Assembly: GCA_022763115.1 (NCBI GenBank)
Contig: JALEGJ010000151.1
Coordinates: 1 to 34,250 of the forward strand
Length of the DNA stretch: 34,250 nucleotides
Reading direction: 5' to 3'
Origin: Aquisalinus sp.
GTDB lineage: Bacteria; Pseudomonadota; Alphaproteobacteria; Caulobacterales; Parvularculaceae
A program made the translations under genes and the position numbers. The notes under the pieces were generated by a model, which had not been told where the DNA came from, ran no database searches, and saw nothing but the letters and a program-made list of their open reading frames with translations. Each line of letters starts with the position of its first letter. Position 1 is the stretch's first letter. Positions 1 to 34,250 of this stretch are shown one piece after another.

Positions 1-31
1 GATTATCAAATTTCAGGATCAGGACCACACC

Positions 32-1672
32 ATGGCCAAGCCGGGATTAAAGGCGTTCGCCGAACGCATCACTATTGCTGACATGACAGGCGCGGACGCC
101 ATGTCCGACTTCACGCCTGCTCGCATCAAAACCGAAACATTAGCGGGTTTAACCGTTGCACTTGCACTGGTGCCGGAGGCTGTGGCGTTTGCGTTCGTTG
201 CAGGCGTTCACCCGCTGGTTGGCCTTTATGCAGCTTTTATCGTTGGCCTTATCACTGCCGTGATCGGCGGGCGCCCGGGCATGATTTCCGGTGCGACCGG
301 CGCATTGGCCGTCGTTATGGTCGCATTGGTGGCGCAACATGGCGTGGAGTATCTCTTTGCGACTGTTGTGCTGATGGGGGTATTACAGCTTGCCGCCGGT
401 ATCCTGCGGCTGGGCAAATTCATTCGCCTCGTGCCGCACCCGGTAATGCTGGGCTTCGTCAATGGCCTTGCGATTGTCATCTTTCTCGCCCAGCTATCCC
501 AGTTTCAGGTGCCGGGCACGGCGGTGGTGACCGGTCATGGCATGTCTGGCGGGCAATGGCTGTCCGGCTGGCCTCTTGTCATGATGCTCGGCTTGACGGC
601 GCTGACCATGGCAATCATCTGGGCCACCCCGAAAGTGACCAAAGCCGTGCCAGCCCCACTTGCCGGTATTCTCATTGTCGCTCTTATTGTTATTGCCCTG
701 GGGCTGGATGTGCCCCGCGTCGGCGATCTGGCCAGCATCGAAGGAGGATTGCCCGGTTTCCATATCCCCATGGTGCCCTTCAACATGGAAACTCTTGAAA
801 TCATCTTTCCGTATGCTGTCATCCTCGCTGCTATCGGCCTGATTGAGAGCCTGCTTACCCTCAACCTTGTAGGTGAGATGACAGGAAAACGCGGCGGCGC
901 TTCACAAGAGTGCATTGCGCAGGGCACGGCCAATGTCGTCACGGGTTTCTTTGGCGGCATGGGCGGCTGCGCCATGATTGGCCAGTCGATGATTAACGTG
1001 AAATCCGGCGGCGTCACCCGTCTATCCGCCATCGCAGCGGCCCTGTTCCTGCTGATATTTATTCTGTTTGCCTCAGGCCTGATCGAGCAAATCCCGCTCG
1101 CCGCCTTGGTGGGTGTGATGTTCATGGTGGTGATCGGCACTTTCGCCTGGCGCAGCTTGATGATCCTGCGCAAAATTCCGCTCACAGATGCTTTTGTCAT
1201 GATCCTGGTGACATGTGTTACGGTGCGTTATGATCTTGCCACGGCTGTCGTCGTCGGGGTTATCGTCTCCGCATTGGCCTACGCCTGGAACAATGCAAAG
1301 CGAATCCATATTTCTGCCCGCGACAGTGTCTCTGTGCCCGGCGCGAAGACCTATGAACTGGAAGGGCCATTGTTCTTCGGCTCGACAGATGGCTTCAGTG
1401 AACTGTTCGAGCCGGAAAGCGATCCGGATATTGTGATTGTTGACTTTATGCGCTCGCGTGTCGTTGACCAATCCGCCTTGCAGGCCATTGAGGATCTGGC
1501 GGCAAAATACGAAGCCCAAGGCAAGACGCTGCGCTTGCGTCACCTCTCCCGTGACTGCCACCAGTTATTAAGTCGTGCGGGGCAATTAATGATCGATTCA
1601 GATGATGATCCGGATTATCAGATTGCAACGGACTATTCTGTCCGCACAGGTATCTTTGGCGCAGGGCACTGA
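32..1672 (+). CDS. SulP family inorganic anion transporter with STAS domain
   Basis: This is an inner-membrane anion permease of the SulP/SLC26 family, which moves sulfate, bicarbonate or related anions, usually by proton or sodium symport or anion exchange. The 546-residue product has the family signature near residues 48-70 (PEAVAFAFVAGV followed by HPLVGLY), about a dozen hydrophobic segments to residue 430, and a cytoplasmic C-terminal STAS domain at roughly 440-530 with the conserved VVDQSAL turn. An AGGA ribosome site sits 8 bases before the ATG. The gene converges on the GYF-AIM24 gene with only 24 bases between the stops. The substrate cannot be told from sequence; no carbonic anhydrase or sulfur-assimilation gene is adjacent to guide the choice. 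Confidence 0.93.
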   Translation: MAKPGLKAFAERITIADMTGADAMSDFTPARIKTETLAGLTVALALVPEAVAFAFVAGVHPLVGLYAAFIVGLITAVIGGRPGMISGATGALAVVMVALVAQHGVEYLFATVVLMGVLQLAAGILRLGKFIRLVPHPVMLGFVNGLAIVIFLAQLSQFQVPGTAVVTGHGMSGGQWLSGWPLVMMLGLTALTMAIIWATPKVTKAVPAPLAGILIVALIVIALGLDVPRVGDLASIEGGLPGFHIPMVPFNMETLEIIFPYAVILAAIGLIESLLTLNLVGEMTGKRGGASQECIAQGTANVVTGFFGGMGGCAMIGQSMINVKSGGVTRLSAIAAALFLLIFILFASGLIEQIPLAALVGVMFMVVIGTFAWRSLMILRKIPLTDAFVMILVTCVTVRYDLATAVVVGVIVSALAYAWNNAKRIHISARDSVSVPGAKTYELEGPLFFGSTDGFSELFEPESDPDIVIVDFMRSRVVDQSALQAIEDLAAKYEAQGKTLRLRHLSRDCHQLLSRAGQLMIDSDDDPDYQIATDYSVRTGIFGAGH

Positions 1673-1696
1673 ATCTAGCGCCAGGACGGCTGAGGC

Positions 1697-2695
1697 CTAA
1701 CGCCCGTCACCATCCAGCAGATTGCCAACGCCGCCAAGCAGGGAGCCTTCGCCCTGACGGCGACCACCCGGTGCAATCTGTCCGGCAATCCTGTCGGCCA
1801 GCCGAGCAAATGGCAGGCTTTGCAGGTAGACTGTGCCGTGACCTTTGAGTGTCGCGAGGAAAAGCCCCTCACCCCCGAATATCATGGATTTGAGGTTCCC
1901 GGCCCGCTCGATGTCGTAGTCGATCGTCGGCGCGAATGCGACAAGGCACCCCGTATCGACACGGAGGGTTTCGCCTTTCAGTTCCTTCTTCACCACAGTG
2001 CCCCCTGCATGAACAAAAGCCATGCCATCGCCTTGCAGGCGTTGAAGGATAAAGCCCTCGCCACCAAACAGTCCGGCCCCAAACTTCTTGTTAAAGGCGA
2101 TGGAGAGTTTCGTGCCTCGCGCCGCACAAAGGAATGAGTCCTTCTGGCAGATCAACTCGCCACCAACCTGCGACAGATCAACCGGGATGATCTTGCCCGG
2201 ATACGGCGCTGCAAAGGCAACCCGCTTCTTGCCCTGACCTTCATGGGTGAAATGAGTCATGAAAATGGATTCACCTGTCAGCACACGACTGCCGACATTC
2301 TTCAGGATACCCATGATCCCTTTTTCGGTTGCATCCGAGCCATCCCCCATGCGGGTATCAAAAGTGATGCCCTCTTCGACGTAGTTCATCGCGCCAGCTT
2401 CCGCGATCACCACTTCGCCGGGATCAAGCTCGACTTCAACAATCTGCATGTCGTCGCCAAGAATATCGTAATCAACGACATCGCTCTTGATTAGGTGCTG
2501 CGGTATTTCCGGCAGGTTCACATCAGGCTTGGCATCAAACAACTCTGGCCGCACCTCGGAAGCAGGCTGCCAGTCTTTCATGCCGTCCGTCCACATCAGG
2601 GTTGATAGCTTTATCTTGCCCTGCACTTCCAGCAGCGGCAATTCATCCGTATGGGCCTGTTTGCGCTGATTGCTGTCCGTAATATAATACCACAT
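1697..2695 (-). CDS. GYF-domain plus AIM24 family (TIGR00266-like) protein
   Basis: The 332-residue product joins two domains. Residues 1-50 look like a GYF_2 domain (start [10 protein letters not shown], later [13 protein letters not shown]), which usually binds proline-rich peptides. Residues about 80-320 match the AIM24/TIGR00266 beta-rich fold ([51 protein letters not shown]). Biochemical function of the bacterial family is not established. I chose the ATG at 2695 because the start residues fit the GYF domain and AAGGAGGGAG lies just upstream; a longer frame back to 2806 would run into gyrB. The gene starts 43 bases after the gyrB stop and is probably co-transcribed with it. Confidence 0.85.
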
Positions 2696-2738
2696 GGATG
2701 GCTCTCCCTCCTTACCAAAATGTATGAAATTGAAGCGG

Positions 2739-5186
<2,448 letters not shown>

Positions 5187-5222
5187 TCAGAAAGTGATTG
5201 TTTGAGTCGGCAGAATGTACAC

Positions 5223-5246
5223 GAATTGGCCCGTCAGGTCCAATTC
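5223..5246. repeat. 7-bp inverted repeat in the gyrB upstream region
   Basis: GAATTGG and CCAATTC form a perfect inverted repeat separated by 10 bases, centred about 57 bases upstream of the gyrB start. A weak leftward promoter (TTGGAC, 18 bases, TACATT) overlaps it. The position would suit an operator for a gyrB regulator, but this is only a sequence observation. Confidence 0.4.
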
Positions 5247-5290
5247 ACCGGCCATTATTTTTGCAAGCAATTTCAGTATGTTAGAAAGTT

Positions 5291-5318
5291 TTTTAGGCAT
5301 TCTCCGAGATGCCTAAAA
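5291..5318. repeat. 10-bp perfect hairpin between the small membrane-protein gene and gyrB
   Basis: TTTTAGGCAT and ATGCCTAAAA are exact reverse complements around an 8-base loop (TCTCCGAG). The A/T ends of the arms could serve as part of a U-tract, so this may be a terminator for the leftward recF-fic-small-protein transcript that separates it from gyrB. No additional T run follows on the minus strand, so the role is uncertain. Confidence 0.45.
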
Positions 5319-5397
5319 CAGCCCGCCAAAGAGACTGTTATGAATAAAGGTTTCACCACCCCAAAAGGGCGTGGAACGCACGTTTGCTGACACAAAG

Positions 5398-5685
5398 TTA
5401 TTCCTGCACGACAATCACAACCGGTCTGAAAAAGCGATACAGCCAGATACCCAGCAGATTTAGCAGGCTGCCAATCGCAGCACCAAGCAGCAATACACCC
5501 GGCCATAGAATTATCATCGGCAACAACTGAATCAACACAACCCATTCACCTGTTATCAGAGACGCTACAACACCTACGAGCAGGAACGTCAGGAACAGCA
5601 CAATTGAGGAGATGAGCGCCCCCACAAAAAACAATTTGTAGATGCTGCTTAGGCGGATGTTTCCATCACTTACATTAATCTGCAT
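5398..5685 (-). CDS. Small hypothetical integral membrane protein
   Basis: I do not recognise the family of this 95-residue protein. It has two long hydrophobic stretches, at about residues 18-46 and 48-83, and a short polar N-terminus; the C-terminus is FRPVVIVVQE. Its ATG overlaps the last codons of the Fic gene (ATGCAGATTAATG, where the Fic reading frame ends in GAT TAA), and GGAGGGG lies just upstream inside the Fic gene. That arrangement suggests translational coupling to the Fic frame. A Fic-linked role is inferred only from position. Confidence 0.6.
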   Translation of the reverse strand: MQINVSDGNIRLSSIYKLFFVGALISSIVLFLTFLLVGVVASLITGEWVVLIQLLPMIILWPGVLLLGAAIGSLLNLLGIWLYRFFRPVVIVVQE

Positions 5686-6433
5686 TGTCCCCTCCGTTTA
5701 TTGCGATCTCTTTCGCTGTGTTCTCGAGATAATGGTCAAGACTTCGCCGAAGCTGCCCCGTCATGAATAACTCGTAGGGTCGAACCTCACCGGTTAAATG
5801 CCGCCGCTCAAGCACATCAATATAATCCGGCCGCACATCCGGACTGATGACCAGCGGCGGATAGCCACTGCGGAGCAGGATAAGGTTCATCAGCAGCCGC
5901 GCCGTACGGCCATTACCATCATCAAAAGGATGAATGGCAACCAGCTTGAAATGTGCTTCAATAGCTATTTGTGCTGTGGCGGTCTTCTCCGCCAGCCATT
6001 TTGCGAACGCTTCCATCAGTACAGGAATTTCCAGTGGCGGCGGCAAACTCACTTAAGAGCCGAGAATTTCCCGCTGCACAGTTGAGTAACGCCCCGCCTG
6101 ACCGGGATCAGCACGTCCTGTCACCAGCCGGTGTATCTCCCAAATATCAGCCTCACGCAGAACATCCGCCTTCACGGACAGTACGTGCACATAATCCAGC
6201 GCATCCTTGTGGCCGATGGCTTCCATATGATCTTTCAATGGCTTGCCACGCACGGTGATGCCTTTTTCAAGCACTAGTGAAGTTTCCGAGCGGGTCAATG
6301 TGTTCCCTTCAAGGGCATTGGATGTGTATGTCAGTTCGTGGTCATACCATGCCTCAAGCACCCGCAAGCTGGCCGCGGCCAGTGGCCGGCGCGCATCCAG
6401 CAGCCTTTTTTTCTGTTCAAGGTCAGACCACAT
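5675..6433 (-). pseudogene. Fic/DOC family adenylyltransferase interrupted by one in-frame TAA
   Basis: Fic proteins transfer AMP from ATP to target hydroxyls. Read leftward, 126 codons end at a TAA (6055-6053) and the same frame continues directly with GTG AGT TTG for another 125 codons. The two halves together look like one normal Fic protein: the N-terminal half has the class II inhibitory motif S38-NAL-E42-G43, and the C-terminal half has an intact catalytic motif HPFDDGNGRTAR (about residue 168 of the joined frame). The join reads REILGS-stop-VSLPPPLE, where families normally continue without a break, so a sense codon such as CAA probably mutated to TAA. It lies between recF and gyrB. 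It could be a pseudogene, a readthrough gene, a restart at the adjacent GTG giving an uninhibited catalytic half, or a sequencing error. Confidence 0.85.
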
Positions 6434-6457
6434 GAGAATATCTTATCATAAATACAA

Positions 6458-7591
6458 TCATTCAGACAGAGACAGGCAACTGTCCCGCACTTCAAAATGC
6501 TCTGCCCGCGCGCCCCAGGCCTCGAAAAGCTCCGCATCCGTTCCCGTCATGAAAGCCTGCATACCTGTATCATGCAGGATATCGAACAGGGCCGCACGCC
6601 GCCGCGCATCCAGATGCGCAGCCACCTCATCCAGCAACAGGATGAGCGGTGCACGGCTTTGGCCAGCCGCTGTAGCTGTTGCGTTGGCAAGCACGAGACC
6701 AATCAGCAACGCCTTTTGCTCGCCGGTTGAGCACAGTCTTGCAGCTTGTTGTTTTTCACGGTGCGTGACGAGCAGGTCTGAGCGGTGCGGTCCCTCAAGG
6801 GCGCGACCAGCGGCAGCATCGCGCCAGCGCGCCTGTTTGAGGCGTTCTTCATACGCCTCTTCCACGTCGCCAGCCACCTCCAGAACCAGCGCCTCTTCCA
6901 GCGTGCCTTCCAGGGCGAGATCCGCTGCCGGGAACACATCGCTGGCAAGGTGCTGTGCGCCTGCGGCCAGTCGCGCGGTCATCTCGCGCCGCGCCGCTGC
7001 CATGGCAACACCGGCCTCAGCCATCTGCCGCTCCAGTATGCCAAGTAATGTCTGGTCAGCTCTCGGCAGGTCTTCCAGCAGCTTCGTGCGCTGGCGCATC
7101 GCCTTCTCGTAAGTCGCCGCCGCCTTGCCATGGGCGGGGTCATGCGACAGGATCATGCGATCGAGAAAGCGGCGGCGCTCGGCAGCGCCTTCCATGAACA
7201 GGCGGTCCTGCGCCGGCGTCAGCCACTGAAAGCCGAGATAGTCAAGCAGGGTGGTCGGCCCCGATGCGGCCGAGCCATCAATCCGCACAATCCGTTTTTC
7301 AGGCACACCCGCCTCAACACCAACACCGAGCCTGTTCTCATCAAGGCCGTCGCTCAGGACTGCGGTGACTGTCCAGCCTCCGCTCCCCTGTTGTCGGGCA
7401 ATCTCACCCAGCCGCGCCCGGCGCATCCCGCGCCCGGCAGAGAGCATGGATAAAGCTTCCAGCAGATTGGTCTTGCCGGAGCCGTTGGCACCACTCAGCA
7501 CGACAGGTTTACCGCTGAGCGACAAATCCAGTCTCTCGTAAGAGCGAAAATCAGTCAGTGTGATGCGACGAATTGCCGGCGCCTCGGTCAT
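6458..7591 (-). CDS. recF: DNA replication and repair protein RecF
   Basis: RecF is an SMC-like ATPase that acts with RecO and RecR to load RecA at single-strand gaps. The 377-residue product starts ITLTDFRSYERLDL, has Walker A GANGSGKTNLLEA at about residues 34-46, the ABC-type signature CSTGEQKALLIGL near 286, and Walker B LILLLDEVAAHLD near 316. Length fits the family (about 360-380). It begins 16 bases after the dnaN stop and is followed after 24 bases by the interrupted Fic gene, so dnaN-recF-fic are likely one transcript. Confidence 0.97.
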   Translation of the reverse strand: MTEAPAIRRITLTDFRSYERLDLSLSGKPVVLSGANGSGKTNLLEALSMLSAGRGMRRARLGEIARQQGSGGWTVTAVLSDGLDENRLGVGVEAGVPEKRIVRIDGSAASGPTTLLDYLGFQWLTPAQDRLFMEGAAERRRFLDRMILSHDPAHGKAAATYEKAMRQRTKLLEDLPRADQTLLGILERQMAEAGVAMAAARREMTARLAAGAQHLASDVFPAADLALEGTLEEALVLEVAGDVEEAYEERLKQARWRDAAAGRALEGPHRSDLLVTHREKQQAARLCSTGEQKALLIGLVLANATATAAGQSRAPLILLLDEVAAHLDARRRAALFDILHDTGMQAFMTGTDAELFEAWGARAEHFEVRDSCLSLSE

Positions 7592-7606
7592 TTCCCGACC
7601 GCGCGA

Positions 7607-8722
7607 TCAGACCCGAAGCGGCATCAGCACATACAGCGCCTGCACATCCTCTTCGTCAGAGATCAGCGTTGGGGAGGACGGGTCCGCAAACTCAAACGTC
7701 GCCGTGTCGCCATCAATCTGCGAGGCCACGTCCAGCAGATATTTTGCGTTGAAGCCAATTTCCAGCGCCTCAGCGCCATAATCGACATTCAATTCTTCCT
7801 GGGCGCTGCCGGTTTCCGGGTTGTTGACGATCAGTTGCAAATGATCGCCTTCCAGGATCATTTTCACCGAGCGCGTCTTGTCAGCCGAGACGGTTGAAAC
7901 CCTGTCCACCGCCTTGGCGAAATCCGCCGTCTCGACTTTCAGGGTACGGTCATTACCGGAGGGGATAACACGCTGATAATCCGGGAAGGTGCCATCAATC
8001 AGTTTCGATGTCAGCGTGACAGAATCAAAGGTAAAGCGCACTTTCGCTTCAGAAACAGAAACCTGCACCTGTTCACCGGCATCATCCAGCAGGCGGCGCA
8101 ATTCCAGCACCGCCTTGCGGGGAATAATCACGCCGGGAATATTATCCGCACCATCCGGCAGCGGACTATCGAGGCGGGCAAGGCGATGGCCGTCCGTCGC
8201 TACGGCGCGCAAGGCGCGGTCCCCTTCCGTCACGGCATGGAAATAGACACCATTGAGGTAATAGCGGGTTTCCTCCTGTGACATGGCAAACCGTGTCTTG
8301 TCGATCAGGCGCTTCAGCTCTTTTGACGGCATGGAGAATTCCACGCCCTCATTGTCAACCGTCAGGCTCGGGAAGTCCTGATCAGGCAAAACAGCGAGGT
8401 TAAAATCCGACTTGCCCGCTGTCAGTTTGAGGCGGCCATCACTGCCTTCTGTATCGAGACGAACCTGCGCGCCCTCCGGCAGGCGACGAACGATTTCGTA
8501 AAGCGTCAGAGCAGATGCGGTAATGGCGCCAGCCTGTTCCACATCTGCGGAAACCTGTTCAGCTATCTCGATATCAAGATCAGTGGCCGTCAGGGCAAGG
8601 GCGTTGCCTTCTGCCTGCAACAGGACATTCGACAGGATCGGGATCGTATTGCGACGTTCGACGACGCTTTGCACGTGTCCGAGTGCTTTCAGAAATGTTG
8701 ACCGCTCAATTATGACCTTCAT
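7607..8722 (-). CDS. dnaN: DNA polymerase III beta sliding clamp
   Basis: The beta clamp forms a ring around DNA that tethers polymerase III and many repair factors. The 371-residue protein begins MKVIIERSTFLKALGHVQSV, contains the expected three clamp repeats (for example RRNTIPILSNVLLQ, FPDYQRVIPSGND) and ends with the canonical YVLMPLRV. I chose the ATG at 8722, because MKV is the usual clamp N-terminus and GGAGAG lies 10 bases upstream; a frame-extending ATG six codons earlier at 8740 is weaker. The 186-base gap to dnaA includes a possible leftward -10 (TATAGT at 8823-8818), so dnaN may have its own promoter. Confidence 0.97.
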   Translation of the reverse strand: MKVIIERSTFLKALGHVQSVVERRNTIPILSNVLLQAEGNALALTATDLDIEIAEQVSADVEQAGAITASALTLYEIVRRLPEGAQVRLDTEGSDGRLKLTAGKSDFNLAVLPDQDFPSLTVDNEGVEFSMPSKELKRLIDKTRFAMSQEETRYYLNGVYFHAVTEGDRALRAVATDGHRLARLDSPLPDGADNIPGVIIPRKAVLELRRLLDDAGEQVQVSVSEAKVRFTFDSVTLTSKLIDGTFPDYQRVIPSGNDRTLKVETADFAKAVDRVSTVSADKTRSVKMILEGDHLQLIVNNPETGSAQEELNVDYGAEALEIGFNAKYLLDVASQIDGDTATFEFADPSSPTLISDEEDVQALYVLMPLRV

Positions 8723-8908
8723 GCTCTTCGATCTCTCCATGGAACGCCACTTGCCAGGCTATTGCGCATAAGCAGGTGGGTCGTCAGAACGGGCACACGT
8801 CGCCCGCAGGGTGAGAGACTATAGACAGGCACGTCTCAGATAGAAAGCCCCGGCCTCTGCTTCTCGGGATAAATTTATGAACACCCGGAAGCGAAGACAG
8901 GCGGGCAT

Positions 8909-10441
8909 TTAGTGCTCGAACTCATCCATCAGGCTTGAGATAAGGTCACCAAAATGCGGATCTGTCTCGGCCAGCACCTCTGCCCGCTCAATGCTCGACA
9001 GCACTGTTGTATGGTCACGCGAGATGATCGCGCCGATTGCCTTCAAAGGGGCTGATGTCAGCCGCCTTGCCAAAAGGCAGAACGCGTGTCGACCGCGGGC
9101 AATGGGCTGCATCCTTTTACGGCCCATAATGTCGTGGGTGGACAGGTCAAAGGCTTCCGCGGTTGCACTCATCAGGTCTTCCAGCGATGTCTCGCGCGGA
9201 CGAGAGCTCAAATGACGGCGCAGCAGCTTGCGCACCTCAGCCTCGTCCAGTGTGGCCGTGCTGTCCTTTTCCTGCTCGGCGCGCGTATGAAGCCGGATCA
9301 TCTTGTAAGCCCCTTCCAGTTCCCGGATAGAAGCATCGCAGGATCGGGCAATCATCTGCAAAAAGGTTTCTTCACAGACAAAGCCGCCATGCGCAGCATC
9401 AAGAGCCGCCATCTGCTTGAGGATTTTCATCCGCAATTGATAATCAGGCTTGTCGATCGGTACACAGACGCCGCCGCCCATGCGATCTGTCAATCGTTGA
9501 TTAAGGCCGGTTTCGGCCAACCGTGACGGGGCGAGGGAGCCAGCGATCACGATGGTTTTGCCATACGCCAGAAGCCTGTCGATCAGGTGCAATAACTCAT
9601 CCTGTGTCGCTTTGCGACCGCGCAGCAGGTGGATGTCGTCAATCAGGATGATGTCCACCCCGTCCAGATAGTCGCGAAGGTCATTGACGTTCTTTGCCAA
9701 AACCGCCGTCACATAACCATTCAGCAGATTATCGTGAGTCAGATAGAGGACGTTGTCGTCCGGGCGACGCAGTTTCCAGTCATGGCCAATAGCATTCAGC
9801 AGGTGAGTCTTGCCGCGGCCCGACGAGCCGTAAACGAAAAACATATTGTCGTCCGATCCATCGACAATACTTCTGGCGCCAAGAAAAGCCACCCGATTGG
9901 CCTCGCCCAGGCAGAAGCGCTCGAAGGTGAAATCGGCATGCAGCGGAGACGCCAGGCTCGTGCCTGACGGGAGCGGGGCTGCCTGGCCTTCGCGCACAAG
10001 ATCATCTCGCCGTGATATTGTCGTCCTGCCGGCAGATACCTTTTCCGGCCCTGCCTGTCCGCTTGAAGACTTGCGGAATGTCTCTGCCATCTTGTGCGGC
10101 ATCGGTCCTGCACCACCGCCCGGAATGTCATCCTCGCGATATTCACTTGCACGCTGCGCGGTGTCATTCGCGTGCTGACGGATGCTCTTGATGCCGCGGA
10201 TCGAGATTTGCCCAATGGGGCCCATATATTTAGGCCATAATTCAAACATACCACGCGAATAATTTGCCGTGATGCGGGATGCGCAAAAAGCGGAGGGCGC
10301 ACCAATGACGGCGCTGCCATTCTGCACCCTGACAAGCGAAAGTGGCTTGAACCAGTGATCATAGGCCGCATTGCCATACCGCGCCTTCAAGGCTGTTTTG
10401 TACAAGTCGAATTTTTGCTGCAATTCCATATCGCCAGGCAT
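8909..10441 (-). CDS. dnaA: Chromosomal replication initiator DnaA (divergent)
   Basis: DnaA binds DnaA boxes at oriC and opens the duplex. The 510-residue product has a domain I (ALKARYGNAAYDHWFKPLSL), a long poorly conserved linker, the AAA+ domain with Walker A GSSGRGKTHLL near residue 205 and Walker B IILIDDIHLLRG near 262, and a C-terminal helix-turn-helix with SRDHTTVLSSIERAE near 477. It is unusually divergent: the normal GxxGLGKTH is GSSGRGKTH, the RLxSRF box is RLTDRMGG, and the usual PRQxAMYL stretch of domain IV reads ARGRHAFCLLARRL. Context (dnaN, recF, rpsT, mutM) supports it being the true initiator. The ATG is preceded by AGGGGA at 5 bases. Confidence 0.95.
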   Translation of the reverse strand: MPGDMELQQKFDLYKTALKARYGNAAYDHWFKPLSLVRVQNGSAVIGAPSAFCASRITANYSRGMFELWPKYMGPIGQISIRGIKSIRQHANDTAQRASEYREDDIPGGGAGPMPHKMAETFRKSSSGQAGPEKVSAGRTTISRRDDLVREGQAAPLPSGTSLASPLHADFTFERFCLGEANRVAFLGARSIVDGSDDNMFFVYGSSGRGKTHLLNAIGHDWKLRRPDDNVLYLTHDNLLNGYVTAVLAKNVNDLRDYLDGVDIILIDDIHLLRGRKATQDELLHLIDRLLAYGKTIVIAGSLAPSRLAETGLNQRLTDRMGGGVCVPIDKPDYQLRMKILKQMAALDAAHGGFVCEETFLQMIARSCDASIRELEGAYKMIRLHTRAEQEKDSTATLDEAEVRKLLRRHLSSRPRETSLEDLMSATAEAFDLSTHDIMGRKRMQPIARGRHAFCLLARRLTSAPLKAIGAIISRDHTTVLSSIERAEVLAETDPHFGDLISSLMDEFEH

Positions 10442-11103
10442 AATTGTCCCCTGTTCGCGCAGCTCTTATGGCCGCGACGAGTCGTGTAATGAGTTGATAG
10501 ATTGTTATGGATGTGGCGCGTCCTGCGCCGTCAGATGAAAGGTAGCGTATCTATAAGCCGAGACGACCCGTGAAAATCAGTACACGCTTGGAAGAAATAT
10601 ACTCCTTGACCGTGATATACTGCTCCCTCGTGATTGCCGTCATGTTTTTCATGATATCGCCTGCTTTTATCAGATTTTTCTCGCAAACCCGGTACACCGA
10701 AGAGTACCCTCTTCAAGCTAACCGGGCTTAACCCCTTAATTTATGTACTCGTAAAACTGATGTGCCGGTTGCCCGGCTGACCCCTGGCTCTTTGCGAACT
10801 GAAAGAATCAGTAAACAGAGAGAAGTTCCGTCGTTGCCATGAAGATATAGTACCCAGACAGACTTCCGGATCAACATCTAAATTTCAATTTTTTGGTGTA
10901 CGATGTGTGATTTTTTCGGGTCCCCGTGCTTGACACATTGTTATTAAATAATTTTTCCGAACGAAAAAAATTCACGCTTTTTTTACCCGTCTACTTTTCC
11001 CCCAAAACCGCCTGCAACATAGACTTTATCCACATTGAGCGCATCCCGTGCGTCAAGCACCTCGTGCGCCACGATGCAAAATGTGCATGCCTTTGAAAAA
11101 ACG
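10442..11103. other. Large AT-rich intergenic region; candidate oriC
   Basis: This 660-base gap between dnaA and the rpsT terminator has no credible gene. It holds the dnaA promoter and, in its right half, an AT-rich stretch at about 10880-10990 with several A or T runs and TTGTTATTAAATAATTTTT, which would suit a duplex-unwinding element. One perfect DnaA box lies just beyond it. A second, weak box-like site (TGTGCATGC, 11083-11091) has two mismatches. A potential fold pairs CCCGGT (10688-10693) with ACCGGG (10720-10725) around a GAAGAG-TACC-CTCTTC hairpin at 10699-10714. In some alphaproteobacteria oriC lies elsewhere (near hemE), so the call is provisional. Confidence 0.5.
11026..11034 (+). 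promoter_or_regulatory. Perfect DnaA box
   Basis: TTATCCACA matches the strongest DnaA-box consensus exactly. It lies about 40 bases right of an AT-rich stretch in the dnaA-rpsT gap and is the only exact box I found in that gap. It could serve in initiation or in dnaA autoregulation. Confidence 0.75.
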
Positions 11104-11136
11104 ACAAAAAAAGCCCGCGTCACAAAACGCAGGCTT
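11104..11136 (-). terminator. Rho-independent terminator of rpsT
   Basis: On the minus strand AAGCCTGCGT and ACGCGGGCTT form a 10-base stem with one mismatch around a short loop, followed by a run of seven T. It begins 27 bases after the rpsT stop, as expected for a ribosomal-protein terminator. Confidence 0.9.
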
Positions 11137-11162
11137 GTTAGTACACGAATAAGTGCAGCTTA

Positions 11163-11429
11163 TCAGGCGCTGATCGCCTTGATCCGGCCGGAAAGACGGG
11201 ACAGTTTCCGCGCTGCGGTATTCTTGTGAAACACCCCTCTGGAAACGGCCCGGTGCAGTTCAGGCTGTGCGACTTTCAAGGCTTCGCGTGCCTTGTCCTG
11301 ATCGCCTGCGCTGATCGCCTCTTCGACCTGACGCAGATAAGTGCGCACGCGGGAGCGACGGTTCTTGTTAACGGCGGTCTTGCGCGCAATCTTGCGCACC
11401 ATTTTCTTTGCTGATGACGTATTGGCCAT
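11163..11429 (-). CDS. rpsT: 30S ribosomal protein S20
   Basis: S20 binds the 16S rRNA 5' domain early in 30S assembly. The 88-residue protein is short, very basic and alanine-rich, with the family features [19 protein letters not shown] at the start and [20 protein letters not shown] near the end. It has a strong own promoter just upstream and a clear terminator downstream, so it is a single-gene unit. The placement between mutM and dnaA is a common alphaproteobacterial order. Confidence 0.97.
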
Positions 11430-11461
11430 TTTGTCAGATCATTCCTGTAACTCAAGGAAGG

Positions 11462-11492
11462 CGGGTATAGACACGCGGACTATACCCGTCAA
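11462..11492 (-). promoter_or_regulatory. rpsT: rpsT promoter overlapped by a 9-bp inverted repeat
   Basis: Reading leftward, TTGACG (11492-11487) and TATACC (11469-11464) are 17 bases apart, a near-consensus sigma70 promoter with a start about 25-30 bases upstream of rpsT. A perfect inverted repeat, CGGGTATAG and CTATACCCG with a 9-base spacer (11462-11488), spans the whole spacer and both promoter edges, so it could be an operator. A regulator is not known to me. Confidence 0.7.
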
Positions 11493-11504
11493 CACGCTTT
11501 TTCC

Positions 11505-12374
11505 CTATCTCTGGCAGCTCCCGCAAAAGAAAGTCGAGCGTCCGGACTGGATGATCCGCTGCACGCTGCTCCCGCAGGTGGTGCAAGCCTGCCCTTCGCG
11601 ATCATACACGCTGAAGTTGTGCTGGAAATAGCCCAGTTCCCCGTTCGCGCCAGCATAGTCCCGCAAGGTGGACCCGCCAGCCGCAATCGCTTCCGACAAA
11701 ACATCCCGGATGGCAGGCGCCAGCCGGGCCGCCCGCTTGCCGCTGACACTCGCTGCCTTGCGGCGCGGCGATATGCCCGCCCTGTAAAGCGCTTCGCAGA
11801 CATAGATATTGCCAAGCCCTGCAACGATCCGCTGATCCAGCAGTGCCTGCTTCACCGGCGTCTTGCGCCCGGCAAGCGCCTCGCTCAGTGCCGCCTCGCT
11901 GAACTGGTTACCCAGCGGCTCAGGCCCCATCCCGGCAAAGTGACTGCTGTCTTTCAGGCGGTCCGTCTCGATCAGGTCCATGAAGCCGAAGCGCCGCACA
12001 TCATTATAGGTAACTCTGGCAAAACCATCTCCGCCCAGATCGAGGTCAAAAACCACATGATCATGGGCCGGGATATTATTCAGGGTGTAATAGAACTCCC
12101 CCGGCGCACCGTCATGGTCCTGCTTCTCAATGAAAAATCGCCCCGTCATGCCAAGATGAATGATCAGGGTCTCCCCGGAGGTCAGATGTAAAAGCAGATA
12201 CTTTGCCCGCCTCTCCAGTGACGAAACGCGCCAGCCAATCAGCCGCTCAACAAAACGATCCGGAAACGGAAAGCGCAAATTCTCGCGGCGCAGCTCCACC
12301 TTGATGAAGCGGGCCCCCTGCATCACGGGCGCAAGGCCGTTTTTTACCGTTTCGACTTCAGGTAGCTCGGGCAT
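11505..12374 (-). CDS. mutM: Formamidopyrimidine-DNA glycosylase (MutM/Fpg)
   Basis: Fpg removes 8-oxoguanine and ring-opened purines and nicks the resulting abasic site. The 289-residue protein begins [14 protein letters not shown], giving the catalytic Pro and Glu after Met removal; the RRAKYLL segment carries the conserved lysine, and LGMTGRF follows. The C-terminus has the zinc finger CTTC ... CGSC. I chose the ATG at 12374 because proline must be the second residue; a frame extension to 12410 is not real. A LexA box lies about 80 bases upstream over a possible mutM -10, which would place this repair gene under SOS control. Confidence 0.97.
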
Positions 12375-12437
12375 GAACATGAGCCTGACCCGAAAATGAC
12401 AATCTGGCAATGCGAGACGTCAGAAAAAAATTAGAGC

Positions 12438-12478
12438 TTGACTTTTGTTCTTTATATGTTCTATATATAGAGCGTCAG
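12438..12478. promoter_or_regulatory. LexA (SOS) box within two opposed promoters
   Basis: GTTC-TTTATAT-GTTC at 12447-12461 matches the alphaproteobacterial LexA consensus GTTC-N7-GTTC exactly. Rightward, TTGACT (12438-12443) and TATATA (12462-12467) are 18 bases apart with the box filling the spacer. Leftward, CTGACG (12478-12473) and TATAAA (12456-12451) are 16 bases apart with the box over the -10; this one would serve mutM. Either or both promoters could be repressed by LexA. Confidence 0.75.
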
Positions 12479-12552
12479 GTTTTCCTGATCGAGCTGGCAG
12501 ACATCAGTAGCGCTGAAAGGTTGCGCGAGGTATCTGGCCAGGGCTCTTTGAC

Positions 12553-12690
12553 ATGATGGGACAAGTGTGCAGACCGGCATTGGCTGGCAGCAACACGGAT
12601 AGATTAATTGGCCGGGGGGCAATGCACCTGGCCCTCGGGCAACCGTCCGAATATGGCGGGAGAGGGCTGAAACCTTTTCCCAAAACGTAG
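12553..12690 (+). CDS. Possible SOS-induced small ORF (45 aa)
   Basis: A 45-codon frame starts MMGQVCRPALAGSNTD and ends GLKPFPKT. It lies downstream of the rightward promoter that overlaps the LexA box, in a gap that otherwise has no gene. AGGG is 9 bases before the ATG, a modest ribosome site. I recognise no family. The transcript might instead be a small RNA, or simply run antisense into the 3' end of the ArnT-like gene. Small LexA-induced proteins are known in Caulobacter (SidA, DidA), but I see no clear similarity to them. Confidence 0.25.
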   Translation: MMGQVCRPALAGSNTDRLIGRGAMHLALGQPSEYGGRGLKPFPKT

Positions 12691-12717
12691 CAGAATGTTT
12701 CAAGCCACTTCGTCAAA

Positions 12718-12731
12718 TGGCCTTTGGGCCA
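12718..12731. repeat. Short hairpin 36 bases past the ArnT-like gene
   Basis: TGGCC and GGCCA pair around a TTTG loop. It lies downstream of the leftward ArnT-like gene and near the 3' end of any rightward transcript from the LexA-box promoter, with only short T runs on either side. It may be a weak bidirectional terminator. Confidence 0.3.
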
Positions 12732-12767
12732 AAAGAAAATGACGCGCCAGAATGGTTGATAACGAGC

Positions 12768-14489
12768 TTATTCAGCCGTCGGCAGTGCTGTCAGATTGGT
12801 GTTGGCATGAGCATAGAGCGTCATGACGAGTTCATCGCCCTTGACATAATTGAAGCCTTCAACCGAACTGAAGGTCACAACAGGCGTACCGCGCGCCGCC
12901 AGCATCTCCTGAAAGCGCGCTTCTTCGACCTGGCTGACAGCCAGAAGACCGCATTGCGCGTTCTGCTCAAGATGTGTCACGGCCTTTTCGTCAGAGGCGA
13001 GCAAAGTTTGCGTGCCGAATGTAAAGACAACGCTCGGCTCGCGATAGCCTAGCGTCGCAAAAGCGACATCATTACAGCCCGAAAGACTGGCCACTTCGCG
13101 CTCAAGCCCGCGAGTCAGCCAGAACTTGTCAAAGGCCGGAAACGTGAACTGATACATGGCGATAAAATAAATCACTGCACTGAGTGCCAGCGGCAAGACA
13201 CGTTCATGCGAAGGCTTGATAGCCAGATAAAGGCCCGCAGCCATCACTATGAGCGCGGCCACGACAACAAAAACAGAAGCTGACGGCACACTCTCTGCCC
13301 CAATTTCGGGGCCCAGATAATACGGCAGCCACGCGAGCAACCCCGTCGCAACGATGAAGAGCCCCGTCAAAATCCAGTGGGCAATCTTGACGCCGCGCCC
13401 GGCCAGCAGTTTCGCCGCATCACTGATACCGAAAGCCGCCAGGATGGCGATGGCCGGATAAGTCGGCAGCACATAATGGGGCAGCTTGGTCGCCACGATC
13501 TCAAAGACAATCCATGTCGGCACAATCCAGGCAATCAGATACTGGACCAGTGGCTCCTGCCGGCGCTGCCAGGCAGCAGCAGCCGCAAGCGCAATCAACA
13601 AAGTGCCGGGCCAGAACATCGCCAGCAAACCAACCGTGTGATAACCCGGCGGCCCGCCGTGAGAGTCATCCCCGGTGGCAACCTTGCCCATCAGCGCATG
13701 GCCAATAGATTCTTCAATGAAACCGCCCTGTGTCTGGATCGTGATAATCAGCACCCACGGCATCACGACACCGAACATCACCAAAAGACCGACAGGCAGG
13801 TTCAGGCGCTTGAGTATGGAAAAGTCGCGGCGCCAGAGGCAGAGCGCAACAAGCGCCGTGCCGGAAACAAGTGTGATAATCGGGCCCTTGATAATCAGTC
13901 CGAGGCCTTGCGCCAGCCAGAAGACCAATGGCCAACCGACAAATTTTTCATCTTTGCCAGCGCGCGGATGAAAGAGATAATAAAGCGCAACCTGCGCCAG
14001 CGTAATCGAGGCAAGCAGCATGGCATCCGTCTTGGCCGTGCGCGCTTCTACTGACATCAACAAGCCCACCGCCATTAAGAGACCTGCGGTAAATCCTGCC
14101 CGGCTACCGCCAAGCCGCGCGCCGAACCAGGCCGTCAGGACAACAGCAATGAGGCAGCCAAAGAGAGACGGCAGACGGTGCGCCCATTGCGGCGCTTCCG
14201 TTCCACCGAACGGCGCGGTTGTCACCACCTGCATCCAGTAGATGCCGACCGGCTTCACATGCCGGGCCTGGTCTTGAAAGCGGATATCTACATAGTCCCC
14301 GGTTTCCATCATCTGGCGCGACGCCTGGGAATAACGGGCCTCGTCCCTGTCCATGGTCGGGATGTTGAAAAATCCTGGCAGCATGGCGGCAAGCGAGATA
14401 AACATCAGGGCCAGCCATGCCGCAGGGCGCAGGGCTGTCGCACTGTCATCAAGACCAAGATGGGAAACTACAGACTGCATGACACTCAA
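12768..14489 (-). CDS. ArnT-like glycosyltransferase (GT39/GT83-type membrane protein)
   Basis: This family transfers a sugar from an undecaprenyl- or dolichol-type phosphate donor on the periplasmic face; ArnT itself adds aminoarabinose to lipid A. The 573-residue product has an N-terminal membrane segment, then the family loop DRDEARYSQASRQMMETGDY with the catalytic-type acidic residues near 44-52, RHVKPVGIYWMQ, and about a dozen hydrophobic segments up to residue 430, with a soluble C-terminal part. It begins 10 bases after the upstream GT2 gene, so the pair probably works together: the GT2 makes the lipid-linked sugar and this enzyme uses it. The aminoarabinose synthesis genes (arnA, arnB) are not here, so the sugar and acceptor are unknown. 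Confidence 0.88.
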   Translation of the reverse strand: MSVMQSVVSHLGLDDSATALRPAAWLALMFISLAAMLPGFFNIPTMDRDEARYSQASRQMMETGDYVDIRFQDQARHVKPVGIYWMQVVTTAPFGGTEAPQWAHRLPSLFGCLIAVVLTAWFGARLGGSRAGFTAGLLMAVGLLMSVEARTAKTDAMLLASITLAQVALYYLFHPRAGKDEKFVGWPLVFWLAQGLGLIIKGPIITLVSGTALVALCLWRRDFSILKRLNLPVGLLVMFGVVMPWVLIITIQTQGGFIEESIGHALMGKVATGDDSHGGPPGYHTVGLLAMFWPGTLLIALAAAAAWQRRQEPLVQYLIAWIVPTWIVFEIVATKLPHYVLPTYPAIAILAAFGISDAAKLLAGRGVKIAHWILTGLFIVATGLLAWLPYYLGPEIGAESVPSASVFVVVAALIVMAAGLYLAIKPSHERVLPLALSAVIYFIAMYQFTFPAFDKFWLTRGLEREVASLSGCNDVAFATLGYREPSVVFTFGTQTLLASDEKAVTHLEQNAQCGLLAVSQVEEARFQEMLAARGTPVVTFSSVEGFNYVKGDELVMTLYAHANTNLTALPTAE

Positions 14490-14499
14490 TTCAACACTA

Positions 14500-15255
14500 T
14501 CACGATTGGTGTTCTGACATTATCTGGTCTGCAACAAAAGCCCGGCCCGGCGTTTTCGTGCGGCGCATCAGCCAGATGACACCGGAAAGGTCGAACAGGC
14601 CAGCTGCAGCGCGACCTAGATTTGTATATTTGGAGACCCCGCCATCACGCGGACGGTTCTCAACCGTCACATAGCGGGTCTCAAAGCCGAAATGCCGGGT
14701 GAACGCCGGCAGGTAGCGATGCAAGGCATCGAAAAAAGGGAAGGACAAAAAAAGACGCTTCGGCAGAACCTTCAGGCCGCAGGCCGTGTCCGGGCAATCA
14801 TCCTTCAACAGGCTTTTGCGTAACCCGTTGGCCATGCGCGACGCATATTTGCGGGAGTCACCATCGGTGCGGGCCCGGCGCACACCGCCCACAAGCCCGA
14901 CTTCATCCAGCCGGGTCAGGTCCACTTCCCGGCTCATGGCCAGAAGGTCAGCCGGATCATCCTGCCCGTCCCCGTCCATGGTGCCGATCCACAAGGTTTG
15001 GGCGGCATTGGCTGCGGTGCGCAGGGCCGCGCTTTTACCGGACCGCTCCGGATGGTGGATCACAGTCAAACCGGCAAACTCCGTCGCCAATGCGTCCAGA
15101 ATGGCAGGGGTGCCGTCATCACTGCCATCATTGATGGCAATAACAGTGAGATCGAGGTCGCCAGACATCTTGTCGAAGATCTCACGCACCAGTTTTTCGA
15201 TAGCTGCCTCTTCGTTCAGGACAGGTAATAAAACTGTGAATTTGGGCTTATCCAC
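14500..15255 (-). CDS. GT2 glycosyltransferase, DPM1/ArnC-like
   Basis: The 251-residue protein is a family 2 glycosyltransferase similar to dolichyl-phosphate mannose synthase or ArnC, which load a sugar from a nucleotide onto a polyprenyl phosphate. It starts KFTVLLPVLNEEAAIEKLV, has INDGSDDGTPAIL and the metal-binding DGDGQDDP, and later YLPAFTRHFGFETRYVTVENR and RDGGVSKYTNLGRA, typical of the polyprenyl-phosphate branch. It has no C-terminal pair of membrane segments. The start is GTG at 15255 with GAAGGA 11 bases upstream. It is followed after 10 bases by the ArnT-like gene, an expected donor-user pair. Confidence 0.88.
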   Translation of the reverse strand: MDKPKFTVLLPVLNEEAAIEKLVREIFDKMSGDLDLTVIAINDGSDDGTPAILDALATEFAGLTVIHHPERSGKSAALRTAANAAQTLWIGTMDGDGQDDPADLLAMSREVDLTRLDEVGLVGGVRRARTDGDSRKYASRMANGLRKSLLKDDCPDTACGLKVLPKRLFLSFPFFDALHRYLPAFTRHFGFETRYVTVENRPRDGGVSKYTNLGRAAAGLFDLSGVIWLMRRTKTPGRAFVADQIMSEHQS

Positions 15256-15426
15256 GCGCGGGGGTGTCCTTCAGGGCGTTCTTTCGTCGCGACTTCTAAC
15301 GGGGAATGATTACAAAGCGCAAATAGTTTCCTGTTTATCAGGCCGTGCTTGTAAAGCGAAACCGCAAGCAAGAACTCAGGTGAGGGTGAGAAGACACAGT
15401 GCACATCAAATCGACAGACATGAGAT

Positions 15427-15454
15427 TGTTATAACAGAACGCCTGCTTTATGTA
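15427..15454 (+). promoter_or_regulatory. Candidate Zur operator and promoter; possibly leaderless transcript
   Basis: TGTTATAACA at 15427-15436 is a perfect palindrome of the kind found at the centre of proteobacterial Zur boxes. It overlaps a likely -35 (TTGTTA, 15426-15431); a -10 (TATGTA, 15449-15454) follows 17 bases later. Transcription would start at or next to the ATG at 15461, which would explain the lack of a ribosome site there. Zinc control is inferred from the site and the ZnuD-like receptor downstream. Confidence 0.6.
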
Positions 15455-15460
15455 TGGGCG

Positions 15461-15760
15461 ATGTTTAAGGCACGATATATATCAGGCGCGCTCGCCGCAT
15501 TACTGGCAGTATTGCTGGTTGCAATGCAATCTGTGTCTTCAGCTCATGCCTTGCAACATGGTGATGAACCGCACGATCATGATGGTGTACCGTGTGCGGT
15601 ATCCATTTTGGCAGATCGCAATGTCGATCTCCTGCCTCAGGATAATGTATCTTTCTTGGCACCGGTTTTTGTCGAAGCCACATTATATCGGGCTTCGCTT
15701 GATCCGCTCGACTTTAGCCTGACCGCTAGCCCTTCAGCACGCGCGCCGCCAACAGCCTGA
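15461..15760 (+). CDS. Small exported His-rich protein (DUF2946-like) before ZnuD-like receptor
   Basis: The 99-residue product has a signal peptide (hydrophobic residues 8-22, likely cut near SSAHA at 26-30), a histidine/acid cluster HGDEPHDHDG at 33-42, one cysteine at 45 in VPCAVSILAD, and the C-terminal end ARAPPTA. Size, cysteine and the C-terminal APP suggest the loosely defined DUF2946-type small proteins found beside metal-related TonB receptors. It resembles the protein at 27100-27435. A likely role is periplasmic or membrane-side metal binding for the receptor that starts 80 bases later. The ATG has no ribosome site but may be the 5' end of the transcript. A longer frame that starts upstream at 14786 is antisense to the GT2 gene and not real. 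Confidence 0.7.
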   Translation: MFKARYISGALAALLAVLLVAMQSVSSAHALQHGDEPHDHDGVPCAVSILADRNVDLLPQDNVSFLAPVFVEATLYRASLDPLDFSLTASPSARAPPTA

Positions 15761-15840
15761 ATTGAACCTCAAAAAATCAAAAAATCTGTCTACCCCCTGG
15801 TAGCAGCGTTTAAGTTCATTCAGTTTGTTGGAGAAATTCC

Positions 15841-17949
15841 ATGTCTATCAAATCACTGCGCCTGACCAGCGCCACTTCTGCGCTTGTTTGCGCAACCCCT
15901 TTACTCTTCTCGACTGCACTTGCGCAGGAAAACGAAACAGAAGACGAGATTTTTGTTACCGGCTCACCAATCAACACATCTGTTGATGAAAGCCTTGTTG
16001 GTGTTTCCGTGCTGGATGGCGAAGAGCTTGCCAATCGCCTCAATGGTACAATCGGTGAAACCCTGAAATCAGAGCCGGGTGTTGCCTCGACCTTCTTCGG
16101 TCCTGGTTCAAGCCGCCCGATCATTCGTGGCCAGGGCGGTAGCCGTATCCGAGTGCTAGATAATGGTGTCGGTACAATCGACGCAGCCTCAATCAGCCCT
16201 GACCACGCCGTTGCTGCCGAGCCAGCCCTGGCTGAGCGTGTCGAGGTCGTCCGCGGCTCCGGCATTCTGCGTTATGGCTCTGGTGCAACCGGTGGTGTTG
16301 TCAACATTATTGACGGACGTATTCCAACAGAAGTTCCGGAAGATCGCATTGATGGTGTTCTGCGCGCAGGCACAACAACCGTTGATGACGGTACCGAGTT
16401 TGCTGGTGCAGCCAACATTCTTCTTGGCGAGACAGGCAACTCTAGCATCGTGCTGCATATCGAAGGCACATACCGCGACACGGACGACTATGACATTCCG
16501 GGTTTTGCGGAATCGGCCTTCCAGCGCGCTGCTGAAGAAGCTGAGGAGCATGGCGACGAAGAGGAAGAGGAAGAAGAGGAAGCACGTGATGTTCTCGAAA
16601 ATTCCTTTACGGAAACCGATACACTCGCGGCTGGCCTTTCTTTCATCTCGGACCGCGGCTTCATAGGCTTGGCCATCAAGCAGACCAACTCCGAGTATGG
16701 CGTCCCGGGTGGTCACCATCATCATCACCATGAAGAAGGTGAGGAAGAAGAGGAGGAAGAGGAAGAAGAAGAAAACGTCTTCATCGAACTCGAGCAGACC
16801 CGTTACGACCTGAATGGTGAACTCGCTCTTGACGGTGCAGCATTCGAGAAAATCAACATCTTCGCTGGCTATGCTGACTACGAGCATATCGAGTTTGAAG
16901 GACCCGGCGAGCGGGGCACGGTTTTCTCCAACGAAGGCTTCGAGACACGTATTGAACTGCTCCAGCGTCAGCGAGGCGAGTGGAAAGGGGCTGTTGGCCT
17001 GCAGTATAATGACAATGAATTCTCCGTCATTGGTGAAGAAGCCTTTGTCCCGCCAACAACTTCAGAGCAAATCGGCATCTATACGTTCCAGGAAACCAAT
17101 GTTGGTGACTGGCATTTTGAAGGTGCGGCGCGCTTTGAAAACACATCTCACACAGATGACACGAACAATATCGAACGTGAGTTTGATACGTTCAGCGTCT
17201 CTGGTGGTGCTGACTACCACATTAACGAAAGCTGGCGGATTGGTGGCACAATCTTCCGCACGGAACGCGCACCGGCAACAGAAGAGCTGTTCGCAAACGG
17301 TCCACATCTTGCCACCAACCAGTTTGAGATTGGCGACAACACACTGGATACAGAAACGGCCACGGGCGTCGAGGCAGCAATCCGTTTTGGGAATGATGTG
17401 GCGTCCCTGTCATTCAATGTGTTCCACACGTCCTATGATGACTTTATTTTCCTCGCGCCAACTGGCGGTGAAGAGGATGAGTTACCGATCTACACCTTCC
17501 AAGCAGCGGATACCGTTTTCCGAGGTTTTGAAATCGCTGGTGATGTCATTCTGAGTGACGACGGCAAAACCGTCTGGACAGCTGACGCAGTCCTCGAGAA
17601 AGTTGAAGCTGAAAAAGATGTCGTCAACAACGACAACCTGCCACAGATTCCACCACTCGGCCTGTTGGTTGGTCTGCAAGCTGAAAGCGACAGGCTGTCA
17701 GTACGCGGTGAAGTTGATTATGCTGCTGAGCAGAATTCAGTCGCCCCATTCGAACTGCCGACAGACAGCTACACAGCATTGAATGCGTTCATCACCTTCG
17801 CCCCGCTGCCATCGGATCCAACGCTGAAAGTTCGTGTGGCGGGTATCAACCTGACAGACGAGGAAATCCGTCAGCATTCATCTCCACTGAAAGCGCTCTT
17901 ACCTCAGCCGGGCCGGAACTTCCGCATTTCAGTGGAAAAAAGCTTCTAA
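15841..17949 (+). CDS. TonB-dependent outer-membrane receptor, ZnuD-like (zinc)
   Basis: This is a 702-residue outer-membrane gated channel. It has a signal peptide (cut near TALAQ, residue 29), a plug domain with IIRGQGGSRIRVLDNGVG and RVEVVRGSGILRYGSGATGGVVNI, a beta barrel, and a terminal phenylalanine (ISVEKSF). Two loop insertions stand out: an acidic tract at about 232-248 and HHHHHH at 292-297 followed by an acidic run to about 312. ZnuD-type zinc receptors carry His-rich and acidic loops like these. GGAGA lies 7 bases before the ATG. With the possible Zur operator and the small His-rich protein upstream, zinc import is the best reading; copper or nickel are alternatives. Confidence 0.88.
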   Translation: MSIKSLRLTSATSALVCATPLLFSTALAQENETEDEIFVTGSPINTSVDESLVGVSVLDGEELANRLNGTIGETLKSEPGVASTFFGPGSSRPIIRGQGGSRIRVLDNGVGTIDAASISPDHAVAAEPALAERVEVVRGSGILRYGSGATGGVVNIIDGRIPTEVPEDRIDGVLRAGTTTVDDGTEFAGAANILLGETGNSSIVLHIEGTYRDTDDYDIPGFAESAFQRAAEEAEEHGDEEEEEEEEARDVLENSFTETDTLAAGLSFISDRGFIGLAIKQTNSEYGVPGGHHHHHHEEGEEEEEEEEEEENVFIELEQTRYDLNGELALDGAAFEKINIFAGYADYEHIEFEGPGERGTVFSNEGFETRIELLQRQRGEWKGAVGLQYNDNEFSVIGEEAFVPPTTSEQIGIYTFQETNVGDWHFEGAARFENTSHTDDTNNIEREFDTFSVSGGADYHINESWRIGGTIFRTERAPATEELFANGPHLATNQFEIGDNTLDTETATGVEAAIRFGNDVASLSFNVFHTSYDDFIFLAPTGGEEDELPIYTFQAADTVFRGFEIAGDVILSDDGKTVWTADAVLEKVEAEKDVVNNDNLPQIPPLGLLVGLQAESDRLSVRGEVDYAAEQNSVAPFELPTDSYTALNAFITFAPLPSDPTLKVRVAGINLTDEEIRQHSSPLKALLPQPGRNFRISVEKSF

Positions 17950-17971
17950 GCAACTCCGACTAAGCTGAATG

Positions 17972-18008
17972 AAAAAAAGGCCCCGCTCGAAAGAGCGGGG
18001 CCAAGTTT
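17972..18008. terminator. Strong bidirectional hairpin terminator
   Basis: GGCCCCGCTC and GAGCGGGGCC form a perfect 10-base stem with a GAAA loop (17979-18002). Leftward it is followed by seven T (17978-17972), a strong terminator for metX-metB; rightward by AAGTTTATT, a weaker one for the ZnuD-like gene. A further perfect 7-base hairpin at 18143-18161 (GCCAGCC and GGCTGGC) lies directly after the metB stop. Confidence 0.88.
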
Positions 18009-18166
18009 ATTAAGAGGGCTCATATCACGAGGGCAATCTAGTGATACTTACGCGAGCAGACGCATAGCCGATAAGTGTGACAGTTTTTTCTCAGAAACCT
18101 AACATTTGTCAGGTGTTTTCATGACTGTGGAAAACCTGAACAGCCAGCCCGCCAGGCTGGCAATTT

Positions 18167-19378
18167 TCAGGCCGAAACGGCTGTCAAGGAACGATCCACC
18201 AGAGCCGCCCTATCCAGAGACTGATTGAGGTCTGCAAGAAGGTCGCTTTCATGCTCCAGACCAACAGAAAAACGCACAAGCCCCTTGCTAATTCCGGCTG
18301 CCTTCTGCGCCGCTTTATCCATGCTGGCATGAGTCATAGTGGCAGGAGTGCAGACAAGGCTTTCAAAGCCACCAAGCGACTCCGCAATCGTGAAGATGCC
18401 TAGGCCGCGCAGCAGCTCAATCGTATCAACCGCATCTGCAAACTCAACGCTCAACATCGCCCCAAAACCTTTTTGCTGTCGCTTGGCAATGTCGTGACCA
18501 GGATGTGTCTCAAGGCCGGGATAATACACATTACTCACGCGCTCATCTTCAGATAAGGCTTTAGCGATTGCATGCGCTGTCCGCTCCTGCTGCTTGAGGC
18601 GCACAAACAAGGTCCGTAATCCCCGTAATGTCAGATAGCTGTCGAACGGCGCACCCGTAACACCAGTACAGTTTGCCCACCAGGCCAACTCTTCTCCAAG
18701 AGCAGCATCGCGCGCCAGAACAGCACCGCCCACCACATCACTATGCCCATTGATATACTTCGTCGTAGAATGAACAACTATATCGCATCCAAGCTGCAGC
18801 GGGTTCTGCAAGGCTGGCGACAGGAAAGTATTGTCAGCGACGGTAATAGCACCAGCCTGACGGGCAAGTGCTACAATGTTTTCGATGTCAGTAAGCCGCA
18901 ACAGCGGGTTTGAAGGCGTTTCAATCAACACAAGTTTCGGCTTCTGAGAAAAGGCTTCTGACAGCGCTTCGCGGTCAGTCTGGTCCACAAACTGCAGCCG
19001 GAAATGCCCCCGCTTTGCCCGTGCGGATAAAAGTCGGTGCGTCCCGCCATAACAATCATGCGGCGCGAGTACGAGATCGCCCGGATTCACAAGATTAAAG
19101 GGGAGATCGACGGCCGCCATCCCAGTCGCCGTGACAACGCCTTTGCTGGCACCTTCTAGCTCAGCCAGCGCCTGCTCCAGATGCTGCCTGGTCGGATTGC
19201 CGGAACGGGAATAGTCAAAGCCCGGCTTCTCACAAGGGTCATTCCAGCCATAGGTCGCTGACAAATGAAGTGCTGGCGCGACCGAATGGTGCGCCGTGTC
19301 AGCTGCGACGCCAGCCGTTGTCGCAACTGTTTCCTGATGGACGCCATGTTTTTGCTGAAGTGTCGTGACATTGTTCAT
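18167..19378 (-). CDS. metB: Trans-sulfuration PLP enzyme, probably cystathionine gamma-synthase
   Basis: This PLP enzyme of the Cys/Met metabolism family most likely joins an O-acylhomoserine with cysteine to make cystathionine (or with sulfide to make homocysteine, as MetZ). The 403-residue protein shows DYSRSGNPTRQHLEQALAEL, the active-site stretch ADNTFLSPALQNPLQLGCDI, and the PLP lysine in HSTTKYINGHSDVVGGAV at about residue 206, then SLGGFESLVCTPATMTHA. Its ATG overlaps the metX stop (ATGA, 19378-19375), so the two are translationally coupled and share the SAM-II riboswitch. MetB and MetZ cannot be separated with certainty from sequence alone. Confidence 0.9.
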   Translation of the reverse strand: MNNVTTLQQKHGVHQETVATTAGVAADTAHHSVAPALHLSATYGWNDPCEKPGFDYSRSGNPTRQHLEQALAELEGASKGVVTATGMAAVDLPFNLVNPGDLVLAPHDCYGGTHRLLSARAKRGHFRLQFVDQTDREALSEAFSQKPKLVLIETPSNPLLRLTDIENIVALARQAGAITVADNTFLSPALQNPLQLGCDIVVHSTTKYINGHSDVVGGAVLARDAALGEELAWWANCTGVTGAPFDSYLTLRGLRTLFVRLKQQERTAHAIAKALSEDERVSNVYYPGLETHPGHDIAKRQQKGFGAMLSVEFADAVDTIELLRGLGIFTIAESLGGFESLVCTPATMTHASMDKAAQKAAGISKGLVRFSVGLEHESDLLADLNQSLDRAALVDRSLTAVSA

Positions 19379-20409
19379 GCTGAAATCTCCTTAAGAAAAT
19401 TATGCAGATACGGATTGATGGCCTGTGACTCTTTCAGGAAAGCATCATGGCCGTAGACAGATGAAATGGCGACGAGCTCGGACAGGCCTGCATAGCGTCG
19501 TTGCAGCTCGGCAATATCGGCAAGCGGCACAAGCCTGTCTGACAAAGCTCCAATGAAGAGGGCCGGTACAGTGATGTTCTCCGGCTGCTCTTGATGACGA
19601 TCAATCGCTTCTGACAAGGTGAGATAACGCGCAGGCGTCACTTCAGCCGAGTACTGCTCACCTCTGGCCTCAAGATAAGCCCCGACATTCGCCTGACTTT
19701 CCAGGTCAAGGTCAAAACGGCCAGCAAACTCCTCCGGGGCGCGATAGGTGGTCATGGCAAGCTGCCGTGCAAGCGCAACACCTTCTTCCTGACGCCCTGC
19801 AGAACGGGCGAGAGAGATGATCCGGCGCTGCACCAGCCGCCAGGCCTGTGCCATCGGGTTGGTTTCGTGTGCAGCACAAAGCACTGCCAGAAGCTCTACC
19901 TTATGCGCGAAAAGGCGCGCGTAACTCAGACCGATCATGCCACCAAAGGATGCGCCAATGAAAGCATACAGCTCCTCAATACCTGCGCTTAGCAGCGCCG
20001 TATCGATCAGTTTGGCGAAATCTTCAGGACACAGAGAGGTTTCGCCTGCCAGGGATGCAGGCGGATAGTCCACGCCGATGACACAAAACCGTCCCAGGTC
20101 AATCCCGCCGCCCGTACGGACAACGTTGCTCCACCAACCTTCTGGCTCCCCTTCACCAGAAGCAACAAACCGCGAGGCAGAAATACCCCCAAGAACAACA
20201 ACCTTCGGCCCCGCAAGGTTTCCCTGAAATCGAACCCGAACTTCTTCACCAGGCAATGCACCGCCATATTTTCCGCGCCATGTTTCCGGAATGTCGAAAA
20301 CATGCTCCACGGGGCCACACATTGACTGCAACCTCAATGGAGATTGATACGCAAATACACTCCCCTCATCTGGATCACGTTGCTCAAAAATAGCGGCAGC
20401 ACAGGCCAT
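19375..20409 (-). CDS. metX: Homoserine O-acyltransferase, MetX type
   Basis: MetX-type alpha/beta hydrolases activate homoserine with acetyl- or succinyl-CoA as the first committed step to methionine. The 344-residue protein has the nucleophile elbow GASFGGMIGLSYA (Ser near 153), GALSDRLVPL with the catalytic Asp, and YGHDAFL with the catalytic His. GGISASRF and RFCVIGVDYPP are other typical segments. Acetyl versus succinyl specificity cannot be assigned. I chose the ATG at 20409, which has GAGGAG 7 bases upstream; a TTG five codons earlier overlaps that site. The first gene of a metX-metB operon, it has a 160-base leader holding a SAM-II riboswitch. Confidence 0.92.
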   Translation of the reverse strand: MACAAAIFEQRDPDEGSVFAYQSPLRLQSMCGPVEHVFDIPETWRGKYGGALPGEEVRVRFQGNLAGPKVVVLGGISASRFVASGEGEPEGWWSNVVRTGGGIDLGRFCVIGVDYPPASLAGETSLCPEDFAKLIDTALLSAGIEELYAFIGASFGGMIGLSYARLFAHKVELLAVLCAAHETNPMAQAWRLVQRRIISLARSAGRQEEGVALARQLAMTTYRAPEEFAGRFDLDLESQANVGAYLEARGEQYSAEVTPARYLTLSEAIDRHQEQPENITVPALFIGALSDRLVPLADIAELQRRYAGLSELVAISSVYGHDAFLKESQAINPYLHNFLKEISA

Positions 20410-20509
20410 GAAAATGCTCCTCAATAAGCCGGATTGTCTCGACGCATTGGGAACACGAAATAAATGAGGGAACGGCGCTTATCACACAGGCATAGGCCTG
20501 CTTTCTTGC

Positions 20510-20570
20510 ACCTCTCCGCTTTAGCTACATTTATTCCGCGCCTGCAAGCTGAAGAGGTCAAATCGGCGCT
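20510..20570 (-). promoter_or_regulatory. SAM-II riboswitch upstream of metX
   Basis: The leftward leader has the SAM-II layout. P1 pairs GCGCC (20569-20565) with GGCGC (20542-20538). The conserved core AAATGTAGCTAAA follows at 20532-20520. The loop segment ACCTCT (20558-20553) pairs with AGAGGT (20515-20510) to form the pseudoknot. SAM binding would stabilise it and lower metX-metB expression. SAM-II is typical of alphaproteobacterial methionine genes. Confidence 0.93.
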
Positions 20571-20577
20571 TGAAGCT

Positions 20578-20606
20578 GGTTAGCGCTGCAGATGATGTGT
20601 TGTCAA
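20578..20606 (-). promoter_or_regulatory. metX-metB promoter
   Basis: TTGACA (20606-20601) is followed after 17 bases by CTAACC (20583-20578), a consensus -35 with a poor -10. The start would fall near 20571, so the RNA would begin directly with the SAM-II aptamer, which supports both calls. Confidence 0.6.
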
Positions 20607-20693
20607 CATTAAATATCTTCCAACTCGGGCTGGCTGGAATTTTCAGCCAAGATAACCTGCAGGAGCCTCCTGCATCAGAACAACTTGCACGGC

Positions 20694-20738
20694 TTGACAA
20701 AGCCATAATATGTAACTAGATAGTTACATATTATGGCT
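20694..20738 (+). promoter_or_regulatory. Promoter and 38-bp palindromic operator over the start codon of the ArsR-type gene
   Basis: TTGACA (20694-20699) and TAGATA (20717-20722) are 17 bases apart. An 18-bp perfect inverted repeat (20701-20718 and 20721-20738; arms start AGCCATAATATG and end CATATTATGGCT) with a 2-base centre covers the -10, the start site and the ATG at 20733. The mRNA would have a 0-4 base leader. This is a natural autorepressor site for the ArsR-family product. Confidence 0.85.
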
Positions 20739-21074
20739 GAAGATGCTGAAACTGATAAAGTATTCCAGGCCCTGGCAAACACAGCGAGGCGGGAGATGCT
20801 TGATATTATCCGTATAGAACCCGGTATTTCTGTTGGTGCTCTGGCCAGATCTTTTGATTTCACGCGGATCGCCGTCATGAAGCACCTTGCCGTTCTTGAA
20901 GAGGCTGATCTGGTCATTTCGGAAAAGAACGGCCGAACGCGCAATTTATATATAAACATCATACCCATACAGATCATATATGATCGCTGGGCAGATAAAT
21001 ACAGCAGTTACTGGGGTAGCAAGCTGACACAGATAAAATATCTGTCCGAAGCAAAAACCAACAAGGAAAAGTAA
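20733..21074 (+). CDS. ArsR-family winged-helix transcriptional regulator
   Basis: The 113-residue protein has an ArsR-type winged helix: KVFQALANTARREMLDII, then GISVGALARSFDFTRIAVMKHLAVLEEADLV, where the recognition helix lies near residues 42-58, and the wing SEKNGRTRNLYI. It lacks the cysteine and histidine sets of metal-sensing ArsR/SmtB proteins and belongs to the branch that accompanies SRPBCC (AHSA1-like) genes. It probably represses its own operon through the 38-bp palindrome over its start. The stop is 2 bases before the SRPBCC gene. The inducer is unknown. Confidence 0.9.
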   Translation: MAEDAETDKVFQALANTARREMLDIIRIEPGISVGALARSFDFTRIAVMKHLAVLEEADLVISEKNGRTRNLYINIIPIQIIYDRWADKYSSYWGSKLTQIKYLSEAKTNKEK

Positions 21075-21076
21075 AA

Positions 21077-21601
21077 ATGGCTGAAAGCAACAAGCAAATC
21101 TACAAGGTCGTTATCAACGCACCAATTGAAAAGGTCTGGTCGGAACTCGTGAATACAACTTCACCAAGACCGTTTTTCTACGGCGCTGTATGTGACACGC
21201 CCGGCCTTGCTCCGGGCGCACCTTATCGCATGATCTCGAAGGACGGGAAAAACGTGTTTGTGGTCGGCGAAGTAACAGAATTTGACCCTCCCCATCGATA
21301 TGCGCACACTTTCAAATTTACGACGACGGATGACGCACCCTGCAAGGTGACATATACACTGAAGGAGATTGAGGGCGGGGTTGAGTTCTGCCTCATCACC
21401 GAAAATGTTCCGGTCGGTACGAAAACCGAGAAATCCATGGCCTCTGGCGGCAAATGGATTACTGAAAACCTCAAGAAATACTTGGAAACCGGCAAACCAA
21501 CCTTCGGGGCACAAATGATGCTGGGTATGATGTCTCTCATGTCCGGTATGGCACCAAAGGTCACCAGGCAGGAAAACTGGCCACTCGGAAAACATCAGTA
21601 A
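21077..21601 (+). CDS. SRPBCC (AHSA1-like) domain protein
   Basis: The 174-residue protein has the START-like/AHSA1 fold that holds hydrophobic ligands: YKVVINAPIEKVWSEL at the start, then PYRMISKDGKNVFVVGEVTEFDPPHRYAHTF and KVTYTLKEIEGGVEFCLI, the usual strands before the long C-terminal helix. The last 30 residues (FGAQMMLGMMSLMSGM) are methionine-rich and may extend the helix. It is the second gene of an ArsR-SRPBCC-DUF4287 operon with AAGGA 9 bases before the ATG. The pairing of ArsR regulators with SRPBCC proteins is common; the ligand is unknown. Confidence 0.88.
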   Translation: MAESNKQIYKVVINAPIEKVWSELVNTTSPRPFFYGAVCDTPGLAPGAPYRMISKDGKNVFVVGEVTEFDPPHRYAHTFKFTTTDDAPCKVTYTLKEIEGGVEFCLITENVPVGTKTEKSMASGGKWITENLKKYLETGKPTFGAQMMLGMMSLMSGMAPKVTRQENWPLGKHQ

Positions 21602-21613
21602 AGGGAGGGAAAA

Positions 21614-22186
21614 ATGCCACAATCACCTGAAGAAATGGCCGCAGCGATGATTGCCAACATGAAGGAAAAAACCGGCAAGACGCTGGAGGAGTGGATCAGT
21701 ATCTCTAAAAAGGCCGGGCATGAGAAACATGGCGTGCTGGTGAAATTCCTGAAAACAGATCATGGCATGACACACGGCTTTGCCAATCTCGTCGCACACA
21801 AAACGCTAAAGAGTGATGCGGGCAGTGCCACAGAGGGTGGCGAAGATCTTGTGGCCACGCAATATGCCGGGGCTAAAGCCGGACTGAAACCAATATACGA
21901 CACGCTGAGCACTGCGCTCATGGCGTTTGGACCAGATGTCGAGCTGGCTGCGAAAAAGTCTTATGTCAGTGCCCGGCGGAAAAAGCAGTTTGCCATCATC
22001 CAGCCCTCAACAAAAACGCGATTGGACCTCGGTATAAACCTGAAAGGTCAGGGCCCGACTGACAGGCTCGAACTTTCCGGCAGCTTCAACAGCATGGTCT
22101 CACATCGCATACGCTTGACGGCAGAAAGTGATGTGGATGATGAAGTACTGAAATGGCTCGAGCAAGCCTATCAGGCTGCTGTATAA
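21614..22186 (+). CDS. DUF4287 and DUF5655 domain protein
   Basis: The 190-residue protein joins a DUF4287 domain (residues about 3-65: SPEEMAAAMIANMKEKTGKT, then EEWISISKKAG and LVKFLKTDHGMTHGFANLVA) with a DUF5655-type domain (about 85-188: LKPIYDTLSTALMAFGPDVE, then KSYVSARRKKQFAIIQPST). Neither has an established reaction. A strong ribosome site (AGGGAGG) lies 5 bases before the ATG, so the protein may be made in good amounts. Its stop abuts the stop of the convergent GNAT gene. The shared operon with an SRPBCC protein suggests a role in handling a small organic ligand, but this is inference. Confidence 0.85.
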   Translation: MPQSPEEMAAAMIANMKEKTGKTLEEWISISKKAGHEKHGVLVKFLKTDHGMTHGFANLVAHKTLKSDAGSATEGGEDLVATQYAGAKAGLKPIYDTLSTALMAFGPDVELAAKKSYVSARRKKQFAIIQPSTKTRLDLGINLKGQGPTDRLELSGSFNSMVSHRIRLTAESDVDDEVLKWLEQAYQAAV

Positions 22187-22687
22187 TCAGGTTTCATCAG
22201 CACCAAGACGGGAAAAGGCTGATGCATATTCAGCAACTCCCCCACTCTCGTCGGGAAAGTTCTCTGCAAGTTCAAGGGCCATAAAATATGGTCCGGCATA
22301 AGGCGAAGAAAAACCTGCAGCTGTTTCGGCGGCAAAGCCGAACCGATTATAATAGGCAGGCTCGCCGAGAAGAAAGATACGCTCCCAACTATTATCCTGT
22401 GCCCGCTTTATCCCTTCACGCATCAGCGCAGAGCCGACCCCTTGCCGCTGAAACGTCGGCAAAACAGAGATGGGCGCGAGCCCCAGAGCTGTCTCGGGCG
22501 AGATCATACGTGATAATACGATATGCCCGACCACCTGTCGGTCCAGTTCGGCAACCAGAGCAATTTCAATGTCACCATCTGTGCGCAGCATATCGACAAG
22601 ATGTGCTTCATCCGGTTGACCGAATGCGTCCGTCACAACCGACTTTATAGCCTCATGGTCACTCTGCTGCTCTTTCCGAATAATCAT
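22187..22687 (-). CDS. GNAT family N-acetyltransferase (YhbS-like)
   Basis: The 166-residue protein is a GNAT acyl-CoA transferase. The acetyl-CoA loop is LPTFQRQGVGSALMREGIKRA (cut to its core QRQGVG, about residues 83-88), preceded by LGLAPISVLP and followed by FLLGEPAYYNRFGF, the pattern of the YhbS-like branch. The substrate is unknown. Its ATG overlaps the stop of the second GNAT gene (22687-22684), so the two are translationally coupled. Confidence 0.85.
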   Translation of the reverse strand: MIIRKEQQSDHEAIKSVVTDAFGQPDEAHLVDMLRTDGDIEIALVAELDRQVVGHIVLSRMISPETALGLAPISVLPTFQRQGVGSALMREGIKRAQDNSWERIFLLGEPAYYNRFGFAAETAAGFSSPYAGPYFMALELAENFPDESGGVAEYASAFSRLGADET

Positions 22688-23163
22688 GACGCATCCCCTT
22701 CATAATAAAGTATTTTCTTCATACCGCTGTGACTGTTTTCAAAACCCAGACTTTCGTAAAAACGAATGGCATCAAGGCGCGTATTATCACTTGTCAGTTG
22801 CACAAGCCCGCATTTACGATTCTTGCATTGAGTTATTGCCCATTGCAAAAACTTCGTCCCCAGTTGGCTTCCACGACTTGCTGATGCAATACGCACACTC
22901 TCAATCTGACCACGCCACATACCCATGCGTGAAAGACCAGGAATGAACGATAACTGAAGACACCCTTCGACTGCGCCTTCAAAGTCAGCAACAGCCAGTA
23001 ACTGATTGGGGTCAGCCATGATTGCCCTGAACGCCTGCTGATAAACCGTATCTGGTGGTATGGTAACTTTCTCACGAGTAGAGCCAAGCTCATCATCCGC
23101 AAGAAGCGATATTATTACGGGCAGATCTTCCGGAACAGCCTGTCTGAATATATGTGAACTCAT
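22684..23163 (-). CDS. GNAT family N-acetyltransferase
   Basis: This 159-residue protein is a second GNAT enzyme: IFRQAVPEDLPVIISLLADDE at the start (domain beginning), a core IESVRIASASRGSQLGTKFL where the CoA loop SRGSQLG sits near residues 100-106, and VQLTSDNTRLDAIRFYESLGF, the typical C-terminal motif. I chose the ATG at 23163 (MSSHIF) with GAGAG 8 bases upstream; a GTG 14 codons earlier is possible. It is the first gene of a two-GNAT operon that diverges from the DoxX-like gene. The substrate is unknown. Confidence 0.82.
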   Translation of the reverse strand: MSSHIFRQAVPEDLPVIISLLADDELGSTREKVTIPPDTVYQQAFRAIMADPNQLLAVADFEGAVEGCLQLSFIPGLSRMGMWRGQIESVRIASASRGSQLGTKFLQWAITQCKNRKCGLVQLTSDNTRLDAIRFYESLGFENSHSGMKKILYYEGDAS

Positions 23164-23229
23164 TCCTTTTCTCTCATCACGCCAGAAAACTTCAACTTCG
23201 CTCACATTCAGGTGTGAGATACTATCATT

Positions 23230-23247
23230 ATACAGCGCTTGCTGTAT
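23230..23247. repeat. 7-bp inverted repeat in the GNAT-DoxX divergent promoter region
   Basis: ATACAGC and GCTGTAT form a perfect inverted repeat with a 4-base centre, midway between the two divergent genes. Its place suits an operator controlling one or both. Confidence 0.4.
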
Positions 23248-23271
23248 GGCGGGTCCAAAGGAGACCTGCTC

Positions 23272-23688
23272 ATGACCAATACGAATCTGAAATTATCACT
23301 CTTTGCCATACGTCTATCACTGGTTTTTTTCTTTGCCATCTGGGCCATTGAAAAATTCATCAAGCCGGAAGTGACCGTTGCAATCTGGAAGGCTTTCTAT
23401 CTCGTCGAAAATCTGCCACTTGAAGCATCTTACGCTATCGGGCTTGTCCAGAGCATTGCTGTCTTGTGCCTGCTGCTGGGTATTGCAAAATTCTGGTCAT
23501 ACGGTTTTTTTCTTGTCATCCATGGCGTTGGGACACTCCTGACTTATGAACGCTTGCTTGACCCGTACACAGGCTCAAACCATCTTTTTGCCGCCGCTGT
23601 TCCCGTTCTGGGGGCGCTACTCGCCCTGTTCCTACTCCGTCATGAGGACACGCTCTTCACCCTGGGCAAGAAAAGCAATGCCTCTTAA
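23272..23688 (+). CDS. DoxX-like integral membrane protein
   Basis: The 138-residue product has four hydrophobic segments (about residues 8-28, 45-70, 72-95 and 105-128) and the DoxX-type pattern FFAIWAIEKFIKPE near the start. DoxX relatives are small four-helix membrane proteins, some tied to quinone or redox functions, but the role here is unknown. I chose the ATG at 23272 (MTNTNLKL), which has GGAG about 9 bases upstream; a TTG at 23239 is weaker. The stop overlaps the convergent SnoaL-like gene by 4 bases. Confidence 0.72.
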   Translation: MTNTNLKLSLFAIRLSLVFFFAIWAIEKFIKPEVTVAIWKAFYLVENLPLEASYAIGLVQSIAVLCLLLGIAKFWSYGFFLVIHGVGTLLTYERLLDPYTGSNHLFAAAVPVLGALLALFLLRHEDTLFTLGKKSNAS

Positions 23689-24134
23689 GGTTTCGAGCTG
23701 ACCGCCGCAAAATACCATACCCGGCGGATCAGGCCATCTTCCAGTTGATATACAACGGTTGCTGACTGGCGGCGGTTCTGACCTGCCGCCGTCTGCCAGG
23801 ACACGGTTTCAACACCACTGACAAAATTGCCGTTGACAGCAAAGCGGGTCATCTCGCTTTGTCCATTATAGCCACTCGCAAAATATGCCGTGATGCCTTC
23901 CACCATGGCACTCTTACCGGAAAAGGAAATGCTCTGTGTAGAGCCAGAAATATCGATCCACTCTATGTCCGTATGCATCATGGTGGATATCTGCTCGATA
24001 TCCCTGTCATTGAAGGCTTGTACATAAGCCATAACAATATGCGACTGTGATGCCTGCTCAGGCGCGGGCATAAATGCCGACAGCGACAGGGAGAGCGCGA
24101 GAATAAGTGGCAAAAACCTGTTTCTACGAAGCAT
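23685..24134 (-). CDS. Exported SnoaL/NTF2-like protein
   Basis: The 149-residue product has a signal peptide (RRNRFLPLILALSLSLSAF, cut near residue 25-30) and an NTF2-like fold: YVQAFNDRDIEQISTMMHTDIEW, then a strand-rich part ending VVYQLEDGLIRRVWYF. Such domains are either enzymes (SnoaL cyclases, isomerases) or ligand binders; no catalytic set is obvious. The ATG at 24134 has AAAGGA 8 bases upstream. It is the last gene of the flavoprotein-IscU-yidD operon, 16 bases after yidD. Confidence 0.78.
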   Translation of the reverse strand: MLRRNRFLPLILALSLSLSAFMPAPEQASQSHIVMAYVQAFNDRDIEQISTMMHTDIEWIDISGSTQSISFSGKSAMVEGITAYFASGYNGQSEMTRFAVNGNFVSGVETVSWQTAAGQNRRQSATVVYQLEDGLIRRVWYFAAVSSKP

Positions 24135-24150
24135 GTCGTTATTCCTTTCT

Positions 24151-24456
24151 CTATCTCTCTCGCCACGACCAGTCACCGTAGCGCCAGGGCTGCCAGCGAT
24201 GGTTCGGCAATTCCTCCGGTACCGGATCAAACCCATGACTGCCAAGAGGGTGGCAACGCATGAGGCGGGCAAATGTCAGCCAGGAACCGCGCCAAAACCC
24301 ATGCTGACGGTAAGCGTCCATGGAATAATTCGAACATGAAGGTTCGTGGCGGCATCTTGTCCCCAGAGTATAGAAAACAACTGACAGCGTATGCTGATAA
24401 ACCCAGAGCAGCAGCATGGCAAAACGTGCCAGTAGGCCGGGCTTTTTTTGTGCCAT
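24151..24456 (-). CDS. yidD: Membrane protein insertion efficiency factor YidD
   Basis: YidD is a small amphipathic inner-membrane-associated protein that assists YidC-dependent insertion. The 101-residue product has the family pattern CRHEPSCSNYSMDAYRQHG, RLMRCHPLGSHGFDPVP and an N-terminal amphipathic/hydrophobic helix. It is normally next to rpmH, rnpA and yidC; here it follows the IscU-like gene, with its ATG overlapping that gene's stop by one base (TGATG). This separate, iron-sulfur-linked placement recurs in alphaproteobacteria as far as I know. Confidence 0.95.
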   Translation of the reverse strand: MAQKKPGLLARFAMLLLWVYQHTLSVVFYTLGTRCRHEPSCSNYSMDAYRQHGFWRGSWLTFARLMRCHPLGSHGFDPVPEELPNHRWQPWRYGDWSWRER

Positions 24457-24893
24457 CAGACTGAAGCCTCTTCAAGCTGATCCAGACAGGCAACCACTGC
24501 CTCGAACACCAGCATTGTTGACGCGTGTCGCGCCGGATAGTCGCGAATTGGCTCCAGTTTTTCCAATTCTGCCCATCGGGCAGCGGTTGGTGGGGGCCCC
24601 TCCTCTTTCAGCATCGAAAGCATCTCATCCCGCAATGCACGTAACTCCAGCGCTGTTGCGCCAATGATGTGTCGTGCGACAAGAGAAGCGGCTGCCTGCC
24701 CCAACGCGCAGGCCTTTGCCTCCACGGCAAATTCTGTGATTTTTCCTTCGCTCAGATTGAGGTCCACGGTGACTTCTGATCCGCAAACACGCGAGACTTT
24801 GGTGGCCGTCGCCTGCGGGGACTCAAGCCGCCCTGCTTCCGGAATGTTGCCTGCCGCTTCCAGCAAGGCGTTGGAATATACTTTTGCCAGCAT
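24456..24893 (-). CDS. IscU/NifU-like protein lacking part of the scaffold ligand set
   Basis: The 145-residue protein has the IscU/SufU fold used to assemble Fe-S clusters. Compared with IscU it keeps Cys37 (VCGSEVTVDL) and a second Cys at 62 (KACALGQAAAS), but the conserved Asp39 is Ser39, and the third Cys, normally after His105, is Ala124 after His123 (ARHASTM). So it may bind metal or a cluster differently, or act as an accessory. Homologues of this branch in alphaproteobacteria seem to share the CGS and RHxS forms. It starts at ATG 24893 with a weak ribosome site. It is followed by yidD and preceded by a 15-codon ORF. Confidence 0.85.
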   Translation of the reverse strand: MLAKVYSNALLEAAGNIPEAGRLESPQATATKVSRVCGSEVTVDLNLSEGKITEFAVEAKACALGQAAASLVARHIIGATALELRALRDEMLSMLKEEGPPPTAARWAELEKLEPIRDYPARHASTMLVFEAVVACLDQLEEASV

Positions 24894-24896
24894 GTC

Positions 24897-24944
24897 CTAG
24901 AGATAATCCTTCACGCCGCTAATCGCCAGCCCCGGATGGGTCAT
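24897..24944 (-). CDS. 15-codon ORF between the flavoprotein and IscU-like genes
   Basis: MTHPGLAISGVKDYL starts with an ATG that overlaps the flavoprotein stop (ATGA) and has a perfect GGAGG 6 bases upstream. It ends at a TAG that is followed, in the same frame and after one codon, by the IscU-like ATG. It may be a leader peptide that couples translation, or an N-terminal extension lost to a stop. Too short to judge as a protein. Confidence 0.35.
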   Translation of the reverse strand: MTHPGLAISGVKDYL

Positions 24945-26620
24945 GCTTCACCTCCAGTGATCTCACTTATCGCCTTGTGAATATCACTGACAACCACAGA
25001 CCCTTCCCCCACAGCACTGGCAACCCGTTTGACAGAACCGGCACGCACATCACCGACAGCGTAAATACGCGGCCAACTGGTCTCATACTGCGTTGGCAGA
25101 CGCTCAATATCCCAGCCGGCACGGACAAGATCGAGTCGCTCCAGCGCTGTTCCGGTTTTGATAAAGCCCTTCTCGTCACGCCGCACCCCTTCCGGCAGCC
25201 ACTGCGTAAATGGCGCTGCACCGACAAAGAGAAAGGCGAATGTTGCATCAATACGCTTCTCTTCATCACGGCAACTAACCGTTACGCCCGTCATTCGCAG
25301 ATTATCCAGGTCATCCGTGTCGGTACCATGCAGGGCAGAAATCTCTGTTTCCGGATGAAGATAGATATTGGGCATCTCCTCCAGCCGGCGCACCAGATAT
25401 TCCGACATGGTCTCCCGGATATCAGCGCGCCGATACATAACATGCACCTCTTCAGCTGTTTGCGAGAGAAACACAGCCCCCTGCCCGGCGGAATTGCCTG
25501 CCCCGACGATGGCCACTTTCGAGCCGTGGCAAAGTTGTGCCTCCATGGGTGAAGCTCCGTAATAGATGCCGCGCCCCTCAAATTCCTCCAGTCTGGCAAC
25601 AGGCAGGCGGCGATACTGGGCCCCACTTGCAATCACCACGGCTCTTGCACTCAGGCGGCGACCATCTTCCGTTGTCAGACAATAAATGCCATTCTCGCAC
25701 AATTCCAGATTGCTTGCCTTGGCAGGCGCTGCCATGCGCACACCGAACTTTTGCGCCTGAATGGCTGCGCGCTGTGCAAGCTCTGCCCCTGACACACCTG
25801 TCGGAAAGCCCAGATAATTTTCAATCTTGGAAGAGGTGCCTGCTTGCCCGCCGGGACCGTCGCAATCCAGTGTCAGAACGGAGAGCCCCTCAGAAGCTGC
25901 GTAAACTGAACTGGCAAGCCCGCCCGGGCCTGCCCCGACGACAATAACATCTGCCGCTGCACCGTCCGGCAACAGATCAAGACCAAATGCTTCAGCAAGA
26001 TCACTGACAGATGGTTTGGACAGGATACGCGATGACCCACGTATGACCACTGGCAGGTCATCTGTTGAAATGCCACGCGCCTCCATGATCCGACAGGCCA
26101 GTTCATCCTTGTCAGGATCAAGCCATGCGTGAGGCACAGTATGTTTATGCAGCAAATCCCGGGCAGCAAAAACTGTCCGATCATACGGCGTACCGATGAC
26201 GATCACAGCTTTATGGTCGGTGTCGCTTGCAAAAACCCGGCGCGCCGTGAAGGTGCGTACAAAGATGTCGGAGAGATGCGAATTTTCCACGAGCAACCGA
26301 TGAAATGCATCATAAGGGATGTGCAGCACTTCACCCGCGACGCCCATGGAAATGCGCGCTAGTGACGCGTGACCTGTCATGGATGACAGGTCACCGGCAA
26401 ACTGCCCCGGCTCCATCCAGCCAAGCCGCTTTTCGCCATCCGCCGTTGTGACGTGGATATGCGTCTCCCCCGAGACGGTCACGAGACAATCAAATTCCCG
26501 CTCTCCCTCGGAAACAAGAACCTCGCCCGCCTCGTGCGCGCGAACATCGCCATAGGCTTTCAGCTGGTCCAGTTCCTGATCGTTGAATGTGTAATTAACG
26601 TCTGCCGGAGGTGTAGACAT
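24941..26620 (-). CDS. cNMP-binding, thioredoxin-fold and thioredoxin-reductase-like flavoprotein lacking CxxC
   Basis: This 559-residue protein has three parts: a cyclic-nucleotide-binding-type domain (about 10-125, with GEVLVSEGEREFDCLVTVSG and FAGDLSSMTG), a thioredoxin/glutaredoxin-like domain without a CxxC (about 135-220), and a thioredoxin-reductase-like FAD/NAD(P)H domain from 225 (VIVVGAGPGGLASSVYAA, GPGGQAGTSSKIENYLGFP, VAIVGAGNSAGQGAVFL, IYAVGDVRAG). At the place of the TrxR CATC it reads GASPMEA, so the usual redox disulfide is missing. It likely oxidises NAD(P)H for another acceptor. I chose the ATG at 26620, with GGAG 9 bases upstream. First gene of a leftward operon. Confidence 0.9.
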   Translation of the reverse strand: MSTPPADVNYTFNDQELDQLKAYGDVRAHEAGEVLVSEGEREFDCLVTVSGETHIHVTTADGEKRLGWMEPGQFAGDLSSMTGHASLARISMGVAGEVLHIPYDAFHRLLVENSHLSDIFVRTFTARRVFASDTDHKAVIVIGTPYDRTVFAARDLLHKHTVPHAWLDPDKDELACRIMEARGISTDDLPVVIRGSSRILSKPSVSDLAEAFGLDLLPDGAAADVIVVGAGPGGLASSVYAASEGLSVLTLDCDGPGGQAGTSSKIENYLGFPTGVSGAELAQRAAIQAQKFGVRMAAPAKASNLELCENGIYCLTTEDGRRLSARAVVIASGAQYRRLPVARLEEFEGRGIYYGASPMEAQLCHGSKVAIVGAGNSAGQGAVFLSQTAEEVHVMYRRADIRETMSEYLVRRLEEMPNIYLHPETEISALHGTDTDDLDNLRMTGVTVSCRDEEKRIDATFAFLFVGAAPFTQWLPEGVRRDEKGFIKTGTALERLDLVRAGWDIERLPTQYETSWPRIYAVGDVRAGSVKRVASAVGEGSVVVSDIHKAISEITGGEA

Positions 26621-26835
26621 CCGAGGTCTCCCATTTCCATGATTATCCCACTCATTGGGTACTTGAAGGGCATAATAAGGCAACCCGGGAGGGGACCCAT
26701 AGATTTTTTATGACCCGGGCAAAAACCTGGAAGTAGTGTCAAATATCGTAGAATTTGTTTAGCAACTATCTGGCTGAGATTCAGGGAGAATCTTCGAACC
26801 TTATTTTCGAGGCTCTATCAGATTGGGAAGCATAT

Positions 26836-27018
26836 TTACAGCAGGTCATCATATGTAAGGTTCTCTTTCCAACAAGAGCCAACTAATTCCATATGGGAGA
26901 TTGTGCCTGCTAGCGCAGAGACAAGCGCTCTGTCCCTTGAAGAACTGCGCAAAAGTGCGTCGTCACTCATCACCATACCAAATTGATTTGTGGCGGCGCT
27001 TGCGAACCGTAGCGCCAT
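26836..27018 (-). CDS. Possible 60-residue hypothetical protein
   Basis: The frame runs MALRFASAATNQFGMVMSDD to ENLTYDDLL. Its C-terminal half (DRALVSALAGTISHMELV) reads like an amphipathic helix, which makes it somewhat more protein-like than most background frames. Only a weak GGAT precedes the ATG, and the start at 26970 is as good. It may be a gene remnant or chance. Confidence 0.22.
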   Translation of the reverse strand: MALRFASAATNQFGMVMSDDALLRSSSRDRALVSALAGTISHMELVGSCWKENLTYDDLL

Positions 27019-27051
27019 AGCTGATCCGAAGAATACTGTAACTTGCCCTGC

Positions 27052-27073
27052 CGTTAAATGTGATATACTAACG
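27052..27073 (+). promoter_or_regulatory. Promoter and weak inverted repeat before the second His-rich protein
   Basis: TATACT (27064-27069) is a good -10; TTGCCC, 15 bases upstream, is a poor -35. CGTTA (27052-27056) and TAACG (27069-27073) are inverted around it. This is not a convincing Zur box, but the position would suit a repressor. Confidence 0.35.
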
Positions 27074-27099
27074 AAATTCCTGAGAATAAGGGGACGCCC

Positions 27100-27435
27100 G
27101 TGGGGCGCATTTGGGCATATCTGTTTGTAACGCTTTTTGTCGCATTCCAGACATATGCGGCAACGCATAGCCATGACCTTTTACCCAATTCTGCGGAACA
27201 TCATCACATTTATGCTGAAAACCATGAACCGGGGGATGGACAGGACGAGGACTTTCATCTCGTAATTGACTGTACCGTATGCAAAATTGCCTCGGCGGAA
27301 GATGAGCTCGTTACCCCGTCAAGTCCTCCGCTATTCAGCTTGTTGCACACTGCCAATGCGGGTGCAGAACATTGGGGTGAGCCACGGCGCCAGGCAATGA
27401 GTCTGACGCATGCACGGGCACCCCCTCTTTCCTGA
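27100..27435 (+). CDS. Small exported His-rich, CxxC protein (DUF2946-like) before TonB receptor
   Basis: The 111-residue product has a hydrophobic N-terminus (residues 5-20), histidines in THSHD and EHHHIYAENHE (22-42), a CxxC at 58-61 (DCTVCK), and ends ARAPPLS. It parallels the protein at 15461-15760 in its signal region, His/acid cluster, cysteine followed by a short acidic stretch, and ARAPP end. Start is GTG at 27100 with AAGGGGA 6 bases upstream. It lies 118 bases before the second TonB receptor. A metal-handling role on the periplasmic side is inferred. Confidence 0.68.
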   Translation: MGRIWAYLFVTLFVAFQTYAATHSHDLLPNSAEHHHIYAENHEPGDGQDEDFHLVIDCTVCKIASAEDELVTPSSPPLFSLLHTANAGAEHWGEPRRQAMSLTHARAPPLS

Positions 27436-27553
27436 AAACATCACACTTCGCCGAATAGTTTTCGGCACAAGTCTCACTGAATAAACTGAAGCAGAGCGTG
27501 GTTTTGAAACTCCACGTCCTTTGCGTTGTGTACTGTAATCAAGGAATTGAGAA

Positions 27554-29740
27554 ATGAAACTGACCAAAATCACGAGCCTGCTGTTGAGCAGCGCTGCTTT
27601 CGGCTCTACCGCAATCGCCTTCACCCCGTCTGCAATCGCCCAGAGTGGCGACGATGAAGCATCTTCAAACGACACTGTCGTGGTTATCGGCACGCGCCAG
27701 GCTTATCGCGGTGAGTTTGACCCGCTGGAGATCCCGCAAGCAGATCAACTTATAGATGCGGAGCTGCTGGAAAATGCCGGGGCACTTGACCTCAATCAGG
27801 CACTGGACCTTTCTGCGTCTGTTGCGCGCCAGAATAACTTTGGGGGGCTCTGGAACAGCTTTTCTATCCGTGGCTTCTCGGGCGATACCAACCTGCCAAG
27901 CGGCTTTCTGGTCAACGGCTTTAATGCCGGGCGCGGGCGCGGTGGGCCTCGTGATCTGGTCGGCATAGAATCTGTTGAAGTCCTTAAAGGGCCTCGCGCT
28001 GCCCTGTTTGGGCGTGGAGAGCCGGGTGGTACGGTGAACCTCGTCACCAAGCGTCCACAGTTCGGAACAGGCGGTTACATTCGCGGCACTATTGGCAGCT
28101 GGGATCAATACCGCGCCGAAGGTGATTACCAGACCGTTCTGGGAGATACTGGTAACTTCGGTCTGCGCCTGGTCGGCTATTACGAGGATGCTGAAAGTTT
28201 CAGAGAAACTGTCGAAACCCAGAAGATGGGCTTTTATCCGTCCGCTACGTGGGTCGCTTCCGACGATACGGTCATGACGTACGAACTTGAATATACCGCC
28301 TACGAACTGCCGTTTGATCGTGGTGTTGTCTTCTCGGAAGATTTTGGATTCTCACCGCGCGAGGTATTTGTTGGTGAAAACGTACCGATTGAAACTAAAG
28401 TCGTCGGGCATCAATTCGAGGCCGAACACGACTTTAACGAAAACTGGAGTTTCCTCGGCGGGCTGGGGTATCGTGAAACCAGCCTGGAAGGCGATGCGTT
28501 CGAGCCACAATTCGGCTCACGCCAGACGTTTTTTCAGGATGGAGAAACGATCTCGCGCTTCTTCAGGTCCCGCGATTTTGAGTCGGACTATCTAGTCCTG
28601 CGCGGCGAGATCGCTGGTGAATTCCAAACCGGCGACCTGCGCCATCGCCTGATTATCGGTGCCGACTATGATGAGTTTGATAACACCCTCAACATTGACC
28701 GTTATCGGACAAGGTTTTCTGGCGACATCAATAACCCGACAGAAGAGGAAATTTTCACGCACCTTCTCCTGAACGTGAATAATCCTGTGTACGGTATAAA
28801 CCTGAACCCGCCTGCGACACCAAACACGCGCCGCAACGAAGTCTTGCAAGGTTACGGGATCTATATTCAGGATCAAATTGACCTGACAGATAAGCTGCAG
28901 ATCCGGATTGGTGCACGCTTTGATGATTTCGAGCAGGATCTGACCGATTTCGACAATCCGACCCGGAAATCGTCGGATGATCGCGTTTCACCGCAATTTG
29001 GCGCTGTCTACCGTGTCAATGACGGCTTCAGCTTCTACGCTTCCTATGGGGAGGGCTACCGTCAACAGACAGGTGCTGATTTTGCAGGAAATCAATTTGA
29101 GCCAAACATTACCGAGTCTGCAGAAATCGGTTTCAAGGCTGATCTGGGCGAATTTTATGACAGTGTTGACGGCTCTATCGGTGTCACGGTCTTCCAAATC
29201 GATCAGAGCAACTTTCTCGTGAACGACGACAGACCTGAAGCGCAGGGAGGCTTCTTCCTGTTTACCGCAGGCGAGGCAGAAAGCACGGGCCTCGAGTTTG
29301 ACGCCAATCTCGAGTTTGAGAATGATCTCAGCCTCTGGGTTTCATATGCTTATATTGACGCCGAGTTCACCAACAGCTTTGCTGATGCGGATGGTTTCGG
29401 GTTCACCATTGATGCCGGTGACCCGCTCATCAACTCACCAGAAAACCAGCTGAATGTGCAGGTTGCCAAGGACTTTGATGTCAATGAAATGCCTGCCACT
29501 GTTGGTGGCGGTCTGCTTTACGTTGATGAACGTAATAGCTTTGTCGGCTCAGACTTTACCCTGCCGGACTACACTACCGTACGGGTGTTCGGCGAAGTGG
29601 AAGTTACTGACGGGCTCACCGTTCGTCTGGATGTGGACAATCTCTTTGATGAGACGTTCTATACGAACTCATTCGCAAACGTCTGGGTTGAACCGGGTAC
29701 GCCGCGTCGTTTCCGCGTTTCTGCGACTTACAACTTCTAA
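27554..29740 (+). CDS. TonB-dependent receptor (siderophore-type)
   Basis: This is a 728-residue outer-membrane receptor. It has a signal peptide (likely cut at SAIAQ, residue 30), a plug domain with SFSIRGFSGDTNLPSGFLVN and ESVEVLKGPRAALFGRGEPG, and a barrel ending in the aromatic SATYNF. The barrel repeats (YIQDQIDLTDKLQIRIGARF, FSFYASYGEGYR) match the ferric-siderophore receptor group (FhuA/FoxA-like). It lacks the poly-His and poly-Glu insertions of the ZnuD-like receptor. AAGGA lies 8 bases before the ATG. Siderophore, zincophore or other metallophore uptake are all possible; the DUF1826 and His-rich neighbours favour zinc starvation. Confidence 0.9.
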   Translation: MKLTKITSLLLSSAAFGSTAIAFTPSAIAQSGDDEASSNDTVVVIGTRQAYRGEFDPLEIPQADQLIDAELLENAGALDLNQALDLSASVARQNNFGGLWNSFSIRGFSGDTNLPSGFLVNGFNAGRGRGGPRDLVGIESVEVLKGPRAALFGRGEPGGTVNLVTKRPQFGTGGYIRGTIGSWDQYRAEGDYQTVLGDTGNFGLRLVGYYEDAESFRETVETQKMGFYPSATWVASDDTVMTYELEYTAYELPFDRGVVFSEDFGFSPREVFVGENVPIETKVVGHQFEAEHDFNENWSFLGGLGYRETSLEGDAFEPQFGSRQTFFQDGETISRFFRSRDFESDYLVLRGEIAGEFQTGDLRHRLIIGADYDEFDNTLNIDRYRTRFSGDINNPTEEEIFTHLLLNVNNPVYGINLNPPATPNTRRNEVLQGYGIYIQDQIDLTDKLQIRIGARFDDFEQDLTDFDNPTRKSSDDRVSPQFGAVYRVNDGFSFYASYGEGYRQQTGADFAGNQFEPNITESAEIGFKADLGEFYDSVDGSIGVTVFQIDQSNFLVNDDRPEAQGGFFLFTAGEAESTGLEFDANLEFENDLSLWVSYAYIDAEFTNSFADADGFGFTIDAGDPLINSPENQLNVQVAKDFDVNEMPATVGGGLLYVDERNSFVGSDFTLPDYTTVRVFGEVEVTDGLTVRLDVDNLFDETFYTNSFANVWVEPGTPRRFRVSATYNF

Positions 29741-29749
29741 TAACAAATT

Positions 29750-29780
29750 CGGGCGCCGGTTGAAATCGGCGCCCGTTTTT
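29750..29780 (+). terminator. Rho-independent terminator of the second TonB receptor
   Basis: CGGGCGCCG and CGGCGCCCG form a perfect 9-base stem with an 8-base loop, followed by five T. It separates the receptor transcript from the ABC operon. Confidence 0.93.
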
Positions 29781-29923
29781 GACTTCAAGGGCTCGTCTCA
29801 TGAAATCACCAATTTCGAGCTTTTTCAAAAACCAAGGCTGAGACATGGGAAGCGTAACTAACTCAAGATCAAGAGTTACCTTGATTAAATATTTATTCGA
29901 TACGGTTTCGGTGTTTGTACCTT

Positions 29924-29952
29924 TTACTGGGTGTAAATATAGTCAGTATAAC
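29924..29952 (+). promoter_or_regulatory. ABC operon promoter
   Basis: TTACTG (29924-29929) and TATAAC (29947-29952) are 17 bases apart, about 33 bases before the ABC ATPase ATG. A small inverted repeat (ATCAAG and CTTGAT, 29868-29885) lies upstream. No Zur-like palindrome is visible. Confidence 0.6.
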
Positions 29953-29984
29953 TCCTAACAAACTATTCACTACAGAGATTACTC

Positions 29985-30701
29985 ATGACAGAAATAGCCC
30001 TTAAAGCCGACTCTCTCAGCGTCTCCAGAGGGAGGGTGCCTGTCCTGTCAGACATCACCTTTGATGTCAGTGTTGGCGAGGTGTTCGCACTCCTTGGCGG
30101 GAACGGTGCCGGGAAATCAACCACCCTGCTGACATTCCTTGGCTTTCTGCCGCCCCGCTCTGGCAGCGTTACAGTGCTCAACAAGCCGGTTACGCAGAAT
30201 GTCGAATTCGTCCGGCAAAAGTCAGCCTACCTGCCAGAGGCGGCCAATCTTTATCCGCACCTGAATGCCCGTGAGAACATCAAATACTTTCTGTCACTTG
30301 CGAAAGTTCCACGCAGCGCTTCCGATATTGAGGCAGCCCTTGATGAAGTCAGTCTCGCAACAGAAGCAAGAGGAAGGCGCTTGTCGTCCTATTCCAAGGG
30401 TATGCGCCAGAAAGTGGCGATTTCGCTGGCGATTTTGCGTCAGGCGCCCGTTCTGTTTCTGGACGAGCCTACATCCGGCCTGGACCCTGTCGCGATTGAT
30501 GAGTTCAATCAGTTGATTACGAAACTGTCAGCAGCAGGAACGACTGTGCTGATGGTAACCCACGATGTTTACGGCGCATGTCAGATTGCCGGACGTGTCG
30601 GCCTGCTGAAAGCTGGCTCTCTGGTCGGTGTATTTGAAGCACCAGAAGGCGGGCAAATTTCGCCTGAAGAAGTGCATCGCGCCTTTGCCGAGGGGGCGTA
30701 A
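29985..30701 (+). CDS. ABC transporter ATP-binding protein
   Basis: The 238-residue protein is a complete ABC ATPase: Walker A GGNGAGKST near residues 38-46, Q-loop region VRQKSAYLPE, signature SYSKGMRQKVAISLA near 133, Walker B PVLFLDEPTSGLDP near 158, and the H-loop VTHDV. The YSKGM signature and YLPEAANLYPHL are typical of ABC-2 exporters of the NatA/CcmA type. It is followed after 3 bases by the first permease and should energise both permeases as a heterodimer. Confidence 0.95.
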   Translation: MTEIALKADSLSVSRGRVPVLSDITFDVSVGEVFALLGGNGAGKSTTLLTFLGFLPPRSGSVTVLNKPVTQNVEFVRQKSAYLPEAANLYPHLNARENIKYFLSLAKVPRSASDIEAALDEVSLATEARGRRLSSYSKGMRQKVAISLAILRQAPVLFLDEPTSGLDPVAIDEFNQLITKLSAAGTTVLMVTHDVYGACQIAGRVGLLKAGSLVGVFEAPEGGQISPEEVHRAFAEGA

Positions 30702-30704
30702 ATC

Positions 30705-32144
30705 ATGCAGTCATTGCTTATTATAGCTTCAGATGAATGGCGTTATTGGTCGCGATCAAAACTCGGGGCCGCTGCAGCCATACTGGCTTTTATCCTGATT
30801 TGTGTCTCTGTCTTCGCAACCACCAATCAGGTAGCGGCAGAAAAGGAAACACGCGAAGCTCTTCAACTTAAAGCCGAAGAAATTTTTCGCAGCCAGCCAG
30901 ATCGTCACCCGCACCGGATGGTACATTATGGCCATTATGTCTTCCGCACACCGGCACCGCTTGCAAAACTGGACCCAGGTGTTGATCCGTATACAGGTAC
31001 CGCAATTTTCCTCGAAGGCCATCGACAAAACTCCGCTACATTTTCTGCAAGCTATGATGGCGCCCAAGCCGGACCATTTGCACGCCTGACACCTGCCTTG
31101 GCCTATCAACTCCTGGTCCCTCTCATTCTCATCATAGTCGGGTTTGGGGCTGTTTCCCGCGAACGCGAGGCCGAGACCGATCGGCAATTGGTGACCTCCG
31201 GCGTTACGCCGGTTGAGATATGGGGAGGCAAAACCATCGCGCTTGCTGCACTGGCCGCATTGCTTCTGATCCCAATGCTTTTCGGCGTCGCTCTTTCAGG
31301 AGGGGCTCCAGCCGTGAGTGCGGCCTTTCTGGGCAGCTATATAATATACCTGCTGATCTGGATTTTAATGATCTCTGGTGCGTCGGCCTGGTGCAAGCGC
31401 CCCTCGACCGCTTTACTGGTCTTGCTGTCGGCATGGATAGCATTGTCCGTGCTTGCGCCAAGGATGGTGGCAAGTGCCGCAAACATTGCGATCCCCAGCG
31501 CCAGCCAGATTGAAGCTGACATGGATGTACTCGTTGCCTTGCGCGAAGTGGGAGACGGGCATAATGCAAATGATCCGGCGTTCGCTCGCCTGCGAGCCAA
31601 CCTGCTTGAACAATACGACGTCGAGACGGTTGAGGAATTGCCGATCAACTTTCGAGGAATGGTGGCCAAAACATCAGAAGAGCAACTGACTGCTATCCTG
31701 AATGAATACGCGGAGAAGCGCATGACACAACAAGTCGCGCAAACGGATTTTGTCCGGGCACTATCCTTTTTCTCTCCGTTCATAGCGCTTCAATCAGCGT
31801 CGATGACAGCAGCTGGAACGGACATCCGAACGCATCACAGGTTTTTGCGCGAAGCCGAGGCCGCGCGCTACGAATTTGTACAAGGCTTGAACGATGCTCA
31901 CGTCGAAAAACTTTCCTATGCTGATGACCTCAACCGAAACACGAGCAAAGAAGCATGGCGAAAAGCGCGCGTTAGTTCGGAGAACTGGCGTGTCCTTCAG
32001 GATTTCAGGTTTTCGCCTGATACTGCGAGCGAGCGAATTTCACGGATGGGCTTAACTGTCGGCGTTTTGTTCGGCTGGGCTCTGGTCATGGGCGGGATCG
32101 GCTTTATCGGTGCCCGGAGACTGTCGGAGGTGAAAAATGGATAA
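30705..32144 (+). CDS. ABC-2 type permease, DUF3526-like
   Basis: The 479-residue protein has a first membrane segment at about 18-38, a large extracytoplasmic part to about 130, then five or so segments (130-150, 168-190, 205-225, 235-255) and a last one near 452-472. The stretch FGAVSREREAETDRQLVTSG after the second segment is the ABC-2 coupling-loop pattern. A long soluble part at about 265-440 lies before the last segment. It overlaps the next permease gene by 8 bases. Together they look like a two-permease ABC-2 transporter; cargo is unknown. Confidence 0.85.
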   Translation: MQSLLIIASDEWRYWSRSKLGAAAAILAFILICVSVFATTNQVAAEKETREALQLKAEEIFRSQPDRHPHRMVHYGHYVFRTPAPLAKLDPGVDPYTGTAIFLEGHRQNSATFSASYDGAQAGPFARLTPALAYQLLVPLILIIVGFGAVSREREAETDRQLVTSGVTPVEIWGGKTIALAALAALLLIPMLFGVALSGGAPAVSAAFLGSYIIYLLIWILMISGASAWCKRPSTALLVLLSAWIALSVLAPRMVASAANIAIPSASQIEADMDVLVALREVGDGHNANDPAFARLRANLLEQYDVETVEELPINFRGMVAKTSEEQLTAILNEYAEKRMTQQVAQTDFVRALSFFSPFIALQSASMTAAGTDIRTHHRFLREAEAARYEFVQGLNDAHVEKLSYADDLNRNTSKEAWRKARVSSENWRVLQDFRFSPDTASERISRMGLTVGVLFGWALVMGGIGFIGARRLSEVKNG

Positions 32145-33393
32145 TATCATCCGAGAACTTCGTTTTTCCCTGCGCGATCCCGTTGTTGCGCTAACACTCC
32201 TGGTAGGTGTTTTGTTGTCGGCCTTCACGGTGTTTAGTGGTCTGAAAGAGGTCGATACAGAACGGGCTCAAATTGAGCGCGTCAAGCAGATGGTAGACGA
32301 TGATCGCACCTACGCTCTCGCAGACCAAAGCGATGCGGGTGGCGCGGCTTACTATGCTTTCCACTTTACCTATGCGCCCCCTTCGGATCTGGCATTCGCC
32401 GCCCGGGGTGTTCGGGACGACTTACCCTGGAAGCATCGTATCCGGATGCTTGCGCTTGAAGGGCAGATTTATGAGACAGATGCTGGCAATCCAGAGCTGT
32501 CACGGATCGGCAAGTTTGATTTCGCTTTCTTTGCGGCATTTTTGCTACCGCTTCTGATGATCCTTCTCCTGCATGATTTGAAAGCTGCCGAGGTTCGGAA
32601 TAACCGATGGGCTTTTTTGTCGGCAACAGGTGGTGACGGCGGGCGCCTCCTGTTGAGCCGTGCCGTGCTTCGAGCGATCCTGTTATTCGCCTGCATTATT
32701 ACGCCTTTCTTGGCAGGCGTGATTGTCAGCACGGCCAGCCTGATGAGTGCTGTGGTCGTTTGCGCGGTTATCGGATTGAATTTGGCGTTTTGGCTGGTTC
32801 TGTCCTTGTTTACCACAAGCCGGATACAATCCGGGCCAACTGCAGCAGCGTTGCTGCTCGGCGCGTGGTTCACGCTCACCGTCGCCTTGCCTGTCGGCGG
32901 AAAACTCATGGTTGAACAGTCGGTTCCCGTACCGATGGGCGGCGAAATCCTCCTCACCCAGCGGGAGGCCGTGAATGATGCATGGGACCTCCCGCGCGAG
33001 GCAACCCTGAAGCCGTTTTACGAGCGCCACCCCGAATGGGCCAACGCCGAGCCTGTCAGCGAAGGCTTTGATTGGTACTGGTATTATGCGTTTCAGCAAG
33101 TCGGCGACCAAACCGTAGAGAGCATGTCCGAAGCCTTGCGCGATGGTGTAGCCGAACGGGACAAAGCCATGGCGATGATCGCCCTGACGTCACCACCCTT
33201 ACTCGTTGACCGCGTGATGTCACAACTGGCGATGACCGATATTGCCGCGTTCCAATCTTACGACCAATGCGTCCGGGATTTCCATGCAGCTCTGCGCGCT
33301 TTCCACTATCCGATGCTGTTCGGGGGGAAGGAGTATTCTGCGGAAGCAATGAAGGAGCTCCCGACGTTTAGGCCCTGTGCGTCCAATAGTTGA
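32137..33393 (+). CDS. ABC-2 type permease, DUF3526-like
   Basis: The 418-residue second permease has the same plan: a segment at about 14-32, a soluble region, then segments near 130-148, 172-195, 200-222 and 230-250, with LLLHDLKAAEVRNNRWAFLS as the coupling-loop equivalent. Its C-terminal 165 residues are soluble with no final membrane segment visible, unlike the first permease. The ATG overlaps the first permease stop region by 8 bases, so translation is coupled. DUF3526 permeases occur in pairs with one ATPase. Confidence 0.85.
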   Translation: MDNIIRELRFSLRDPVVALTLLVGVLLSAFTVFSGLKEVDTERAQIERVKQMVDDDRTYALADQSDAGGAAYYAFHFTYAPPSDLAFAARGVRDDLPWKHRIRMLALEGQIYETDAGNPELSRIGKFDFAFFAAFLLPLLMILLLHDLKAAEVRNNRWAFLSATGGDGGRLLLSRAVLRAILLFACIITPFLAGVIVSTASLMSAVVVCAVIGLNLAFWLVLSLFTTSRIQSGPTAAALLLGAWFTLTVALPVGGKLMVEQSVPVPMGGEILLTQREAVNDAWDLPREATLKPFYERHPEWANAEPVSEGFDWYWYYAFQQVGDQTVESMSEALRDGVAERDKAMAMIALTSPPLLVDRVMSQLAMTDIAAFQSYDQCVRDFHAALRAFHYPMLFGGKEYSAEAMKELPTFRPCASNS

Positions 33394-33411
33394 GATTGTC
33401 AAACACGCGCC

Positions 33412-34071
33412 GTGGATTTGAAGATTATGGTAGCTATTCTGGAACCGGCAAAACCAGTCAGGGGGCGTAATAGTCGTCCTATTATCGAAGGTACGTCTAC
33501 GGAAGTTCTCGACAAGGTTTTGCGCCCTGCCACCGGCCTTGCTATTTGGCGCAGACAGCTCTCACCTGCTGTAGCCGCTGCTGCCCGAGGTCTGTGCGAT
33601 AAGCTGGTATGTGAGACTTACTCTTTGCCTGCTGCTCAGGCAGATACCTTCAATAAAAAGACTTCGCTGCAACTTTTACCTGACGACATTATTGAGGACT
33701 TGCACACACTCATGAGGTTGTATCGCGGCATCACAAAGGCGGACCGGGTTTCACTCCGACTGGAAACAGTAACGGATGATGGCTGTCGACGCTTTCACAT
33801 CGACAATGTGCCATACCGTATGGTGACAACTTATTGCGGCATGGGAACACAATGGGTTTTACCAGGTGATGAACAAGCTGCGTCGGTCCAACAGGAAAAC
33901 TATGCCGGGGAACTTGGCACGTTGCACGAAGGGGATGTCGCCTTGTTTCGGGGAAAGAAATCCGTGGGACACGGCGTACTCCACCGCTCCCCTCAATTAC
34001 CAGCAGGTGCCAGGCGACTGGTTTGTGTGATTGACGCAATAAAGAAAACTCAACCCATGACCCACGAATAA
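33412..34071 (+). CDS. DUF1826 protein with a 2OG-Fe(II) oxygenase-like HxD...H...R signature
   Basis: The 219-residue protein matches DUF1826 (CRRFHIDNVPYRMVTTYCGM, GTQW, EGDVALFRG, HRSPQLPAGARRLVCVID), a family linked by genome context to Zur regulons and COG0523 metal chaperones. The conserved residues fall in the order H129-x-D131, Y141, H191, R201, with a typical 60-residue HxD to H spacing and R ten residues after H. That is the pattern of 2-oxoglutarate/Fe(II) oxygenases, so the protein may be a DSBH enzyme. Start GTG at 33412 or ATG at 33427; neither has a clear ribosome site. It lies 18 bases after the permease gene and probably belongs to that operon. Confidence 0.85.
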   Translation: MDLKIMVAILEPAKPVRGRNSRPIIEGTSTEVLDKVLRPATGLAIWRRQLSPAVAAAARGLCDKLVCETYSLPAAQADTFNKKTSLQLLPDDIIEDLHTLMRLYRGITKADRVSLRLETVTDDGCRRFHIDNVPYRMVTTYCGMGTQWVLPGDEQAASVQQENYAGELGTLHEGDVALFRGKKSVGHGVLHRSPQLPAGARRLVCVIDAIKKTQPMTHE

Positions 34072-34156
34072 TCTGCCTAAAGTGTGGAATAAAATGTGGG
34101 ATGCGGCCCGGTTAGTGGCAAATAATACAAATTTTTCAATGTGTTATCAGGTCATC

Positions 34157-34247
34157 TGGCGGACAGAGAGGGATTCGAACCCTCGAGACGGAGTTACCGC
34201 CTACACGCGTTCCAGGCGTGCGCCTTCGACCACTCGGCCACCTGCCC
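34157..34247 (-). tRNA. tRNA-Ser (anticodon GGA), CCA encoded
   Basis: Read leftward, the gene starts GGGCAGGTGGCCGAGTGG, has anticodon stem CACGC/GCGTG with loop CTGGAAC (GGA, reading UCC and UCU), a long variable arm (GGCGGTAACTCCGTC), the T-loop GGTTCGAATCC and ends CCGCCA. The acceptor stem has G-U pairs at positions 3 and 7. Ninety-one bases with CCA is normal for a class II serine tRNA. Confidence 0.97.
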
Positions 34248-34250
34248 TTA

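Follow-up and report, generated by a model that had tools for sequence, protein, structure and literature searches.

DUF1826, a protein family tied to zinc limitation, is predicted to be a divergent family of 2-oxoglutarate/Fe(II)-dependent oxygenases

The open reading frame at positions 33412-34071 (plus strand) of the window, by which we mean the whole 34,250-nucleotide stretch of DNA that was analyzed, encodes a protein of 219 amino acids that Pfam assigns to DUF1826 (PF08856) and that AlphaFold2 and fold matches in the PDB predict to be a 2-oxoglutarate (2OG)/Fe(II)-dependent oxygenase. It is the last gene of an operon on the plus strand, in which it follows the genes for an ABC transporter ATP-binding protein (ZnuG-like, 29985-30701; Pfam ABC_tran), an ABC-2 type permease with DUF3526 (ZnuH-like, 30705-32144; Pfam) and a second permease with DUF3526 (ZnuI-like, 32137-33393; Pfam), all three of which have relatives at two further loci, L262 and L286. 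The GTG start codon of the DUF1826 gene lies 18 nt past the end of the second permease gene, and an alternative in-frame ATG is found at 33427. Upstream of the operon, a TonB-dependent outer-membrane receptor is encoded on the same strand (27554-29740; Pfam TonB_dep_Rec_b-barrel and Plug). The boundary between the two is marked by an intrinsic-terminator-like hairpin (29750-29775, plus strand; 11 pairs, 9 of them GC, then TTTTT), which is conserved in the sister genome.

Several other features of the window were recorded. The gene of a small DUF2946 protein (27100-27435; E = 6e-6) directly precedes the TonB receptor gene, and a short, similar-looking open reading frame with no Pfam match (15461-15760) precedes the gene of a second TonB receptor (15841-17949), which carries His- and Glu-rich loops. 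Judged by their translations, dnaA, dnaN, recF and gyrB lie in a row on the minus strand (2739-10441), and the window is therefore probably located near the chromosome replication origin. A tRNA-Ser (GGA) gene (34157-34247, minus strand) lies about 90 nt downstream of the DUF1826 gene, at the contig end.

The run of ATPase, two permeases and DUF1826 is kept in a congener (L262), with 97, 91, 86 and 66% identity, respectively, and the receptor has a relative with 88% identity there. At L286, in a genome from a different family (G127), the DUF1826 gene is located directly 3' of a gene for a TonB receptor with 34.5% identity to that of the window, the two open frames overlapping, and znuG-H-I-like genes (46, 40 and 36% identity to those of the window) are divergent. 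This type of neighborhood is rare, being found in 3 of the 53 DUF1826 genomes searched (the window's, L262 and L286). The TonB receptor was considered as a general DUF1826 partner and rejected; the large neighbors elsewhere are peptidases M3, M28 and M14, PhoX and catalase. Peptidase M3 genes were observed near DUF1826 at three loci (L263:5247-7499, L264:3694-5904 and L270:10730-12778).

Pfam hmmscan assigned residues 29-208 of the window protein to PF08856 (E = 3.2e-39), which bears out the family identity given to this frame by an earlier note on the DNA. No second Pfam family was detected in the protein, even at E = 10, and NCBIfam held no model for it. Because of the length of some DUF1826 open frames, which reach 612 aa, fusion to other domains was considered as well; this was rejected, Pfam finding only DUF1826 in them. 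The family is present in 47 of 398 genomes sampled phylum-wide and in 24 of 200 sampled genomes of the same order, and the viral contigs searched contained no relatives.

Residue conservation was analyzed in an alignment of 149 sequences, made up of 69 distinct proteins and 80 loci added from a gammaproteobacterial sub-alignment. The added loci are all from Pseudomonas, so they lend the alignment depth and not breadth; its homologs reach down to about 21% identity. An HxD motif (H129, D131), a TTY stretch (139-141), GDVALF (174-179) and H191 are located where the earlier note had placed them. The same note had asked whether H129, D131, H191 and R201 are invariant. The two histidines and the aspartate are each conserved in 148 of 149 homologs, the lone exception being a gapped row that is probably the degenerate member L046. 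The arginine had been placed one residue too early: position 201 is R in just 101 of 149 homologs, and the true invariant arginine is R202 (149/149; codon 34015-34017, plus strand), 11 residues past H191. Strand VIII begins with this arginine, which is the predicted binder of the 2OG C5 carboxylate. The HxD codons, coding for two predicted Fe(II) ligands on strand II, span 33796-33804 on the plus strand (H129, 33796-33798; D131, 33802-33804). The distal predicted ligand, H191 (33982-33984), opens the family signature HRSP on strand VII (H191-R192-S193-P194; 33982-33993, plus strand), with H, R and S each at 148/149 and P at 146/149. The softer motifs fared unevenly: T140 and Y141 are conserved at about 96% and G174 at about 91%, but D175 of GDVALF is variable, E being commoner there.

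Further positions are characteristic of the family. R116 (codon 33757-33759, plus strand; on strand I, 112-120) and R136 (33817-33819, plus strand; start of strand III) are arginine in 149/149, and R116 is a possible contact for the co-substrate or the substrate. G143 and G181 are likewise at 149/149. A cysteine, C125 (33784-33786, plus strand), is found four residues ahead of HxD in 148/149; to our knowledge, an invariant cysteine beside HxD is unusual among such enzymes, and one may speculate that it could tune metal choice. In an alignment of 52 sequences, about 11 columns are invariant and include all four predicted catalytic positions, which is far from chance. One divergent member (L046:4928-5632) has neither HxD nor the distal His nor Cys125, and it is probably a decayed or repurposed copy.

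The earlier note had also asked whether the protein folds as a double-stranded beta helix. Two AlphaFold2 models, one from the window protein with 51 relatives (pLDDT 89.1, pTM 0.84) and one of a Pseudomonas member (pLDDT 94.1, pTM 0.89), both show this fold, with an N-terminal helical part followed by the eight core strands, and the solved structures nearest to them are those of 2OG/Fe(II) oxygenases. DSSP of both models puts HxD on the short strand II (H129 in the window protein, H132 in the Pseudomonas protein) and the distal His on strand VII (H191 and H199), while the Arg opens strand VIII (R202 and R210). This distribution over strands II, VII and VIII is the canonical layout of 2OG/Fe(II) oxygenases.

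Foldseek searches against the PDB gave best E-values of 1.6e-7 for the window model and 2.8e-6 for the Pseudomonas model, with 289 and 227 matches, respectively, at E<=1e-3; the matches listed all belong to 2OG oxygenases or near relatives of these, with plant small-molecule oxygenases at the top. With VIA-align, the window model matched 6lnh (Z 11.8, 3.3 A over 163 residues) and the Pseudomonas putida P4H 4j25 (Z 11.7, 2.9 A over 147 residues), and the best match of the Pseudomonas model was 4j25 (Z 11.3, 3.0 A over 147 residues); the typical best Z of models with no clear match is 7 to 8. Chains at Z>=8 numbered 538 for the window model and 453 for the Pseudomonas model, and among the 50 matches listed per model all are 2OG/Fe(II) oxygenases or structural homologs thereof, P4H/PHD2 being intermixed in rank with other 2OG hydroxylases. 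Identity in the structural alignments with 2OG oxygenases is about 8-16%. The last aligned residue pair is 219/392 in many PHD2 alignments of the Pseudomonas model and 211/392 in that of the window model with 6nmq, which sets R210 and R202 level with PHD2 R383, provided that the final nine residues align gap-free. R383 is the residue through which PHD2 is known to bind 2OG.

A kinship with succinylglutamate desuccinylase is stated for family members in other bacteria in one paper (PMC5786701). The sole Pfam match of the window protein is DUF1826, even at E = 10, and the predicted fold is an oxygenase-type beta helix; we rejected this kinship and give it practically no chance.

Comparisons at the level of sequence were negative. 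Neither phmmer nor a profile of 52 DUF1826 sequences retrieved an oxygenase from the PDB sequences. With hhalign, none of PF13640, PF03171 and PF13532 gave a significant match, a cupin control scoring at least as well, and in hmmscan the window protein did not match the 2OG-FeII_Oxy_3 profile (PF13640, PKHD/P4Hc including CciO/PiuC) at E-values up to 10. Many true members of the 2OG oxygenase superfamily escape profile searches. Since the sequence-only searches failed, the kinship rests on the fold together with the invariant residues, and Pfam still labels DUF1826 as unknown because the kinship is invisible to sequence profiles. The predicted fold and the invariant active-site residues support the reading as a 2OG/Fe(II) oxygenase that had been suggested from the first inspection of the DNA, and the models point to DUF1826 as a new, sequence-divergent family of this well-known superfamily. 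The more specific label of the earlier note, an oxygenase of the prolyl-hydroxylase type, was not established, given that no 2OG profile matched and that plant small-molecule oxygenases head the Foldseek matches. With no profile link, and with small-molecule, prolyl and other hydroxylases all matching about equally, the subfamily cannot be named. In the literature searched, mostly excluding subscription papers and partly available as excerpts, we found no prior oxygenase proposal for DUF1826; an earlier proposal is possible.

To investigate the gene neighborhood across genomes, CobW_C (PF07683) was searched in 65 DUF1826-bearing genomes, comprising 68 DUF1826 loci. A gene for a COG0523 metallochaperone-type GTPase was located within 3 kb of DUF1826 at 40 of the 68 loci, always on the upstream side and on the same strand in 35 of the 40, usually with some 140 nt separating the domain ends. 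At 25 of the loci with no COG0523 neighbor, the recurring families included ABC-3 (ZnuB family, 4 proteins), MerC (4) and FUR (2). Genes for MerC-domain membrane proteins (mercury resistance family) lie directly 3' of DUF1826 at three such loci (L268:2532-2969, L270:7486-7878 and L272:8586-8996), and a MerC-domain protein is possibly a second DUF1826 partner. In the genome of the window (G000; assembly 95.6% complete), no CobW_C gene was found, only a marginal cobW match.

Two further explanations involve the commonest neighbor. One would see the protein as a carrier of the oxygenase/cupin fold with no oxygenase activity, a zinc/iron chaperone or sensor that would use H129, D131, H191 and perhaps C125 to bind a metal exchanged with the COG0523 GTPase. 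The invariant cysteine four residues ahead of HxD and the tight neighborhood with a metallochaperone-type GTPase speak for it, as does the suggestion, in a 2025 proteomics preprint (PMC11761036), that the Pseudomonas aeruginosa member PA5534 may be a Zn-sparing paralog or a Zn-chaperone. A carrier would have no need of R202, an invariant residue that aligns with the Arg by which PHD2 binds 2OG, and the whole canonical residue set is retained; we regard a metal helper as unlikely. The other explanation keeps an active 2OG oxygenase and has it hydroxylate a protein (the partner GTPase, a client metalloprotein or a ribosomal/translation protein), by which zinc allocation would be changed. It draws on COG0523 being the commonest neighbor and on top structural matches that include PHD2 and the P. 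putida P4H, the latter solved in complex with EF-Tu. Small-molecule oxygenases match equally well, however, and the genome of the window has DUF1826 but no CobW_C gene, so ZigA cannot be the sole substrate. We hold a protein substrate to be possible, with the balance leaning somewhat against it.

A link of DUF1826 to zinc is also found in published data. DUF1826 appears in a figure of Zur-regulated COG0523 clusters in Haas et al. 2009 (PMC2770081), and the Francisella member FTN_1758 was identified by RNA-Seq in a Zur study (PMC5786701). In P. aeruginosa, N-acetylcysteine induces PA5534 along with zigA and other zinc genes (PMC9431628), and the 2025 preprint, which offers the above suggestion as a guess, lists PA5534 as zinc-responsive and "not annotated" (PMC11761036). 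These papers agree with the earlier note, which described DUF1826 as a family with no annotation beyond "unknown" and with a tie to zinc starvation. According to two of them, PA5534 clusters with dksA2, folE2, a gamma-carbonic anhydrase and pyrC2 (PMC11761036, PMC9431628). This company would suit an iron-dependent protein that takes over from a zinc enzyme, a zinc-sparing role like that of FolE2 and DksA2. Known stand-ins, however, are paralogs or analogs of the enzymes they replace, and DUF1826 matches no zinc-enzyme family; nor is it obvious which of the zinc enzymes concerned oxygenase chemistry could replace. We consider zinc sparing very unlikely.

In the window, two consensus forms of the Zur box yielded chance-level matches, with TGTTAYNNNRTAACA at or below chance, and a genome-wide scan found 22 sites versus 14 in the control, which is barely above. 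At L286, a Zur-like palindrome, TGATATAATGTATCA (L286:5732-5746; 0.18 expected by chance), lies before the TonB receptor-DUF1826 pair and the divergent znuGHI-like genes. As no Zur box in the window stands above chance, we infer the zinc control of its DUF1826 gene. Overall, the tie of DUF1826 to zinc limitation is strong, though not universal.

Considering class and zinc link jointly, we consider it likely that DUF1826 is a divergent family of 2OG/Fe(II) oxygenases of zinc-limitation regulons, as predicted from the models. The protein would be cytoplasmic, H129, D131 and H191 would hold Fe(II), and R202 would anchor the C5 carboxylate of 2OG. Going by the fold and the invariant residues, the enzyme would use O2 and 2OG to oxidize, most likely to hydroxylate, a substrate. 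It would act in the response to zinc limitation, a link that expression data in the literature show for some relatives and that the gene neighborhood shows here, most often beside a ZigA-type COG0523 GTPase and, in the window's genus and one distant family, alongside a TonB receptor and an ABC transporter of the ZnuGHI kind. The role that we prefer, tentatively and granted that the protein is an oxygenase, is the oxidation of a ligand by which zinc is carried or withheld, upon which the metal would be released or retained in the cytoplasm; this is proposed by analogy with CciT-CciO and PiuA-PiuC. The main alternative to such a ligand would be a protein substrate linked to the COG0523 GTPase. 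A bolder variant would have the oxygenase gated by zinc: C125 together with H129, D131 and H191 would let Zn(II) shut the site at high zinc, and under starvation Fe(II) would load, leading to modification of a zinc ligand or of the COG0523 GTPase. We rate this gating as a long shot. If true, it would constitute a post-translational zinc switch alongside Zur.

DUF1826 is a very frequent neighbor of COG0523/ZigA-type genes and is reported to be induced by zinc starvation, in P. aeruginosa among others, yet its P. aeruginosa member had no annotation in the preprint of 2025 (PMC11761036). The predicted Fe(II)/2OG oxygenase would give this zinc-starvation gene a concrete and cheaply testable activity. 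If the prediction is true, the low-zinc response uses an iron enzyme with O2 and 2OG, and zinc allocation would be coupled to the status of iron, oxygen and central carbon.

Compared with known 2OG oxygenases (P. putida P4H 4j25, PHD2/EGLN1, Bacillus thuringiensis IDO 6lnh and plant dioxygenases), the DUF1826 models are alike in the beta helix, the placement of the residues and the N-terminal helices. In contrast to these enzymes, HRSP at the distal His, the Cys before HxD and the invariant R116 and R136 are features of DUF1826, and the Arg follows the distal His after 11 residues instead of the 9 in PHD2. CciO/PiuC/YbiX resemble the family as 2OG oxygenases in a metal-starvation setting, DUF1826 being likewise a predicted cytoplasmic one. 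They are encoded next to a TonB iron receptor, and a TonB receptor also neighbors DUF1826 in G127 and in the genus to which the window belongs. They are Fur/iron-controlled and of the PKHD type, whereas DUF1826 is tied to zinc, is unmatched by the PKHD-type profile and is found more often beside a COG0523 GTPase. The outer-membrane receptor CciT has a strict requirement for CciO, a cytoplasmic 2OG dioxygenase (PMC12004947), and DUF1826 would offer a zinc counterpart to this iron pair, whose logic is still unsolved.

The nearest known counterpart of the genes at 27554-33393 is Caulobacter znuK/znuGHI (CC1517-CC1520), which is Zur-repressed (PMC4176598) and, as a comparison of domain make-up indicates, likewise combines a TonB receptor with an ABC-2 ATPase and a pair of ABC-2 permeases. 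A Zur site is shared there by the receptor and ABC genes, which are read on opposite strands (PMC4176598), whereas in the window they run in the same direction, with a terminator between them and no evident Zur box. Table 1 of the Caulobacter paper (PMC4176598) does not contain DUF1826, in which the window operon ends. P. aeruginosa PA5534 and Francisella FTN_1758 belong to the same Pfam family as the window protein, and published expression data connect them to zinc limitation or Zur (PMC9431628, PMC11761036, PMC5786701). PA5534 adjoins zigA, whereas the window member closes a ZnuGHI-like operon.
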